From the NCBI RefSeq assembly GCF_014199335.1, contig NZ_JACIJI010000001.1, positions 124,001-188,000 of the forward strand: a DNA stretch of 64,000 bases, written 5' to 3'. How positions within the stretch are numbered: the stretch's first letter is position 1; each line of letters opens with the position of its first letter. The stretch comes from Stakelama sediminis (GTDB taxonomy: Bacteria > Pseudomonadota > Alphaproteobacteria > Sphingomonadales > Sphingomonadaceae). The notes beneath the pieces are model-generated. The model ran no database searches and had not been told where the DNA came from. It worked only from the letters and a program-made list of their open reading frames with translations. This document shows positions 1-64,000 of the stretch, piece by piece. The position numbers and the translations under genes were made by a program.

Positions 1-222
1 CTGGGCGTTACTATGTTCTTCCAGTTCCGCCTCAATCCGCAGGCGATGGACCCGACGCAGAAGCAGATTTTCGGGCTGATGCCATGGGTGATGATGTTCA
101 TCATGGCGCCGTTCGCGGTGGGCCTGCAGATTTACTGGATCACCTCCAACCTGCTGACCATTGCGCAACAGCAATATCTCTACAGCCGCCATCCCGCGCT
201 CAGGACGCCGAAAAAGACGTGA
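1..222 (+). CDS. yidC: Membrane protein insertase YidC, 3' end (partial)
   Basis: This is the last 73 codons of an open frame that enters from the left edge. The residues match the conserved C-terminal part of YidC/Oxa1: an [11 protein letters not shown] segment followed by two hydrophobic helices ([22 protein letters not shown], then [13 protein letters not shown]). YidC inserts and folds proteins in the inner membrane, alone or with SecYEG. Its stop codon overlaps the GTG start of engB in the sequence GTGA, so the two are translationally coupled, an arrangement common in alphaproteobacteria. The 5' part, including the periplasmic domain, lies outside the window. Confidence 0.93.
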
Positions 223-866
223 CCGGGCCGGAGGAAGATGCAGAGGCGATCGAGGCCGCGCGCAAGCTATTCGCCGGTCCGATCGCTTTTCTGAAATCGG
301 CACCGCAGCTTAAATTCCTGCCCGACCCGGTGGTGCCGGAAGTGGCATTTGCGGGCCGGTCGAATGTCGGCAAGTCGTCGCTGCTCAATGCCCTGACGGG
401 GCGCAACGCACTGGCGCGCACATCCAATACGCCGGGCCGCACGCAGGAACTGAACTTCTTCGATGTCGGCGACCCGCTGGCGTTCCGGCTGGTCGATATG
501 CCCGGCTATGGTTTTGCCAAGGCGCCCAAGGATGTCGTCAGGAAATGGCGCTTTCTGGTGAACGACTTTCTGCGCGGCCGCGCGGTGCTGAAACGCGCGC
601 TGGTGCTGATCGATTCCCGCCACGGCATCAAGCCGGTCGATACTGAAATCCTCGACATGCTGGACGGTGCCGCCGTCAGCTATCACATCGTGCTGACCAA
701 GGCCGACAAGGTGAAGGCGACCGAGCTGGACGCCGTACTGGAACGCACCCGTGCCAACGCCCGCAAACGTCCCGCCGCACACCCGGACATCCTCGCCACC
801 TCATCCGAAAAGGGCATGGGCATCCCCGAACTGCGCGCCGCCATCCTGGGGGCGGTGACGGACTGA
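219..866 (+). CDS. engB: Ribosome biogenesis GTP-binding protein EngB/YsxC
   Basis: This 215-residue TRAFAC-class GTPase assists assembly of the large ribosomal subunit. The G1 loop GRSNVGKSS, the G3 motif DMPGYG and the G4 motif TKAD are all present in order. I chose the GTG at 219 because it overlaps the yidC stop by four bases and gives the normal family length. An upstream ATG at 84 in the same frame would run through yidC coding sequence and add unrelated residues. The N-terminal 25 residues ([19 protein letters not shown]) are typical of alphaproteobacterial EngB. Confidence 0.93.
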
Positions 867-879
867 TTGCCGTTACGCG

Positions 880-1578
880 CTACACACCCAGCCATTCGAG
901 ACCGCCGGGAAGCGCCTCCGCGGCATAATCAACCTGTAAGACCCGTCGATGCCCGCATATGTCCGACGCACGGGAAGCGTGCACGATCGGGGTAGCGTAG
1001 ATCCAGACATCGCCCGCGTGAGCGAGGCAGGCAAACTCTCCATATTCGCGAACGACTGCATCCATAGCCGTAACCGGGATCAGCCCGGCCCGTTGCGATC
1101 CCGGCGCGATCAGCAACGGCGCGTTATCCTCTCCCACATCATCGAAATGGATACGCAGTGTCACCATGCGTTTCAGCACAGAGAAAGGCGGCGCAACGTG
1201 AAGCATTCCCTGCTTCACCGTCCACGGCCCGAACCCGGAAATCTCAATCCGCTCTTTAACGCAAATCGTCCGGTCCTGATGCCATGCCAGTGACCAGTTG
1301 AGGCCCGGTGCCTTGTCGAACCAGATAGCCCGGACAGCACAGGCATCCGGTCCAACTACGCTCGCCGCCAGCGAACCGATAGAGCCACCCGCATTCAGAT
1401 AGGGGCGAAGCGGTTCGATAGCGTGCACCCGTACCCCCGGCCTGTCGCTTATAACCGGTGCTACCGCCGACAGGATATCTTCCAGTTCGTGTTTTACGGC
1501 ACCGGGAAAACGCTGTGCACCATGCTCAGAAAAGTTCAGTGCTTTCGGGCCAGCAGTCTCAGCATCAAAAGTTTGCAT
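880..1578 (-). CDS. Phytanoyl-CoA dioxygenase (PhyH) family protein
   Basis: This 232-residue protein looks like a member of the PhyH group of Fe(II)/2-oxoglutarate oxygenases. The iron-binding HxD is visible as WHQDRT near residue 100, and the distal His lies in the segment TPIVHASRAS near residue 200, with the conserved HRRVLQVDYA strand after it. A PGSQ motif between them also fits the family. The substrate cannot be read from the sequence. The gene stands alone, convergent with engB (13 bp apart) and downstream of clpX on the same strand, behind the clpX terminator. Confidence 0.75.
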   Translation of the reverse strand: MQTFDAETAGPKALNFSEHGAQRFPGAVKHELEDILSAVAPVISDRPGVRVHAIEPLRPYLNAGGSIGSLAASVVGPDACAVRAIWFDKAPGLNWSLAWHQDRTICVKERIEISGFGPWTVKQGMLHVAPPFSVLKRMVTLRIHFDDVGEDNAPLLIAPGSQRAGLIPVTAMDAVVREYGEFACLAHAGDVWIYATPIVHASRASDICGHRRVLQVDYAAEALPGGLEWLGV

Positions 1579-1606
1579 TTTCTCCGTTCAGCCATGTCGC
1601 CACATC

Positions 1607-1639
1607 AAAAAAAGAGCGGCAGCGCCTTCGCGCCACCGC
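1607..1639 (-). terminator. Intrinsic terminator downstream of clpX
   Basis: Read on the minus strand, a 10-bp stem (GCGGTGGCGC with GCGCTGCCGC, including two G-U pairs) with a GAAG loop is followed by a run of seven T. It lies about 30 bp after the clpX stop and so should end clpX transcription. Confidence 0.8.
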
Positions 1640-1668
1640 CCCTTTCATTCCGGTACCGGCAAGTGCTC

Positions 1669-2937
<1,269 letters not shown>

Positions 2938-3156
2938 AAAATCAATACCTTTTCAGTCCGACCCGAAAGGGGCCGCCGGATCTTCCGGCCAGCGATCGGC
3001 AGGGCCGGACCCCATACTCTACCGTACTATGTGCCACGCCAACAGCTAATATGTCTATTCCATGAAATCGAAACAAGCCGTTGATATTCTACTGCGGCAA
3101 ATGCGTAGCGGCCGATTTTGGAACCGATCGCGCCGCTACACCTCAATCCGCGCCGG

Positions 3157-3798
3157 TCAGTCCGCCGCCTTCTTTTCTTCCGAAGGCGCGCTCGGGCGTT
3201 TGTCATAGACTTCATCGACCAGACCGAATGCCTTTGCTTCTTCGGCTTCGAGGAAGGTGTCGCGATCCATCGCCGTTTCGATCTTTTCCAGCGACTGGCC
3301 GGTATATTTGACATACAGATCATTCATCCGGCGCTTGATGCGCAGGATTTCCTTGGCCTGAATCTCGATATCGGACGCCATGCCCTGCGCGCCGCCCGAC
3401 GGCTGGTGGACCATGATCCGCGCGTTGGTCAGCGCCACGCGCATCCCGGCCTCACCGCTGGCGAGCAGGAAGCTGCCCATCGACGCCGCCTGACCGATGC
3501 ATACCGTGCCGACGCGCGGACGGATATATTGCATGGTATCATGGATCGCCATGCCGGCCGTCACCACGCCCCCCGGCGAGTTGATGTACATCCAGATGTC
3601 CTTGGTCGGATTTTCCGATTCGAGGAACAGCAGCTGCGCGGTGATGAGCGAGGCCATATTGTCCTCCACCGGCCCGGTGACGAACACGATACGCTCCCGC
3701 AACAGGCGCGAAAAAATGTCGAAGCTGCGCTCACCCCGGCTCGACTGTTCGATAACGATGGGAACAAGGGCGCTCATGGGGTCGTAATGGTCGTTCAT
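3157..3798 (-). CDS. clpP: ATP-dependent Clp protease proteolytic subunit ClpP
   Basis: This serine protease forms the tetradecameric barrel of ClpXP. The catalytic Ser lies in GQAASMGSF (Ser about 106) and His in MVHQPSGG (about 131), with the Asp later in the MDRD segment. I prefer the ATG at 3798 (213 residues, MNDHYDPM) because a purine-rich AGAGCGGGA lies a few bases upstream. A start at 3828 would add ten poorly conserved residues. Unlike the usual tig-clpP-clpX order, two genes for a membrane protein and a glycosyltransferase lie between tig and clpP here. Confidence 0.96.
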
Positions 3799-3921
3799 AA
3801 AATCCCGCTCTTTGGCAATGATGCCCATACATCGGCGCTGCCGTGCACGAGCGCAAGGGCCTGTTTCCCTCCACCCGTATCGTTACCGGGCGTTAGGCAT
3901 TCTCACGCTAGTAAAAGCGCC

Positions 3922-5292
3922 ATGACGGACCGCCCCGCACAGATTGCCCGTCCCGGACGATCGGAAACGCGCTTCCTGCTCCTGCTGATCGCGGGCGGCA
4001 TCCTGCTGCGCCTGATATGGCTCATTCGTGTGCAGGGCGGTATGGATGTGTTCCCACGCGCTTCCGAGGCGACCGATGCGGCGCTGTCGATCGCGCGCAC
4101 GGGCACGCTGGGCAATATCTTCTTTGCGGGTCAGGGGCCGAGCGCTCATCTGATGCCGGTATCCCCGATGATCGCGGGCGGCATCATGCGCCTGTTCGGC
4201 CCCGGCTCCACTGCCGCCGATCTGACGCTGCTGAGCTGGAGCCTGATACAGGTCATGGGGGCCTATCTGCTGTACCGCCTGCTGTTCGCGCGCATGGGCA
4301 GCGATGCCGCGACCCTGCGCTGGGGCAGCGCGCTGCTGTTTCTTCTTATCCCCTTCGTCCCGCAGGAAGTCATTGATTTCCGCTATTGGGAGGGTGCGCT
4401 CGCGGCAGTGCTGGCGGCGGCGAACCTGATCCTCATCCTCGACATGGACCGTACAGCCACCCTGAACCGTCCCCGCCTGATCATGGCTGCGCTGCTTTCA
4501 GCCGCCACCTTCATGGTGTCGCCCGCCGTGGCACTGGCGGTCGACTGCTGCTGGGGCATGGTGGCGTTGCGCCGCCTCCCCTTTCGTCGCGCCATGCTGT
4601 TCGCCGCCGCTTCGGCAATCGCGCTGGCAGTCATGGTCGCGCCCTGGGCCATCCGCAATCAGCGGGAACTGGGCAACCCCATCCTGACGCGCAGCAATTT
4701 CGGGCTGGAACTGGCGATCGCCAATTATCCCGGCGCCCTGAATCAGGATACGCCGGCGCGCAGCTTTTCCGACCGCATCGACGCCATCCACCCGGCCGCC
4801 AATGCGCAGGCAAGGGCACTGGTGAGGCTCCCCGCCGGAGAAAGCGGCTATTCACACATGCTCGCGCAGCGCACGATCGGCTGGATCGAACAGCATCCGG
4901 GCGATTTTGCGCGGCTATGGATGCGTCATCTCGGCCAGTATTTCTTCCCGCGGCCCTGGCAATTCTATTTTTCCGAATGGGAAGGGATGCGCACCGCCCG
5001 CTCGCTTACCGTCACGACAGTCTCCTTTCTGGGGCTGCTCGGCATGGGCCTCGGCCTCATCCGCAGGCGTCGCGGTTATGGCATCCTGCTGCTCTATCTG
5101 GTCGTGATCGCCTTTCCCTATGCCGCATTCCAGCCCGTACCGCGCTACAGCTTCCTGATCTGGGGGCTGCTCGCCTTTCCGGCGGCGGAGGCCGTGCTGG
5201 CCGCGATCGGCGCTGTACGAAGACGGCTTACGCTACACAATCAAACATCGGAGGACCCGCTCTACGGCAACGGCGCAGGATGCGTGAGATAG
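3922..5292 (+). CDS. Polytopic membrane protein resembling GT39-type glycosyltransferases
   Basis: This 456-residue protein has about ten hydrophobic segments. Its layout recalls dolichyl-phosphate-mannose or ArnT-type (GT-C) transferases: an N-terminal membrane helix, a first loop with acidic residues (RASEATDAA), several closely spaced helices, and a soluble loop with a PRPWQFYFSEWEG segment before the last helices. No exact family signature can be confirmed by eye. The start at 3922 follows the clpP promoter region; a longer open frame upstream is antisense to clpP. Its last 31 bases overlap the convergent GT2 gene, and the two may act on the same lipid-linked glycan. Confidence 0.6.
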   Translation: MTDRPAQIARPGRSETRFLLLLIAGGILLRLIWLIRVQGGMDVFPRASEATDAALSIARTGTLGNIFFAGQGPSAHLMPVSPMIAGGIMRLFGPGSTAADLTLLSWSLIQVMGAYLLYRLLFARMGSDAATLRWGSALLFLLIPFVPQEVIDFRYWEGALAAVLAAANLILILDMDRTATLNRPRLIMAALLSAATFMVSPAVALAVDCCWGMVALRRLPFRRAMLFAAASAIALAVMVAPWAIRNQRELGNPILTRSNFGLELAIANYPGALNQDTPARSFSDRIDAIHPAANAQARALVRLPAGESGYSHMLAQRTIGWIEQHPGDFARLWMRHLGQYFFPRPWQFYFSEWEGMRTARSLTVTTVSFLGLLGMGLGLIRRRRGYGILLLYLVVIAFPYAAFQPVPRYSFLIWGLLAFPAAEAVLAAIGAVRRRLTLHNQTSEDPLYGNGAGCVR

Positions 5293-6194
5293 GCCAGCCG
5301 ACGTATTTCTCGCCGACCCCGCACCACCGTATCGAGGATCAGCCCGGCAAAACCCGACAGACACGCCAGAATCATCAGGCCGGTGGACAACACTGCCGTC
5401 GGAAAGCGCGGCACCAGCCCAGTCTGCATGAAGGTCAGGATCAGCGGAATTGCCAGCAGGATCGAGATCAGCGCCAATAACGCCCCAATCAGGCCGAAGA
5501 ACCAGAGCGGCCGCTCCACCCGGTACAGCATCGCAATGGTACGCATGATGCGCAGCCCGTCGCCAATGGTATTCAGCTTCGACTGCGACCCTTCCGGCCG
5601 GGCGAAATAGCGGGTTGCCACCTCGCCCACCGGCATTTTGAGTTCAAGCGCATGGACCGAAATTTCGGTCTCGATCTCGAAGCCTTCCGACAATACCGGA
5701 AAGCTCTTCACGAACCGTCGCGAAAACACGCGATAGCCGGAAAAGATATCGGTGAAACTGCGCCCGAACAGCCCCGACAATAGCCCGGTCATCGCCCGGT
5801 TGCCCATGACATGCCCCAGCCGATAGGCCGCACTTTCATCGGTGATGCGTGCACCGACGACCATGTCGAGTTGCTCGTTCAACAGACGCGCGACCATTTC
5901 GGGTGCAGCCGCGGCGTCATAGGTCGCATCGCCATCCGCCATGACATAGACATCGGCATCGACGTCCGCGAACATGCGGCGCACGACGTTGCCCTTGCCC
6001 TGCATCTTCTCGGTGCGCACCACGGCTCCGGCGGCACGCGCCACGTCGCGGGTCCGGTCGCGCGAATTATTGTCGTAGACATAGATGACCGCCTCGGGCA
6101 GCGCGACGCGAAACCCGGCAACCGTCCGCTCGATCGCGGTTTCCTCGTTGTAACAGGGCAGCAGGACGGCAATCCGCGCACCACCGGCCATCAT
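5262..6194 (-). CDS. GT2 family glycosyltransferase with C-terminal membrane helices
   Basis: This 310-residue enzyme opens with the GT-A fold signature of family 2 glycosyltransferases: VLLPCYNEE, then VYDNNSRDRT, then the metal-binding DGDATYD. Two hydrophobic helices at about 225-295 anchor it in the inner membrane. This layout is that of polyprenyl-phosphate sugar transferases (DPM1/GtrB type), which make a lipid-linked sugar donor. The neighbour at 3922 looks like a GT-C enzyme that would use such a donor. ATG codons at 6194 and 6191 are both possible. The substrate sugar is unknown. Confidence 0.82.
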   Translation of the reverse strand: MMAGGARIAVLLPCYNEETAIERTVAGFRVALPEAVIYVYDNNSRDRTRDVARAAGAVVRTEKMQGKGNVVRRMFADVDADVYVMADGDATYDAAAAPEMVARLLNEQLDMVVGARITDESAAYRLGHVMGNRAMTGLLSGLFGRSFTDIFSGYRVFSRRFVKSFPVLSEGFEIETEISVHALELKMPVGEVATRYFARPEGSQSKLNTIGDGLRIMRTIAMLYRVERPLWFFGLIGALLALISILLAIPLILTFMQTGLVPRFPTAVLSTGLMILACLSGFAGLILDTVVRGRREIRRLAYLTHPAPLP

Positions 6195-6218
6195 GCAACC
6201 CCTTCCCGCCTAGATATG

Positions 6219-6258
6219 CGAAGCCCTGCGCACTCCCTAGGGAATGGCAGGGCCTTCG
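6219..6258 (-). terminator. Inverted repeat between tig and the GT2 gene
   Basis: The arms CGAAGCCCTGC (6219-6229) and GCAGGGCCTTCG (6247-6258) are complementary apart from one bulged base, and a ten-base palindrome TCCCTAGGGA sits in the loop. It lies 25 bp after the tig stop. No T-run follows, so it may be a 3'-end stabilising hairpin rather than a true intrinsic terminator. Confidence 0.45.
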
Positions 6259-6283
6259 ACAAGAACATGCGATTGACTTCCGC

Positions 6284-8008
6284 TCAGCCTTCCTTGGCGG
6301 CGGCGGCCTTCTTGGCCGGTGCCTTCTTCGCCGCAGGCTTCTTGGCCGGAGCCTTTTTCGCAGCGGGCTTTTCTTCCACGTCCGCGTCAGCCTTCTTGGC
6401 GGGCGCTTTCTTGGCTGCGGGCTTCTTCGCAGGGGCCGGTTTGGCTTCCGGCTTGTCCGCATCGGCGGCTGCGGCTTTGGCCGTCGTCGCCTTCTTGGCC
6501 GGGGCCTTTTTCGCAGGAGCCTTCTTCGCGGCAGGCTTGGCGTCGGCTGCCTCGGCCTTGTCGTCGTCCTTCGCTGCATCCGCCTTCTTGGCAGCAGGCT
6601 TCTTCGCGGCTGCCTTCTTGGCGGGAGCCTTTTTCTTCGGCTTGTCGTGGTCGTGGCTGTGCGTGCCGGTCGAGAAGCCCTCGTCCGATTCGATCGCCGC
6701 TTCCAGTTCCTCGCGGGTCACTTCGCGTTCGCTGATTTCCGCCTTTTCGAACAGGAAATCGACGACCTTGTCCTCATAGAGCGGGGCGCGAAGCTGGGCT
6801 GCCGCCATCGGTTCCTGCTGGACATACTGGATGAACCGCTCGCGATCCTCGGGGCCGTACTGCTGGGCTGCCTGCATGATCAGGCGGCTCATTTCCTGCT
6901 GGGTCACTTCGACGCCGTTTGCCTGACCGATTTCGGACAGCAACAGGCCCAGACGCACGCGGCGCTCTGCGATCGCGCGGTAATCGTCGCGTTCGTCTTC
7001 CAGTTCCTTCTTCGCCGCCTCGACATCGTCTTCATGCTCGGCTTCGTGCTGAAGCTGATGCCAGATCTGGTCGAACTCGGCCTCGACCATCGTCGGCGGA
7101 ACCGGGAAATCATGACCGGCGGCAAGCTGATCGAGCAGCTTGCGCTTCATATAGGTGCGGGTCAGGCCGTTCAGTTCCTGCTCCACCTGCCCCTTCAACA
7201 GGCCTTTCAGCTGTTCCAGGCTTTCCAGACCCAGCGACTTGGCGAATTCCTCATCCACCTTGGTCTCTTCGGGAACCTTGATCGCCTTGATGGTCAGCGC
7301 GAACTGGGCAGGCTTACCAGCCAGTTCGGCAACGCCGTAATCTTCGGGGAAGGTTACTTCGATGGTCTTTTCATCACCGGCCTTCACACCGACAAGCTGA
7401 TCCTCGAAACCGGGGATCAGACGACCCGAACCGATCTCGACCGACATATCCTCGCCGGTGCCACCCTCGAACGCTGTGCCGTCGACGGACCCTGCAAAGT
7501 CCATGACGACCAGATCGCCTTCCTTCGCCTTGCGGGTCTTGGGCGCATCCTTGTGGCGCTTCTGCTGCTGCGCGAGCTGTTCGAGCTGCGCATCGACCGC
7601 TTCGTCCTCGGCCGGTACGGTCAGGCGCTCCAGCTTCAGTCCCTCGATCGACGGCGTCGGCACGTCGGGCAGCACTTCCAGCTCGACCTTCACCTCGGCA
7701 TCGCCGCCGACTTCATAGCCATCTTCCAGATTGACCGAAGGCTGCATCGCGGGACGCAGGCTGTTGTCGGCAATGATCGACTGCACCCCGTCCTGAATGG
7801 AGCTGTTCAGCGCATCCTGCGCCAGGGCTTCACCATGCATCTTGCGAATCAGGTTCGCCGGAACCTTGCCGGGGCGAAAGCCGGGCATCCGCACCTGCGG
7901 CGCCACCCGCTTCACTTCCGCTTCGACGCGCGCGTCGATATCCTTGGCAGTGATAGTCAGGGTGTAGGCGCGCTTCAGGCCTTCGTTCAACGTCTCGACA
8001 GTCTGCAT
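6284..8008 (-). CDS. tig: Trigger factor with a 119-residue Lys/Ala/Pro-rich tail
   Basis: Trigger factor is the ribosome-bound chaperone and peptidyl-prolyl isomerase. The ribosome-docking signature GFRPGKVP is near residue 40, and the FKBP-like domain (GDLVVMDFAGS to LTIKAI) covers about 155-245. The chaperone arms follow. From about residue 456 to the end at 574 the protein becomes a repetitive tail of KKAPAKK and AAKK units, preceded by a His/Asp stretch (HSHDHD). Standard trigger factors stop near 430-450 residues. The ATG at 8008 matches the family N-terminus. An upstream in-frame extension passes through the tRNA-Leu gene and is not coding. Confidence 0.95.
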   Translation of the reverse strand: MQTVETLNEGLKRAYTLTITAKDIDARVEAEVKRVAPQVRMPGFRPGKVPANLIRKMHGEALAQDALNSSIQDGVQSIIADNSLRPAMQPSVNLEDGYEVGGDAEVKVELEVLPDVPTPSIEGLKLERLTVPAEDEAVDAQLEQLAQQQKRHKDAPKTRKAKEGDLVVMDFAGSVDGTAFEGGTGEDMSVEIGSGRLIPGFEDQLVGVKAGDEKTIEVTFPEDYGVAELAGKPAQFALTIKAIKVPEETKVDEEFAKSLGLESLEQLKGLLKGQVEQELNGLTRTYMKRKLLDQLAAGHDFPVPPTMVEAEFDQIWHQLQHEAEHEDDVEAAKKELEDERDDYRAIAERRVRLGLLLSEIGQANGVEVTQQEMSRLIMQAAQQYGPEDRERFIQYVQQEPMAAAQLRAPLYEDKVVDFLFEKAEISEREVTREELEAAIESDEGFSTGTHSHDHDKPKKKAPAKKAAAKKPAAKKADAAKDDDKAEAADAKPAAKKAPAKKAPAKKATTAKAAAADADKPEAKPAPAKKPAAKKAPAKKADADVEEKPAAKKAPAKKPAAKKAPAKKAAAAKEG

Positions 8009-8079
8009 TCCCACGCTTTCAAATAATTGATTGCTGAATTTCTTCGCGGCGTCCGGCGCCCCTTGCATCGGGCGGAAAC

Positions 8080-8164
8080 TGGTGCGGGCGAAGGGACTCG
8101 AACCCCCACATCTTTCGATACTGGAACCTAAATCCAGCGCGTCTACCAGTTCCGCCACGCCCGC
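8080..8164 (-). tRNA. tRNA-Leu (anticodon UAG)
   Basis: On the minus strand a class II tRNA folds with a 7-bp acceptor stem (GCGGGCG with CGCCCGC), an encoded CCA end, an anticodon stem CTGGA/TCCAG around the loop TTTAGGT (anticodon TAG in DNA), a variable arm and a GGTTCGAGTCC T-loop. It decodes CTA and other CTN codons. It lies about 70 bp upstream of tig on the same strand. Confidence 0.95.
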
Positions 8165-8280
8165 TAGCGGACACCGCCGGTCGGCGGGGTCTATAGCAGG
8201 CGCATTGCACGGGGCAAGGGCATGAAGCAACTCATTGCCGCATAAGGGCGTTTCAATGACAGTAATTAAAGGAAATTGGA

Positions 8281-8520
8281 ATGCCGAATCCGTCGCCATC
8301 GCCCGAACCGTTCCCTTTGCCGGACGGCAATCCCCCCGAAGCGCCGCCCGCGCCCGATCCGCAACCCACACCGCGCCCGCCCGAAACGCCGGGCGAACCG
8401 CAACCGGGTCAGCCCGCCGCACCACCGCCGGAGATCAATCCTCCGGGACCGGATGTGGACGTGCCCGATCCCGGCACTATTCCGGCACCCGCACCAGCCC
8501 CAGGACAGCCGATCGACTAG
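8281..8520 (+). CDS. Small proline-rich protein of unknown function
   Basis: This 79-residue frame has 34 prolines (43%), mixed with Glu, Asp, Gln, Gly and Ala. It has no cysteine, no signal peptide and no membrane segment. An AAGGAAA ribosome-binding site sits eight bases before the ATG, which supports real translation. The composition suggests an extended, disordered, acidic polypeptide. One PPP run could make translation dependent on EF-P. It sits alone between tRNA-Leu (divergent) and the sco gene. I do not recognise a named family. Confidence 0.6.
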   Translation: MPNPSPSPEPFPLPDGNPPEAPPAPDPQPTPRPPETPGEPQPGQPAAPPPEINPPGPDVDVPDPGTIPAPAPAPGQPID

Positions 8521-8561
8521 CGCCTATGGCCCGGCGCGATTTTCGCCGATAAGGTTCAGGC

Positions 8562-9185
8562 ATGATCGCATCGCGCCATTCCGTAAAACTTCGTCCGCTA
8601 GCGACCGTCGCGGCCGTCGCGATGCTGGCTTCCTGTTCCGGAGGCGGCGGCCAATGGCACGCCACCAATGTGTCGGGCAGCGTTCCCGATCTTTCGCTTT
8701 CCCTGACGCGGGCGGGCGATGGCAAGGCGGTCGACGCCGGCGATTATCGCGGCAAGGTGGTGGCGCTTTATTTTGGCTACACCTACTGCCCCGACGTGTG
8801 CCCGATGACGCTGTCGAACATGGCGCAGGCGGTGCGCACACTCGGCCCGGCGGCAAAGGATGTGCGCGTGCTGTTCGTCACCGTCGATCCGAACCGCGAC
8901 ACGCCTGCGGTGCTCAGCCAGTATGTGAAGGCGTTCGGCCCGGACTTCGAAGGGCTGTACGGCACTGCGGACCAGCTTGCGCGCGTCGCCAAACGCTATC
9001 GCGTCGCCTATTCGGTCACGCCCTCGCCCGACCCGGCGAAGTATGAAGTGACGCACAGTTCCGCGCTCTACGTCTTCGACAAACAGGGCAATGCCCGCCT
9101 GCTCGTCAGTTCGCTGTCAAGCGACAAACCCGATATCAAGGGCACCACCGCCGACCTGAAACGCCTGGTCGGGGAGAAGGATTGA
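8562..9185 (+). CDS. SCO1/SenC family copper chaperone, lipoprotein
   Basis: This 207-residue protein delivers copper to the CuA site of cytochrome c oxidase. A signal peptide ends at a lipobox (AMLASC, Cys about 24), predicting a membrane-anchored periplasmic lipoprotein. The thioredoxin-like fold carries the copper-binding CPDVCP motif near residue 78, with the conserved distal His in VTHSSALYVFD (about 165). Both Cys and the His are intact. The convergent ctaG gene downstream has a related role in oxidase assembly. Confidence 0.9.
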   Translation: MIASRHSVKLRPLATVAAVAMLASCSGGGGQWHATNVSGSVPDLSLSLTRAGDGKAVDAGDYRGKVVALYFGYTYCPDVCPMTLSNMAQAVRTLGPAAKDVRVLFVTVDPNRDTPAVLSQYVKAFGPDFEGLYGTADQLARVAKRYRVAYSVTPSPDPAKYEVTHSSALYVFDKQGNARLLVSSLSSDKPDIKGTTADLKRLVGEKD

Positions 9186-9187
9186 GG

Positions 9188-9295
9188 CCCCGATCATCAT
9201 TGCGATCCCGGTCCTGCGCCGGGAAAAGCAATCCAACACCTCGATGGCACGTAAGCTATGGATTGCCGCACGCCTACGGCGCTCGCAATAACGAC
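9188..9295. repeat. Interspersed palindromic repeat, family 2
   Basis: This intergenic stretch between the convergent sco and ctaG genes contains a TGGATTGC core and a CTCGCAATAACGA end. A close relative (TGGATTGC ... CTCGCAAGGGCGA) is found at 63108-63135. Such elements are dispersed through many sphingomonad genomes. No gene is visible in it. Confidence 0.5.
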
Positions 9296-9328
9296 TTCAG
9301 CCCCGCCGCAACGCGTATTGCTATTCCA

Positions 9329-10282
9329 TCACCGCCCCGTCCAGCTTGCACTGGAAATGCCGCTGCCGTCGCTTTTGGGCGCGGTGCGTTCCTGTTCGCG
9401 GCGCATATTGTTGAGGACGAGCAACAGCCCGATCAGGCTCATCATTGCGGGCGGAATCCACACGAACAGCCCGCCCAGCCGCTGATCCGACAGCGCATCC
9501 ATACCGGGATACAGCCGTCCGCACCACGCGTAGAAGGTATAGATATCCTTGTCCGCAAAGGCGATCACCGCACCCATCGCGATCTGCGGCAGGATGACGC
9601 CCACCGTCATTCCTGCGCGCATGGCGAAGCTGTTGCCCGCCCGTTCCGGCCCGCGCGGGTCCAGCACCACGGCCCAGAACAGCACGCCGTCCACCACCAT
9701 CGACCAGTTCATCACGCTGTAGAGCGCCGGGTCGATCATCGCGACGAAATGGACCGGCGGCCACAGCCATAGCGCGATCAGCCCGACGAACAGCGACACC
9801 GCGATCTCCGGCTGCCGTACCCAGCCAAGCACGCGCTCAACCCAGGCATGGCGCGTAATCCGCCGCACCGGTTCGGGCATCCCGGCGACGATCGTCTCCC
9901 ACGGCCAGGCAATCGCAATCAGGAACGGCCCCAGATGATGCATCACCAGATGCTGAATGCGGTTGAGAAAGAACATGTGCTGCGCGGCATATTCGAAATG
10001 CGTCTGCAACACCGCCCAGATGACACCCATCCCGGCCAGAAAAAAGCCGATGCGCCACCAAGCAAGCGGCACGCTGCGCAGTCCGCGAAAAAACCACCAC
10101 AGCGTGAAGGCAAAGGACAGAAACCACGCAGGCGAGAAATCCCACGGTGCCCAGACCGGCATCCATGACGCCCGGAAATGGCTGACCAGCCATAACAACA
10201 CCGTCACCGCGAGCAGCAAGCCGATGCCCCGCCGGTCATCAACGGGCGAAACCGCCGGCATGGTGTTGCGCCGTGCGGTCAT
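9329..10282 (-). CDS. ctaG: Cytochrome c oxidase assembly factor of the caa3_CtaG family
   Basis: This 317-residue integral membrane protein has about seven helices. The His-rich helices FFLNRIQHLVMHHLGPF and WPPVHFVAMIDPALYSVMNW fit the caa3-type CtaG family (distinct from Cox11), which is involved in copper insertion into oxidases. It overlaps the upstream arsR-type gene by four bases (ATGA), which fixes the start at 10282. The regulator and the assembly factor are thus co-transcribed, and a Sco copper chaperone lies just downstream in convergent orientation. Confidence 0.82.
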   Translation of the reverse strand: MTARRNTMPAVSPVDDRRGIGLLLAVTVLLWLVSHFRASWMPVWAPWDFSPAWFLSFAFTLWWFFRGLRSVPLAWWRIGFFLAGMGVIWAVLQTHFEYAAQHMFFLNRIQHLVMHHLGPFLIAIAWPWETIVAGMPEPVRRITRHAWVERVLGWVRQPEIAVSLFVGLIALWLWPPVHFVAMIDPALYSVMNWSMVVDGVLFWAVVLDPRGPERAGNSFAMRAGMTVGVILPQIAMGAVIAFADKDIYTFYAWCGRLYPGMDALSDQRLGGLFVWIPPAMMSLIGLLLVLNNMRREQERTAPKSDGSGISSASWTGR

Positions 10283-10614
10283 GGCGCCTCATCCGTCTGT
10301 GCGGCAGTGCGCGACTGGTTTTTCAATCCCGCGCTTTCCCGCTTCAAGGGGCGGGAAACCGGGCATACTTCCTGAAGATAGCCGTTCAGCGCGTTGGCAA
10401 GATTGGCCTCGACAAGCCGATAGTGGACGAACTGGCCTCGCTTCTCACTCTCGACCAGACCGGCATTCTGCAACACCGAAAGATGCTGGGAAACCGCCGG
10501 TTTGGAGATGTCGAACCGACCGGCAATTTCCCCCGCCGTCAGTTCCGCATGGCTAAGATAGGCCAGAATCTTCCGCCGCACCGTGGACGACAGGGCTTCG
10601 AAAACGCGCTGCAT
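10279..10614 (-). CDS. ArsR/SmtB family transcriptional regulator
   Basis: This 111-residue winged-helix regulator carries the family's DNA-recognition helix, FDISKPAVSQHLSVLQNAGLV (residues about 35-55), and the wing ESEKRGQFVHYRL. I see no classic CVC metal box (ELCVCDL), so the inducer is not obviously a metal. It may respond to another ligand or act without one. It is first in an operon with ctaG and divergent from a desaturase gene. The spacer between them holds two perfect palindromes. Confidence 0.88.
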   Translation of the reverse strand: MQRVFEALSSTVRRKILAYLSHAELTAGEIAGRFDISKPAVSQHLSVLQNAGLVESEKRGQFVHYRLVEANLANALNGYLQEVCPVSRPLKRESAGLKNQSRTAAQTDEAP

Positions 10615-10620
10615 GCCCTG

Positions 10621-10637
10621 TATTTAAGAAATTTCTT
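10621..10637. promoter_or_regulatory. Palindrome, candidate operator 1
   Basis: A perfect 12-bp palindrome AAGAAATTTCTT (10626-10637) overlaps an 8-bp element TATTTAAG (10621-10628) that recurs at 10659-10666. It lies just upstream of the arsR-type start, where an autoregulator would bind. Confidence 0.5.
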
Positions 10638-10658
10638 CATTGCCTGTCACGCGAAATA

Positions 10659-10680
10659 TATTTAAGTCTTTCGTTAAATA
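10659..10680. promoter_or_regulatory. Inverted repeat, candidate operator 2 in the divergent promoter
   Basis: TATTTAA (10659-10665) and TTAAATA (10674-10680) form perfect arms around eight bases. ArsR-type proteins typically bind AT-rich imperfect palindromes of about this size. It is 18 bp upstream of the desaturase start, so binding could block both divergent transcripts. Confidence 0.5.
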
Positions 10681-10697
10681 ATGAATGGAGTGCAGGA

Positions 10698-11645
10698 ATG
10701 ACGATTCAGATTGTCGGCAGTGTGCGTGCCTCTTCGAAAGCCAGCGCGGTCAAGGGCAGGGTTCGCTGGGATCCGGTCCATTCCCTGTGGAACGGCATCA
10801 TGGCGGCGATCACGCTAATCTCCGCCCCCTTCACTTTTTCGGAAGCCACCATTTTCGTTTTCCTGATCGCCACCGGCACTGTCCTGCTGCTCGGCCATTC
10901 GGTGGGATTTCATCGCAGGCTCATCCATGAGAGCTTTAGCTGCCCCTTGTGGCTGGAACGCATTCTCGTGTGGTTCGGCACGCTGGTAGGCATGAGCGGC
11001 CCGTTCTGGATGATCCGCACCCATGATCTTCGCGACTGGGCGCAGCGGCAACCGGGCTGCCATCCCTATCTTTCCCACGCCAGCCCGATGCTGAAGGATT
11101 ACTGGTGGCAGGTGCATTGCCGCCTGAAACTCGACAATCCACCAGCGTTCGAGCTTGGCCGCGCCGGTCGTGACCGATTCTATCGTTTCCTCGAACATAG
11201 CTGGATGGTGCAGCAGCTACCGGTCATGGCACTGCTGTTCTGGCTGGGCGGATGGAGCTTCGTCGTCTGGGGCGGCTGCGCGCGCATCTTCATCTGCGTC
11301 CACGGCCATTGGCTGGTCGGCCATCTGGCCCATCGTCGCGGCCCGCAGCACTGGCTGGTCGATGGCGCAGGCGTTCAGGCACATGACGTACCATGGGCAG
11401 GACTGATTACGATGGGCGAAGCGTGGCATAACAACCACCATGCCTTCCCCGAATCAGCCAGACTGGGATTATATCCCGGTCAAAGCGATCCGGGCTTTGT
11501 GTTCCTGAAGGCGCTCGAACGCGTCGGGCTGGCATGGGACATCAAAACGCCAGAGACGTTAGCGACCCGAAAGTTGCTTCATCGTGTCGAAAACAAACTC
11601 GACCGGCTTATTCAGAATCAGATGGCTTCACCCGGCGGGCGCTGA
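10698..11645 (+). CDS. Fatty acid desaturase-like membrane protein, second His box altered
   Basis: This 315-residue protein has four hydrophobic segments and resembles acyl-CoA/acyl-lipid desaturases. The first box GHSVGFHRRLIH and the third box EAWHNNHHAFP are intact. Where family members carry HRxHH, this protein has RTHDLRDWAQ, so one or two di-iron ligands are missing or supplied elsewhere (for example the His in GCHPYLSH). A third-region motif GHWLVGHLAHRRG is also present. It may be a diverged desaturase or hydroxylase. It is divergent from arsR/ctaG. Its 3' end overlaps the convergent cyclophilin gene by 38 bp. Confidence 0.72.
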   Translation: MTIQIVGSVRASSKASAVKGRVRWDPVHSLWNGIMAAITLISAPFTFSEATIFVFLIATGTVLLLGHSVGFHRRLIHESFSCPLWLERILVWFGTLVGMSGPFWMIRTHDLRDWAQRQPGCHPYLSHASPMLKDYWWQVHCRLKLDNPPAFELGRAGRDRFYRFLEHSWMVQQLPVMALLFWLGGWSFVVWGGCARIFICVHGHWLVGHLAHRRGPQHWLVDGAGVQAHDVPWAGLITMGEAWHNNHHAFPESARLGLYPGQSDPGFVFLKALERVGLAWDIKTPETLATRKLLHRVENKLDRLIQNQMASPGGR

Positions 11646-12303
11646 TGATGGTGACGGGGTCGGCGGGCATTTCGCCCTTGAACGCGCCCCGGTCGGTCTT
11701 GTCGGGGGCGATGGTACTATCGAGAATCCTGATCAGGACATCGCGGCCCGACACGATATGGCCGAACGCGGCATAGCCCAGATTGTCGCCGGGCTTGTCC
11801 GGGTGCGCGTCGAAACTGGCGCGCTGATCGCCGACGACGATGGTGAATTCGCCGCGCGCGCTGCCGGGTTTCAGCCGCGCGATCGACAGCGTGCCGTCGG
11901 TGTGATGCAACCCGGTTTCAGTCGTCGGCTCATGCTTGATCGGGGGAAAATCCAGCTTCGGGTTGCCCTGCATTCCGAACTGGACGAAGCCATATTCCTT
12001 GTCGACCTTCACTACGCGATAGAATTTGCGGCCGTCAAAGCGCTTCGTATCGACATAATGGAGGAAATTCTTCGCGGTAATTGGCGCATCCTTCACATCG
12101 GCGGCGACCACCATCGGCCCGGCGGTGGTATCGATGCGCACCCACACCTCGCCCGGTTTGGGGGTCGGCGTCGCGTCTGGCGTTGGGCTCGGCGACGGCG
12201 TGGGCGTCGGCACAGCCTGCGGCGCAGCCGTTTGTGCCAGCGCCGAAACAGCGCCGCCCAGAACCAGCAACAGCGCCACCAGAATCTTCGCCACGAACCG
12301 CAT
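11608..12303 (-). CDS. Secreted cyclophilin-type peptidyl-prolyl cis-trans isomerase
   Basis: This 231-residue protein starts with a clear signal peptide (VAKILVALLLVLGGAVSALAQ) followed by a Pro/Thr/Ser linker of about 25 residues (TPTPSPSPTPDATPTPKP). The cyclophilin domain follows, with ITAKNFLHYVD, the active-site strand DGRKFYRVV and the VQFGMQGNP segment. It should act on proline bonds of periplasmic proteins. I start at the ATG at 12303, where the signal peptide begins. A longer in-frame extension upstream is antisense to the GFA gene. Confidence 0.88.
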   Translation of the reverse strand: MRFVAKILVALLLVLGGAVSALAQTAAPQAVPTPTPSPSPTPDATPTPKPGEVWVRIDTTAGPMVVAADVKDAPITAKNFLHYVDTKRFDGRKFYRVVKVDKEYGFVQFGMQGNPKLDFPPIKHEPTTETGLHHTDGTLSIARLKPGSARGEFTIVVGDQRASFDAHPDKPGDNLGYAAFGHIVSGRDVLIRILDSTIAPDKTDRGAFKGEMPADPVTIISARRVKPSDSE

Positions 12304-12316
12304 TACCCTCTCCGCA

Positions 12317-12721
12317 TCAGTCGTAATGGTCGACCGGGCCGGTGATTTCGACCCAGTCATGCTTGCGCTCTTCATACACCGAATATGCGGGCCGCGCGAA
12401 CCACGGATCGTCGAACAGTCCCAATGGGATGGCAAGCACGCCCGGCTGCGCGTCGAACGTGTAGAAAAGCGTCGCGCCGCACCCGGTGCAGAAGCGATGG
12501 ACGCTGCGGCCGCCCTCGTCACCGACCAGCTCGAATGTTGCGAAATCGCCGGTTATTGTGACATTCGCCGCGGCAAAGCGTGCCTGCACCGCAAAGCTGC
12601 TGCCCGACCGGCGCTTGCAGTTGAGGCAGTGGCAGACCGAAACCCGCTCCGGCTCCCCGGAGCAGACCGCGCGCGCCTGCCCGCAGGTGCAGCGCGCGAT
12701 GCGGGTTTCCGCCTCAGCCAA
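12317..12721 (-). CDS. GFA family (glutathione-dependent formaldehyde-activating-like) zinc protein
   Basis: This 134-residue protein contains the cysteine pattern of the GFA fold: CTCG near residue 11, [14 protein letters not shown] near 30-43 and [10 protein letters not shown] near 78-87. These Cys bind structural and labile zinc. Most members are not true formaldehyde-activating enzymes, so the substrate is open. Its start overlaps the 3' end of gatB by eight bases, so it is the last gene of a gat transcript. Confidence 0.85.
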
Positions 12722-14216
12722 GCGCCTTTTTCAGCAATTCGTTGACGACCTGCGGGTTCGCCTTGCCCTGCATCGCCTTCATCGTCTGCCCGACAAAAAA
12801 GCCGAACAGTTTCTCCTTGCCGCCGCGATAGTCGGCAACCTTGTCGGCATTGGCGTCCAGCACCCTGGCGATTTCGGCCTCGATGGCGCCGGTATCGCTG
12901 GTCTGTTTCAGCCCCTTTTCCTCGACGATCGCGCCCGGCGCGCCGCCGGTTTCCAGCATGATCTCCAGCACCTGCTTGGCGATGGTATTGGAAATCGTGC
13001 CGTCGCCGATCAATGCCAGCAATTCCGCGCCATGTTCGGGACTTACGGGGCCACCTTCCAACCCCATACCAACCTTGTTCAGCCCGCCGAACAGGTCGGA
13101 AATCAGCCAGTTGGACGCCGCTTTCGCAACCTCCGCCTCGCCCTTTTTCTGGATGCGCGCGGTTTCGGCCAAAAGCGCCTCGAACCAGCGCGCGGTATCG
13201 GCATCGGCCGTCAGCACCGCGGCATTATAGGCGGGCAGCCCCAGTTCCTCCTCATAACGCAACCGCTTGGCATCAGGCAGTTCGGGCAGTGACTGGCGGC
13301 ATTCGTCCAGAAACGCGTCGTCGAGTTCGAGCGGCAACAGATCGGGATCAGGGAAATAGCGGTAATCGTGCGCGTCTTCCTTCGACCGCATCGACCGCGT
13401 CTCGCCCTTATCGGGGTCGAACAGGCGGGTTTCCTGCACGATCCTGCCGCCAGCCTCCAGCACATCGACCTGGCGCTGCGCCTCATGCTCGATCGCCTGC
13501 ATGACGAAGCGGACCGAATTGACGTTCTTCGTCTCCGTGCGCGTGCCCAGTTCACCGCCGGGTTTGCGCACGCTGACATTCACATCGGCGCGCATCGAGC
13601 CCTGATCCATATTGCCGTCGCAACTGCCGACATAGCGCAGCAGCGTGCGCAGCTTCGACAGATAGGCACCGGCCTCCTGCGGTGAGCGCATGTCCGGCTT
13701 CGACACGATTTCCATCAGCGCGACGCCGGTGCGGTTGAGATCGACATAAGAGCGCGTCGGATGCTGATCGTGCATCAGCTTTCCGGCATCCTGTTCGACA
13801 TGGATGCGCTCGACCCCGATTTCCTTGATCGGGCTGGCGGGGTCTTTCTCGTCGAGTTGGACGGTGATCACGCCCTCCCCCACCAGCGGGTGGTAAAGCT
13901 GCGAAATCTGATACCCCTGCGGCAGGTCGGCATAGAAATAATTCTTGCGGTCGAACCGCGACCATTTGTTGATGGCCGCGTTGATCGCCATGCCGGTGCG
14001 CACCGCCTGACGGATGCATTCGCGGTTGGGCACGGGCAGCATCCCCGGCATCGCCGCGTCGACAAGGCTTACCTGCGTGTTCGGTTCCGCCCCGAACGCG
14101 GTCGGCGCGCCCGAAAACAGCTTCGCCTTCGACGAAACCTGCGCATGGACTTCAAGGCCGATCACGACCTCCCATTCGCCCGTTGCGCCCTGAATGCGAT
14201 AGGTTGATTCAGTCAT
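12714..14216 (-). CDS. gatB: Asp/Glu-tRNA amidotransferase subunit B
   Basis: This 500-residue protein is the tRNA-binding and kinase subunit of GatCAB, which converts misacylated Asp-tRNA-Asn and Glu-tRNA-Gln to the amide forms. The family signatures [17 protein letters not shown] at the N-terminus, [19 protein letters not shown] and [13 protein letters not shown] are all present, with the C-terminal YqeY-like tail ending in [13 protein letters not shown]. Length is normal. It lies downstream of gatC and gatA on the same strand, separated from gatA by an inverted-repeat element. Confidence 0.97.
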
Positions 14217-14226
14217 ATCTCTACAC

Positions 14227-14305
14227 CGTCATCCCAGCGAAAGCTGGGATCTTTCTATTGTATCGCGCAACCCGGCTGACGATTCCAGCTTGCGCTGGAA
14301 TGACG
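14227..14305. repeat. Paired REP-like palindrome (REPIN) between gatA and gatB
   Basis: Two short palindromes, CGTCATCCCAGCGAAAGCTG (start of the left unit, 14227-14251) and GATTCCAGCTTGCGCTGGAA (start of the right unit, 14281-14305), lie in inverted orientation with about 30 bp between them. The outer ends are CGTCAT and ATGACG. Similar pairs occur at 15815 and 28954. Confidence 0.75.
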
Positions 14306-14312
14306 CGCTGGA

Positions 14313-15797
14313 TCACCACCAGGCCTCCGGCCGCGCCGCGAACCCGGCCCGCTGTTCGATCGCGAGGCCCGCGTTCAGCACGCCCTGCTCGTCCATCGCC
14401 TTGCCGATAATCTGCAACCCCAGCGGCAGGCCCTGCTTATCGAGGCCACCCGGAACGCTCATCGCGGGCAAGCCCGCCAGCGAACTCGGCACGGTGAAGA
14501 CATCGTTCAGATACATGGCCAGCGGATCGTCCGATTTCTCGCCCAGCCCGAACGCCGCGCTCGGCGCGGTCGGCGTCAGCAGCAGGTCGCATTGTTCCCA
14601 CGCATTGTCGAAATCCTGCGCGATCAGCGTGCGGACCTTCGAAGCCTGTGTGAAGTATGCGTCGTAAAAGCCTGCGCTTAAAACATACGTGCCGATCATG
14701 ATACGGCGCTTCACCTCATCGCCAAACCCGTCGGCACGAGTCGCCGCGTACATGTCCTGCAACCCCGCCCCGTCTGGCAGGTCGCGCAGGCCATAGCGCA
14801 CGCCGTCATAGCGCGCGAGGTTGGACGACGCCTCGGCGGGCGCGATGATGTAATAGGCCGGAAGCGCATATTTGGTGTGCGGCAACGACACCTCGACAAT
14901 CTCCGCGCCCGCATCCTTTGCCCAGTCGATCCCCTGCTGCCACAGCGCCTCGATTTCGGCGGGCATGCCGTCGACGCGATATTCCTTGGGAATACCGATT
15001 GTCTTACCGGCAAGGCTGGGGTTCAGCCCGGCTTCCCACTGCGGCACCGGCGCATCGAGTGAGGTCGCGTCGCGCGGATCGAAGCCCGCCATCGCTTCCA
15101 GCATGATCGCGCAGTCGGTGACGTCGCGGGCCATCGGCCCTGCCTGATCGAGCGAGGAAGCGAACGCGATGATGCCCCAGCGCGAGCAGCGGCCATAGGT
15201 CGGCTTGATCCCCGCAATGCCGGTAAACGCCGCGGGCTGGCGGATCGAACCGCCAGTATCGGTGCCGGTCGCCGCCGGGCACAGCCGCGCGGCGATGGCC
15301 GAGGAACTGCCGCCCGACGACCCGCCGGGTGCCAGCGCGGCATTGCCGCCGTCATTGCGCCGCCAGGGCGAGATGACATTACCGAACGCGCTGGTTTCGT
15401 TGGACGAACCCATCGCGAACTGATCCATGTTGAGCTTGCCCAACATGCCCGCGCCTGCGTCCCACAGCTTCTGGCTGACGGTCGATTCGTAAGGCGGCTT
15501 GAACCCTTCAAGGATGTGGCTGGCCGCCGCCGACTGCACGCCCTTGGTGCAGAACAGATCCTTCATGCCGATGGGCACGCCGGCCAGCGGTTTCAGCGTC
15601 TCTCCGGCCGCACGCGCATCGTCCGCCGCTTTCGCCGCCGCGATGGCGTGATCGGGCGTTTCGACCAGAAAGGCGTTGAGCGGCTTTGCCGCCGCTACCT
15701 TCACGATATGCGCATCGGCCACTTCACGGGCGGAAAATTCTCCGGCGCGGACACCGTCGCGAAGGGCGCGGACACCAAGATCGGTCAGGTCGGTCAT
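14313..15797 (-). CDS. gatA: Asp/Glu-tRNA amidotransferase subunit A
   Basis: This 494-residue amidase-signature enzyme frees ammonia from glutamine for GatB. The Ser-cisSer-Lys triad is visible: Lys in [10 protein letters not shown] (about residue 78), and the Ser residues in the Gly/Ser-rich loop [11 protein letters not shown] and [13 protein letters not shown] start at the ATG at 15797 ([12 protein letters not shown]); an upstream extension of 17 residues would fall in a repeat element. It is transcribed after gatC, with a second repeat pair in the gap. Confidence 0.96.
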
Positions 15798-15814
15798 GCC
15801 GCTTCTCCCATAAA

Positions 15815-15896
15815 CGTCACCCCGGCAAAAGCTGGGGTCTGGTAACATGGAAATGCGCGCTTACGGCACGCGATCCCAGCTTTCGCTGGGATGACG
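15815..15896. repeat. Paired REP-like palindrome (REPIN) between gatC and gatA
   Basis: CGTCACCCCGGCAAAAGCTG begins the left unit (15815-15839) and GATCCCAGCTTTCGCTGGGA the right unit (15872-15896), in inverted orientation. This is the second copy of the family within 1.6 kb, so both gaps in the gatCAB operon carry one. Confidence 0.75.
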
Positions 15897-15906
15897 AGAT
15901 ACGGCA

Positions 15907-16194
15907 TCATTCGATCACCTTCGGCACGGCGAAAAAGCCGTGTTCGGCCTGCGGCGCGTTGGCGAGCACGGCGTCGCGCTGATTGCCCTCGGTGACGATA
16001 TCGTCACGCAGGCGCAGTTTGTTGGGGATGACGGCGGTCATCGGCTCGACATTCGACGTATCCACCTCACCGAGTTGCTCCACCCAGCCAAGGATATTGT
16101 CGAGTTCCGGCGCCAGCCGTTCGATTTCTTCGTCGGAAAGCGCGATCCGGGCAAGGTTCGCGATCCGCTCCACGGTTGCTTTGTCTACGGACAT
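15907..16194 (-). CDS. gatC: Asp/Glu-tRNA amidotransferase subunit C
   Basis: This 95-residue protein wraps around and stabilises the GatA-GatB interface. The family pattern is clear: [20 protein letters not shown] at the N-terminus, then [19 protein letters not shown] and the C-terminal [20 protein letters not shown] with an aromatic FFAVPKVIE end. The ATG at 16194 gives the usual length. It is the first gene of gatCAB. Confidence 0.95.
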
Positions 16195-16367
16195 ACAAGC
16201 GCCGCTAGCACTCCCAAGCGCGCCCGCGCAACGGCTTTCGATACAAACGCACCGGCATTTCCCGATCGCATCATCCGCTTCGACGGTTGCAACATTCGCA
16301 ACCATGGCGCACGGAAGCTGTTTGCAGGTTCGTGCGTTATGCTGCATTGCAACATGGAGAGGCCGGA

Positions 16368-17477
16368 TTGGCTCGGAAATTTCTGTATGTCGTTGCTGGA
16401 TTAATCATGCTCGCGCTCGCATCCGCCTTTGCCTATCGCTATTTCGGGGCTGCCATCCTGAAACAGGCACTGGTGCCATCGGCGAAGTTCGAACCTGCGC
16501 CGAAAACACCGGTCAATGCCTATGCCAATGCCGATATGTGGCTCGCGCGCCCCGACAAGCCCGGCAATCCGGCACTATGGGATCCGCCGGGCTATCATCC
16601 GGCAAGCAACCCGCCGGTCGCGGTGTTTTTCATTCACCCGACATCCTATCTGCAACGCAGTCACTGGAACGCGCCGCTGGACGACAAGGAAGCGAATGCC
16701 CGTGCCGCCCTGTTCCTTCAGGGACAGGCCAGCGCCTTCAACGGAATCGGTGCGATCTGGGCTCCGCGCTATCGTCAGGCGACGTTCGGCGCTTTCCTGA
16801 CCAATGAGGAAGCAGCGCATCAGGCGCTGGACCTCGCCTATGGCGATATCCAAGCGGCATTTGACGAATTTCTGAAGGAAATCGGCCCGAACCGCCCGAT
16901 CATCCTTGCCGGGCACAGCCAGGGCGCGTTGCATCTGTCACGCCTGTTGAAGGACCGGGTAGCAGGCACGCCGCTCGCAAAACGGATCGTGGCGGCTTAT
17001 GTCGTCGGCTGGCCGGTTTCGAAAACCACCGACCTGCCGGAAATGGGTCTGCCCGAATGCACCCATGCAGACGAAGCGGGCTGCATCCTGTCCTGGCAGA
17101 GTTTTGCCGAACCCGCCGACCCGTCGCTCATTTTCGACACGTTCGATGCCAGCACCGGCTTTAACGGCCGACCGCGCAAGGGAACGGCGATGGTCTGCAC
17201 CAACCCGCTGACCGGCACTGCCGACGCCACCGCCCCCGCCAGCGACAATCTGGGGGCGCTTTACCCTTCCGCCGACCTGAAATCGGCACAGATCATCGCC
17301 GGACGCATTCCTGCCCGCTGTTCCGGGCGCGGGTTGCTGCTGATCGGATCGCCGCCGGATATCGGTCCCTACGTCCTTCCCGGCAACAATTATCATGTGT
17401 TCGACTATTCACTGTTCTGGGCGAATATCCGCAAAGATGCGGAGCGGCGCTACGCTGCATTTGAACAGCGCCAGTAA
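16368..17477 (+). CDS. DUF3089-type alpha/beta hydrolase with N-terminal membrane anchor
   Basis: This 369-residue protein begins with one hydrophobic helix ([19 protein letters not shown]) and then has a soluble domain. The nucleophile elbow GHSQGALHL (about residue 185) and the early [10 protein letters not shown] strand match the DUF3089 group of alpha/beta hydrolases. A serine esterase or lipase role at the periplasmic face is likely, but the substrate is unknown. I choose the TTG at 16368 because GGAGAGG lies five bases upstream. The in-frame ATG 27 codons earlier gives a poor leader. It is divergent from gatC. Confidence 0.78.
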
Positions 17478-17606
17478 AGTCTCTATCGGCTATTCAGGCT
17501 CGTTCATCGGAGCTGCAGCACCCCTGGTCTATAACAGGCTGGACGATATTTCCGGCGGCACCCAGATGTCGCCTCGATTTTTGTAACGGCAAAGGAAATG
17601 ACAAGT

Positions 17607-18020
17607 ATGAATTTCATCGGCAAATCGGCACTGGCAATTGCAATGGTTGGCGCGGCATCGGTCGCCTCGGCACAGACCACTCCGGCCCCGGCTGCGCCCG
17701 CCACACCGGCTGCACCGAGTGCTGCGGATACCGCGCCTGTAGCACCGGTGACGGATCAGGAAGTCAGCGAGTTCGCTTCCGCGGTACTGAAGGTGCAGGA
17801 TGTTCAGAAGGACACCACCATTCCTGCCACCGATAAGCAGACGAAGATGCGTGCAGTGATCTCCGCATCCGGCCTGACGCCGGAGCGTTTCAATGAAATC
17901 GGCAGCAAAGTCCGTACCGATCAGACGCTGATGGCACGCGTGCAAAAGGCGATTGTTGCCCAGCGGTCCAGCACGCCCGCTCCCGCGGCTCCGGCACCTT
18001 CGGCCGGCGGCGCGCAGTAA
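17607..18020 (+). CDS. DUF4168 domain secreted protein
   Basis: This 137-residue protein has a signal peptide (FIGKSALAIAMVGAASVASAQ), an Ala/Pro/Thr-rich linker and a helical domain (DQEVSEFASAVLKVQDVQKD to RTDQTLMARVQKAIVAQ) that fits DUF4168, a small exported family of unknown function. The tail is again Pro/Ala-rich. AAAGGA lies about ten bases before the ATG at 17607 but overlaps an earlier ATG at 17598, so the later start is favoured. Confidence 0.72.
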   Translation: MNFIGKSALAIAMVGAASVASAQTTPAPAAPATPAAPSAADTAPVAPVTDQEVSEFASAVLKVQDVQKDTTIPATDKQTKMRAVISASGLTPERFNEIGSKVRTDQTLMARVQKAIVAQRSSTPAPAAPAPSAGGAQ

Positions 18021-18034
18021 TCGCATACCAGATC

Positions 18035-18062
18035 GCGGTGGCCGGATTTAGCCGGCCACCGC
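18035..18062 (+). terminator. Perfect 11-bp hairpin after the DUF4168 gene
   Basis: GCGGTGGCCGG and CCGGCCACCGC enclose a six-base loop, starting 15 bp after the stop. No T-run follows, so it could stop RNase or polymerase only with help. It also separates the DUF4168 gene from ruvX. Confidence 0.55.
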
Positions 18063-18107
18063 ACTTGCCGCTTGGCCGGGAAGGTCGCCGAGGCTAAGCG
18101 GTCGTAC

Positions 18108-18572
18108 GTGATCACGACCGACCTTTCCGAATTTCACACCGCCCTGCCCGATGGCGGCCGCCTTGCCGGGCTGGATGTCGGCACCCGCACTATCGGCCTC
18201 GCCCTGTGCGACGCGCAATGGCATTTCGCCACCGCGGCCGAAACCATCCGCCGCACCAAATTCGCCAAAGACAAGGCCGCGCTTTCGGCTCTGACAGCCG
18301 CGCAGGCAGTGCGCGGTCTGGTCATCGGTCTCCCGCTCAATCTCGACGGCAGCGATTCACCCCGCACCCAGTCGACCCGCGCCTTTGCCCGTAATGTCGA
18401 GGATCTGGGATTGCCCATCCTGCTATGGGATGAACGCTGGTCGACACAGGCCGTCGAGCGTCAGATGATCGCGGAGGATCGCAGCCGTTCGCAACGGTCC
18501 AGACTGGTCGACAAGATGGCTGCCGCCTATATCCTGCAAGGGGCGATCGACGGCCTTGCGATGCGCGGATGA
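18108..18572 (+). CDS. ruvX: Putative pre-16S rRNA nuclease YqgF/RuvX
   Basis: This 154-residue RNase H-fold protein is thought to finish 16S rRNA 5' processing and was first proposed as a Holliday junction resolvase. The acidic motif [15 protein letters not shown], the middle motif [17 protein letters not shown] and the WDERWST motif with the later [11 protein letters not shown] helix are all present. I prefer the GTG at 18108 (MITTDLSEF) to a TTG at 18072, because the shorter protein matches family length. It is followed at once by the convergent Sel1-SPOR gene. Confidence 0.9.
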
Positions 18573-18575
18573 ACA

Positions 18576-19538
18576 TTATTTGCGCGTCGGCAGACAACCG
18601 TTACCCGCGCGCTTGACCTCGGCACAGGCGCGCATGGCCTCTGCCGCGGATGCATAGGGACCAACCTGCAGCCGGGTCAGCTTCCCGGCCTTCACATAAT
18701 AGACCTGACGCCCTTTCAGCATCGCCACGCGCGATCCCAGCTTCGCCCACAATCGGCGAGCATTGCCGTCCTCCCCGAACGCACCAAGCTGTACCCGCCA
18801 GCCGCCATCGACGATTTTCGGTTGCTGTTGGACCGGACCCTTGACCGGCTTCGGCTTCGGTGCGGGCGACGATGGTGGTGGCGTCCGCTTCGTCTCCGGT
18901 GCGTTCGAAGCCACCTGCACCGGCAGCGCCGCTACCTGCATCCCGGCCAGGTCGACGCTATTCTTGTCGGTGGCCGCTTCATATTTGCGCGCCAGTGCCA
19001 GCCCCTGCTCCCGGTCGGACAAGGTTACATAGCGCGCCATATCCGTCAGCGTTTTCGACGCGCGCGGCAATCCGCCCGCCGATGCGCGTGACATCAACGC
19101 ATAGGCACGCACCCAGTCTTTCGGAATGACGGTGCCGTTGAAATACATGGTGCCCAGCACGAACTGCGCGCGCGGGTCGCCGCGTTGCGCTGATTTCTTC
19201 AACCAGGGCAGCGCCTCGACCCGCTTGCCATTCTGAAACAATGCCAGCCCGTAATTGTCACTTGCCTGCTGATGCCCCTGCAACGCCGCCTTGCGATACC
19301 ATTGCTCGGCGGTTTTCAGATCGGCGGGAACCCCCCTGCCCAGCTTGTATGCCTGTCCCAGATTGAACTCCGCATCGGCATCGCCGCGTTCGGCAGGGCC
19401 GCGCCATTCGGCAACCGCCTTGGCATAATCCCCGCGTTCCCACGCATCGATGCCTTCTTTCACATCGGCCAGCGCAGGCGCAGCCACCGCAATCAGCAAC
19501 ACCGTCGATGCCAGGATACCAGATACGCCGCGTTTCAT
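18576..19538 (-). CDS. Exported Sel1-repeat and SPOR-domain protein
   Basis: This 320-residue protein has a signal peptide (ILASTVLLIAVAAPALADV), then three to four Sel1-like (TPR-related) repeats such as AEFNLGQAYKLGRGVPAD, AQFVLGTMYFNGT and related helices up to about residue 180. A Pro/Lys-rich linker follows, and a C-terminal SPOR domain covers about 240-320 (GWRVQLGAFGEDGNARRLWA to GPYASAAEAMRACAEVK). SPOR domains bind glycan strands stripped of peptides at division sites. The gene is divergent from the parA-type operon, which ends in another SPOR protein. Confidence 0.85.
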   Translation of the reverse strand: MKRGVSGILASTVLLIAVAAPALADVKEGIDAWERGDYAKAVAEWRGPAERGDADAEFNLGQAYKLGRGVPADLKTAEQWYRKAALQGHQQASDNYGLALFQNGKRVEALPWLKKSAQRGDPRAQFVLGTMYFNGTVIPKDWVRAYALMSRASAGGLPRASKTLTDMARYVTLSDREQGLALARKYEAATDKNSVDLAGMQVAALPVQVASNAPETKRTPPPSSPAPKPKPVKGPVQQQPKIVDGGWRVQLGAFGEDGNARRLWAKLGSRVAMLKGRQVYYVKAGKLTRLQVGPYASAAEAMRACAEVKRAGNGCLPTRK

Positions 19539-19578
19539 GTCGCCCCCGCAAAAAACTTATTGTTGTGAATATCGCGCG

Positions 19579-19650
19579 TTAACCGGAATTTGCAAAGCCT
19601 TCCTAACCATCCCGCCTTGACGGACGGGGTGGCGATTGCCTGCGTTAACC
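19579..19650. promoter_or_regulatory. Cluster of CtrA-like half-sites
   Basis: TTAACC occurs at 19579-19584 and 19645-19650, and TAACCAT at 19604-19610, in the 172-bp gap between the divergent Sel1-SPOR and parA-type genes; GTAACC follows near 19688. TTAACCAT is the half-site of the alphaproteobacterial cell-cycle regulator CtrA. No full TTAA-N7-TTAA site is seen, so the assignment is tentative. Confidence 0.35.
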
Positions 19651-19710
19651 GCTTCTTATCATTCCGCATGGCATTGAAGCCTTCGGGTAACCGGGAATTC
19701 AGGGGATTCA

Positions 19711-20427
19711 ATGCGCGTTCTCGCGATGGCATCGCAAAAAGGCGGATCGGGAAAGACGACTCTTTCCGGGCATCTGGCCGTTCAGGCGCAACGTTCGGGC
19801 CATGGCCCGGTCGTGCTGATCGATATCGACCCGCAAGGATCGTTGTCCGATTGGTGGAACGAGCGGGAGAGCGAATATCCCGCCTATGCGCAAACCACGG
19901 TCGCACGGCTTGCCTCTGATCTGGAGGTTCTGCGTCAGCAGGGATTCAAGCTGGCGGTCATCGACACGCCGCCCGCCATTACCATGGCGATCCAGAGCGT
20001 GATCGCGGTGGCCGAACTCATTATCATTCCAACGCGTCCCAGCCCGCACGATCTGCGTGCCGTGGGCGCGACGGTCGATCTGTGCGAGCGCGCGGGCAAG
20101 CCGCTGATCTTCGTGGTCAACGCTGCCACACCCAAGGCCCGGATCACCTCCGAAGCCGCGGTCGCCCTGTCGCAACACGGCACGGTGGCGCCTGTCACTC
20201 TGCATCACCGCACGGATTTCGCCGCGTCGATGATCGACGGACGCACGGTGATGGAGGTCGATCCCAAATGTCGCTCGGCTCAGGAAGTCGAAGCGCTGTG
20301 GGAATATGTTTCCGATCGCCTCGAAAAGAACTTCCGTCGCACCGTATTCGCCGCGCCCAGCGCTGCCGCGGCCGGTTTCGGAGCGGTTCGTCCGGCGAGC
20401 GGCTTCGGCCGCAGGGTGGTGAGCTGA
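19711..20427 (+). CDS. Orphan ParA/MinD-family ATPase
   Basis: This 238-residue ATPase has the deviant Walker A box KGGSGKTT (residues 10-17) with its signature lysine, the A' motif LIDIDPQGSLSDWW and the Walker B segment LAVIDTPP. The family positions DNA or protein cargo by dimerising on the nucleoid in an ATP-dependent way. No ParB gene is next to it and the usual parAB context (gid/rsmG) is absent, so it is probably not the chromosome-segregation ParA. It is the first of three tightly spaced genes, with four bases to the next. Confidence 0.88.
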   Translation: MRVLAMASQKGGSGKTTLSGHLAVQAQRSGHGPVVLIDIDPQGSLSDWWNERESEYPAYAQTTVARLASDLEVLRQQGFKLAVIDTPPAITMAIQSVIAVAELIIIPTRPSPHDLRAVGATVDLCERAGKPLIFVVNAATPKARITSEAAVALSQHGTVAPVTLHHRTDFAASMIDGRTVMEVDPKCRSAQEVEALWEYVSDRLEKNFRRTVFAAPSAAAAGFGAVRPASGFGRRVVS

Positions 20428-20431
20428 CATC

Positions 20432-21073
20432 ATGAATATGTTCAACACCAAACCCGCCGCGTCGCTCTCTTCCGGCCTGCTCGCCCGCAAGGGACAGGCA
20501 CGCCCGGCCATGCGCCCCCAGGGTTTTGTGGGCATGACCCATGAGACGCTGGAAGACCTTGGCTGGAACGACATGGGCGACCATGCGCCGATCGATCACG
20601 TCGCGACACCGCTGACGCCGTCGGTTCCTGCTCCGACAGCACAGGAAGCACCTCCGCCGGTGCTGCGTCAACGCGAACGCCTTGACCATGAATTTGGCGG
20701 CCTGACCCCGATGGACGGTGCAACCTCGACCTCTGACCTCGTGGATATTCACGAAGCGACGGAAATGCCGGTCGCAGCTGATCCGGTTCAGCCCGCGCCG
20801 GTCGTCGAACCACAGCTTGCAGCCCCCGATGCCGTGCGCGGCGTATCGCTCAACACGGCCAAACGGCTGCGTAAGGAAACCACCAAGAAACGCGGCAAGG
20901 CGGCCTTTACGCTGCGCCTCGATTCCGAACGCCATCTGCGCCTGCGCCTCGCCTCAGCGGTGTGCAACCAATCGGCGCAGAATCTGGTGACGCAGGCGCT
21001 CGACGCCTTTCTCGAAAACATGCCCGAAGTCGACGATCTGATGGATCAGCTCGCCACCGGGCAGGGTCGTTGA
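20432..21073 (+). CDS. Protein with disordered N-terminus and putative ribbon-helix-helix C-terminus
   Basis: This 213-residue protein lies between the ParA-type ATPase and a SPOR lipoprotein. Residues 1-140 are rich in Pro, Ala, Thr and acidic residues and probably disordered. After a basic stretch (KRLRKETTKKRGK), residues about 155-200 read FTLRLDSERHLRLRLASAVC and then SAQNLVTQALDAFLENMP, the strand-helix-helix spacing of MetJ/Arc-type DNA-binding proteins. It could be the DNA-binding or adaptor partner of the ATPase, in place of ParB. I do not recognise a named family. Confidence 0.65.
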   Translation: MNMFNTKPAASLSSGLLARKGQARPAMRPQGFVGMTHETLEDLGWNDMGDHAPIDHVATPLTPSVPAPTAQEAPPPVLRQRERLDHEFGGLTPMDGATSTSDLVDIHEATEMPVAADPVQPAPVVEPQLAAPDAVRGVSLNTAKRLRKETTKKRGKAAFTLRLDSERHLRLRLASAVCNQSAQNLVTQALDAFLENMPEVDDLMDQLATGQGR

Positions 21074-21089
21074 TCCGGGGGGAATTAGC

Positions 21090-22451
21090 ATGAAGACCCG
21101 TACAGCTTTGATGTTCGGCATTTCGGCGCTGCTGCTTGGCGGCACCATGGTCGGCTGCTCGGCTACGCACAATATGCTCGCCAGTGCCGGCACAGTGAAG
21201 CCGGACAGTCGCAAGGCGCAGAAATCTGCCGACAAGGCGGGTGAGGCACTGGCGAAGCACGACAATGACAAGGCGGTACGCTACGCTGAACAGGCGGTGG
21301 CGACGGCACCGCAAAACGCCGCCTATCGTGCGCTGCTGGGCCAGAGCTATCTGCATGACGGCCGTTTCGCTTCGGCAGAACAGGCGCTTCAGGATACGTT
21401 GAGCCTCAACCCCGATAATGGCCGGGCAGCGCTCAACCTTGCTCTCGCGCAGACTGCACTTGGCCATTGGGATGACGCACGCGCAACGCTGAACTCCCAT
21501 CAGAACCAGATTGCCCCCGCCGATCGAGGGCTGGCGCTGGCGCTGGCAGGCGATCCGAAAGGCGCGGTTGAAATTCTGGCGAAGGTTGCGCGTCAGCCCA
21601 ACGCCAATGCTACCGCACGGCAGAATCTGGCGCTGGCACTAGCGCTCGCCGGCCATTGGCGCGAGGCGCGTGCGATTGCCGCCGTGGACGTCGCTCCGGG
21701 TGAGATTGACGACCGCATCGCGCAATGGGCCGCGTTCGCACGTCCGACCCATGCCTATGATCAGGTCGCGTCGCTGCTTGGCGTCAAATCGGTCGGTGCC
21801 GATGCCGGTCAGCCGGTACAGCTCGCGTTGAAGGACAGCGATACGAAACTGGCTGCGGTTGCGCCGATTGCACCCGTGGCATCAGCAACGCCGGATGCCG
21901 ACACGGCCCCGGCAGAGACTGATACGCAGGTTGCCGAAGCGGCAGCCGTTCCTGCTCGCGCTCCGCAACAGGTTGCGCAGGCCGCACCGGTCATGCCGAT
22001 GGCTGCACAAGGCCCGGCAGTATCGTTCGCACCGCCGCGTGAAGTGGCTCAGGCCATTCCCGCGCATATGGTTCGCAAAGCCGCCGCTCAGGCCGCTCCC
22101 AAGCAAGCGGTCGCCGTCCGGAAAGCGCCTGAAAAGGCACCGACGCTCAGCGCCGGCAATTATTATGTCCAGCTCGGTGCCTATGAAAACGCCGCTGTGG
22201 CCAAGGAAAAATGGCATCGTATCAGCCGCCGTAACCAGCGGCTCGCATCGCTGACGCCATCGGGAATGGAGGCCAAGGTCAACGGCCAGAGCTTCTATCG
22301 CCTGTCGGTCGGCGGCTTTGCCCGCAACGATGCCGTCAGCCTGTGCCGGTCGGTCAAGGCAAATGGCGGTCGCTGCTTCGTCCGCGCCGATGCGGGCTAT
22401 CAGACGGCAAACTGGGTCGCCAACAAGAATATTCAGCTCGCCTCTCGCTAA
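21090..22451 (+). CDS. TPR lipoprotein with C-terminal SPOR domain
   Basis: This 453-residue protein begins with a signal peptide ending in a lipobox (GGTMVGC, Cys 23), so it should be lipid-anchored and facing the periplasm. TPR-like helices span about 45-230 (AEQAVATAPQNAAYRALLGQ; AEQALQDTLSLNPDNGRAAL). A long Ala/Pro/Gln/Val linker follows, then a SPOR domain at about 360-453 (YYVQLGAYENAAVAKEKWHR to LCRSVKANGGRCFVRA). It is the third gene of the parA-type operon, 16 bases after its neighbour. SPOR would place it at constriction sites, linking the cytoplasmic ATPase genetically to the cell wall. Confidence 0.8.
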   Translation: MKTRTALMFGISALLLGGTMVGCSATHNMLASAGTVKPDSRKAQKSADKAGEALAKHDNDKAVRYAEQAVATAPQNAAYRALLGQSYLHDGRFASAEQALQDTLSLNPDNGRAALNLALAQTALGHWDDARATLNSHQNQIAPADRGLALALAGDPKGAVEILAKVARQPNANATARQNLALALALAGHWREARAIAAVDVAPGEIDDRIAQWAAFARPTHAYDQVASLLGVKSVGADAGQPVQLALKDSDTKLAAVAPIAPVASATPDADTAPAETDTQVAEAAAVPARAPQQVAQAAPVMPMAAQGPAVSFAPPREVAQAIPAHMVRKAAAQAAPKQAVAVRKAPEKAPTLSAGNYYVQLGAYENAAVAKEKWHRISRRNQRLASLTPSGMEAKVNGQSFYRLSVGGFARNDAVSLCRSVKANGGRCFVRADAGYQTANWVANKNIQLASR

Positions 22452-22474
22452 CAGGCGAAAACAGGTTTCTCCCA

Positions 22475-22511
22475 GGAAGGCGGCGTCAGCGTAAGCGGGC
22501 GCCGCCTTTCC
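22475..22511. terminator. Hairpin between the convergent SPOR and pyrC-like genes
   Basis: GGAAGGCGGCG (22475-22485) pairs with CGCCGCCTTTCC (22500-22511), with one bulge. It lies at the junction of the convergent genes and could end transcription from both sides, though the T-tracts are weak. Confidence 0.5.
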
Positions 22512-23691
22512 ATAACTGCAACACCCTGCCCTGCACCGGCAGTCCGTCGAACGGCGTGTTACCCGCGGACGCCGCCATTTGCTCGGCATCGATCTTCCAC
22601 GGCGCATCGGCATCGACAACGACCAGGTCGGCCGGACTTCCCGGCGTCAGCGCGCCCGTCTCCAACCCCAGAATTCGGGCCGGATTTCGTGCCAGCAGCG
22701 CAAACAGCCGGTCGAGCGAAATCAGTTCGTCGCGCACCAGCCCAAGCCCCAGCGCCAGCAGCGTCTCCGCACCAGCCGATCCGGGCAGCGAGTCGGCAAA
22801 GGGCAGCCGCTTTTCCTCTGGCCCGCGCGGATCATGGCCCGAACACAGCACGTCGATGGTACCGTCGGCCAGCGCCTCCCGCGCCGCCTGTCGGTCCGAC
22901 TCGCAACGCAACGGCGGCGATAGCCGGGTGAAGGTGCGATAGTCGCTGATGTCGATATCGGTCAGATAGAGATGCGGCGGGGTGATGCCGCAGGTCACGC
23001 GCACGCCGCGCGCCTTTGCCCGGCGCACCAGATCCAGTCCGGCAGCAGTCGTCACCTGCCGCAAATGCAGCCGCGCGCCCATTTCCTCCGCCAGCATCAC
23101 GTCACGCGCCACCGCCAGCACTTCCGCCAGTGCCGGTGCCGCGGGCAGGCCGAGCCGGGTCGCTGTCTCCCCCTCGGTCGCCACGGCATCTGCGGCCAGC
23201 CCGCCATCCTCGGCATGGGAAATCACGATCATCCCGCAATCGGCGGCATAGGCCAGCACCTTGCGCATCACGCCGCTGTCGGCGATCCATTCGCGCCCTG
23301 TCGCCACCGCTTTCGCGCCCGCATCGGCGGCCAGCGCCATCTCCGCAATGTCCGCTCCGGCCAGCCCGCGCGTCGCAGCGGCAATCGGATGTACCCACAG
23401 GTCGGGCTTGCCCATCGCCGCCGCGCGCTGGATGATGCCGGGATCGTCGAGCACCGGCGACTGATCGGGCATCAGTCCGACGCGCGCGATACCGCCCCGT
23501 GCAAAGGCCGCCTTGTCCACCGCAAACACGCCGAGATCGACGATCGCCGGGGCTAGCAGCTTGCCCTTGAGGTCGATAGTTTCGCCGCCCGCATCCGCAG
23601 CAATCACGCCATCGCGAACCGAAAGCGTTCCTGCGCGGTCGCCGCCATCGGGGCAGACAATCCGGGCGTTGGTGAAAGTCGTCCCGCTCAT
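22486..23691 (-). CDS. Dihydroorotase-like protein lacking metal ligands (PyrC'/PyrX type)
   Basis: This 401-residue protein aligns along its length with class I dihydroorotases, but the key residues are gone. Where active enzymes have DxHVHLRDPG it reads [10 protein letters not shown]; the HxST His is replaced in [13 protein letters not shown] has become TPPHL; and the catalytic TDHAPH has become SGHDPR. SHAEDG is retained. It should therefore be catalytically dead and probably acts as a structural partner of aspartate carbamoyltransferase, as known for Pseudomonas PyrC'. Its start overlaps the pyrB stop by four bases (ATGA). Confidence 0.82.
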
Positions 23692-24677
23692 GCCCAGCCC
23701 TCCACGCCGCGCGCGCCGCGCGTCAGCACGTCGAGGCAGGCCATACGCACCGCGACGCCCATCGCCACCTGTTCGGTGATTGCCGAGCGTTCGGGGTCGT
23801 CGGCCACGCTCGACACAATTTCCACGCCCCGGTTCATCGGCCCCGGATGCATGACCAGCGCATCGGGCTTCGCCAGTGCCAGCCGCTCGGGCGTCAGGCC
23901 GTACCGCAAATGATATTCGCGCGTGGAGGGGATAAAGGCACCTGACATACGTTCATTCTGAAGCCGCAGCATCATCACCACATCGGCCCCATCCAGCGCC
24001 GCATCGAAATCGGTAAACGGCGTCACGCCCATCTGCTCGACGGCGGGCGGCATCAGCGTCGTCGGTGCTACTACCCGCACTTCGGCTGCAAGCGCGGTCA
24101 GCGCCAATATGTTCGACCGTGCCACCCGGCTGTGCATCAGGTCGCCGCAAATCACCACGCGCTGCCCCGCGATGCTGCCCCGCCGTCGCCGGATGGTCAG
24201 CGCATCGAGCAGCGCCTGAGTCGGGTGTTCGTGCCAGCCGTCGCCTGCGTTCAGCACAGGGCAGTTCACCTTGTCCGCGATCAGTTGCACCGCGCCCGAA
24301 CTGCCGTGGCGGATGACGATGACATCGGCGCGCATGGCATTGAGCGTCATCGCGGTGTCGATCAGCGTCTCGCCCTTTTTCACGCTCGACTGCGCGGCGT
24401 GCATATTGACGACATCGGCGCCCAGCCGCTTGCCGGCAATCTCGAACGACAACAATGTGCGGGTGGAGTTTTCGAAAAACGCGTTGATCTGTGTCAGCCC
24501 GTCAAGGCGGTGGTCGCTCTTGGCATGGCTGCGGTTCGCCTCCGCCCAATTTTCCGCCTCATCGAGCAGGAACATGATCTCATGCGGCTGCAATCCGTCG
24601 ATGCCGGTCAAATGCCGGTGCGGGAATGCTTCGCGACCGTGCAGGACGGCGGCGGGTCGGTGATCGGAAGCTGACAT
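23688..24677 (-). CDS. pyrB: Aspartate carbamoyltransferase catalytic subunit
   Basis: This 329-residue enzyme condenses carbamoyl phosphate with aspartate, the first committed step of pyrimidine synthesis. The carbamoyl-phosphate motif [11 protein letters not shown], the [11 protein letters not shown] loop and the late HPGPMNRG motif are present. It is followed by the degenerate dihydroorotase gene with a four-base overlap, so the two proteins are made together. In Pseudomonas the equivalent pair forms a dodecamer. No pyrimidine leader or attenuator is obvious in the 94 bp upstream. Confidence 0.95.
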
Positions 24678-24771
24678 TAAAGGGACCGCCTAGCGACCAT
24701 CCTGCCGACTGGCAAGGCAGCATTATGGGCCGTCAGCATTTGCGCCCGCCATGAGCGGAATCGCTATACTG

Positions 24772-25653
24772 CTATCCCTCGATCCAGTCCTTGCGGGCAA
24801 TCCCCTGCGCATAGAGCAGCGCCGACAGGTCGGTATGGTCGATGCGGGCTCCTGCGGCAGCCGCCACCACCGGCTTGGCGTGATAGGCAACGCCCAGTCC
24901 AGCGGCGCGAATCATGTTGAGGTCATTGGCGCCGTCCCCCACCGCCAGCACCTGTTCGATAGCCAGCCCGCGTGCCTTGCGCTCTTCCTCCAGCACCGAC
25001 AGCTTGGTGGAGGAATCGACGATCGGCTTTTCGACCAGCCCGGTCAGCTTGTCTTCGGCAATGCCCAGTCGATTGGCGACCATGCGGTCGAACCCGATGG
25101 CACGCCCGACCGGCTCGGCAAAATGGGTGAAGCCGCCCGACACCAGCACCGTATGAGCACCGCGCGCGCGCATCGTGCGGATCAGCGTGACCGCCCCGTC
25201 GGTAATCCGCACCCGCTCTTCCAGACACTGACCAATGGCCTGTGCCGACAAATCCTTCAGCAGCGCCACCCGCGCATCGAGCGCCGATGCAAAGTCCAGC
25301 TCACCGCGCATCGCGCGTTCGGTGACAGCGGCGATCTCTGCCTTGATCCCGGCATAATCGGCGAGTTCGTCGATGCACTCGACGGTAATCATCGTCGAAT
25401 CCATGTCCGCGACCAGCAACCGCTTCACCCGGTTGACGAGCGGCTGCACCACCACATCGGTCCCGGCGAACACGCCCTCCACCGCGAGGCGCGCCTGATC
25501 GGGCGACATGCCGAAGCCGATATCGGCGGCATATCCCTCTTCGATCCACGCCTGCGCGGTCGGGGCGCAGCCCGCATTTTCCAGCCGGTCGCGTGCTTCG
25601 GAAATATCCCCCGCAGTCAGCGTTCCATTTGCTATCAGCGTTGCGATGAACAT
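24772..25653 (-). CDS. serB: Phosphoserine phosphatase SerB
   Basis: This 293-residue HAD-family enzyme makes L-serine from phosphoserine. The nucleophile motif [15 protein letters not shown] (Asp about 86), the HAD motif II in [11 protein letters not shown] and the motif IV loop [10 protein letters not shown] are present. An N-terminal region of about 75 residues precedes the HAD domain, as in SerB types with an ACT-like part. The ATG at 25653 is preceded by GGAAAGG. It overlaps the start codon of the divergent miaA, leaving no intergenic space. Confidence 0.93.
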
Positions 25654-26593
25654 GGCGCCCTTTCCTTCCTCACACGACAAACCGCGCGTGGCGCTCATCG
25701 CAGGGCCGACCGCCAGCGGCAAGTCCGCTCTCGCATTGGCGCTTGCTGAAAAGCATGAAGGTACGGTCATCAACGCCGATTCCGCACAGGTCTATCGCGA
25801 GCTGCGCGTCCTGTCGGCGCGCCCTTCCGTCGAAGAAGAGGCCCGCGCACCCCATCGCCTGTTCGGCCATGTCGGCGGCGCGGAACCCTATTCGGCGGCG
25901 CGCTGGGCGCAGGAAGCCAAGGGCGCGATTGCCGAAAGCCTGAATACCGGGAGACTGCCGATTCTGGTCGGCGGCACCGGCATGTATCTGCGCACGCTGA
26001 TCGACGGGATTGCGCCGGTACCGGAGATCGATCCGGCGATCCGCGCCGAAGTCCGCGCATTGCCGGTGGCGGAAGCGCGTCGGCAACTGACGCTGCTCGA
26101 TCCGCAAGCCGCCGAACGTCTGCGCGAAACCGACACCACGCGCATCGCCCGCGCACTGGAAGTCATCCGCTCTACGGCGCGCACCCTGAACGCATGGCAA
26201 GCAGAGCGGGTCGGGGGGATAGGCGACTCGATAACACTGATGCCGCTCATCCTGCTGCCCGACCGGGCATGGCTGACCGAACGCTGCGACCGGCGCTTTG
26301 CATGGATGCTCGATCATGGCGGGGTGGAAGAAGCGCTTGCCCTCGACGCACGCACCGACATCCCCACTGAAGCCTCAATCCGCAAGGCAATCGGCGTGCC
26401 GCAGATCCTCGCCTGGCAAGGGGGTACGCTCTTCCGTGAACAGGCGCTTGCAGAGGCACAGGCCGCGACACGCCAATATGCCAAACGCCAGTACACCTGG
26501 TTCCGCCGCCAGCCGCCACCCGACTGGCGACGCACGAGCGAGACACAAACAAACGATCTTATGGATAAATTTGAAACTATATTTCTAATATAG
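25652..26593 (+). CDS. miaA: tRNA dimethylallyltransferase MiaA
   Basis: This 313-residue enzyme adds a dimethylallyl group to A37 of tRNAs that read UNN codons. The P-loop [15 protein letters not shown], the [12 protein letters not shown] motif and the [13 protein letters not shown] motif are present, with [11 protein letters not shown] near the C-terminus. The ATG at 25652 shares the bases CATG with the serB start on the other strand. An ATG six bases upstream or a GTG at the fold start are alternatives. The last bases are AT-rich and lead into the ilvB promoter region. Confidence 0.93.
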
Positions 26594-26676
26594 AGGTTGA
26601 CGCACAGTTTTAATAACTTTAGCAGCGCCCCTTCATGCGTGATATTGCGTGTGCGAACGAACCGAGGAGACAGGTT

Positions 26677-28425
26677 GTGACGGAGAAAAGCGGAGCAGAC
26701 ATTCTGGTCGAGGCGCTGGTCGATCTCGGCGTAGAAGTCGTGTTCGGCTATCCGGGCGGCGCGGTGCTACCGATTTACGATGCACTGTTCGAACATTCGC
26801 GCATCCGCCACGTTCTCGTGCGCCACGAACAGGGCGCGACCCATGCGGCGGAGGGCTATGCCCGCGCCACCGGCAAGCCGGGCGTGGTGCTTGTCACCTC
26901 CGGCCCCGGCGCGACCAACGCGGTCACCGGCATTACCGACGCGCTGATGGACTCGATCCCGATGGTCGTCATCACCGGTCAGGTGCCGACGACCCTGATC
27001 GGCACCGATGCCTTTCAGGAGGCGGATACGGTTGGCATCACCCGCCACTGCACCAAGCATAATTATCTGGTGAAAAGCCCCGACCGGCTGGGCGACATTA
27101 TTCACGAGGCGTTCCATATCGCCACTTCGGGTCGCCCCGGCCCGGTGGTCGTCGATATCCCCAAGGATGTGCAGGTCGCCAGTGCCCGCTATCAGAGGCC
27201 CGGCCCGATCCGGCACAAGACCTATCGCCCCGCACTGAAGGCCGAACCGACCCAGATCGAGGAAGCGGTCGCCATGCTGGCCGCGGCCGAACGCCCGATC
27301 CTCTATACCGGCGGCGGCATCATCAACGCCGGTCCGGGCGCGTCGCAACTGCTGCGCGAACTGGCGCGGATCACCGGCGCCCCCGTTACCTCGACTCTGA
27401 TGGGTCTGGGCGCCTTCCCCGCCTCGTCCGACCAGTGGCTCGGCATGTTGGGGATGCACGGCACCTATGAAGCCAATCTGGCGATGAACAAGGCCGACCT
27501 GATCCTTGCGCTGGGTGCACGCTTCGACGACCGCGTTACGGGCCGCCTCGACGCCTTCGCACCGAACAGCCGCAAGGTGCATGTCGATATCGACCGGTCG
27601 AGCGTGAACAAGAATGTCCGCGTCGATCTGCCCATCATTGCCGATGTCGGCCACGCGCTGGAGGATATGATCCGCGTCTGGAAGGCGCATCAGCATCCGA
27701 AACCCGATCTGGGCGAATGGTGGCGCAGGATCGACGGCTGGCGTCAGACAAAGTGTCTGGAATTTCCGGAAAGCGATCCGCAGGCGATCATGCCGCAACG
27801 CGCCATCCGTGCGCTGTGGGAAGCGACGAAGAACAAAGCACCGATCATCACTACCGAGGTCGGCCAGCATCAGATGTGGGCGGCCCAGCATTTCGGTTTT
27901 GAAGCACCGAATAAATGGCTGACATCGGGCGGTCTCGGCACCATGGGATACGGCCTGCCCGCCGCCATCGGTGCGCAGCTCGGCAATCCGGACGCGCTGG
28001 TCATCGACATTGCGGGCGAAGCGTCGATCCAGATGAATATTCAGGAACTGGGCACCGCCAGCCAGTATCGTCTGCCGGTGAAGATCTTCATCCTCAACAA
28101 TCAGTATATGGGCATGGTCCGCCAGTGGCAGGAACTGACCTATTCCAGCCGCTATTCGGAAAGCTATTCCGACGCCCTGCCCGATTTCGTAAAGCTGGCC
28201 GAGGCCTATGGCTGGAAGGGCATTCGTATCGAAACCCGCGACCAGTTGGACGACGGCATCGCCGCGATGCTGGCGCACGACGGACCGGTGATGGTCGATT
28301 GCTCGGTGGCGCAACTCGCCAACTGCCTGCCGATGATCCCCTCCGGCGCGGCGCATACCGAAATGCTGCTGCAGGCCAATGAGGTGTCCGGCACCATGGA
28401 CGATGAAGCGAAGGCGCTGGTCTGA
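26677..28425 (+). CDS. ilvB: Acetolactate synthase large subunit
   Basis: This 582-residue ThDP enzyme makes acetolactate or acetohydroxybutyrate, the first common step of valine, leucine and isoleucine synthesis. The active-site Glu lies in RHEQGATHAAEGYARATG, the FAD-binding middle region is intact, and the ThDP motif GEASIQMNIQELGTASQYRLPVKIFILNN is present near the C-terminus. I choose GTG at 26677 with GAGGAG eight bases upstream; an ATG 14 codons earlier gives unconserved residues. It is followed four bases later by ilvN. Confidence 0.95.
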   Translation: MTEKSGADILVEALVDLGVEVVFGYPGGAVLPIYDALFEHSRIRHVLVRHEQGATHAAEGYARATGKPGVVLVTSGPGATNAVTGITDALMDSIPMVVITGQVPTTLIGTDAFQEADTVGITRHCTKHNYLVKSPDRLGDIIHEAFHIATSGRPGPVVVDIPKDVQVASARYQRPGPIRHKTYRPALKAEPTQIEEAVAMLAAAERPILYTGGGIINAGPGASQLLRELARITGAPVTSTLMGLGAFPASSDQWLGMLGMHGTYEANLAMNKADLILALGARFDDRVTGRLDAFAPNSRKVHVDIDRSSVNKNVRVDLPIIADVGHALEDMIRVWKAHQHPKPDLGEWWRRIDGWRQTKCLEFPESDPQAIMPQRAIRALWEATKNKAPIITTEVGQHQMWAAQHFGFEAPNKWLTSGGLGTMGYGLPAAIGAQLGNPDALVIDIAGEASIQMNIQELGTASQYRLPVKIFILNNQYMGMVRQWQELTYSSRYSESYSDALPDFVKLAEAYGWKGIRIETRDQLDDGIAAMLAHDGPVMVDCSVAQLANCLPMIPSGAAHTEMLLQANEVSGTMDDEAKALV

Positions 28426-28429
28426 CATC

Positions 28430-28945
28430 ATGCATATCAAAGAAGAAACGAAAGAGCGGCACACGCTCGCCGTCATCGTCGATAACGAGCCGGGGATTCT
28501 GGCGCGGATCGCCGGCATGTTCACCGCACGCGGCTATAATATCGAGTCGCTGACCGTGACCGATATCAGTGAGGACGATCTGGTCAGCCGGATCACCATC
28601 GTCACCTCGGCCAGCCCGCCGGTGATGGAACAGATCATCGCGCAGCTTGAGCGGCTGATCCCGGTGCACAAGGTCGCCGACCTGACCGTGCTGGGCGAAC
28701 ATGTCGAACGCGAACTGGCGCTCGTCAAAGTCGTGGGCAGGGGCGAGCACCGGATCGAGGCGCTGCGTCTTGCCGATGTCTATCGCGCCCGCGTGGTCGA
28801 TGCGACGATCGAAAGCTTCGTCTTCGAAGTGACCGGCGCCACCGAAAAAATCGACAAGTTCGTCGAACTGATGCGTGAGGTCGGCCTGGTCGAAGTCGCG
28901 CGAACCGGAATCGTCGCCATTTCGCGCGGGAAGGAACCGGCCTGA
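28430..28945 (+). CDS. ilvN: Acetolactate synthase regulatory subunit
   Basis: This 171-residue subunit gives IlvB full activity and valine feedback control. The ACT domain begins with HTLAVIVDNEPGILARIAGM and includes the NIESLTVTDIS strand. The C-terminal domain (VEVARTGIVAISRG) follows. The ATG at 28430 is four bases after the ilvB stop. It corresponds to the long ilvH-type form common in alphaproteobacteria. Confidence 0.95.
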   Translation: MHIKEETKERHTLAVIVDNEPGILARIAGMFTARGYNIESLTVTDISEDDLVSRITIVTSASPPVMEQIIAQLERLIPVHKVADLTVLGEHVERELALVKVVGRGEHRIEALRLADVYRARVVDATIESFVFEVTGATEKIDKFVELMREVGLVEVARTGIVAISRGKEPA

Positions 28946-28953
28946 AACCTATA

Positions 28954-30080
<1,127 letters not shown>

Positions 30081-30104
30081 TCGTCACCGGCGCATAGCGC
30101 ATAC

Positions 30105-30119
30105 GAAACGATCCGTTTC
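30105..30119 (+). promoter_or_regulatory. Short inverted repeat upstream of yceI
   Basis: GAAACG and CGTTTC flank ATC. It is 25 bp after the ilvC stop and just before a possible promoter. It may be a small operator, but no regulator can be named. Confidence 0.35.
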
Positions 30120-30139
30120 TTGATTTATGTTTGCGCACC

Positions 30140-30183
30140 AACCTCCTGTCGGCACATCTTCACCGGTGTTCTGACAGGAGGTT
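30140..30183 (+). promoter_or_regulatory. Hairpin enclosing the yceI ribosome-binding site
   Basis: AACCTCCTGTC (30140-30150) is exactly complementary to GACAGGAGGTT (30173-30183), with a 22-base loop. The 3' arm contains the AGGAGG ribosome-binding site of the yceI-type gene, whose ATG follows at 30188. The arm runs into TTTTT, so it also looks like an intrinsic terminator for ilvC. Either role, or a switch between them, is possible. Confidence 0.7.
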
Positions 30184-30187
30184 TTTC

Positions 30188-30796
30188 ATGCGTGTTCTTC
30201 TTATCGGCGGTTTGTTGCTGGCCGCCTCTCCCGTTCTGGCTCAGCAACCGATGCCAGTCCCCGGCAAGGCGGAGGTCAGCCGCGTCGCGGCGGGCACCTA
30301 CAGCGTCGACCCCGACCATACACAGGCGATCTTCACCGTCGATCATATGGGCTTCACCCCGCTTTCCGGCATGATCGCCGGTGCGAAAGGCGCTCTGACC
30401 ATTGACCCGGCGCATCCCGGCCAAGCGAAGGTGGACGTCACCTTCGACGTGAACAATATCGAAGGCGGCGTCGAAGAGTTTACCCACCACCTCAAGACCC
30501 CGGACTTTTTCGATGCAGAAAAATATCCGACGATCCACTTCGTTTCGACAAAGGTCGTGGCCAGCGGTACCCACGCGACCATCACCGGTAATCTGACCAT
30601 TCACGGCGTCACCAAACCGGTGACGCTCGACGCCACCTTCATGGGCGCGGGGACGAACCCGATGAACAAGAAGGGCTATATCGGCTTTTACGGCAAGACG
30701 ACGATCAGGCGCAGCGATTTCGGGGTTGGCAAATATGTGCCGCTGGTGTCGGATAGCGTCAAACTGACGCTGCACGCGGGCTTTATCAGGGAGTAG
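30188..30796 (+). CDS. YceI family periplasmic lipocalin-like protein
   Basis: This 202-residue protein has a signal peptide (VLLIGGLLLAASPVLAQ) and then the YceI barrel: SVDPDHTQAIFTVDHMGF, followed by strands ending in HGVTKPVTLDATF and DFGVGKY. Members bind polyisoprenoid or other amphipathic ligands in the periplasm and are often stress-induced. The start at 30188 follows a perfect AGGAGG. That site sits in a stable hairpin, which suggests post-transcriptional control. The TMEM175-type gene begins one base after its stop. Confidence 0.9.
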   Translation: MRVLLIGGLLLAASPVLAQQPMPVPGKAEVSRVAAGTYSVDPDHTQAIFTVDHMGFTPLSGMIAGAKGALTIDPAHPGQAKVDVTFDVNNIEGGVEEFTHHLKTPDFFDAEKYPTIHFVSTKVVASGTHATITGNLTIHGVTKPVTLDATFMGAGTNPMNKKGYIGFYGKTTIRRSDFGVGKYVPLVSDSVKLTLHAGFIRE

Positions 30797-30797
30797 C

Positions 30798-31403
30798 ATG
30801 GCAACGGGAGAAGAAGCGGAAGGGCAACCCGGAATCGGACGCGTTGAAGCGTTTTCCGACGGCGTGCTTGCCATCGTCATCACCATCATGGTGCTGGAAC
30901 TGCATCCCCCGGTTGCCGACGGGCTGGACCGGCTATGGACCCTGTGGCCGGTCTTCCTCGCCTATATGCTCAGCTATGCCTATGTGGCGATTTACTGGGT
31001 GAACCACCATCGGCTGTTCAGCCATGCCCGCAGGGTTACCAACGCCCTGCTCTGGTCGAACATGCTGTTGCTGTTCACCCTGTCGCTGGTGCCCTTTTCC
31101 ACTGCCTATCTGGGCGAGCATCATTTTTCGCGGGACGCGACGATGCTCTATCTCTTCACGATGCTGCTGCCCGCACTCGCCTATGTCTGGTTACAGACCA
31201 TCATCCGGGGCACCGGGGTGCAAGGCGCTGCGGCCAACCGCTATCATCGCGCAACGACCCGCAAGGGCGGCGTCGCCGCACTGATCTATGCCGCCGGCAT
31301 ACCGTTGGGTTTTATTACGCCATGGCTCGGCATCGCAGCCGCCGCACTGGTTGCTGCCCTGTGGATTTTGCCCAGCGGCCCGGCCGACCGCCTTTTCGAC
31401 TGA
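30798..31403 (+). CDS. TMEM175 family (DUF1211) membrane protein, putative K+ channel
   Basis: This 201-residue protein has six hydrophobic segments. The first holds the hallmark FSD motif in RVEAFSDGVLAIVITIMVLE, with the second helix pair and a YWVNHHRLF segment. Bacterial TMEM175 proteins form tetrameric potassium-leak channels built around the FSD motif. It probably shares a transcript with the yceI-type gene directly upstream. Confidence 0.85.
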   Translation: MATGEEAEGQPGIGRVEAFSDGVLAIVITIMVLELHPPVADGLDRLWTLWPVFLAYMLSYAYVAIYWVNHHRLFSHARRVTNALLWSNMLLLFTLSLVPFSTAYLGEHHFSRDATMLYLFTMLLPALAYVWLQTIIRGTGVQGAAANRYHRATTRKGGVAALIYAAGIPLGFITPWLGIAAAALVAALWILPSGPADRLFD

Positions 31404-31457
31404 AACAAATTGACCTTCGGGCTGGACAAGATCGTGCGGGATGCCCATAGAAGCCGC

Positions 31458-31505
31458 ATGATGATTACGCCGGAGACGCTAGGCCTACGACTTATTCGCC
31501 CTTAG
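31458..31505 (+). CDS. Leucine-containing leader peptide of leuA (attenuator)
   Basis: A 15-codon frame, MMITPETLGLRLIRP, ends 103 bp before leuA. It holds three leucine codons, CTA, CTA and CTT, which are rare in this high-GC genome, with an Arg and Ile codon between. Slow translation at these codons when leucine is short is the classic trigger of attenuation. The stop codon lies inside the first arm of the following alternative RNA structure. The ribosome-binding site (ATAGAAG) is weak. Confidence 0.65.
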   Translation: MMITPETLGLRLIRP

Positions 31506-31544
31506 GGCGAAGCGCGCGGCGTGCGCGCGGTTTGACCCTAAGGG
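31497..31544 (+). promoter_or_regulatory. Alternative RNA structure in the leuA leader
   Basis: CCCTTAGGG (31499-31507), which spans the leader stop codon, is complementary to CCCTAAGGG (31536-31544). Between them lies a GCGCGC/GCGCGC hairpin (31512-31528). CGCCC/GGGCG can also form a small local stem. A ribosome stalled on the CTA codons would hide the first arm and change the pairing. No strong T-run follows, so control could act on translation or through Rho. Confidence 0.55.
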
Positions 31545-31608
31545 GATAGTGCCGACCGTCTTTGTCCAAACCCCGCGCACAGCGCCGGGAAGCCTGAGTA
31601 AAATCGTC

Positions 31609-33276
31609 ATGTTGACCAATCCGTCCGTAAAGTATCGACCCTTTCCGCAGGTCGACCTGCCCGACCGCCAATGGCCCGGTCGCACCATCGACCGCGCACC
31701 GCGCTGGCTGTCCACCGATATGCGCGACGGCAATCAGGCGCTCATCGACCCGATGGATGCGGAGAAGAAACAGCGCTTTTTCGACCTGCTGGTAAAGGTT
31801 GGCCTGAAAGAAATCGAAGTCGGTTTCCCATCCGCAGGTGCGACCGAATTCGACTTCATCTCCGGTCTCGTCCGCTCGGGCCGCATCCCCGACGATGTGT
31901 TCGTGCAGGTACTCACCCAGTCGCGGCGCGACCTGATCGAAAAGAGCTTCGAAAGCCTGCGCGGTGCCAAACAGGCGATTGTCCACCTCTACAACGCCGT
32001 CTCGCCCGCATGGCGCCGGATCGTGTTCGACATGAGCCGCGACGAAGTGCTTGAGATTGCCATCACAGGGGCGAAGATTCTGCGCGATGAGGCTGCGAAG
32101 CAGCCCGATACCGAGTGGCATTTCGAATATAGCCCGGAAACCTTCTCGACCGCCGAACTGGATTTCTCCGTAGAGGTCTGCGCGTCGGTAATGGACATAT
32201 TGCGCCCTACCCCCGACCGGCCGCTGATCCTCAACTTGCCGGCAACGGTAGAGGCGGCCACCCCCAATATCTATGCCGACCAGATTGAATGGTTCTGCCG
32301 CAATGTGCCCGACCGCGACAGCGTCGTCATCAGCCTGCACACCCATAATGATCGCGGCACCGGCGTCGCCGCTTCAGAACTCGGCCTGCTGGCCGGTGCC
32401 GACCGCGTCGAGGGCTGCCTGTTCGGCAATGGAGAGCGTACCGGCAATGTCGATCTGGTGACGCTGGCGCTCAACATGTATACGCAAGGTGTTGATCCGC
32501 AACTCGACTTTTCCGATATCGACAGCGTGATCGGCACCGTCACCTATTGCAACAACCTGCCGGTGCATCCGCGCCATCCCTATGCCGGCGATCTGGTGTT
32601 CACTGCCTTTTCGGGCAGCCATCAGGACGCGATCAAGAAGGGCTTCGCCGCACAGGAAGCGCGCAATGACGAGATGTGGGACGTCCCCTATCTGCCCATC
32701 GACCCTAAGGATCTGGGCCGCGATTACGAGGCGGTGATCCGCGTGAATTCACAGTCGGGCAAGGGCGGTGTCGCCTGGGTTCTGCAACAGGACAAAGGCC
32801 TCAAGCTGCCCAAGCGGTTGCAGGCGCATTTCTCCCGCCATGTCCAGCAACTCGCTGACGAAACCAGCCGCGAACTCAATGCCGACGATATCTGGACCGC
32901 CTTTGCGCAAGCCTATCGTCTGGAGGGCGCGCAACCGGTCGAACTGACCGACTGGGACGAACGCCGCGCCGAAAACGGCGACCGTATCTTTACCGGCACG
33001 CTCGACATGCACGGGAAGAAGCGCAGCGTCAGCGGGCGCGGCAACGGCCTGCTCTCTTCGGTGCTGGCGGCGATTGCAGATGCTAATGGCCCGGCGCTCG
33101 ACATTCAGAGCTATTCCGAACACGCCATCGGTCAGGGATCGCGCACGCACGCCGCTGCCTATGTCGAAACGACGGACGCACACGGCACGGTGCACTGGGG
33201 CGTCGGCATCGACGAAGACGTCGCCACCGCCAGCGTCCGGGCGGTGCTGTCGGCCGTCAATTCGGCGGGGGGCTAG
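31609..33276 (+). CDS. leuA: 2-isopropylmalate synthase
   Basis: This 555-residue enzyme condenses acetyl-CoA with 2-ketoisovalerate, the first committed step of leucine synthesis. The catalytic barrel starts with RAPRWLSTDMRDGNQALIDPM and carries the metal-binding HTHNDRGTGVAASELG motif and the GCLFGNGERTGNVDL motif. The C-terminal regulatory domain for leucine feedback covers about 430-555. It belongs to the longer LeuA form. The ATG at 31609 follows a 200-bp leader with a leucine-coding peptide. Its 3' end overlaps the convergent thioredoxin-like gene by 20 bp. Confidence 0.95.
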   Translation: MLTNPSVKYRPFPQVDLPDRQWPGRTIDRAPRWLSTDMRDGNQALIDPMDAEKKQRFFDLLVKVGLKEIEVGFPSAGATEFDFISGLVRSGRIPDDVFVQVLTQSRRDLIEKSFESLRGAKQAIVHLYNAVSPAWRRIVFDMSRDEVLEIAITGAKILRDEAAKQPDTEWHFEYSPETFSTAELDFSVEVCASVMDILRPTPDRPLILNLPATVEAATPNIYADQIEWFCRNVPDRDSVVISLHTHNDRGTGVAASELGLLAGADRVEGCLFGNGERTGNVDLVTLALNMYTQGVDPQLDFSDIDSVIGTVTYCNNLPVHPRHPYAGDLVFTAFSGSHQDAIKKGFAAQEARNDEMWDVPYLPIDPKDLGRDYEAVIRVNSQSGKGGVAWVLQQDKGLKLPKRLQAHFSRHVQQLADETSRELNADDIWTAFAQAYRLEGAQPVELTDWDERRAENGDRIFTGTLDMHGKKRSVSGRGNGLLSSVLAAIADANGPALDIQSYSEHAIGQGSRTHAAAYVETTDAHGTVHWGVGIDEDVATASVRAVLSAVNSAGG

Positions 33277-33751
33277 CCGGCGGCGCAGTCCAGCCGCACT
33301 GCACCCGCCATTTGCCGATCCGTTCGGGCGTCAGCGCGCGGCGCGCGATGCCGCATATCTGACCCTTGGCGTTGACGGCAACGCTGGCGGGCAAGCCTGC
33401 ACTGCCCCCGGTTGCTCGCTGCATCCATTCGAAGGCGTGGAAGCGTTGGAATCGCATTTGTTTCGGATCGATCCCTCCCAGTGCGTCACGGCTTCGCGCA
33501 TCATCTTCCATAGGCGCAATCAGCACTGGCACCGGCGCTGCGGCACGGTCCAGTTCATCCAGCGACGCGATCTCCTTCTGACACGGCGCGCACCAGACCG
33601 CCCAGAACAGGATTATCGAAGGCTCCGGAATCTCCGCCACACGACCGTTACCATCACGTAGCCCAGCCGGAGCATGGATGGCTGGCAAATGCTGCGCACT
33701 AACCAGCACCACCGCGCATAGGCACGCCCCGATCACCGATAAAAGCCGCAC
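33257..33751 (-). CDS. TlpA-like thioredoxin-fold protein, exported
   Basis: This 164-residue protein has an N-terminal hydrophobic segment (LLSVIGACLCAVVLVSAQ) that acts as signal or anchor. The thioredoxin motif WCAPC lies in ILFWAVWCAPCQKEIASLD, about residue 60, and the cis-Pro loop in GGSAGLPASVAV. It should be a periplasmic disulfide reductase, as in cytochrome c or oxidase maturation, but its target is unknown. I take the GTG at 33751, with GGAGG eight bases upstream, rather than the ATG at 33820. Confidence 0.78.
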   Translation of the reverse strand: MRLLSVIGACLCAVVLVSAQHLPAIHAPAGLRDGNGRVAEIPEPSIILFWAVWCAPCQKEIASLDELDRAAAPVPVLIAPMEDDARSRDALGGIDPKQMRFQRFHAFEWMQRATGGSAGLPASVAVNAKGQICGIARRALTPERIGKWRVQCGWTAPPASPPPN

Positions 33752-33866
33752 CCTCGCCACCTCCAGTATATCGAAAATACTATGTGCGCTGTAGACGAAG
33801 CGTGCAACCCGTTCGACCACTTGCCAATTTCTTCCGGGCGCCTATCCTTTCGAGGTAGGGGGAACC

Positions 33867-35831
33867 ATGATCAAATCCATTACCGCATTACTGGTCGCAT
33901 CGGTGGCCATGCCCGGAATCGGACATGCACAGGAAGCAGCAAAACCGCAGACCATGCAGCAGATTTTCGACGCTGCCTCGAAAGCGGCTGCAGCCGGGGA
34001 TTGCGCCAAGGCGATCACGCTCTTTTCCAGTATCGAAAACAGTAGCGCGGTACAGAAAAATACCATTGCCAGGGCGGCAATCGGCCTGCGCAAGGGCGGT
34101 TGCCTGATACGGCGCGGCGATTTGCAGCAGGGCCGGGATATGATCGAGGCGGCGATTCCGGTTCTGTCCGACAAGCCGAACTTCAAATTCGACGTGGCAG
34201 ACGCGTATCTGGCACTGGGCAAAGCCGCCTATTACACGCTCAATTTCGACGCGGCCAAGCGCGCCCTGCGCAAAACGCGTGCCCTGTTAGGCGATACCCC
34301 CACGCTCGACACGATGATCTGGTCGGCCCGCGCGACCATGTTCGACAAAGGTGACGATGCGATCAACTTTGCTGCCCGCGCACTTGCCATCGCCAAGGCT
34401 CAGGGCGTTACAAACAAGGATGTTTTCGCCAGCCTTCAGACGTTGCACGCACGCGCGCTTCTCAATCAGGGACAGGCAGACGCCGCCTATAAGGAACTGA
34501 AAAAAGCGCTTGATGCGCAGGGTGGACTGGGCCTGAGAGTGAATGTTGCGGATATCGTTACTCGCAGCGACCTCGCCCTTGCGGCACTGCTCGATGATAA
34601 GGCGGAGGATGCCCGCAAATTTCTTGCCTATACCGGCGCGGGCCGCCTCGAACATTCGCCATTCGATACGGCACGCGTCGTGGACTCCCCGGCGTGCGGT
34701 GGAGAAAACGGACTGAGTCCGGATGACAGTGCCGTAATACAGTTCAGCATCGGCAATGATGGCACGGTCGGTTTTGCGCAGCCCATCTATTCATCTCGTC
34801 ATGGCAACGCGGCGGCGGTGTTTGCCAAAGCCGTTTCGGACTGGTCCTGGCAACCGAAGACAATCAACAAGATTCCTCCGGTCCTGCGCGCGGCCATGCG
34901 GGTCGAAATTCGCTGCACGATGTCCATCAAGCGCCCGAATATCTATAGCATATTCCAAGATGCGCTCTCTGAATGGCTGGCTGGCAAAGGTGTAAAGCCT
35001 CTCGATTCCCAGGAAAAGACACTGACGATACCGGCACTAAAAGCCAAACTTGCCAGCCGCGAGAAGGATTCCAACCCTCTGGCTCCGGTTCCTGTATTGC
35101 TGGCTCTCGCCGACCACCCCTATCTCGATTACGCCCCCAGCAAAGTCTATTTCGACCGTGCTCGCGCACTGGTTGAGGCGGCTAAACCGAATCTGCTGAC
35201 ACAATTATATTTCAGCACCTCTCATCATGACATGAAGGAGCATATCAGCGGCAAAGACTATCGACGGGCGCTGCGTGCACTTCTCGATCATCCGAATGTG
35301 CAGGCCAATGCAAAGGCCAGCGCTGCGCTGGAATTGATGATCGCTCGCCCCTACTGGCACGCAAAGGCCCCTGACGATCAGGTCGCGTTGCTTAATCAGG
35401 TCGTCAATGATCCGCGGCTCGACAAGCGCGATCCCTTACGCGTCAACGCACTGGTACAACTCGCCAATGCGCAGGCCGATAACGGCAATCTGAAGGCCGC
35501 ACAGGCCAGTTATCAGCAAACCGGCCTGTCTGCCCAGCAATGTGCTTTGATGGCCACACCCCCGACATTGCGGCACTCGAGTTACGGTGCAAATGATTAT
35601 CCCACCAGTGCCCAAAAATGGGGTTTCGCAGGCTGGGTGATGACGGAGTTCAACATCACCGCTGATGGACATACCGCCGAGCAGCGCGCGCTGATTTCCT
35701 ACCCACCCTTTGTATTTGACAATGCCGCCACCGGCATTGTCAAACGGTCGCTCTATACAGAAAGTTATCGCCCGGACGGCAATCTGGGCTGCGGCGGTGA
35801 ACGTCAGTCAGTACACTTCCAGAACGGCTGA
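33867..35831 (+). CDS. Exported TPR protein with TonB-C-like segments
   Basis: This 654-residue protein has a signal peptide (SITALLVASVAMPGIGHAQ) and no later membrane helix. Helical repeats of TPR type span about 30-250. A segment at about 285-355 (IQFSIGNDGTVGFAQPIY, then AVSDWSWQPKT) and the C-terminus at about 585-654 (WVMTEFNITADGHTAEQRAL) each resemble the TonB C-terminal fold, which usually contacts TonB-dependent receptors. Two such segments without an energy-transducing helix is unusual. A TonB-dependent receptor lies 860 bp downstream, past folE. Confidence 0.65.
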   Translation: MIKSITALLVASVAMPGIGHAQEAAKPQTMQQIFDAASKAAAAGDCAKAITLFSSIENSSAVQKNTIARAAIGLRKGGCLIRRGDLQQGRDMIEAAIPVLSDKPNFKFDVADAYLALGKAAYYTLNFDAAKRALRKTRALLGDTPTLDTMIWSARATMFDKGDDAINFAARALAIAKAQGVTNKDVFASLQTLHARALLNQGQADAAYKELKKALDAQGGLGLRVNVADIVTRSDLALAALLDDKAEDARKFLAYTGAGRLEHSPFDTARVVDSPACGGENGLSPDDSAVIQFSIGNDGTVGFAQPIYSSRHGNAAAVFAKAVSDWSWQPKTINKIPPVLRAAMRVEIRCTMSIKRPNIYSIFQDALSEWLAGKGVKPLDSQEKTLTIPALKAKLASREKDSNPLAPVPVLLALADHPYLDYAPSKVYFDRARALVEAAKPNLLTQLYFSTSHHDMKEHISGKDYRRALRALLDHPNVQANAKASAALELMIARPYWHAKAPDDQVALLNQVVNDPRLDKRDPLRVNALVQLANAQADNGNLKAAQASYQQTGLSAQQCALMATPPTLRHSSYGANDYPTSAQKWGFAGWVMTEFNITADGHTAEQRALISYPPFVFDNAATGIVKRSLYTESYRPDGNLGCGGERQSVHFQNG

Positions 35832-35861
35832 TCTGCCATCTCCATGCGGTGTGGCGCCTGC

Positions 35862-36485
35862 CTATTCAAACCCCATCAGCGCCAGCACTTCCTTGCGGCT
35901 GCGATCATCGTCACGGAACACGCCCATCATCCGGCTGGTCATCATCATCACACCGGGGGTGCGCACTCCGCGCGCAGTCATGCAGGCATGGCTCGCTTCG
36001 ATCACCACCGCCACGCCACGCGGCTTGAGGTGTTCCCAGATACAATCGGCAACTTCGGCCGTCAGCCGTTCCTGCACCTGCAACCGTCGCGCATAGGCGT
36101 GAAGCACGCGTGCCAGCTTTGAAATACCGACCACATGGTCCTGCGGCAGATAGGCGATATGCGCCCTGCCGATGATCGGCGCCATGTGATGTTCGCAATG
36201 CGACTGAAACGGAATGTCCTTCAGCAGCACAATCTCGTCATAGCCGCCGACTTCTTCGAACACGCGCGACAGATGATGCGCCGGATCCTGCGCATAGCCC
36301 TGACAATATTCCTTCCACGCCCGCGCGACACGCTTGGGCGTATCGATCAGCCCTTCGCGATCCGGATCGTCGCCTGCCCAGCGGATCAGCGTCCGAATAG
36401 CATCCGCGACATCTTCCGGCACCGGGGGTTTGGCCGGGGAGTCGGCAATATCGCCATCGTCCGGGCTGCTATGGTCAAAAGGCAT
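35862..36485 (-). CDS. folE: GTP cyclohydrolase I FolE
   Basis: This 207-residue enzyme converts GTP to dihydroneopterin triphosphate, the start of folate synthesis. The zinc-binding region PFQSHCEHHMAPIIGRAHIAY, the VGISKLARVLHAYARRLQVQERLT helix and the final HACMTARGVRTPG motif are complete. Length is normal. It sits alone between two genes on the other strand. Confidence 0.96.
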   Translation of the reverse strand: MPFDHSSPDDGDIADSPAKPPVPEDVADAIRTLIRWAGDDPDREGLIDTPKRVARAWKEYCQGYAQDPAHHLSRVFEEVGGYDEIVLLKDIPFQSHCEHHMAPIIGRAHIAYLPQDHVVGISKLARVLHAYARRLQVQERLTAEVADCIWEHLKPRGVAVVIEASHACMTARGVRTPGVMMMTSRMMGVFRDDDRSRKEVLALMGFE

Positions 36486-36693
36486 GGGGGAACTCCAAAT
36501 TCACTTTACGCTACGGCAAGCTGAATATTGCGGCAATGACTGTGGCAGGTGCGTTACACCTTGCACCGCAACATTGCAAAAATGGCGGTTAACTGCGGCT
36601 TATGCCGTTGACGTACCCGTAAACATACCGTTATTTTCAAAACAATAAGAAAAACGCCGGAGAATAAAGCCGGTCGTCAACAGGAGAGGAAAG

Positions 36694-39360
36694 ATGAAGA
36701 AGCTCGAGCTGCTTGCCGCGACTGCTTTATCCATGATGGTCGCCCTTCCGGCACAGGCAAAGACCACCAAAGACACGAGCCAGGATACCACCACGCAGGC
36801 GAAACCGGTGGATGCCGGGCCGACCCAGCAGACCCCGGCCAAACCGGATCAGAACCAGCCTTTTGCCAGCGGCAACGAAATCGTCGTTACCGCAACGCGC
36901 CGTAACCAGACGGTGCAGGACGTTCCGATCGCCATTACCGCGATCAGTAATCAGCAGGTGGAAAATGCCGGTGTCACCGATGTGCGCGGGCTGGAACAGA
37001 TTGCACCGTCGTTGCAGGCGACGACCGGTCAGTCCTCGGCGACCGGCGCGATCCTCTATATTCGCGGCATCGGCACGGCTGGCGATAATCCGGGCTTCGA
37101 ACCGGCGGTCGGCGTGTTCATCGACGGCGTATTCCGCGCACGTGCCGGTATCGCCATTTCCGACCTGCCTGAACTTGAACGCGTGGAAGTGCTGCGCGGG
37201 CCGCAGGGAACGCTGTTCGGCCGCAACACCTCCGCCGGTGCGATCAGCATCATTACCGCCGGTCCCAAGTTCAAACCCGAAGGCTATATCGAGGGCGGCT
37301 ATGGTAATTATAATGCCTGGTCGCTGAAAGGTGCGCTGACCGGTCCGGTCACCCAGAATCTGGCGCTGCGCGTCGATGCCGGGATGCGCAAGCGCGACGG
37401 CTATATCAACGACGCGAACAGCGACCGGAAACTCAACAACATTAACCGCTATTATGTCCGCGGGCAGGCGCTGTACGATAATGGCGACCTGACCTTCCGG
37501 CTGATCGGCGACTATTACAAAACGGACGAGAATTGTTGTGGCGCGGTCAACGTCGTCGCAGGCTCCACTACACCGATCGATAATTTCATCGCGGCTCAGC
37601 ATGGGCTGGTCGGCATTTACACCGGCCCTCCGTCCGACCGGACTCAGGCAGTCAGTCCGGGCAGGGGGTATCTGGAGCAGGTGCAGGACTGGGGCGTTTC
37701 GGGTGAGCTGAATTACAATCTCAGCGACTTCAAACTGACCTCGATCACCGCCTATCGTAACTGGAGCGCGCTGCGTAATCAGGATATCGACTTTTCCGGC
37801 ATGGACCGCTCTTATCGTCAGGACTATCGCACCAGCCTGAACGACTTTACACAGGAAGTCCGGTTGCAGGGGCCGCTATTCGGCGGTGTGGTCGATTTCC
37901 TCGTCGGCGGCTTCTATCTCAACGAGACCCTGAAGCTGCGTGACACGGTGCGGATCGGCAATGACGGCAACCTCTATGCCGACAGCCTGTTTGCACTTAA
38001 CCCGTCTGCCGGGTTCCAGTTCTACGGATCGTACAATGTCCCCACCTTCCCGCAGCTCGTCGGCGCGTATACCGGCGGGCCTGCGCTTCCGGCCGGCACG
38101 GTACCGTTGTTGGGTCAGCTCATCTATCTCAACAGTCCGCAGCTTCAGGGCGCGGCCCCGCCAGGATCGCCGCTGTTCAACTATCTGAACACACCGCTGA
38201 CCGGCAACTCTCCGGGACAGGGTAATAACAACGACAATTTCCAGGTGAAGACAGACGCGCTGGCGCTGTTCACGCATAACATCATCCATGTCACCGACAA
38301 GCTGTCCGTGACGCTGGGTGCACGCCTGAATTATGAGCGTAAGAAGCTGAATGCGTCGATCTATAACAACACCGCGGCCTGCCCGTTCTTTACCAGCACC
38401 AATCCGCTGGCGGCGACCTATCGCTCGCTGATGCAGCAGGCGCTCGGCTCAAGCTATGCGAACTTCTATCTGATCAGCTGCAACCCGGCGGTGAACAGCG
38501 AATTTAACGGCAACTATACCGATCACCAGTCGGATACGAAGATCACGGGCACGGCCAAAATCGCCTATGAATTCACGCCGCATATCCTGGGCTATGCCAG
38601 CTATGATCGCGGCTTCAAATCGGGCGGCTATAACCTCGATCAGGCGACATTCGATTCAGTCGTACTAGGCGGCAACGGGGCGCAGGGTTCGGACCTTGCC
38701 TTTGGCGACGAAACGGTGGATTCGTTCGAAGTCGGTGCAAAGACCAGCATCAGCCCGGAATTCACCTTCAACATCGCGGGCTTCTACGCCAAATATTACG
38801 GGCTGCAGTCGCTGATCTTCAGCGGCAACAATTTCGTCGTGCAGAATGTACCTCACTCCGTCAGCAAGGGTATCGAGGTCGAATCCATCGTCCGCCCGGT
38901 CGAGGATCTGACCTTCAACATCGGCTACACCTATCTCGACGCCAGCTATGACAAGAGCAACGACTTCACCGGCACCCCGCTGGAAGGGTTTCAGGGACGC
39001 CAGTTCCAGAACCAGCCGCACAATGTCATCACGCTCGCAGGCACCTGGACGCCGCCGATCACCGAAAAACTGCGCGGTCTGGTGCATGTCGATATGCGCT
39101 ATAACAGCCGCGTCGACATCGCCGGTCTGAACCCGGTGACGGGCCGCGGCTATGTCAACAATCCGGGCTATCCGATCGTCAATGCACGGATCGGCCTGCA
39201 AACCAGCGACGACAAATACCGGCTGGAATTCTGGGTCGAGAACCTGACCAACCAATATTACAACATCACCGGCTTTGCAGTGCCCGAACAGACCGGCACC
39301 TATGCCGGCTATCCCAGCACCCCACGCTTCTATGGCGCAACGCTACGCGCCGGTTTCTGA
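36694..39360 (+). CDS. TonB-dependent outer-membrane receptor
   Basis: This 888-residue receptor has a signal peptide (ELLAATALSMMVALPAQAK) and a TonB box region (EIVVTATRR). The plug domain spans about 65-185 (VQDVPIAITAISNQQVENAG; PELERVEVLRGPQGTLFGRN), and a 22-strand barrel follows, ending in the terminal aromatic motif YGATLRAGF. The substrate cannot be told from sequence, and no siderophore or cobalamin genes are near. It carries no N-terminal signalling domain for a sigma regulator. It ends in a strong terminator. Confidence 0.9.
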   Translation: MKKLELLAATALSMMVALPAQAKTTKDTSQDTTTQAKPVDAGPTQQTPAKPDQNQPFASGNEIVVTATRRNQTVQDVPIAITAISNQQVENAGVTDVRGLEQIAPSLQATTGQSSATGAILYIRGIGTAGDNPGFEPAVGVFIDGVFRARAGIAISDLPELERVEVLRGPQGTLFGRNTSAGAISIITAGPKFKPEGYIEGGYGNYNAWSLKGALTGPVTQNLALRVDAGMRKRDGYINDANSDRKLNNINRYYVRGQALYDNGDLTFRLIGDYYKTDENCCGAVNVVAGSTTPIDNFIAAQHGLVGIYTGPPSDRTQAVSPGRGYLEQVQDWGVSGELNYNLSDFKLTSITAYRNWSALRNQDIDFSGMDRSYRQDYRTSLNDFTQEVRLQGPLFGGVVDFLVGGFYLNETLKLRDTVRIGNDGNLYADSLFALNPSAGFQFYGSYNVPTFPQLVGAYTGGPALPAGTVPLLGQLIYLNSPQLQGAAPPGSPLFNYLNTPLTGNSPGQGNNNDNFQVKTDALALFTHNIIHVTDKLSVTLGARLNYERKKLNASIYNNTAACPFFTSTNPLAATYRSLMQQALGSSYANFYLISCNPAVNSEFNGNYTDHQSDTKITGTAKIAYEFTPHILGYASYDRGFKSGGYNLDQATFDSVVLGGNGAQGSDLAFGDETVDSFEVGAKTSISPEFTFNIAGFYAKYYGLQSLIFSGNNFVVQNVPHSVSKGIEVESIVRPVEDLTFNIGYTYLDASYDKSNDFTGTPLEGFQGRQFQNQPHNVITLAGTWTPPITEKLRGLVHVDMRYNSRVDIAGLNPVTGRGYVNNPGYPIVNARIGLQTSDDKYRLEFWVENLTNQYYNITGFAVPEQTGTYAGYPSTPRFYGATLRAGF

Positions 39361-39383
39361 CCCGGAGCAATCGACGCAAACAC

Positions 39384-39413
39384 AAGGGCGGCCCCGCAAG
39401 GCCGCCCTTTTTT
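39384..39413 (+). terminator. Intrinsic terminator of the TonB-dependent receptor
   Basis: AAGGGCGGCC pairs with GGCCGCCCTT around a short loop, followed by TTTTT. It lies 25 bp after the receptor stop. Confidence 0.92.
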
Positions 39414-39437
39414 GTGTGGGAATACACCTGCAGCCCT

Positions 39438-39514
39438 CGTCATTCTGACGAAACTCAGAATCCAGAATCTGAAGCGCTTGCGGCTCTGGATGCTAAAGCA
39501 GGTTCAGCATGACG
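39438..39514. repeat. Diverged inverted-pair repeat
   Basis: CGTCATTCTGACGAAACTCA starts the left part and GGTTCAGCATGACG ends the right part; the outer ends CGTCAT and ATGACG match the three REPIN copies but the cores differ. It probably belongs to a related repeat family. It lies in the gap between the receptor and the SDR gene. Confidence 0.5.
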
Positions 39515-39595
39515 AAATTGGATTGGCTGCTCTTCACCCACTCAACATATTCGCATGCTAAGCTACAGTCTCCTGATCACACTCAGGTTCGACCT

Positions 39596-40402
39596 CTACA
39601 CCGAGGTCTGTCCATATTCCTGTCGCCGGATGGGGTGGCTGGACGACAGACCACCGTCGACCGCAATCGCCTGCCCGTTGATATAGCTTGCTTCGTCGGA
39701 GGCGAGGAAGGTGGCGACGCCGGCAAGTTCTTCCGCTTGCGCGCCGCGCCGTAACGGGTTGAGCTGGCCGATCCGGTCGCCCTTCCCCGCTTCGCGCGCT
39801 GCGTCGAAAATCGGCTGAGTCATCCCGGTTTCGGTCAGGCCGGGGCACAGCGCATTTACGCGCACATTCGATCCTGAAAGCTGTTGCGCGGCGACCTGCG
39901 CCAGATTGATGACACCCGCCTTTGACGCCGAATAGGCGGGCGACCCGGCCCCGGAACGTAGCCCCGCGACGCTGGCGGTCAGCACGATCGCGCCGCCGCC
40001 GCGCTCGGCAATATGCGGGGCGCCATGTTTGATCGCCAGAAACGGTCCGATAAGATTAACCCGCAGCACGTCGCTGAACAGCTCGACACTGGTATCGAAG
40101 ATATTGGCGAAGCCGCCCGAAATCCCGGCATTGGCGAACAGCACGTCCAGTCCACAAAACTGTTCGCACGCGGTGGCGATCATGCGCTCGACATCGCCCT
40201 CATTCCCTGCGTCCAGCGTCATCGCCAGCGCACGGCCCCCGGCATCGATGATCGCGCGCGCCGTCGCTTCGACCGACGCGTCCAGATCGGTCACCACCAC
40301 GCTGGCGCCCTCTCGCGCGAATTGCAGCGCCGCCGCGCGCCCGATGCCGGAGGCCGCGCCGGTGACGATCACCACCTTGTCCTGAAACCGCATTCCCGTC
40401 AT
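39596..40402 (-). CDS. Short-chain dehydrogenase/reductase
   Basis: This 268-residue classical SDR has the NAD(P) motif [15 protein letters not shown], the NAG motif in [10 protein letters not shown] and the catalytic YSASK (Ser-Tyr-Lys triad), ending in [14 protein letters not shown]. The D after the second strand (VVTDLD) suggests NAD(H) use. The ATG at 40402 overlaps the stop of the phosphotransferase gene by four bases, so the two are coupled. With the acyl-CoA dehydrogenase they form a three-gene operon. It probably oxidises a hydroxyacyl intermediate. Confidence 0.9.
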
Positions 40403-41424
40403 GCCCCCGCCTTTTGCGCAAACTGCCATGCCGCATCGGCCAGAAACGGCACTTTCGCAGCCATCCCCTCTGCCTTTGCATTCGACGCGTTACCGTCCAG
40501 CCAGCGCTTCTTGATCCCCTGCACGATGCTCATCAGTCGGAAGAGATTATAGGCGAAATACCAGTTGAGGTCGGGCACGCTGTCGCGACCCGTGCGCGCG
40601 CAATAACGTTCGGTGATTGCGTCGAGCGTCGGAATGCCGCTGTCGCCCCCTGCCCTGCCTTTGATCCCGGCATTGCCCTCCGGCTCGGTTTCCCAGTTCA
40701 TCGCGAAATAGGCGAAATCGGCGAGCGGATCGCCCAGCGTCGACAATTCCCAGTCGAGCACCGCCAGGATGCGCGGCTCCTCAGCGGCAAAAATCATATT
40801 GTCGATGCGGTAATCGCCATGCACGATCGCACTGCGCGTCTGTGCGGGCACGGTGCGCGGCAGATAGTCGATCAGCCGCTCGACCGAAGGAATGTCGTCG
40901 GTCTGCGCCGCGCGATACTGCTTGGTCCAGCGCCCCACCTGCCGCTCAAAATAATTGCCGGGGCGACCATAATCACCCAGCCCCACTGACTCCGGATCAA
41001 TGGCATGGAGATCGGCAAGCGTATCGACCATCGCTTCATAATGCGCGCGGCGCTGGCCGGGCGCCATGTCGGGCAGCGTGCCGTCCCACAGCGTCCGTCC
41101 CTCGACCATCGCCATCACATAGAACATCGCGCCGATAACCTCGACATCCTCGCACAGAGCATAGGGACGCGGCACCGGAAAACCGGTCGGATGCAACGCC
41201 GCAATCAGCCGATATTCGCGGTCCACCGCATGGGCAGAAGGCAACAACGCACCGAATGGCTTGCGCCGCAGCACATAGCTGCCCTCCGGTGTATCCAGCC
41301 GATAAGTCGGATTGCTCTGCCCGCCGGAAAATTTGTGCGCCGTCACCGGCCCTGCGAAGCCCGCAACATGCTGCGTCATCCAGCCGGACAACCGTTCGAG
41401 ATCGAAATCCACCGCGTCGGTCAT
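40399..41424 (-). CDS. APH-family phosphotransferase (ACAD10/11- and LvaA-like)
   Basis: This 341-residue protein is a member of the aminoglycoside-phosphotransferase-like kinase fold. The catalytic loop [11 protein letters not shown] (Brenner motif, Asp about 215) and the metal-binding [18 protein letters not shown] are intact, with an early [12 protein letters not shown] nucleotide loop. The pairing with acyl-CoA dehydrogenase and SDR genes argues against antibiotic resistance. In human ACAD10/11 and in Pseudomonas LvaA the same fold phosphorylates 4-hydroxyacyl-CoA. It lies nine bases after the acyl-CoA dehydrogenase gene. Confidence 0.85.
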
Positions 41425-41433
41425 TGCATCGCC

Positions 41434-42717
41434 TCAGCGCGCAACCGCAAGCTGGCCGCTATCGGGCCGGTCCACCTTGAACTCGGCATATTTGCCGAAC
41501 TCGTTGCGCGCGATGGCACGCGCATGCACCTCGTCGGGTCCATCGGCGAGCCTTAGCGTGCGGATACCCGCCCAGGCATAGGCCAGTCCGAAATCCTGGC
41601 ACACACCCGCACCGCCATGCGCCTGTATGGCGTCGTCGATGATCTGCAATGCCATCATCGGTGCCTGCACCTTGATCATCGCGATCTCGTTGCGCGCCGC
41701 CTTGTTGCCCGCCTTGTCCATCATATCGGCGGCTTTCAGGCAGAGCAGCCGCGTCATCTCGATATCGATGCGTGCACGCGCCACGCGCTGTTCCCATACC
41801 GAATGATCGGAAATGCGCTTGCCGAACGCTACCCGGCTCACCAGCCGCTTCGCCATCGCTGCGATCGCTTCCTCGGCCATGCCGATGGTGCGCATGCAAT
41901 GATGGATGCGCCCCGGCCCCAGCCGCCCCTGCGCAATTTCGAACCCTCGCCCTTCGCCCAGCAAGAGATTATCCACCGGCACCTGCACATTTTCGAGCAG
42001 GATTTCGGCATGCCCGTGCGGCGCATCGTCATAGCCGAAAACGTGCAGCATTCGCCTGATCGTTACGCCGGGCGTGTCGAGCGGAACGAGAATCTGGCTT
42101 TGCTGCGCATGCCGCGCCGCATCCGGATTGGTCTTGCCCATGACGATGGCAATCTTGCAGCGCGGATCGCCTGCGCCCGAAGACCACCATTTGCGGCCGT
42201 TGATGACATAATGGTCGCCGTCGCGCACCATGGAGGTTTCGATATTGGTCGCATCCGACGACGCCACCGCCGGTTCCGTCATCAGAAAGGCGGAGCGAAT
42301 TTCTCCCTCCATCAAGGGGCGCAGCCAGGCATCCTTTTGCGCGCGCGTACCGTAGCGGTGCAGCACTTCCATATTGCCGGTATCGGGCGCGGAACAGTTG
42401 AAACATTCGGACGCCCAGCCGATCCGCCCCATCTCCTCCGCGCATAACGCATATTCGAGGTTGCTGAGCTGCTCGCCTTCAAAGACAAAGCTGTCATCGA
42501 CATGCTGCTGCCCGGAATGCGGCGGCATGAAGAAATTCCACAGCCCCGCAGCTTTCGCTTCTTCCTTCACCTCCTCGATGACCGGGATGACCTTCCAGCG
42601 CTCTCCATTGGCGGATTGCGCGGCATAATCGGCCTGTCGCGGACGGATATGGGTTTCGATAAACGCCTTGACGCGATCCCGGAAATGCGTCTCGCGGTCG
42701 TTCAGCGTGAAATCCAT
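41434..42717 (-). CDS. Acyl-CoA dehydrogenase (ACAD10/11-like)
   Basis: This 427-residue flavoprotein has the acyl-CoA dehydrogenase layout: an N-terminal helical domain, a beta domain with [17 protein letters not shown] and [14 protein letters not shown], and a C-terminal helical domain ending with the [35 protein letters not shown] region. The length and the [10 protein letters not shown] motif resemble the ACAD10/11 group rather than short FadE types. It is the first gene of the operon with the kinase and the SDR. The regulator gene upstream is divergent. Confidence 0.9.
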
Positions 42718-42859
42718 CCTGCCTCTCCATATTTCGTCATTCGCCTATTGGTGTAGAGCGTACCCGACATTCGGTAAAGGGACTACAGTCAGCACAACTT
42801 CAGCAATTGAGGCCGGGTTTTCGGCGCTTTGTCGATGCCTAAAAAATGCTGGCCCTTCG

Positions 42860-42867
42860 AACCGGTT
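42860..42867. promoter_or_regulatory. Short palindrome upstream of the tandem-TetR gene
   Basis: AACCGGTT is a perfect 8-bp palindrome 16 bp before the regulator start, in the 166-bp divergent promoter gap. It could be part of an operator. The evidence is only symmetry and position. Confidence 0.25.
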
Positions 42868-42883
42868 TTGCTAATCTGGCGAA

Positions 42884-44128
42884 ATGACCGCGACAGAAAC
42901 CGTTGGAGAGAAGGCCGAAAGCGGAACCCGCCGCTTTCGTGCGAAGCGTGATGCGATCCTGTCGGCCGCCGCCGATGCGATCAACGAACATAGTGCAAAG
43001 GGCATGACCTTTGCCGATGTTGCGCAGCGTGTGGGCCTCAACACCACCAGCGTCACCTATTATTTCAAGCGCAAGGAAGATCTGGCCGCCGCCTGCTTTC
43101 AGAAAACGCTCGATCTGCTCAACGCCATGCTGGCCGAGGCGCTGGAGGAACCGACGCCGGAACGGCGCGTCGAACGGCTGCTGACGATTAATATGGAGCG
43201 GCTCAAGCGTGTCGAGGCGGGGGAGGAACGCGACTTCGCCATCCTGTCCGACCTGCGCGCGATGGAAGGGCCCCTGCAACAGGAATTGCTGACCGGCTGG
43301 CGCGGCGTTTTCCGCACGACACGGACATTATGGGGCGATCCGGCCTCTGAGGCGCACAAGGCGCTGTTCGGCGCGCGCGCGCATGTCCTGCTCGAAAACA
43401 TCTTCTGGCTGCCCGCCTGGCTCGACCGCTATCAACCCGAACAATATGACCGGGTTTGTGAGCGGTTGATGGACGTGTTCCGGCGCGGCATTGCGCTCGA
43501 CAAGGCACCATGGACGCCCGCCCTGCTCGACGTTGCCTATGAGGAACCGGAACCGGGACGCGAAGCGTTTCTGGTCGCCGCCACCCGGCTGATCAACGAA
43601 CTGGGCTATCGCGGGGCGTCCGTGCAGAAGATCGCGTCCGAACTCAACGTGACGAAGGGCAGCTTCTACCATCATCTCGATGCCAAGGACGATCTGGTCA
43701 TCGAATGCTATAAACGCAGTTTCGACACGATTATCGAAGCGCAGCGGGAAGCGGATGCCGCCGGGGGCAGCCACTGGCAACGGCTGGCCTCGATGATCGC
43801 ATCATTGCTCGATATCCAGTTTTCGGAACACAGTCCGTTGCTGCGCAGCACCGCACTCACCGGCCTGCCTTCGGGCGTGCGACAGGGCCTGATCGACCGG
43901 TCGAACCGCATTGCACGCCGCTATGCCGGGACGATGATCGACGGCATCAGCGAAGGATCGATCCGCGCAATCGACCCGCTGGTCGCCAGCCAAGTGCTGA
44001 TGGCGGCGCAGAATGCCGCGTTCGACCTGCGCAAATGGGCGTCGGCCATGCCGCGTGAAAAGGCCGTCGCCTTCTACGCTTCGACCATCGCCTTCGGCAT
44101 GTTCGACGACCGGTTTGTCGAAGACTGA
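42884..44128 (+). CDS. Tandem TetR-family regulator (two HTH units)
   Basis: This 414-residue protein contains two complete TetR-type halves. The first HTH (MTFADVAQRVGLNTTSVTYY, about residues 42-70) is followed by a ligand-domain region. The second HTH (GASVQKIASELNVTKGSFYH, about 245-270) begins a second TetR unit that runs to the end. Normal TetR proteins are about 200 residues and act as dimers. This fusion could bind as a pseudo-dimer with two different ligand pockets. It is divergent from the acyl-CoA dehydrogenase operon and probably controls it. Confidence 0.85.
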   Translation: MTATETVGEKAESGTRRFRAKRDAILSAAADAINEHSAKGMTFADVAQRVGLNTTSVTYYFKRKEDLAAACFQKTLDLLNAMLAEALEEPTPERRVERLLTINMERLKRVEAGEERDFAILSDLRAMEGPLQQELLTGWRGVFRTTRTLWGDPASEAHKALFGARAHVLLENIFWLPAWLDRYQPEQYDRVCERLMDVFRRGIALDKAPWTPALLDVAYEEPEPGREAFLVAATRLINELGYRGASVQKIASELNVTKGSFYHHLDAKDDLVIECYKRSFDTIIEAQREADAAGGSHWQRLASMIASLLDIQFSEHSPLLRSTALTGLPSGVRQGLIDRSNRIARRYAGTMIDGISEGSIRAIDPLVASQVLMAAQNAAFDLRKWASAMPREKAVAFYASTIAFGMFDDRFVED

Positions 44129-44222
44129 ACGCCGCGTGCGGTCTGCCGGAACCGCGACGGTCGGTTGCATCTTCCTGCCGCCCTTCCCATCTGCCTGACC
44201 TCCCCATCAGGCAGGAACCGTC

Positions 44223-44921
44223 ATGATCGATCTGCACTATTGGCCCACCCCCAACGGCCATAAGATTACGCTTTTTCTGGAAGAAACCGGCCTCGACTAC
44301 ACCATCCGCCCGGTGAATATCGGCACGGGTGAGCAGTTCAGGCCCGACTTTCTGAAAATCGCGCCCAACAACCGGATGCCCGCGATTGTCGACCATGAAC
44401 CGAAGGACGGCGGAGAACCGGTAGCCATCTTCGAATCGGGGGCGATCCTGCTCTATCTCGCGGAAAAGACCGGTCGGTTTCTGCCGAGCGACATTCACGG
44501 CCGCTATACGGTGATACAATGGCTGATGTGGCAGATGGGCGGGCTTGGCCCGATGCTGGGGCAGAACCATCATTTCAGCCGCTATGCCCCTGAAAAGATC
44601 GATTATGCCGTCAACCGCTATGTGAATGAGACCAACCGGTTGTACGGCGTGCTCGACCGGCAACTGGCGGGGCGCGATTTCATCGCCGGCGATTATTCGA
44701 TCGCCGACATGGCCTGTTACCCCTGGATCGTTCCCTATGAAGCGCAGGGACAGAAGCTGGAGGATTTTCCCAACCTCGCCCGCTGGTTCAATGCCATTGC
44801 CGAGCGCCCGGCGACGAAGCGCGCCTATGCCAGGGGTGAGGAAATCCGCCCGTCCGACGCACCGATGACCGAGGAACAGAAGAAAATTCTGTTCGGTCAG
44901 AATGCCCAATCCGGGCGGTAA
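44223..44921 (+). CDS. Glutathione S-transferase, Ure2p/YfcG-like (nu class)
   Basis: This 232-residue protein has a thioredoxin-like N-terminal domain starting WPTPNGHKITLFLEETGLDY and the glutathione site FESGAILLYLAEKTGRFLP. The helical C-terminal domain follows (AGDYSIADMACYPW). The N-terminal PTPNGHK signature is that of YfcG/YghU-type enzymes with disulfide-bond reductase activity. It is separated from the regulator by 94 bp and may have its own promoter. Confidence 0.9.
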   Translation: MIDLHYWPTPNGHKITLFLEETGLDYTIRPVNIGTGEQFRPDFLKIAPNNRMPAIVDHEPKDGGEPVAIFESGAILLYLAEKTGRFLPSDIHGRYTVIQWLMWQMGGLGPMLGQNHHFSRYAPEKIDYAVNRYVNETNRLYGVLDRQLAGRDFIAGDYSIADMACYPWIVPYEAQGQKLEDFPNLARWFNAIAERPATKRAYARGEEIRPSDAPMTEEQKKILFGQNAQSGR

Positions 44922-44936
44922 GAGGCTGTACGTATC

Positions 44937-44956
44937 TTGCGACAATTTGCGACAAT
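44937..44956 (+). promoter_or_regulatory. Tandem 10-bp direct repeat upstream of the EF-hand gene
   Basis: TTGCGACAAT occurs twice without a gap, 90 bp before the EF-hand gene. Direct repeats with a 10-bp period are the usual binding layout of OmpR-type regulators, and an OmpR-type regulator is encoded 920 bp downstream. Confidence 0.45.
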
Positions 44957-45046
44957 TTTCCGCTGATCTGACAACAAGATGTGACAGCCATGGGCGAAAA
45001 CCTTTCCATCGCGGAACCCCCGCGCACTGTGAAAGGACGAAATATC

Positions 45047-45763
45047 ATGAAGAAACTGTTTCTCGGCGTGGCACTGGGTGCGACTGCGCTTACCGGCATC
45101 ACCAGCGCCGCGATTGCGGCTCAGAATGCGCCCACTGCTCAAACGCACAAGATGGATCGCAACCGCACCGTCACGCGCAGCGAAGCGATGGCTCGCGCCG
45201 ACGCAATGTTCGCTAAGATGGATGCCAACCATGACGGCAAGCTGACCATTGAGGAAGCACGCGCCGCGCGCAAGGCGATGGGCAAGAAGTTCCACAAGGG
45301 CATGCGCGGCCGCATGATGAAGCAGGCCGATACCAATGGGGACGGCACCGTTTCCCCTGAAGAGCGTCAGGCGATGCGCGCGAAGATGATGGCGCGTTTC
45401 GACACCAACGGCGACGGCACGGTTTCTCAGGCCGAACGTCAGGCCGCCCGCGCCCAGTTCAAGGGCAAACATGACGGCGAAATGAAGGGCCACCGTCACG
45501 GCCATCGCCATCATGGCGACCGCATGGTGAAGATGTTCACCCGCGCCGACACCAACAAGGACGGCGTGGTCAGCAAACAGGAGTTCGAGGCCGCGGCACT
45601 GAAACGCTTCGACCGGATGGACCTGAACCATGACGGCACGGTCACGCCGGCAGAGCGCCAGCAGGTGCATGCACAGATGAAGGCCAAGCGGCAGGAAATG
45701 CGCGCCAAGCACAAGCAATGGCAGGGCCAGAACAAGCCGCAGCCCGTACCACAGGGCAACTGA
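45047..45763 (+). CDS. Exported EF-hand calcium-binding protein with five loops
   Basis: This 238-residue protein has a signal peptide (LFLGVALGATALTGITSAAIAA) and five canonical EF-hand loops: DANHDGKLTIEE, DTNGDGTVSPEE, DTNGDGTVSQAE, DTNKDGVVSKQE and DLNHDGTVTPAE. A His-rich segment (HRHGHRHHGD) sits between the third and fourth. Such secreted proteins bind calcium in the periplasm. GAAAGGA precedes the ATG at 45047. A response regulator and histidine kinase follow after an intrinsic terminator. Confidence 0.9.
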   Translation: MKKLFLGVALGATALTGITSAAIAAQNAPTAQTHKMDRNRTVTRSEAMARADAMFAKMDANHDGKLTIEEARAARKAMGKKFHKGMRGRMMKQADTNGDGTVSPEERQAMRAKMMARFDTNGDGTVSQAERQAARAQFKGKHDGEMKGHRHGHRHHGDRMVKMFTRADTNKDGVVSKQEFEAAALKRFDRMDLNHDGTVTPAERQQVHAQMKAKRQEMRAKHKQWQGQNKPQPVPQGN

Positions 45764-45770
45764 TCCCCGA

Positions 45771-45802
45771 GCCGGACGGTTACTCCCCCTGGTCCGTCCG
45801 GC
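45771..45802 (+). terminator. Perfect 9-bp hairpin after the EF-hand gene
   Basis: GCCGGACGG pairs with CCGTCCGGC, followed by CTTTA. It starts eight bases after the stop and is backed up by a second hairpin at 45815. Confidence 0.6.
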
Positions 45803-45814
45803 CTTTACCTGAAA

Positions 45815-45853
45815 GCGGGGTGCGGCATTTCGTCGCACCCCGCCCTCTTTTCC
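45815..45853 (+). terminator. Intrinsic terminator upstream of the response regulator
   Basis: GCGGGGTGCG pairs exactly with CGCACCCCGC, followed by CCTCTTTTCCC. It should separate the EF-hand transcript from the two-component genes, which start 23 bp later. Confidence 0.7.
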
Positions 45854-45875
45854 CGACGCCAGGATGTGCTAGCTC

Positions 45876-46601
45876 ATGGACATGCCCGAAACTCCGCACC
45901 TGTTGCTTGTCGATGACGAACGCTCGATCCGGGAGCCGCTCGCCCAATATCTCACCAAGCAGGGTTTCCGTATAACGCAGGTCGGCGATGCCGAAGCGGC
46001 GCGTGCGCGGCTTAACGCCTATGCCATCGATCTGGTCATTCTCGACATCATGATGCCGGGTGAGGACGGGCTGAGCCTGTGTCGCCATATCCGCGCGACC
46101 AGCGAGACGCCGGTCATCCTGCTCACCGCCAAGACCGAAGAGACGGATCGCATCGTCGGGCTGGAAATGGGCGCCGACGATTATGTCGTGAAGCCCTTTT
46201 CGCCGCGCGAACTCGCCGCCCGCATCAAGGTCGTGCTGCGCCGGATGGAAGCGGGCGGCACACGCCAACATGCCGACGAAAGCGGTTCCTACGCCTTTGC
46301 CGGGTGGGTGCTGAAAACCAGCGAACGCACGCTGGTCGACCGCGAAGGGGTGACGGTACCGCTGTCCACCGGCGAATATAATCTGTTGCTGGCGCTGGTG
46401 ACGCGTCCCCGACAGGTGCTGACGCGCGACCAGTTGCTCGACCTGACCCAGGGACGAGAGGCCGCCGCCTTCGACCGCGCGATCGACAATCAGGTCAGCC
46501 GGTTGCGCAAGAAAATCGAAGCCGATGCCAAGAACCCGGAAATCGTGAAAACCGTCTGGGGCGGCGGATATACTCTGTCTGCGGAAGTAACCCGGCTGTG
46601 A
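45876..46601 (+). CDS. OmpR-family response regulator
   Basis: This 241-residue regulator has a receiver domain with acidic residues in LLLVDDERS, the phospho-acceptor Asp in LVILDIMMPGEDG and the Lys in YVVKPFSPREL. The C-terminal winged-helix DNA-binding domain spans about 135-235 (LSTGEYNLLLALVTRPRQVL to VWGGGYTLSAEV). Its stop overlaps the GTG start of the kinase gene, so they form one system. The stimulus is unknown; the EF-hand neighbour suggests divalent cations. Confidence 0.94.
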   Translation: MDMPETPHLLLVDDERSIREPLAQYLTKQGFRITQVGDAEAARARLNAYAIDLVILDIMMPGEDGLSLCRHIRATSETPVILLTAKTEETDRIVGLEMGADDYVVKPFSPRELAARIKVVLRRMEAGGTRQHADESGSYAFAGWVLKTSERTLVDREGVTVPLSTGEYNLLLALVTRPRQVLTRDQLLDLTQGREAAAFDRAIDNQVSRLRKKIEADAKNPEIVKTVWGGGYTLSAEVTRL

Positions 46602-47944
46602 AAGCGCCCTCCCTCCTGCCGCGCAGCCTTGCGGGGCAGCTGGCGATGCTCGTCGCCATCGCGCTGTTTCTGGCGCAATCGATCAACTTCGCGCTGCTGC
46701 TCAGCGGCAGGAGACAGCTACGTCAGGCGCAGTTCGTCACGCCGGTCGTCAACCGCGTGGTCGACACGCTGGAGCGGGATCGCGGCACTCCCATGCCGTT
46801 TCAGGATCGCTGGCACAGCCGTATCCGGATCGCGGCCAGTGATCCGGTAACGCCGGACATGCAGTCGTCCGACAAGGTGGAAGACGCCGTCCGCAAGGGG
46901 CTGAAAGAATCTGATATTTCCTTCACGACCGTTCATGCCGGCATTGGCAAAATCGGCGAGCGACAGCATCTGAACGACAGAAGGCGCAACTCCCGCTTTG
47001 CCCGGTATGATCGCGAACTGCGTGTCGGCGTTCAGGTCGAAGGCCGGGGCTGGTTTACCTTCCGGGCGCCCTGGCCGCGCGGCGACGTGACCTTGCTCTG
47101 GCCGCTGATCGCACAGACTCTGATCCTCTACATCATCACGCTGGTGCCGCTGCTATGGGTGGGGCGTCGCATGGCGCGTCCGCTCCAGTCGCTGGCAACC
47201 GCAGCACGGCAATTCGATCCATCGGCCAAGGTCGATCCACTGGAGGAACACGGGCCGGAGGATGTCCGCGCCGTCACCCGTGCGTTTAACGGGCTGAGCG
47301 ACCGGGTACGCGCGATGCTGGAGGAAAAGGACCGGATGCTCGGCGCCATCGGTCATGATCTGCGCACCCCGCTCGCGGCCCTTCGTGTGCGGATCGAGTC
47401 GGTTGAGGACGAGCAGGACCGCGCGCGCATGGCCGATATCATCGAGGAGATGAATCACACGCTGGAGGATATTCTCTCGCTCGCCCGGCTGGGTCGTCCC
47501 AGCGAAGCGGCGACCGAGGTTGACCTGTCGGCGCTCGTCGACGCGGTGGTCGAGGATTTTCGCGATATCGGCGCGGACGTGACGGCAGAGGAAAGCCCGC
47601 GCCTGCCCATTCGCCTGCGCCCCGCCCTGATGCGGCGCGCGGTTCGCAACCTGATCGAAAATGCCGTTAAATACGGGGTCAGCGCAGAAGTCCGGCTGGT
47701 ACCCTCGCCACAGGAAGTGCGGATCGAAATCGCCGATCACGGCCCCGGCATTCCACCCGACAAGCTGGCGGCGGTGTTCGACCCGTTCACACGTCTGGAA
47801 AGTTCCCGCAATCGCGAAACCGGCGGCATCGGACTGGGACTGGCTCTGGCACGGGCGATTGTGCACGATGCGGGCGGTGAAATCCTGCTCGACAATCGCG
47901 ACGGCGGCGGCCTGCTGGCGACAATCCGCCTGCCGCGCGGATAA
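46598..47944 (+). CDS. Sensor histidine kinase
   Basis: This 448-residue kinase has two membrane helices (about 15-32 and 165-187) around a periplasmic region of about 130 residues that is rich in Arg and His. A HAMP domain follows, then the phospho-acceptor motif AIGHDLRTPLAALR, and the catalytic domain with NLIENAVKYG, DHGPGIP and GGIGLGLALARAIV. The GTG start overlaps the regulator's stop. The periplasmic part is not a recognisable Cache or PAS domain by eye. Confidence 0.93.
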   Translation: MKAPSLLPRSLAGQLAMLVAIALFLAQSINFALLLSGRRQLRQAQFVTPVVNRVVDTLERDRGTPMPFQDRWHSRIRIAASDPVTPDMQSSDKVEDAVRKGLKESDISFTTVHAGIGKIGERQHLNDRRRNSRFARYDRELRVGVQVEGRGWFTFRAPWPRGDVTLLWPLIAQTLILYIITLVPLLWVGRRMARPLQSLATAARQFDPSAKVDPLEEHGPEDVRAVTRAFNGLSDRVRAMLEEKDRMLGAIGHDLRTPLAALRVRIESVEDEQDRARMADIIEEMNHTLEDILSLARLGRPSEAATEVDLSALVDAVVEDFRDIGADVTAEESPRLPIRLRPALMRRAVRNLIENAVKYGVSAEVRLVPSPQEVRIEIADHGPGIPPDKLAAVFDPFTRLESSRNRETGGIGLGLALARAIVHDAGGEILLDNRDGGGLLATIRLPRG

Positions 47945-48003
47945 ATGGCGACGGACCCGAAGGCGGCTTCGGTCGTTCAGGACAAAGGAACGATGGGGCG
48001 GGA

Positions 48004-48696
48004 ATGATCAAGGTCGCCAGTTACAACATGCACAAATCGGTCGGCACCGACCGCCGCCGCAACCCGGAACGCACCTTGCACGTACTGTGCGAAGTCGATG
48101 CCGATGTCATTGCTTTGCAGGAGGCAGACCGCCGGCTCGGCCGCCGCGCCAGCGTCATTTCACCCCATTTACTGGAAGAACACACTCCCTGGAAACCGGT
48201 ACCCGTCACCATGCGGGCGGCCAGCATGGGCTGGCACGGCAATGTCCTGCTGGTGCGCAAGGATGCGCAGATCGTGGATTGCGAGCCGATTCACCTGCCG
48301 ACGCTGGAACCGCGCGGTGCGGTCGCCGCCGACGTCCGCATCAACGGCACGATGATCCGGGTCGTTGGTATGCACCTTGACCTTTCCGGGTTGTGGCGGC
48401 GGCGGCAGGCACATGCGATCCTTGCGCATATCGATGCTGCCGCGACTCCGCTGCCGACGGTGATGATGGGCGACCTCAACGAATGGAGCCGGCGATCCGG
48501 CTGCCTGCGCGATTTCGCGCGCGACTTCACGCTCGCCGATTGCGGTGCCAGCTTCCATGCGCGCAGACCGGTGGGCAGGCTCGACCGGATCATGGCATCG
48601 CGTGACCTGACCATCGTCGATGCGGGCGTGCATGACAGCGCGGCGGCACGCACCGCTTCCGATCACTTGCCGATCTGGGCTAAGGTGAAGCTGTAA
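48004..48696 (+). CDS. Endonuclease/exonuclease/phosphatase (EEP) family protein
   Basis: This 230-residue protein shows the DNase I-like fold: VASYNMHKSVGTD at the start, the metal-binding Glu in VIALQEADRR, MMGDLNEWSRR in the middle and the final SDHLPIWAKV. Members cleave nucleic acids, phosphoinositides or sphingomyelin-type lipids. No signal peptide is seen, so it acts in the cytoplasm. It lies 28 bases before the patatin-like gene, which suggests a shared transcript and perhaps a role in lipid turnover. Confidence 0.85.
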   Translation: MIKVASYNMHKSVGTDRRRNPERTLHVLCEVDADVIALQEADRRLGRRASVISPHLLEEHTPWKPVPVTMRAASMGWHGNVLLVRKDAQIVDCEPIHLPTLEPRGAVAADVRINGTMIRVVGMHLDLSGLWRRRQAHAILAHIDAAATPLPTVMMGDLNEWSRRSGCLRDFARDFTLADCGASFHARRPVGRLDRIMASRDLTIVDAGVHDSAAARTASDHLPIWAKVKL

Positions 48697-48724
48697 CGAT
48701 ACAAACGGAACCGGGTTGACGGGG

Positions 48725-51016
48725 ATGCGCGACAAGGAATTACGGCTGGCACTGGTCTGCTACGGCGGCATCAGCCTTGCCATCTATATGCACGGCATCA
48801 CCAAGGAGATCTGGCGGCTGGCCCGTGCCAGCAAGGCGGTACGCGACGGCAAGCACTGCCCCGACGGCAGCGAACATGTCTATTGCCGGATGTTCGACGA
48901 AATCGCGAATTCCGGCCAGATCAATCTGCGCGCGATGGTCGATATCGTTGCGGGCGCCAGCGCGGGCGGCATCAACGGCATCTTCCTGGCACAGGCTATC
49001 GCGACCGGCCAGTCGCTGGAACCGCTCACCGACATGTGGCTGGAGGTCGCGGATATCGAGGCGCTACTGTCCCCCGACCGCGCTCCGGGATCGAAGATGA
49101 CCAAATTCTGGGCCTTGCCGATCGCCTGGATGATGGCGCGGCGCGAAGCCGGAATCGAGGAAGATGTCGATCCGGCCACCCGCGACGAAGTGCGCGGCAA
49201 GCTGGAAAAGTTCGTTCGGTCGCAATGGTTCGAACCACCCTTTGGCGGGGAGCAGTTTCTTCACCTGCTGTTCAACGCGCTCGACGCGATGGCCGAAACC
49301 TCCGGCGAACGCCTGCTGCCACCGGGGCAGCCGCTGGACCTGTTCGTCACGCTGACCGATTTCGGCGGCCATCCCGAACGGCTGCGCCTCAATTCGCCGC
49401 CCGAAGTGGTGGAAACCGAACACCGGCTGGTGTGCAGCTTCACCGACCGCGGTCTGGGCCCGGTGACACAAATCGCGCATCCGGCGGAACTGACCTTTGC
49501 TGCACGCGGCACCTCCAGCTTCCCCGGCGCCTTTCCGCCGTTCACGATCGCCGAACTCGACCGGGTGACGGAAGAACGGGAGATCGACTGGCCCAGTCGC
49601 GATGCGTTTCTGGAGCGCATCCTGCCGCGCCAATATGCCGCCAACGCGCTGGACACCGTCGCCCTGATCGACGGATCGGTGCTGGCCAATGCGCCATTCA
49701 AGCCCGCCATCGACGCGCTTCGCCAGCGCCCGGCACGCCGGCAGGTCGATCGGCGGTTCGTGTTCATCGACCCCGTTCCCGACATGCGTTTCGGCATCAA
49801 TCGCAAGACGGGGGAGACTCCCGGCTTTTTCCAGACGATCATCGGTGCACTGTCCGAATTACCCCGCCAGCAACCGATCCGCGACAATCTGGAGGCCATC
49901 GACGAACGCTCGCGCCGGATCGAACGGATGCTGGGTATCATCGACAAGATCCGCGAGGAAGTGGAGGCGCAGGTCGTGTCGCTGTTCGGCTATACCCTCT
50001 TCCTCGACTATCCGACGCCCAAGCGGCTGTCCGCATGGCGCCGCCGTGCGCAGATCAGTGCCGCGAACAAGGCAGGGTACAGCCACACCGCCTATGGCCG
50101 GTTGAAGGTGGACGGGATGATCGACCGGCTGACCGACCTGCTGCTGCTGATCGCCGACCAGTCCGGCCCCGCCGATCGCCGTCGCGTTCGCCGCGCTGTG
50201 ACAAAAGTGGTGCAAGAGCGCGGCTATGACGATTTCGCCACCAGCCATCCCAGCGGCGTGTCTCCCGCCGCACTCGAATTTCTGCGCGCGCACGACCTGT
50301 CCTTCCGCATCCGCCGATTGCGTCTGCTGCTGCGCCGGATCACCGAACTCGACAGCGAATATGTCAGCGCGGAACTGACGCCCATGCGCGATGCGGCCTA
50401 TGAGGCGCTGGCCGACTATCTCGAACTGGAACGTGCCCAGCATTATGCCGACCTGCGCAAACAGGTTCGGGCGATGAAGGATGACGCGGGCGACGTTCTC
50501 GATGCCATTGCACAGCGGATGGACCTGCAGGCGCTCGATATGCTGGTCGATGCCCGCCTGGCAGAGGGTATGAGCAAGCTGTCGCGCGAAACCCGGCGCC
50601 CCGTACTGCTCTCCTATCTGGGCTTTTCCTTCTTCGATCTCGCTACCCTGCCCTTGCTGCAGGGCGAGGGACTGGGCGAATATGACCCGATCCGGGTCGA
50701 CCGCATCTCCCCCGACGATGCCACGGCGATCCGCAGCGGCGGGGCGCAGGCGACGCTGAAGGGAATTCAGTTCAATACGTTCGGAGCGTTTTTCAGCCGC
50801 AGCTATCGCGAAAACGACTATTTATGGGGACGCCTGCACGGTGCCGACCGTCTGGTCGATATCGTATTGTCGACCCTGACCGCCTCCACCCGGTTGCCGC
50901 CGGGTCGCGTGCTGGAGATCAAGCGCGCTGCATTTCGGGCAATTCTTGACGAAGAGGAGCCGCGTCTTACCCAGATTTCGTCGCTGATTGAGCAGCTTCG
51001 CGGCGAAATCGGCTGA
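48725..51016 (+). CDS. Patatin-like phospholipase with C-terminal DUF3376-type region
   Basis: This 763-residue protein starts with LRLALVCYGGISLAIYMHGI, the oxyanion-hole region of the family, followed by a Ser nucleophile in VAGASAGGINGIFLAQ (about residue 80) and the paired Asp in LIDGSVLANAPF. The catalytic Ser-Asp dyad is therefore complete. A long C-terminal part of about 400 residues, mainly helical, fits the DUF3376 extension. It should cleave acyl chains from lipids. No signal peptide is seen. An in-frame TTG nine bases upstream is an alternative start. Confidence 0.85.
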   Translation: MRDKELRLALVCYGGISLAIYMHGITKEIWRLARASKAVRDGKHCPDGSEHVYCRMFDEIANSGQINLRAMVDIVAGASAGGINGIFLAQAIATGQSLEPLTDMWLEVADIEALLSPDRAPGSKMTKFWALPIAWMMARREAGIEEDVDPATRDEVRGKLEKFVRSQWFEPPFGGEQFLHLLFNALDAMAETSGERLLPPGQPLDLFVTLTDFGGHPERLRLNSPPEVVETEHRLVCSFTDRGLGPVTQIAHPAELTFAARGTSSFPGAFPPFTIAELDRVTEEREIDWPSRDAFLERILPRQYAANALDTVALIDGSVLANAPFKPAIDALRQRPARRQVDRRFVFIDPVPDMRFGINRKTGETPGFFQTIIGALSELPRQQPIRDNLEAIDERSRRIERMLGIIDKIREEVEAQVVSLFGYTLFLDYPTPKRLSAWRRRAQISAANKAGYSHTAYGRLKVDGMIDRLTDLLLLIADQSGPADRRRVRRAVTKVVQERGYDDFATSHPSGVSPAALEFLRAHDLSFRIRRLRLLLRRITELDSEYVSAELTPMRDAAYEALADYLELERAQHYADLRKQVRAMKDDAGDVLDAIAQRMDLQALDMLVDARLAEGMSKLSRETRRPVLLSYLGFSFFDLATLPLLQGEGLGEYDPIRVDRISPDDATAIRSGGAQATLKGIQFNTFGAFFSRSYRENDYLWGRLHGADRLVDIVLSTLTASTRLPPGRVLEIKRAAFRAILDEEEPRLTQISSLIEQLRGEIG

Positions 51017-51084
51017 TGCTGGTCAAGCGCGGAAGTCACGCCTAAACTGCCCTTCGAGTTTTCGGACCATCAACACGGATCGCC

Positions 51085-51462
51085 ATGCAATTTCTCAAAA
51101 CCCTGTTCTGGGCGCTGATCATCGGCCTCGCGGCGGCATTTGCCTATAATAACTGGTTTCCCGTCGACCTGAACCTGTGGAGCGATCTGGTGGCGGAGGT
51201 GAACCTGCCGCTGCTGATGCTGGTCTGCTTCCTGATCGGGTTCGTGCCGATGCTGCTGGTCCACTACACCAGCCGCTGGCGGATGCGGCAGCGCATTTCC
51301 AGTCTGGAAAGAACGATGAACGATCTGCGTACCGCCCATGCTGCGCCGAATGTTTCCAATGCGCCCGCCCCTCCGAAAAGCGATGTCGATACAAGCATTG
51401 CACCGGCAGGCGACGGTCCGCTTTTCGAATCCCTTCCTGCCGGTTCCGCAAAGGATCGTTGA
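51085..51462 (+). CDS. lapA: LapA-type (DUF1049) membrane protein
   Basis: This 125-residue protein has two hydrophobic helices (FLKTLFWALIIGLAAAFAY and LPLLMLVCFLIGFVPMLLV) followed by a basic/coiled segment with ERTM and a disordered tail. This is the layout of LapA/DUF1049 proteins, which help balance lipopolysaccharide synthesis. Its stop overlaps the pyrF start by one base (TGATG), so the two are coupled. Confidence 0.78.
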   Translation: MQFLKTLFWALIIGLAAAFAYNNWFPVDLNLWSDLVAEVNLPLLMLVCFLIGFVPMLLVHYTSRWRMRQRISSLERTMNDLRTAHAAPNVSNAPAPPKSDVDTSIAPAGDGPLFESLPAGSAKDR

Positions 51463-52136
51463 TGCATTCCCCAATCTTCGTCGCTATCGACACCACCGAC
51501 CTCGACCGGGCGAAAGCCATCGCCACACGGGTCAAACCGCATGTTGGTGGCATCAAGCTGGGGCTGGAATTTTTCTGCGCGAACGGCCCGGCGGGCGTGC
51601 AGACAATGGCGCATCTGGGGCTGCCGGTCTTTCTCGACCTGAAGCTGCACGACATTCCCAATACCGTCGCCAAGGCGATACAGGCGCTTCATTTACTGGA
51701 ACCGGCGATCCTGACGGTCCATGCCTCGGGCGGACAGGCCATGCTGGAAGATGCCAAGGCGGCAGCACCCACCGGGACGAAGGTGGTCGCGGTAACGATG
51801 CTGACCAGCCTGGACGGGGACGATCTGCGCGCAACCGGCGTTACCGGCGACCCGCATGAACAGGTGCTGCGCCTCACCGAACTGGCGCGCGCATCCGGTG
51901 TTGATGGGATTGTCTGTTCCGGAAAAGAAGTCGCCGCTGCCCATGCCGCGTGGAAAGAAGGCTTTTTCGTCGTGCCCGGCGTTCGCCCCGAAAACGTACA
52001 TAGCGGCGATCAGAAACGCGTGGTGACCCCGCGCGCCGCCCTCGATTCAGGTGCCTCGATCCTCGTCATCGGTCGCCCGATTACACAGGCGGACGACCCC
52101 GACGGGGCCGCCCGTGCGATTGAAGCTACGTTATAG
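51462..52136 (+). CDS. pyrF: Orotidine 5'-phosphate decarboxylase
   Basis: This 224-residue TIM-barrel enzyme makes UMP. It starts with IFVAIDTTDLDRAKAIA; the catalytic Lys-Asp set lies in VFLDLKLHDIPNTVAKAI; and the phosphate loop VVPGVRPE and LVIGRPIT follow. The ATG at 51462 is fixed by the one-base overlap with lapA. It lies upstream of trpF, an order common in alphaproteobacteria, but a small gene on the opposite strand now sits between them. Confidence 0.95.
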   Translation: MHSPIFVAIDTTDLDRAKAIATRVKPHVGGIKLGLEFFCANGPAGVQTMAHLGLPVFLDLKLHDIPNTVAKAIQALHLLEPAILTVHASGGQAMLEDAKAAAPTGTKVVAVTMLTSLDGDDLRATGVTGDPHEQVLRLTELARASGVDGIVCSGKEVAAAHAAWKEGFFVVPGVRPENVHSGDQKRVVTPRAALDSGASILVIGRPITQADDPDGAARAIEATL

Positions 52137-52147
52137 CCAGCGCGGAC

Positions 52148-52297
52148 CTATAACCGGCGGCGACCGGTGAAGAGCTGGAACAGCACCACGATGACCGCGA
52201 TGACGAGCAGCAGGTGGATAAGGCCCCCGGCGACATGAAAGGCGAAAAAGCCCAGCAGCCAGAGGATCAAAAGAATTACAGCAATCGTCCAAAGCAT
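52148..52297 (-). CDS. Small Lmo0937-like membrane protein (49 residues)
   Basis: This short minus-strand frame encodes MLWTIAVILLILWLLGFFAF followed by HVAGGLIHLLLVIAVIVVLF and a basic end TGRRRL. Two hydrophobic helices with a Gly/His turn match the Lmo0937 family of tiny stress-related membrane proteins. AGGGAGA lies seven bases upstream of the ATG. A GGAAC-N16-GGTT element upstream resembles a general-stress sigma-EcfG promoter. Confidence 0.8.
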   Translation of the reverse strand: MLWTIAVILLILWLLGFFAFHVAGGLIHLLLVIAVIVVLFQLFTGRRRL

Positions 52298-52339
52298 CGT
52301 CGTCTCCCTGAAAACGGGGCAAGCCCCTTGATCCGCTCC

Positions 52340-52364
52340 AACCTTTCAGGAAGATGAACGTTCC
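52340..52364 (-). promoter_or_regulatory. Candidate sigma-EcfG promoter
   Basis: Read on the minus strand, GGAAC (52364-52360) is followed after 16 bases by GGTT (52343-52340). The alphaproteobacterial consensus is GGAAC-N16/17-CGTT, so only one base differs. It lies 43 bp upstream of the Lmo0937-like start. Confidence 0.6.
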
Positions 52365-52402
52365 ACCGCGATCGCGTAACATGCATATTTCAAGGACCGT
52401 CC

Positions 52403-53041
52403 ATGCCCGCCACCGCCAAGATATGCGGTCTTTCCACCCCGGAAACACTCCAAGCCGCACTAGGCGGAGGCGCAAGTCATGTCGGCTTTATATTCTTCCC
52501 GCCCAGCCCGCGCCATGTCTCTTTCGATACGGCCGCTGCACTCGGCACGCGGGTGCCCGCTCATGTCGGCAAGGTCGGGGTGTTCGTCGATCCCGATGAC
52601 GCGCTGCTCGATGCCGCCATCGCCGCTGCCGGGCTGAACGTCCTGCAATTGCACAAGACCACCCCGGAACGCGCTGCACAGATACGGCAGCGCACCGGGC
52701 AAGAAGTCTGGGCCGCCGTGGCGATCAAGACGCGCGCCGACCTCGATACCGCCCGCACTTTTCGTGATGCCGCTGATCGAATCCTCTACGACGCTAAAAC
52801 GCCCGAAAAGGCCACACTTCCCGGCGGTATGGGCGTTCGCTTCGATTGGGCGCTACTTGACGGGTTTCGCCATCCCCTGCCCTGGGCCTTGTCGGGGGGA
52901 CTGGACACCTCGAATGTCGGCGAAGCCATCGCCCGCACCGGGGCGCGGCTGGTCGATGTTTCCTCAGGCGTGGAAACCGGCCCCGGCGTGAAGGACCGCA
53001 CAAAAATCGTCGCGTTTCTGAAAGCAGTGGCACAGGCCTGA
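52403..53041 (+). CDS. trpF: Phosphoribosylanthranilate isomerase
   Basis: This 212-residue TIM-barrel enzyme catalyses the Amadori step of tryptophan synthesis. It starts [18 protein letters not shown] with the catalytic Cys, and later shows LQLHKTTP, the [14 protein letters not shown] phosphate loop and [15 protein letters not shown]. It heads the trpF-trpB-...-trpA set. The start codon at 52403 overlaps the region of divergent control for the small membrane gene. Confidence 0.95.
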
Positions 53042-53088
53042 GCTTGGGGATTGGATCGCGCGCAGTTCCTGCTAAACGGGCAGGCGTT

Positions 53089-54318
53089 ATGAATGCCCCC
53101 AACTCCTTCCGTGCGCAGCCCGACGAACGTGGTCATTTCGGCCAGTTCGGCGGACGCTATGTTGCCGAAACGCTGATGCCGCTGATCCTCGAACTGGGTC
53201 GCGAATATGAACGCGCAAAGGCCGACCCCGCTTTCAAGGCGCAATTCGATGACCTGCTCGAACATTATGTCGGCCGTCCCAGCCCGCTTTATTTTGCCGA
53301 GCGGCTGACCGAGGCGGTGCGCAAGGACGCCACCCCCGGCAAGGGCGCGCAAATCTGGTTCAAGCGCGACGAACTGAATCACACCGGCGCGCACAAGATC
53401 AACAACTGCATCGGTCAGATTCTGCTCGCCATGCGAATGGGCAAGACACGGATCATCGCCGAAACCGGCGCGGGTCAGCACGGCGTCGCCACCGCAACCG
53501 TCGCCGCACGTTTCGGCCTGCCCTGCGTCATTTACATGGGCGCGAAGGATGTCGAGCGTCAGCAGCCTAATGTGTTCCGCATGAAGCTGCTGGGCGCGGA
53601 AGTGCGTCCCGTCGAGTCGGGTGCGAAGACGCTGAAGGATGCCATGAACGAAGGGCTGCGCGACTGGGTCGCGAACGTCCATGACACCTTCTACATCATC
53701 GGCACTGCCGCGGGTCCGCACCCCTATCCCGAACTGGTCCGTGATTTTCAAAGCGTGATCGGGCGGGAAGCACGCGAACAGATGCTTAAACGCATCGACC
53801 GCCTGCCCGACCTGCTGGTCGCGGCGATCGGCGGAGGATCGAACGCCATCGGTCTGTTCCACCCGTTCCTCGACGATCCCGACGTCAAGATGCTGGGCGT
53901 TGAGGCGGCGGGCGAAGGACTGGACAAACGCCATGCGGCAAGTCTGGCGGGCGGCTTTCCCGGCGTGCTTCATGGCAACAAGACCTATCTGCTTCAGGAT
54001 GAGGACGGCCAGATCGCGGAGGCGCATTCGATCAGCGCGGGGCTGGACTATCCCGGTATCGGCCCCGAACATGCCTGGCTGAAGGATATCGGCCGTGTCG
54101 AATATACCGCAGTCACCGACACGCAGGCGCTCGACGCCTTTCAGCTATTGTGCCGGACGGAAGGTATCATCCCCGCACTGGAACCCTCCCACGCCATCGC
54201 AGCAGTGACTGACAAGGCACGGCAAATGAACAAGGATCAGATCATCCTCGCCAATCTGTGCGGTCGCGGCGACAAGGACATCTTCACCGTGGCAGAGGCA
54301 CTGGGGGTAGCGATATGA
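53089..54318 (+). CDS. trpB: Tryptophan synthase beta chain
   Basis: This 409-residue PLP enzyme joins indole to serine. The PLP Lys is in HTGAHKINN (about residue 102), the catalytic Glu in [10 protein letters not shown], and the phosphate loop in GGGSNAIG. I use the ATG at 53089 ([10 protein letters not shown]) rather than an upstream in-frame start at 53044, which adds unconserved residues. In most relatives trpA follows directly; here a small membrane-protein gene overlaps its stop by four bases. Confidence 0.96.
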
Positions 54319-54542
54319 AAACCGCAATAGGTTGGACGACGACGCTCCTCCTTTGCTGGGCCGCCATGACGGCAATTGCCTTTACCGCATATCAGCTCGG
54401 TGAGTTTCACCGGTTTGCTTTGACGACGCGTGGAATGGAAACGGACCATATCGCACGCACACTACTCCTCGGTATAGTTGGCGGCACCGCCTGTGCGGTG
54501 GCTTTTCTGCGTAATATGAAAATGCGTTTGAGTCTGGATTGA
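54315..54542 (+). CDS. Small two-helix membrane protein of unknown function
   Basis: This 75-residue frame begins with ATG overlapping the trpB stop (ATGA). It has two hydrophobic stretches, [20 protein letters not shown] and [17 protein letters not shown], and a short basic end. I do not recognise a family. The base composition is lower in GC than trpB. Coupling to trpB would give it the same expression as the tryptophan genes, but a functional link is not implied. Confidence 0.6.
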
Positions 54543-54611
54543 ACAATTGTTTCCGTTCATACCGGCTCGATGACGGGTTATACGTCCCGCATAATCTTAC
54601 TGGAGAATATG

Positions 54612-54878
54612 ATGTTGAAACTAATCGGTACTGTTTCGGTTCTTTCTCTTGCAATGACGGTGACTTCGCCCGTGCTCGCCAAGGATCATAGCAAGGAAAA
54701 GAAGGAGCACAGGCAATGCAGGAAGTATGAAGTTACCGGCTCGAATATTCCTCAATTGATTTGCCATACCGACACGGAATGGAAACAGCTCGACAAACAA
54801 GCAGCGGATGTACAGGCAGAAAATCGTCATCAGATTGAGCGTGCGCAAAATCAGGTTCAATATACTTCTCCGCAATGA
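54612..54878 (+). CDS. Small exported basic protein of unknown function
   Basis: This 88-residue frame has a signal peptide (LIGTVSVLSLAMTVTSPVLA), then a charged stretch (KDHSKEKKEHRQ) and a C-x(n)-C segment, CRKYEVTGSNIPQLICHTDT, whose two Cys could form a disulfide. The C-terminal half is a charged, Gln-rich helix. GGAGA lies just upstream; a second ATG three bases earlier is also possible. It is clearly more AT-rich than its neighbours. Small exported proteins with this V-T-G-S-x-I-P-x-x-x-C core occur widely in sphingomonads, but the role is unknown. Confidence 0.6.
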   Translation: MLKLIGTVSVLSLAMTVTSPVLAKDHSKEKKEHRQCRKYEVTGSNIPQLICHTDTEWKQLDKQAADVQAENRHQIERAQNQVQYTSPQ

Positions 54879-54953
54879 ATTGACTTTCCGCTCCTTCAGG
54901 GGTCATCGGATTTTTTGCTTACTTTTACCTACCAAAGCGCCTGACAGACTTTT

Positions 54954-55808
54954 ATGAATTCTCCCATTCCGCTTTCCGAGCCTTCCAATAACGGCCTCGA
55001 CCGGCTGCGCTTCGCCTTTGCCGATGCGCAGGCGCAGGGTCGCGCTGCGCTGGTGACGTTTGTGACCGCCGGCGATCCGACACCCGGCGCCACCGGTGCC
55101 ATTCTCGATGCGCTGGTGGCTGGTGGCACGGATGTGATCGAACTGGGAATGCCGTTCACCGATCCGATGGCCGATGGTCCGGCGATCCAGTCGGCCAATC
55201 TGCGCAGCCTGGCCGCCGGAACGAAAACCGCCGACATACTGGCCATCGCCAAGGCGTTCCGCACCCGCCACCCCGATGTGCCGCTGGTACTGATGGGCTA
55301 TGCCAATCCGATGCTGCGCCGAAGTGCCGACTGGTTCGCGAACGCCGCCAAAGATGCGGGCGTCGATGGCGTGATCTGTGTCGATGTACCACCGGAAGAG
55401 GACGACGCGCTCGGCCCGGCGCTGCGCGATGCCGGGCTGCACCTGATCCGGCTCGCCACACCGACCACCGATACCGCGCGACTTCCTGCTGTACTCGATG
55501 GTGCAAGCGGTTTTCTCTATTATGTCTCGGTTGCCGGGATCACCGGCCTGCAACAGGCGGCACAAACCTCGATCGAAGAAGCGGTGGCGCGCCTGAAAAG
55601 TGCTACCGACATTCCCGTAGCCGTCGGCTTCGGCGTGCGAACGCCGGAACAGGCCGCCAATATCGGCCGTGTCGCGGACGGCGTCGTTGTCGGCTCGGCC
55701 ATCGTCGACCTGGTCGGCAAGCATGGAAGCGGTGCGCCGGAGCCGGTGCGTAGCTATATCGAACAACTCGCCGCTGCACTGCGCGCGGCACGAAAGGAAC
55801 CTGCATGA
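54954..55808 (+). CDS. trpA: Tryptophan synthase alpha chain
   Basis: This 284-residue TIM-barrel subunit cleaves indole-3-glycerol phosphate. The catalytic Glu lies in DVIELGMPFTDPMADGPAIQ and the Asp in VDGVICVDVPPEE; the phosphate loop is in PVAVGFGVRTPEQA with VVVGSAIVDL after it. It is separated from trpB by about 640 bp holding two small genes. Its stop overlaps the accD start by four bases (ATGA). Confidence 0.95.
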   Translation: MNSPIPLSEPSNNGLDRLRFAFADAQAQGRAALVTFVTAGDPTPGATGAILDALVAGGTDVIELGMPFTDPMADGPAIQSANLRSLAAGTKTADILAIAKAFRTRHPDVPLVLMGYANPMLRRSADWFANAAKDAGVDGVICVDVPPEEDDALGPALRDAGLHLIRLATPTTDTARLPAVLDGASGFLYYVSVAGITGLQQAAQTSIEEAVARLKSATDIPVAVGFGVRTPEQAANIGRVADGVVVGSAIVDLVGKHGSGAPEPVRSYIEQLAAALRAARKEPA

Positions 55809-56659
55809 GCTGGCTCAACCGCGTCCGCAACGCGATCCCCTTCGTCACCAAGCGGGAGACGCCCGACAATCTCTGGCACAAGTGCAAGGGATGCGGGCAG
55901 ATGGTGTTCCTGAAGGAATATGAAGAAAATCTGTTCGTCTGCCCGTCATGCGACCATCATGGCCGCATCGGCCCGGCCACGCGCTTTGCCCATTTGTTCG
56001 ACACGGGAAGCTTTGCCGTATTGCCCGCCCCGCAGGTTGCCGACGATCCGCTGAAATTCCGCGACTCCAAACGCTATGTCGATCGCCTGAAAACCGCGCG
56101 CACCGATACCGGCGATCAGGATGCGTTTCTGAACGCGCGCGGCACCATCGACGGACAGAAGGCCGTCATCGGCGTGCAGAATTTCGCGTTCATGGGCGGG
56201 TCGATGGGTCAGGCCGTAGGCGAAGCCTTTATTCAGGGGGTCGAAGCGGCGATTGCCGACCATGCGCCGTTCATTGTCTTCACCGCTTCGGGCGGCGCGC
56301 GCATGCAGGAAGGCATATTGTCGCTGATGCAGATGCCGCGCTCGACCGTCGCCATCCAGATGCTGCATGAAGCGGGCCTGCCCTATATCGTCGTGCTGAC
56401 CGATCCGACTTCGGGCGGCGTGATGGCGGCCTATGCCATGCTGGGCGACGTGCATATTGCCGAACCCAAGGCAACGCTGGCCTTTACCGGACGCCGGGTG
56501 ATTGAGAACACCATCCGCGAAAAGCTGCCCGACGATTTTCAGACCAGCGAATATTATCGCGATCACGGCCTGATCGACATGGTGACGCACCGCAAGGAAC
56601 TGCGCGAAACGCTGAGCATGCTGATCGGCTATATGGCGTCGGAAAAACAGGCGGCGTAA
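55805..56659 (+). CDS. accD: Acetyl-CoA carboxylase carboxyltransferase beta subunit
   Basis: This 284-residue subunit works with AccA to transfer carboxyl groups to acetyl-CoA. The N-terminal zinc ribbon is CKGCGQMVF ... CPSCDHHG (Cys about 27, 30, 46, 49). The carboxyltransferase core has FAFMGGSMGQAVGEAF and FTASGGARMQEGILSLMQM. It overlaps trpA and is followed after 23 bases by folC, the standard alphaproteobacterial trpA-accD-folC order. Confidence 0.96.
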   Translation: MSWLNRVRNAIPFVTKRETPDNLWHKCKGCGQMVFLKEYEENLFVCPSCDHHGRIGPATRFAHLFDTGSFAVLPAPQVADDPLKFRDSKRYVDRLKTARTDTGDQDAFLNARGTIDGQKAVIGVQNFAFMGGSMGQAVGEAFIQGVEAAIADHAPFIVFTASGGARMQEGILSLMQMPRSTVAIQMLHEAGLPYIVVLTDPTSGGVMAAYAMLGDVHIAEPKATLAFTGRRVIENTIREKLPDDFQTSEYYRDHGLIDMVTHRKELRETLSMLIGYMASEKQAA

Positions 56660-56682
56660 CCGCGCGAAAGAGGCTGGGGCCT

Positions 56683-58005
56683 ATGCCTGATTTCGCCGTT
56701 TCCGCCGACCCGGCGGTCCAGAAACAGCTCGACCGGCTGTTCGCGCACGGCCCCGGTGCCGATGTGCTGGGGCTGGACCGCATTACACGGCTGCTCGACC
56801 GGCTCGGCAACCCGCAAGCGATGCTGCCGCCGGTGTTTCACGTTGCGGGAACCAACGGCAAGGGGTCGACCTGCGCGTTCCTGCGCGCCGCTCTGGAGGC
56901 GGACGGCAAGCGCGTTCATGTCTTCACCAGCCCGCATCTGGTGCGCTTTAACGAACGCATCCGGCTGGCAGGAAAGCTGATCGACGATGCCGCGCTGGCG
57001 GTATTGCTGGACGAAGTGCTGACCCGCGGCGACGGTATCGGGGCCAGCTTTTTCGAGGTAACGTCCGCAGCCGCGTTTCTGGCCTTTTCCCGCATTCCGG
57101 CGGATGCCTGTGTGATCGAGGTGGGGCTGGGCGGACGCCTCGACGCGACCAATGCGTTGTCCGATCCGGCCGTTTGCGGCATCGCCCAGCTCGGCATCGA
57201 TCATCAGGCATTTCTGGGCGACAGCCTGCCCCAGATCGCGCGGGAAAAGGCAGGGATTGCCAAGGCCGGACGCCCGCTGGTGACACTCTCCTATCCGGAT
57301 GCCGTCAAGCAGGCGATTGCCGAGACCGCGGCCACACGCGGCGCGCTGCTCCATATGCGCGGAACCGCGTGGAATGCCCATCTGACCGACGACGGCATAC
57401 GGATCGAAGATGCTCAGGGTACACTCATCCTGCCGCTCCCTGCCCTTCCCGGTGCCCATCAGGCAACCAATCTGTCGCTCGCCGCCGCCATGCTGCGCGC
57501 GCAGGATCGCGTCACCGTTTCCGACAAGGCGCTGATGACCGCCGCCGTCGCCGCACGCTGGCCCGCACGGATGCAGCCCATGGCGCCGGGGCCGTTGCGT
57601 GGCCTTTTGCCGCAGGCGACCGAACTCTGGCTCGATGGCGGCCACAATGCCGCGGCAGCGCAGGCGGTGCACGATACGCTGGCCACGCGCGCAGCCGGGC
57701 GCCCGGTGCATCTCGTGCTCGGAATGCTCGCCAACAAGGATGCTCGCGGATTGCTGGAACCGCTGGCGCCCCTCGCTGCCTCGCTCCACGCCGTACCGGT
57801 GCCGGGCCATGCCTGCCATCCGCCGGCAATGCTTGCTGCACTGGGAGGGGAGCTGGGCATCGCGACAACCGCCACCGCGACCGACCCGGCTGTCGCGCTA
57901 AAGGAGATTGCGGACACCTTGTCCGATGAGGCGATCGTCCTGATTCTCGGCTCGCTCTATCTTGCCGGTGAGGCGTTGGCCGCAAACGATGAATTTCCTG
58001 ACTAA
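56683..58005 (+). CDS. folC: Bifunctional folylpolyglutamate/dihydrofolate synthase
   Basis: This 440-residue Mur-ligase-type enzyme adds glutamate to folates. The P-loop is HVAGTNGKGSTCAFLRAAL, with the TSPHLVRFNERI motif, the VIEVGLGGRLDATNAL motif and the C-terminal LDGGHNAAAA motif. Length is normal. It ends the trpA-accD-folC run, and the next gene has its own ribosome-binding site after 71 bases. Confidence 0.95.
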   Translation: MPDFAVSADPAVQKQLDRLFAHGPGADVLGLDRITRLLDRLGNPQAMLPPVFHVAGTNGKGSTCAFLRAALEADGKRVHVFTSPHLVRFNERIRLAGKLIDDAALAVLLDEVLTRGDGIGASFFEVTSAAAFLAFSRIPADACVIEVGLGGRLDATNALSDPAVCGIAQLGIDHQAFLGDSLPQIAREKAGIAKAGRPLVTLSYPDAVKQAIAETAATRGALLHMRGTAWNAHLTDDGIRIEDAQGTLILPLPALPGAHQATNLSLAAAMLRAQDRVTVSDKALMTAAVAARWPARMQPMAPGPLRGLLPQATELWLDGGHNAAAAQAVHDTLATRAAGRPVHLVLGMLANKDARGLLEPLAPLAASLHAVPVPGHACHPPAMLAALGGELGIATTATATDPAVALKEIADTLSDEAIVLILGSLYLAGEALAANDEFPD

Positions 58006-58016
58006 GTGATATTGCG

Positions 58017-58029
58017 ATTGACTATCAAT
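58017..58029. promoter_or_regulatory. Short inverted repeat upstream of the 142-residue protein
   Basis: ATTGA and TCAAT flank CTA in the 71-bp gap after folC. It may be an operator or part of a promoter; there is no further support. Confidence 0.25.
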
Positions 58030-58076
58030 AGCGAAATGTGATGACTTGTCTGCATCACACGCCACGGGAGTCGATC

Positions 58077-58505
58077 ATGCAATTGCAAAGCGGCATTCAA
58101 ACTGCCCTGCCCCATCGCCAGCCGGACCGGCTCGCCACCCGGATATTGCTCTATGCAATCCGCCGGATCGGTGGCGGTGGCCTGCACGAAGCCGGTGCGG
58201 CGAACGCATTCTTCAATCTGTTCGGCAAGGGGTTTCAGCAGCCGCTGACGCTGTTGCGCGCATTGATGGCAGACATGTCGCGCCTCTCTGCACGACCGAT
58301 TACGCTCGCACCGTGTTGCTGCCCGCGCATGACCGCCGACGAACGGATGCTGATCGACCTGCTGGCGCGTGTCTGCACCCGCCCCGCGAGTGCGGCCCTT
58401 CTGCTGGACGATCTGCTCGCCGCACCGCGCAGCGGTGCCGTCCTGCCCACGGCTCATCTCCTCGCCGCTGCCTTCGCCGATGGCGGCCACCCGCTGGAGG
58501 ATTAG
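58077..58505 (+). CDS. Conserved alphaproteobacterial protein with a CCCPRM motif
   Basis: This 142-residue protein is predicted soluble and helical. A CCCPRMTADERMLIDLLARV motif lies near residues 80-100, whose three adjacent Cys could bind metal or a cluster. From memory it resembles a sphingomonad family listed as DUF6628, but I cannot confirm this. GGGAG lies seven bases upstream of the ATG. Its stop overlaps the convergent permease gene by four bases. Confidence 0.6.
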   Translation: MQLQSGIQTALPHRQPDRLATRILLYAIRRIGGGGLHEAGAANAFFNLFGKGFQQPLTLLRALMADMSRLSARPITLAPCCCPRMTADERMLIDLLARVCTRPASAALLLDDLLAAPRSGAVLPTAHLLAAAFADGGHPLED

Positions 58506-59842
58506 GCTTCTCCGTCGTCGCGGACGTCGCCCGGTCCTTCGATCCCGGCGCTGCCGATCGACCGGTCGACCAGCCCGCTTTTCAGCATCCAGGCGTAAAG
58601 AAACACTCCGGGCAGCGCGATCACCGTCGTCAGGATGTAGAAATTGACATAGCCCATCGCTTCGATCAGCGCGCCTGCGGTGGTGCCGGTAATTAACCGC
58701 CCAACGATCGCGGCGCCAGCCGAAATCAAGGCATATTGCGACGCGGTGAATCGCAAGTCGCACAGTGCCGAGAAATAAGCGACGACGACAACGCCACCGA
58801 AGCCACTGGCGAAATTCTCGAACCCGATTGCGCCCGCCATGCCGATATTGGAATGCCCTGCCGCAGCCAGTCCTGCAAAACTGAGGTTCGAAACCGCCAT
58901 CAGGATCAGCGCAAACAACACAGACCGCTTCATCCCCATCTTTTCGTAGAGGATCCCACCGACAAAAATGCCGATCAGATAGGCCCAGAAGCCCAGCCCG
59001 ACATCGTAAAAAGCAATTTCGTCATTGGTGAAGCCGAGATCGTCGAACAACAGCCGGAACGTCAGATTGGCCAGCGTATCGCCGATTTTGTGGATCAGGA
59101 TGAAGATCAGCACGATGATCGCGCCTTCGCGGCTGAAGAACTGAACGATCGGTTCCCATACGGTACGCGCTATGGCGTCGAACCCCTTGCGCTCGACCGG
59201 ATCACGGTGCCGTGGCGGCTCACCCAGCAACAGGCCCGTCGCGATGGCCGGCAGCGCCAGCAGGGCGCAAACCAGATAAGCCGCCTGCCAGCCCGACCGT
59301 TCCGCCACGACCAGCGCCAGCGCGCCTGCCCCCGCAGAACCTATACGCCAGCCATATTGCGACATTCCCGATCCGACACCCAGCTGACGCGGCTCCAGTA
59401 TCTCAATGCGATAGGCGTCGATGACGATGTCGAACGTGGAACTTGCGAATGCCACCAGAATAGCGGCCACTGCGGTCGCACCAATATCGCTTGTCGGCCG
59501 TTGAATCGCCAGATTCACGACAGCCGCCATCACCAGAATCCCGGTCACGATCAGCCAAGATACGCGCTGCCCCAATCGACCCAGCAGCGGAATATGGACC
59601 CCGTCGACAATCCACGCCCAAAGCCATTTGAAGCTATAGACAAGGAACGCCAGACTGAATGCCGTGATCGTCGATTTCTTAATGCCGTCCTGCGCCAGCC
59701 GCGTGGTCAGCGTTGCCGCAATCATCGCAAAGGGAAAGCCGGAGGAAATGCCCAGCGCCAGCGCCGCCAGCGGAGCTTTTTCCAGATAAGGGGCAACCGC
59801 GATTGCCCATCCCCGCTCCGACTGCCCTTTGGCTTCATCCAT
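58502..59842 (-). CDS. AmpG-type MFS permease
   Basis: This 446-residue permease has 12 to 14 hydrophobic helices. The start LALGISSGFPFAMIAATLTT, the LVYSFKWLWAWIVDGVHIPL loop and the FDIVIDAYRIEIL helix are those of AmpG, which imports muropeptides for cell-wall recycling and beta-lactamase signalling. No ampR or beta-lactamase gene is next to it. I choose the ATG at 59842 (MDEAKGQS), with GGGGAGC upstream, over two in-frame TTG codons. Confidence 0.85.
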   Translation of the reverse strand: MDEAKGQSERGWAIAVAPYLEKAPLAALALGISSGFPFAMIAATLTTRLAQDGIKKSTITAFSLAFLVYSFKWLWAWIVDGVHIPLLGRLGQRVSWLIVTGILVMAAVVNLAIQRPTSDIGATAVAAILVAFASSTFDIVIDAYRIEILEPRQLGVGSGMSQYGWRIGSAGAGALALVVAERSGWQAAYLVCALLALPAIATGLLLGEPPRHRDPVERKGFDAIARTVWEPIVQFFSREGAIIVLIFILIHKIGDTLANLTFRLLFDDLGFTNDEIAFYDVGLGFWAYLIGIFVGGILYEKMGMKRSVLFALILMAVSNLSFAGLAAAGHSNIGMAGAIGFENFASGFGGVVVVAYFSALCDLRFTASQYALISAGAAIVGRLITGTTAGALIEAMGYVNFYILTTVIALPGVFLYAWMLKSGLVDRSIGSAGIEGPGDVRDDGEA

Positions 59843-59939
59843 CAACAACGCTCCCCGGTCCGCTTTTCCGGCGCAACCCTAACGACAATCGACGGAATTC
59901 CCAGCCCTGTTTACCGTCACGCGCGGTGCGGCGTGCGGT

Positions 59940-60371
59940 TCAGGCGGTTTCCAGAAACAGGCTGAAATTATTCGGCAGCTTGCCCAGCTTGTTACCGGCC
60001 ATGACCCGGTCGATAGCATCGATCGCCGCGCGCAGATCGCGATGGGAATAGGGCTTGGCCAGGCATCCCGCGGCAACTTCGCGCGCTTCGGTCGGACAGG
60101 CGCCGGTGACGAACAACGCCGGTATGCTTCGTGCATGGGCAGTGCGCGCCACGTCGATCCCGCTGCCATCGGCCAGATTCACATCGACCAGCACCAGATC
60201 GATCTCGATGCCTTCGCCGATGGTGGCGACAGCATCGGCCACACGGTCCACCGTCCGCACAATCTCGAACCCGGCATCGCCCAGCATATGCTCCGTGTCG
60301 AACGCGACGAGCGGTTCGTCCTCGACAATCAGAATCTTTTTGATTTTTCTCTTCTTTTTGCTGAACAGCAT
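59940..60371 (-). CDS. Single-domain response regulator
   Basis: This 143-residue protein is a receiver with no output domain. The acidic pair is in LIVEDEPLVAFD, the phospho-acceptor Asp in LVLVDVNLADGSG and the Lys in CLAKPYSHRDL. The segment ALFVTGACP resembles the F-x-T-G region of the FAT-GUY single-domain regulators (SdrG in Sphingomonas) that tune the general stress response. The N-terminus is strongly basic (KKKRKIKK). A candidate sigma-EcfG promoter lies just upstream. Confidence 0.88.
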   Translation of the reverse strand: MLFSKKKRKIKKILIVEDEPLVAFDTEHMLGDAGFEIVRTVDRVADAVATIGEGIEIDLVLVDVNLADGSGIDVARTAHARSIPALFVTGACPTEAREVAAGCLAKPYSHRDLRAAIDAIDRVMAGNKLGKLPNNFSLFLETA

Positions 60372-60422
60372 GACACCCGCTAACCCTGAACCCGAACGGC
60401 CTGCGACCGCCCTGTACCATCC

Positions 60423-60448
60423 AACGCCATATCGCGCCGTTCGTTTCC
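60423..60448 (-). promoter_or_regulatory. Candidate sigma-EcfG-type promoter, weak match
   Basis: On the minus strand GGAAAC is followed by CGTT after 16 bases (counting from the C). The consensus GGAAC-N16/17-CGTT is matched with one change in the -35 part. It lies about 52 bp upstream of the single-domain regulator. Confidence 0.4.
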
Positions 60449-60496
60449 TGCAGCAAAGTTTTTGCTCTCGCCGCTAAAACAACTATCACCGCGCGC

Positions 60497-61462
60497 GTGA
60501 CTCAGTCTTCATCCAGCAAAGCGCAGCGCATTGCCAAGCTGCTTGCCCGCGCCGGTATCGCCTCGCGCCGCGAAATCGAGCGCATGATCGCCGATGGCCG
60601 TATCGCCATAGACGGCAAGGTGCTCGATACGCCCGCCACGCTGATCACATCGCTGCGTGGTGTGACGGTCGATGGAAACCCGGTGGAGGCACCTGCACCC
60701 GCCCGCCTGTTCCTGTTTCACAAGCCTGCAGGCGTGCTTGTGACCGAACGCGATCCGAAAGGCCGTCCGACTATTTACGATCGCCTGCCCAGGGGATTGC
60801 CGCGACTGGTGCCGGTCGGGCGCCTTGACCTCAATACCGAGGGACTGTTGTTGCTGACCACCGATGGCGGGCTGAAGCGTCAGCTTGAACTGCCCGCCAG
60901 TCAGGTCGAACGTGTGTATCGCGCCCGTGCCTTCGGCAAGGTCAGTCAGGATCAGTTGGAGGAACTGATCGACGGTGTCGAAATCGACGGCGTGCGCTAT
61001 GGCCGGATCGACGCCAATCTGGAACGCCGCACCGGTGCCAATGTCTGGATCGAGATGCGGTTGAGCGAGGGCAAGAACCGCGAAGTCCGCCGGGTGCTCG
61101 AACATCTGGGGCTAAAGGTTTCGCGGCTGATCCGGCTAGCCTATGGCCCGTTCGTGCTGGGCGATCTGGAACCCGGTCAGGTCGCGGAAATCCGCCGCCA
61201 TGACATTGTCGCCTTTCGCAAGACGCTCGACCTGCCGTCCGATCGCCGCATGAGCACGCCGATCGTCGGCACGCTTGTCACCGAAACAGCGAAGGACACG
61301 CCGCCCAGACCCGAGCGCCCGAACCGGGCCGCCGCGTTCAAGGCGCGTCAGCGGGCCAGTGGCAAGCCAACCGATAGCAAAGGGCCGACGCCGCGCACGC
61401 GCGCTGCGCGACCTGCCCGCCCCGTCCCGAAACCGCGCCGCCCACGAAAGCCCAAAGCGTGA
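60497..61462 (+). CDS. RsuA/RluB-type pseudouridine synthase
   Basis: This 321-residue enzyme has an N-terminal S4 RNA-binding domain (RIAKLLARAGIASRREIERM) and a catalytic domain with the Asp in PVGRLDLNTEGLLLLTTDG. It isomerises a specific uridine in rRNA; RluB is the best guess. The C-terminal 70 residues are rich in Arg, Pro and Lys and are probably disordered, which may help RNA binding. The GTG start and the GTGA overlap with rsmD support the frame. Confidence 0.88.
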   Translation: MTQSSSSKAQRIAKLLARAGIASRREIERMIADGRIAIDGKVLDTPATLITSLRGVTVDGNPVEAPAPARLFLFHKPAGVLVTERDPKGRPTIYDRLPRGLPRLVPVGRLDLNTEGLLLLTTDGGLKRQLELPASQVERVYRARAFGKVSQDQLEELIDGVEIDGVRYGRIDANLERRTGANVWIEMRLSEGKNREVRRVLEHLGLKVSRLIRLAYGPFVLGDLEPGQVAEIRRHDIVAFRKTLDLPSDRRMSTPIVGTLVTETAKDTPPRPERPNRAAAFKARQRASGKPTDSKGPTPRTRAARPARPVPKPRRPRKPKA

Positions 61463-62001
61463 GGATCATCGCCGGGCAATGGCGCGGCCGCCCGCTCGCG
61501 GCACCAAAGGGCAGCGCCACGCGCCCTACCGCAGACCGTACCCGCGAGGCGCTGTTTTCGATGCTCGCCAGCCGGGTCGGCGATTTCGACGGTCTGGCGG
61601 TCGGTGATCTGTTCGCCGGGTCCGGTGCGCTGGGGCTGGAGGCGCTGTCTCGCGGTGCCGCCCATTGCCTGTTCGTCGAACAGGATCGCAATGCAATCGC
61701 CGCCCTGCGCGACAATATCGACCGGCTGGGTGCAGGCGGTGCGGAGGTACGCGCGCACTCCGTCCTCGCGCTTGGCCCCGCGCCGAAGCCGCTCGACATC
61801 CTGTTGCTCGATCCGCCCTATGGCACCGGTGCAGGCGCAGTGGCTCTGGACAAGCTCGGACGGCTGGGCTGGGTCGCACCGCATAGCTGGATCAGCATCG
61901 AAACCGCACGCAACGAACCCGTGCAGGTGAAGGGGTTCACGATCGACTCAGAGCGCAATCATGGCAAAGCGAAGCTGACGCTATTACGTCCCGACGCTTA
62001 A
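61459..62001 (+). CDS. rsmD: 16S rRNA (guanine(966)-N(2))-methyltransferase
   Basis: This 180-residue SAM-dependent enzyme methylates G966 of 16S rRNA. It starts MRIIAGQWRGRPLAAPKG and contains the RPTADRTREALFSML helix, the SAM motif GDLFAGSGALGLEALSRGA and the catalytic LLLDPPYGTG. The GTG start overlaps the pseudouridine-synthase stop by four bases. Both act on rRNA. Confidence 0.95.
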   Translation: MRIIAGQWRGRPLAAPKGSATRPTADRTREALFSMLASRVGDFDGLAVGDLFAGSGALGLEALSRGAAHCLFVEQDRNAIAALRDNIDRLGAGGAEVRAHSVLALGPAPKPLDILLLDPPYGTGAGAVALDKLGRLGWVAPHSWISIETARNEPVQVKGFTIDSERNHGKAKLTLLRPDA

Positions 62002-62093
62002 ATCCGGCACTGTGGCGTAATTTCGTTGTCCCGTTCATCGTCGCGTAAGCCATAATGTGATGCATGGGTATATTGGTTCTGTCGGAGAGTGCC

Positions 62094-62303
62094 ATGCCCG
62101 AATCGCCCTGGAAACGTATTGTTGCAGCCGGTGCCCTTGCTCTGGCGGCAGGCTGGCTTGCCGCCTATCACAACCCCACCGACCGCATAGAACATCATGT
62201 CGACAGCGATTTTGCGCGAGCCGAACAAATCGCGATGCGCGCCTCCAGCGCGTTGCAGAACCGCACACCGACGCCCCCCGCCCTTCGTCGAATGCACGCC
62301 TGA
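62094..62303 (+). CDS. Small protein with one membrane segment, unknown function
   Basis: This 69-residue frame has a hydrophobic stretch (IVAAGALALAAGWLAAY) and then a polar tail. GGAGAG lies a few bases before the ATG at 62094, so I prefer it over the ATG at 62064. It may be a signal-anchored membrane protein. I do not recognise a family. A GC-rich hairpin with a T-run follows at 62313. Confidence 0.5.
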   Translation: MPESPWKRIVAAGALALAAGWLAAYHNPTDRIEHHVDSDFARAEQIAMRASSALQNRTPTPPALRRMHA

Positions 62304-62312
62304 TTTCCGATC

Positions 62313-62341
62313 GGGGGGGGCTGACGCCCGCCCCTCTTTTT
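62313..62341 (+). terminator. Intrinsic terminator after the small membrane protein
   Basis: A G-run pairs with CCCGCCCC across CTGACG, followed by TCTTTTTG. It lies about ten bases after the stop and 15 bases before the hydroxylase start. Confidence 0.65.
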
Positions 62342-62355
62342 GTCAAAAGGGCGGC

Positions 62356-63027
62356 ATGACCAGCACTGCCATCGACAGTATGCCGAATTTAGGTTCCGAC
62401 TATCCGGCCGAGCCCGTTATTGAACGTATTATGGCCCGGCCGGATGTGCAGAAAACACCCAGCCCGAAACTGACTCTGTTCACCTGCAAGCGCTTCCTCG
62501 ACCCAGATTTTTGCGCGGCGATCATGCAGCGGATCGATGCAGAACGTCGCCCCTCGACCGTCAGCGATTTCAACGGCGACCATTATTTCCGGACAAGCGA
62601 AACCTGCGACCTGAACGGAGAAGACCCGGTCGTCGCCGAACTGAACCGGCGGATCATCGCCTTTACCGGTCTCGATCCCGCGCATGGTGAACCCGTTCAG
62701 GGGCAGCGGTACGCCGTGGGGCAGGAGTTCAAGGCGCACACCGACTATTTCGAACCGTCAGGTGTCGATTATGACAAATATTGCAGCGTCGCCGGACAAC
62801 GCACCTGGACGGTCATGCTCTACCTCAACGAACCCGAAGCAGGCGGAGCCACCCGGTTCAGGGCGATCGACAAGATCGTCAAGCCGGAGACAGGAAAGCT
62901 GCTCGCCTGGAACAATCTGCGTCCTGACGGCAGCCCTAACCCTTCCACGCTGCATCACGCGATGAAGGTACGCGGCGGCACCAAATATGTCGTCACCAAA
63001 TGGTTTCGCGAACGTCCCTGGGGGTAA
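62356..63027 (+). CDS. Prolyl 4-hydroxylase-like Fe(II)/2-oxoglutarate oxygenase
   Basis: This 223-residue protein has the 2OG-Fe(II) core: HxD in FKAHTDYFEPS (about residue 127), the distal His in STLHHAMKV (about 200) and the 2OG-binding Lys/Arg in GTKYVVTKWFRERPWG at the end. Bacterial relatives hydroxylate proline in target proteins such as EF-Tu. The ATG at 62356 follows the terminator of the upstream gene; an earlier in-frame start lies inside that gene. Confidence 0.85.
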   Translation: MTSTAIDSMPNLGSDYPAEPVIERIMARPDVQKTPSPKLTLFTCKRFLDPDFCAAIMQRIDAERRPSTVSDFNGDHYFRTSETCDLNGEDPVVAELNRRIIAFTGLDPAHGEPVQGQRYAVGQEFKAHTDYFEPSGVDYDKYCSVAGQRTWTVMLYLNEPEAGGATRFRAIDKIVKPETGKLLAWNNLRPDGSPNPSTLHHAMKVRGGTKYVVTKWFRERPWG

Positions 63028-63029
63028 GC

Positions 63030-63140
63030 GGCGGAGGCCGCAAGGCTGAAGTATCGCCGTGAGGAACGGAGCGACGCAGCAGTCCAGCTTTCATAATGGC
63101 GCTGGATTGCTTCGCTACGCTCGCAAGGGCGATGGATAAT
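63030..63140. repeat. Interspersed repeat, family 2
   Basis: This gap after the hydroxylase contains TGGATTGC followed by CTACGCTCGCAAGGGCGA, related to the element at 9188-9295. No gene is visible in it. Confidence 0.5.
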
Positions 63141-63212
63141 ACGCCATGGATGGACTCCTAGGGTGCCACAATGGACCATCATCACCGAATGACGTTCAAC
63201 GGTTCGCCCATC

Positions 63213-63249
63213 AAAAAAGGCCCGCCGGAATATCCGACGGGCCTTTTTT
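63213..63249. terminator. Bidirectional intrinsic terminator
   Basis: AAAAAAGGCCCG is paired with CGGGCCTTTTTT around a 13-base loop. It lies downstream of tRNA-Val on the minus strand and downstream of the hydroxylase on the plus strand, so it can end both. Confidence 0.9.
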
Positions 63250-63251
63250 GA

Positions 63252-63326
63252 TGGTGGGCGCGGCTGGGATTGAACCAGCGACCCCTGCGGTGTGAACACA
63301 GTGCTCTACCACTGAGCTACGCGCCC
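63252..63326 (-). tRNA. tRNA-Val (anticodon CAC)
   Basis: On the minus strand a standard tRNA folds with a 7-bp acceptor stem GGGCGCG/CGCGCCC and an encoded CCA end. The anticodon stem CTGTG/CGCAG (one G-U) holds the loop TTCACAC with anticodon CAC. The T-loop is GGTTCAATCC. It decodes GTG. Confidence 0.95.
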
Positions 63327-63402
63327 GAGACCTTCACAAAACCGGAAGGGACGCGAGCCTTTAGTAAAGCCCGCGCCCCTTGTCCAGTTCCGAAAACGGA
63401 TC

Positions 63403-63675
63403 TTAGTTGACCGCGTCTTTCAGGCCCTTGCCGGCCTTGAACTTCGGCTGGGTCGACGCCTTGATGGTCATCGGTTCGCCGGTGCGCGGGTTGCGGCCGG
63501 TGGAGGCCTTGCGCTTGCTGACGGAGAAGGTGCCGAAGCCGACCAGACGCACTTCGTCGCCCTTCTTCAGCGCGCCGCTGATGGTTTCGAAAACGGCTTC
63601 AACGGCCTTGCCGGCATCGCCCTTGCTCAGCCCGGAATGGTCGGCAACCTGTCCGATCAGTTCTTGTTTATTCAT
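63403..63675 (-). CDS. hupB: DNA-binding protein HU
   Basis: This 90-residue histone-like protein bends and compacts DNA. It starts MNKQELIGQVADHSGLSKGD and contains the family signature VRLVGFGTFSVSKRKASTGRNPRTGE, with the Pro-tipped arm. It lies downstream of lon on the same strand, the usual lon-hup order in proteobacteria. tRNA-Val follows on the same strand. Confidence 0.97.
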   Translation of the reverse strand: MNKQELIGQVADHSGLSKGDAGKAVEAVFETISGALKKGDEVRLVGFGTFSVSKRKASTGRNPRTGEPMTIKASTQPKFKAGKGLKDAVN

Positions 63676-63784
63676 CTTTCTGGGAACCCCCTGTCTTGTG
63701 GTTGGAAGTCAGTTCGTAATCTTTTGCGGCGTTCAGACCGAACGCGTAATAAGCCGCGTCCTACCCCAGCATGTCAAAGCAAAA

Positions 63785-63810
63785 CAGGGGTTTTTGGTCG
63801 AAAAACTGCA
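63785..63810 (-). terminator. A/T-rich hairpin between lon and hupB
   Basis: GTTTTT and AAAAAC flank a five-base loop in the 146-bp gap, close to the lon stop. It could end part of the lon transcription or form part of the hupB promoter. Support is weak. Confidence 0.3.
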
Positions 63811-63821
63811 AAAATATCCTC

Positions 63822-64000
63822 TTAATGCGGCAGACTGCCGCTTGCGGGCCCTGAACCGGGCTGCGGCTGGGCAGCCAGTTCGTCCGCATCGGTCCAGTCG
63901 ATGGGCGTCAGCGACTCGGCCAGTGCGAGTCGCAGCACATCGTCGACATGCCCCACCGGCACGATTTCAAGTCCCTCGCGGATATTCTGCGGGATTTCGG
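63822..64000 (-). CDS. lon: ATP-dependent Lon protease, 3' end (partial)
   Basis: The window ends inside this minus-strand frame. The last 58 residues read EIPQNIREGLEIVPVGHVDD and then VLRLALAESLTPIDWTDADE, which match the end of Lon's protease domain. A Pro/Gly/Ser-rich tail of about 20 residues ends the protein. The catalytic Ser-Lys dyad, the ATPase and the N-terminal domain lie outside the window. The hup gene follows, as expected. Confidence 0.92.
   Translation of the reverse strand, partial: EIPQNIREGLEIVPVGHVDDVLRLALAESLTPIDWTDADELAAQPQPGSGPASGSLPH

Follow-up and report, generated by a model that had tools for sequence, protein, structure and literature searches.

The ParA-family ATPase and the ribbon-helix-helix (RHH) protein encoded side by side in Stakelama sediminis form, in the reading to which we give slightly better than even credence, a cognate ATPase/activator pair that is kin to plasmid type Ib partition cassettes, has become fixed between two SPOR-domain genes and likely coordinates the position of the nucleoid or of a locus with septation. 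The genes lie in the window, i.e. the whole 64,000-nucleotide stretch of DNA analysed, and their features are collected in Table 1.

Table 1. Features of the ParA/RHH/SPOR locus (window coordinates)
Feature	Position	Strand	Remarks
Sel1-SPOR gene	18576..19538	-	Sel1 repeats and C-terminal SPOR; N-terminal signal peptide judged by eye
Divergent intergenic region	19539..19710		172 bp
Conserved element GTTAACC-N2-TTCTTA-N8-CATGGCAT	19644..19674	+	upstream of parA
parA	19711..20427	+	238-aa ParA-family ATPase, ParF-like in lacking an N-terminal HTH; deviant Walker A QKGGSGKTT
ParA partner	20432..21073	+	213 aa; N-terminal peptide, disordered middle, C-terminal RHH
N-terminal peptide	20459..20506	+	residues 10-25 of the RHH partner; predicted ParA ATPase-activating
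RHH domain	20894..21016	+	residues about 155-195; Pfam on family members and AlphaFold helices
TPR-SPOR gene	21090..22451	+	TPR and C-terminal SPOR; lipoprotein-type N-terminus by eye

All four open reading frames lie where the initial annotation had placed them, with spacings of 4 and 16 bases after parA and its partner gene and with the divergent gap of the length claimed. The two outer proteins score above Pfam cut-offs, one for Sel1 and SPOR and the other for TPR_19 and SPOR. A genome-wide SPOR search (E<=0.001) returned five matches, two of them at this locus (18591-18806 in Sel1-SPOR and 22152-22385 in TPR-SPOR), and this share, together with the recurrence of the cluster across families of the order, puts the arrangement beyond chance. 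Both SPOR proteins look exported or periplasmic with no visible cytoplasmic part, their export signals being judged by eye, and the lipoprotein cysteine of TPR-SPOR is absent from some orthologues. Thus, no physical bridge to the cytoplasm is visible in the window.

The window ParA matches AAA_31, CbiA and other Pfam models above their cut-offs; the KGGSGKTT motif is indeed there, within a deviant Walker A at residues 9-17. The solved structures that match it best by sequence are 5u1g (a ParA) and 4dzz (ParF), and its score against the NCBIfam model ParA_partition (NF041546) is below the cut-off (167.3 versus 180 bits). Pfam MipZ is matched above its cut-off (28.7 versus 20.7 bits) over model positions 2-51 of 262 only, and identification as MipZ was rejected because this match is confined to the common P-loop region. 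A canonical chromosomal ParABS was likewise rejected: a profile search found no ParB_N match at the window locus, and the genome's best ParB match lies on another contig (G000:C6:85570), adjoining a ParA-like gene (C6:84677). The description of the window ParA as an orphan therefore holds in that no ParB stands alongside, and fails in that the ATPase has a partner next door, the RHH protein.

This partner had been credited with a possible RHH end. By itself it scores below threshold (RHH_10, 14.9 bits versus a cut-off of 27), and among 20 members of its family, the window protein included, matches at E<=0.1 were obtained to RHH_10 (11), Antitox_RHH (9), HicB (6) and ParG (4). Its AlphaFold model has confident helices at residues 165-178 and 182-195, in a block with pLDDT 85-96. 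Foldseek with this model gave no match at E<=0.001; its weak matches include Arc and MatP, both RHH proteins. When the RHH alignment was searched against PDB sequences, only 2kel (0.12) and ParG, 1p94 (0.16), were returned. Within the domain, T160 and R162 are invariant in the presumed DNA-contacting strand, a role that we assume from Arc-type proteins, and a second motif, EDLGWNDMG, is specific to this family. The family matches and the two helices thus favour an RHH fold, the window protein alone staying sub-threshold, and the sequence does not bear out the absence of a DNA-binding fold from the 213-residue protein.

At the start of the RHH partner lies a conserved basic peptide with the consensus A-S-L-x3-LLARKG-x-A-x-P, in which A10, L12, L16, L17, A18, K20, G21, A23 and P25 are invariant across 20 sequences. 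In a class-wide sample of Alphaproteobacteria, the peptide core is present in the downstream partner at 31 of 37 assessable ParA loci and absent from the other six. These 37 loci contain 1569 ORFs of at least 100 aa, and the core occurs in 27 of them, 25 of which lie behind ParA. Moreover, when loci were sought by the peptide, with ParA presence no criterion, every one of the 60 found carried a window-type ParA. A conserved basic N-terminal peptide is also what ParA ATPase-activating proteins have, and stimulation of the ATPase by the window partner is accordingly a prediction. That activator peptides can be grafted onto DNA-, protein- or membrane-binding domains is presented as an established principle in PMC7993993.

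Plasmids carry the closest counterparts of this pair. ParAs 57-67% identical to the window ParA are followed there by small partners whose peptide is near-identical and whose end is RHH-like (5/5 read); the form L[VI]A.KG.A.P occurs in all five, and the stricter core used for the class sample in only one. For this reason ParA and RHH have the look of a partition cassette of plasmid type Ib (ParF/ParG-like), lodged in the chromosome. The type Ib features found are a deviant-Walker-A ParA without HTH and an RHH partner directly downstream, the partner being compared by RHH domain and position only. A plasmid search with the whole window RHH protein gave no match at E<=0.01, and no iteron-like array was found upstream of parA, where only two-copy repeats occur. 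The plasmid relatives and the common peptide also support the earlier proposal that the RHH protein stands in for ParB.

Across the order, window-type ParA (E<=1e-100) is found in 164 of 196 genomes, and the SPOR genes usually flank it in the loci read. In 19 loci chosen by the RHH gene, ParA and TPR-SPOR are present in all and Sel1-SPOR in 17. In 12 loci from weaker ParA matches, RHH is present in 11, the TPR-SPOR profile matches in 12 and the Sel1-SPOR profile in 10, eight of these ten also matching a SPOR profile. In six of these 12 loci Sel1-SPOR is inverted between RHH and TPR-SPOR, yet still clustered. This family with a rearranged cluster weakens frozen synteny as the sole cause of the association. 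The objection foreseen in the initial annotation, that the genes might not co-occur in relatives, is thus not borne out by the sequences.

Outside the order, the partner takes another form. In Parvibaculaceae and other alphaproteobacterial lineages, the protein directly downstream of ParA can carry the same peptide followed by a single transmembrane (TM) helix and SPOR (39 ORFs in 33 records), and then has no RHH; partners of this type occur at 7 of the 37 class-sample loci. The TM hydropathy of the 39 ORFs is 1.91-2.96, and the flank on the N-terminal side of the helix has more K/R residues than the other in 34, as many in four and fewer in one, so a bitopic, N-in topology with a C-terminal SPOR domain is predicted from hydropathy and charge for 34 of 39. 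SPOR is above the Pfam cut-off in all four proteins scanned, and three scanned against NCBIfam CellDivFtsNCaul gave partial matches (26.4-51.4 bits versus a cut-off of 300). These features suggest that the predicted ATPase-activating peptide was transferred to an FtsN-like envelope protein, having first belonged to a DNA-binding one. Outside Alphaproteobacteria, the variant was sought across the phylum with the TM-SPOR alignment; 97 of 398 genomes matched, and among the matches listed none starts before profile position 55, which indicates ordinary SPOR proteins; on plasmids 16 records matched, and the best 10 of the 16 cover the SPOR stretch only. MipZ, a ParA-family ATPase that places the division site in alphaproteobacteria, is the convergent neighbour of the TM-SPOR variant in four distinct records of one clade; neither the window nor the remaining sequences examined outside that clade showed such an adjacency. 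The division theme of the initial annotation gains support from this neighbour, and the ParA/SPOR association appears genuine in view of synteny kept through rearrangement and of peptide-TM-SPOR proteins beside ParA elsewhere. The cytoplasm-to-envelope link of the initial annotation is not supported as stated inside this locus: both SPOR proteins of the window look exported, and in two genomes of the same genus the SPOR pair outlives ParA and RHH.

In the mechanism that we propose, ParA and RHH descended from plasmid type Ib cassettes or share an ancestor with them. ParA-ATP dimers would bind the nucleoid, and the RHH protein would dimerise and use its C-terminus to contact DNA, leaving its basic N-terminal peptide to dock on ParA and set off ATP hydrolysis. 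The resulting local depletion of ParA would cause the partner complex to move, or to stay at a set place. The likely task would be to match the position of the nucleoid or of a locus to septation, with the two SPOR proteins reading septal cell-wall sites. In Parvibaculaceae and the other lineages in which a bitopic SPOR protein bears this peptide on its predicted cytoplasmic tail, ParA could have septal peptidoglycan itself as its cargo, or could be discharged by it as a signal. Of all this, the sequences themselves supply the gene unit, the common peptide, the RHH and SPOR domains, the plasmid relatives, the TM-SPOR variant and the MipZ neighbour; DNA binding, ATPase activation, movement and a role in division are inferred. 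More tentatively, at somewhat under an even chance, a plasmid-type ParA and its peptide may have been recruited into a new class of ParA system with the division-site wall as cargo or discharge signal, the nucleoid being coupled through a SPOR protein to denuded septal peptidoglycan in cooperation with MipZ; the sphingomonad form would split this task between a DNA-binding RHH protein and a pair of separate SPOR proteins.

One may argue that the genes are neighbours only, i.e. that a self-contained ParA-RHH cassette acting on DNA was inserted between an old divergent SPOR pair and has the promoter alone in common with it. The patterns of loss speak for this. Two genomes of the window's genus (L261, L262) have cleanly lost ParA and RHH and kept the SPOR pair, the upstream element staying with TPR-SPOR, and SPOR genes without an adjacent cassette also occur in L264, L265 and L266, the last in a genome with ParA elsewhere (L263); the SPOR genes are thus not dependent on the cassette, and no cytoplasmic part is visible in the SPOR proteins of the window. 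Other losses favour the preferred reading instead. RHH loss accompanies ParA loss or decay, as in L228, where RHH is gone and the ParA motif DTPP has become DAPS, and in L261 and L262, where both are gone. Five other ParA-less genomes of the window's family (G105, G121, G133, G155, G193) have no full-length TPR-SPOR either. Mere adjacency leaves unexplained why the cluster of four is kept in several families and through a rearrangement, why, in other lineages, a protein encoded just behind ParA joins the peptide to TM-SPOR and why MipZ adjoins this variant, and we regard it as rather unlikely.

It is improbable, in our judgement, that the main role of the RHH protein is repression, by which it would set how much of the two SPOR proteins is made, with ParA merely tuning this effect. 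Plasmid RHH partition proteins are often repressors, the invariant T160 and R162 would suit such a role, and divergent genes lie on both sides. However, the sole conserved upstream element persists in L262 and, less exactly, in L261, both without RHH, which disfavours it as an RHH operator or centromere, and the RHH-less TM-SPOR variant would be left unexplained. A TTAAC-type site of this kind begins 63-73 bp ahead of parA at 23 of the 66 loci examined. The probable role of the element is that of a promoter or host-factor element, not that of an RHH centromere. It resembles the CtrA consensus TTAA-N7-TTAA, and CtrA-like sites with at most one mismatch lie upstream of parA in 13/13 order loci with a recognised start (shuffle mean 2.99, maximum 6) and 24/53 named loci (mean 2.93, maximum 7), but in only 5/13 class loci (mean 2.42, maximum 6). 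Even when one mismatch is tolerated, TTAACCNNTTCTTA has a single occurrence in the genome, and no adjoining CtrA target was recognised by eye at the three genome places with exact TTAAC-N6-TTAA; the part of the CtrA paper PMC2877005 available to us gives no motif. CtrA control of the operon is not claimed. Finally, the window system might link cytoplasm to envelope in direct positioning, through an unseen membrane protein bridging ParA/RHH and the SPOR proteins. The membrane-spanning SPOR partner of homologous ParAs in other lineages is in favour of such a bridge, yet the clusters in the loci examined contain no such gene, and we consider it very improbable. The cognate pair positioning nucleoid or locus with respect to septation thus remains our preferred reading.

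In the papers searched, we found neither a description of the ParA/RHH/SPOR combination nor a function for its sphingomonad version. Most of the genomes sampled from the order carry this version, and common bacteria of soil, water and plants are among the order's members. If true, a ParA with its predicted activator peptide on the cytoplasmic tail of a membrane protein that reads peptidoglycan would provide a direct physical link between nucleoid and septal wall, bearing on how bacteria coordinate the two. It would also offer a plausible evolutionary route by which a partition cassette swaps its cargo, exchanging the part behind a short peptide.

Compared with known systems, the window pair resembles ParF/ParG of TP228 in its short ParA without N-terminal HTH and in a directly downstream RHH partner with a disordered basic N-terminal tail; it differs in being chromosomal and present in most genomes of an order (164/196), in its longer partner with the EDLGWNDMG motif, and in being flanked by SPOR genes without a visible iteron array. 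Like MipZ, the window ParA is a ParA-family ATPase, and MipZ itself adjoins the TM-SPOR variant in one clade. The TM-SPOR partners are similar to the bitopic SPOR proteins FtsN and DedD in having a cytoplasmic tail, one TM helix, a proline-rich linker and a C-terminal SPOR domain; in contrast to these, the tail bears the ParA-linked peptide, the gene follows parA and the FtsN score is far under the cut-off. The system also shares with PomZ/PomX, McdA/McdB and PpfA/TlpT, as described in the available portion of PMC7993993, a short basic N-terminal partner peptide joined to a variable cargo-binding part, and is set apart from them, by the same account, in that this part is an RHH domain here and a TM helix with SPOR in other lineages.

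The locus is genuine and conserved. The positions and gaps of its four genes in the initial annotation were reproduced in the window, and the domain assignments were borne out by Pfam, except that the ribbon-helix-helix (RHH) end of the 213-residue protein is weak for the window protein alone, although its family matches RHH models (among 20 members at E<=0.1, 11 RHH_10, 9 Antitox_RHH, 6 HicB and 4 ParG). AlphaFold models this protein mostly at low confidence apart from a block of two helices (pLDDT 85-96), a pattern that a single subunit of an RHH dimer should show, and a Foldseek search with that model gave no significant match. The whole genome has five SPOR matches, two of which lie at the ParA locus. 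GCGTTAACCG is repeated exactly in the divergent intergenic region, at a distance of 66 bp. The window's genome also has another ParA-like stretch, 35% identical and with one in-frame TGA, which is possibly a pseudogene.

The RHH protein alone as query matched in 139 of the 196 genomes of the order Sphingomonadales, and the ParA profile (E<=1e-100) in 164. The co-occurrence of ParA, RHH and TPR-SPOR held in every one of 19 loci drawn from the RHH matches, with Sel1-SPOR present in 17; across these loci ParA is 69-88% identical to that of the window and the RHH partner 26-58%, so the ATPase is under far stronger constraint. Twelve further loci, chosen from weaker ParA matches, had RHH in 11, a TPR-SPOR profile match in 12 and a Sel1-SPOR profile match in 10, two of the last (L224 and L230) lacking a SPOR-profile match. 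In six of the twelve, all of family code f5, an inverted Sel1-SPOR gene lies between RHH and TPR-SPOR; since the genes are still clustered, the ParA/RHH/SPOR association survived rearrangement.

In two genomes of the window's genus (loci L261 and L262), ParA and RHH are absent and the divergent SPOR pair is kept, with serB/miaA and pyrC/pyrB on its two sides, the same setting as in relatives. A third (L228, genome G125) lacks the RHH gene and keeps both SPOR genes, and its ParA, with DTPP changed to DAPS, looks to be in decay from its sequence. SPOR pairs without an adjacent cassette also occur in L264, L265 and L266; the L266 genome has a ParA elsewhere (L263), followed by a protein that is RHH-like by eye. 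ParA and RHH thus behave as one unit, and the SPOR pair is able to persist alone. By contrast, five other genomes of the window's family without ParA (G105, G121, G133, G155 and G193) have no full-length TPR-SPOR: none was found at E<=1e-20 in three, and a partial match in two. The conserved GTTAACC-N2-TTCTTA-type element upstream of parA, present in 23 of 66 loci, is still found beside TPR-SPOR in L262 and, in part, in L261, and is therefore not an exclusive site of the RHH protein.

Across the class, ParA of this subfamily (E<=1e-60) was found in 40 of 289 genomes. Outside Sphingomonadales there were 44 ParA places, of which we examined 40; three stop at a contig edge, leaving 37 assessable. 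The core of the partner's N-terminal peptide, predicted to activate the ParA ATPase, is present in the downstream protein at 31 of these 37 loci, and in seven it is joined to a transmembrane (TM) helix and a SPOR domain, with no RHH-domain match. Among 1569 ORFs of these loci only 27 carry the core, 25 of them directly behind ParA. An alignment of the seven TM-SPOR proteins, scanned against a collection of 84,980 named species, yielded 60 loci, each of which contains ParA; among them are Sphingomonas loci of the usual four-gene kind, and the fused type occurs in Parvibaculum (P. indicum, P. sedimenti), Rhodobiaceae and Sneathiellales MAGs. Peptide and SPOR share one ORF in 39 cases (33 records, six being common to both samplings). 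Each of these ORFs has a hydrophobic segment (hydropathy at least 1.91), and positive charge is greater on its N-terminal side in 34, equal in four and lower in one, so by predicted topology the peptide should be cytoplasmic.

The TM-SPOR type takes two changes, at least one of them forced, on a quick tree of 94 ParAs with many open forks and RHH-type labels confirmed singly for part of the rows, which would fit a single origin, or two, among ParAs of the RHH type. The subfamily is represented by two or three copies of ParA in each of G202, G204, G317, G318, G337, G401 and G420; in G204, G317 and G401 the partner is RHH-type for one copy and TM-SPOR for another, and match positions suggest the same split in G337 and G420.

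In one alphaproteobacterial clade (L136/L184, L186, L189, L193) a convergent MipZ gene (Pfam E 2e-80 to 4e-86) adjoins ParA and TM-SPOR; BLAST found none outside that clade among 288 sequences, many of them short. A convergent Sel1-SPOR gene adjoins ParA and TM-SPOR in L178 and L179. The L141 partner has the same N-terminal peptide and an end that is helix-turn-helix-like rather than RHH (HTH_23, E 0.014, below cut-off), which may be a third kind of cargo part. In five loci the RHH partner is followed directly by an extra gene that may encode a second partner for ParA; its N terminus again resembles the peptide in L142 and L123, and the extra genes of L116, L120, L123 and L138 form one sequence cluster. 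In L122 and L139 the partner peptide is degenerate, its KG core being lost, and the RHH gene faces a convergent long TPR gene.

Coordinates of the features discussed (L, locus; G, genome; G000, the window's own)
Feature	Position	Strand	Remark
Sel1-SPOR	window 18576-19538	-	
ParA	window 19711-20427	+	
RHH protein	window 20432-21073	+	
TPR-SPOR	window 21090-22451	+	
Repeat copy	window 19576-19585		
Repeat copy	window 19642-19651		
Upstream element	window 19644-19674		
ParA-like stretch (L002)	G000:C6:23197-23868		
MipZ	L184:7075-7953	-	convergent to ParA and TM-SPOR gene
ParA partner	L141:6715-7236	-	
Extra gene	L142:6480-6950	-	
Extra gene	L116:8350-8934		
Extra gene	L120:6583-7272		
Extra gene	L123:9278-10126		
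Extra gene	L138:9078-9752		

The initial annotation proposed a cytoplasm-to-envelope positioning module. As an association, the link of ParA/RHH to SPOR proteins has good support from synteny and from the TM-SPOR variant; as a mechanism it is plausible by way of that variant and unproven for the window itself. ParA-type ATPases are often activated by a partner whose short basic N-terminal peptide is attached to a module that binds DNA, protein or membrane (PMC7993993), and for TP228 an arginine finger has been proposed, with debate, to come from the ParG tail (PMC12462528). In the peptide K-G is invariant and R near-invariant, residues that would fit an ATPase-activating role. SPOR domains bind peptidoglycan without stem peptides, a form concentrated at the septum (PMC6895207). 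In the membrane variant, ParA on the nucleoid would meet the peptide at the division site, where a septal SPOR protein would present it; in the window's system the predicted DNA-binding RHH protein would take over this part, and any coupling to the two SPOR proteins, which look periplasmic, is purely inferential.

By title or abstract start, no description of the ParA/RHH/SPOR combination appeared among the matches listed in open-access PMC, a scope outside which most subscription journals and bioRxiv fall; nothing there joined ParA, SPOR domain and ribbon-helix-helix, or SPOR domain-containing protein, ParA family protein and operon. The main text of a ParA/MinD cargo-system survey has no word beginning with SPOR (PMC10241942), and the orphan ParAs named in the available part of a review on ParA do not include the window type (PMC9178275). 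Plasmids carry kin of this ParA. The best PDB sequence matches of the window ParA are a ParA and ParF, and a ParA is present at 60-80% identity in seven plasmid records and at lower identity in 3493. In five plasmid loci that we read (two betaproteobacterial, two gammaproteobacterial and one from an uncultured bacterium; ParA 57-67% identical), the gene after ParA always encodes a small protein whose N-terminal peptide is very similar (for example SLTSGLVAKKGQAAPA) and whose end was judged RHH-like by eye; Pfam recognised RHH in none of the three partners scanned. These resemblances suggest that ParA and RHH derive from, or are close kin of, a type Ib partition cassette, the direction being left unproven by the tree. 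What is firm is that the window encodes a ParF-like ParA on the chromosome, together with a dedicated RHH partner of the activator type.
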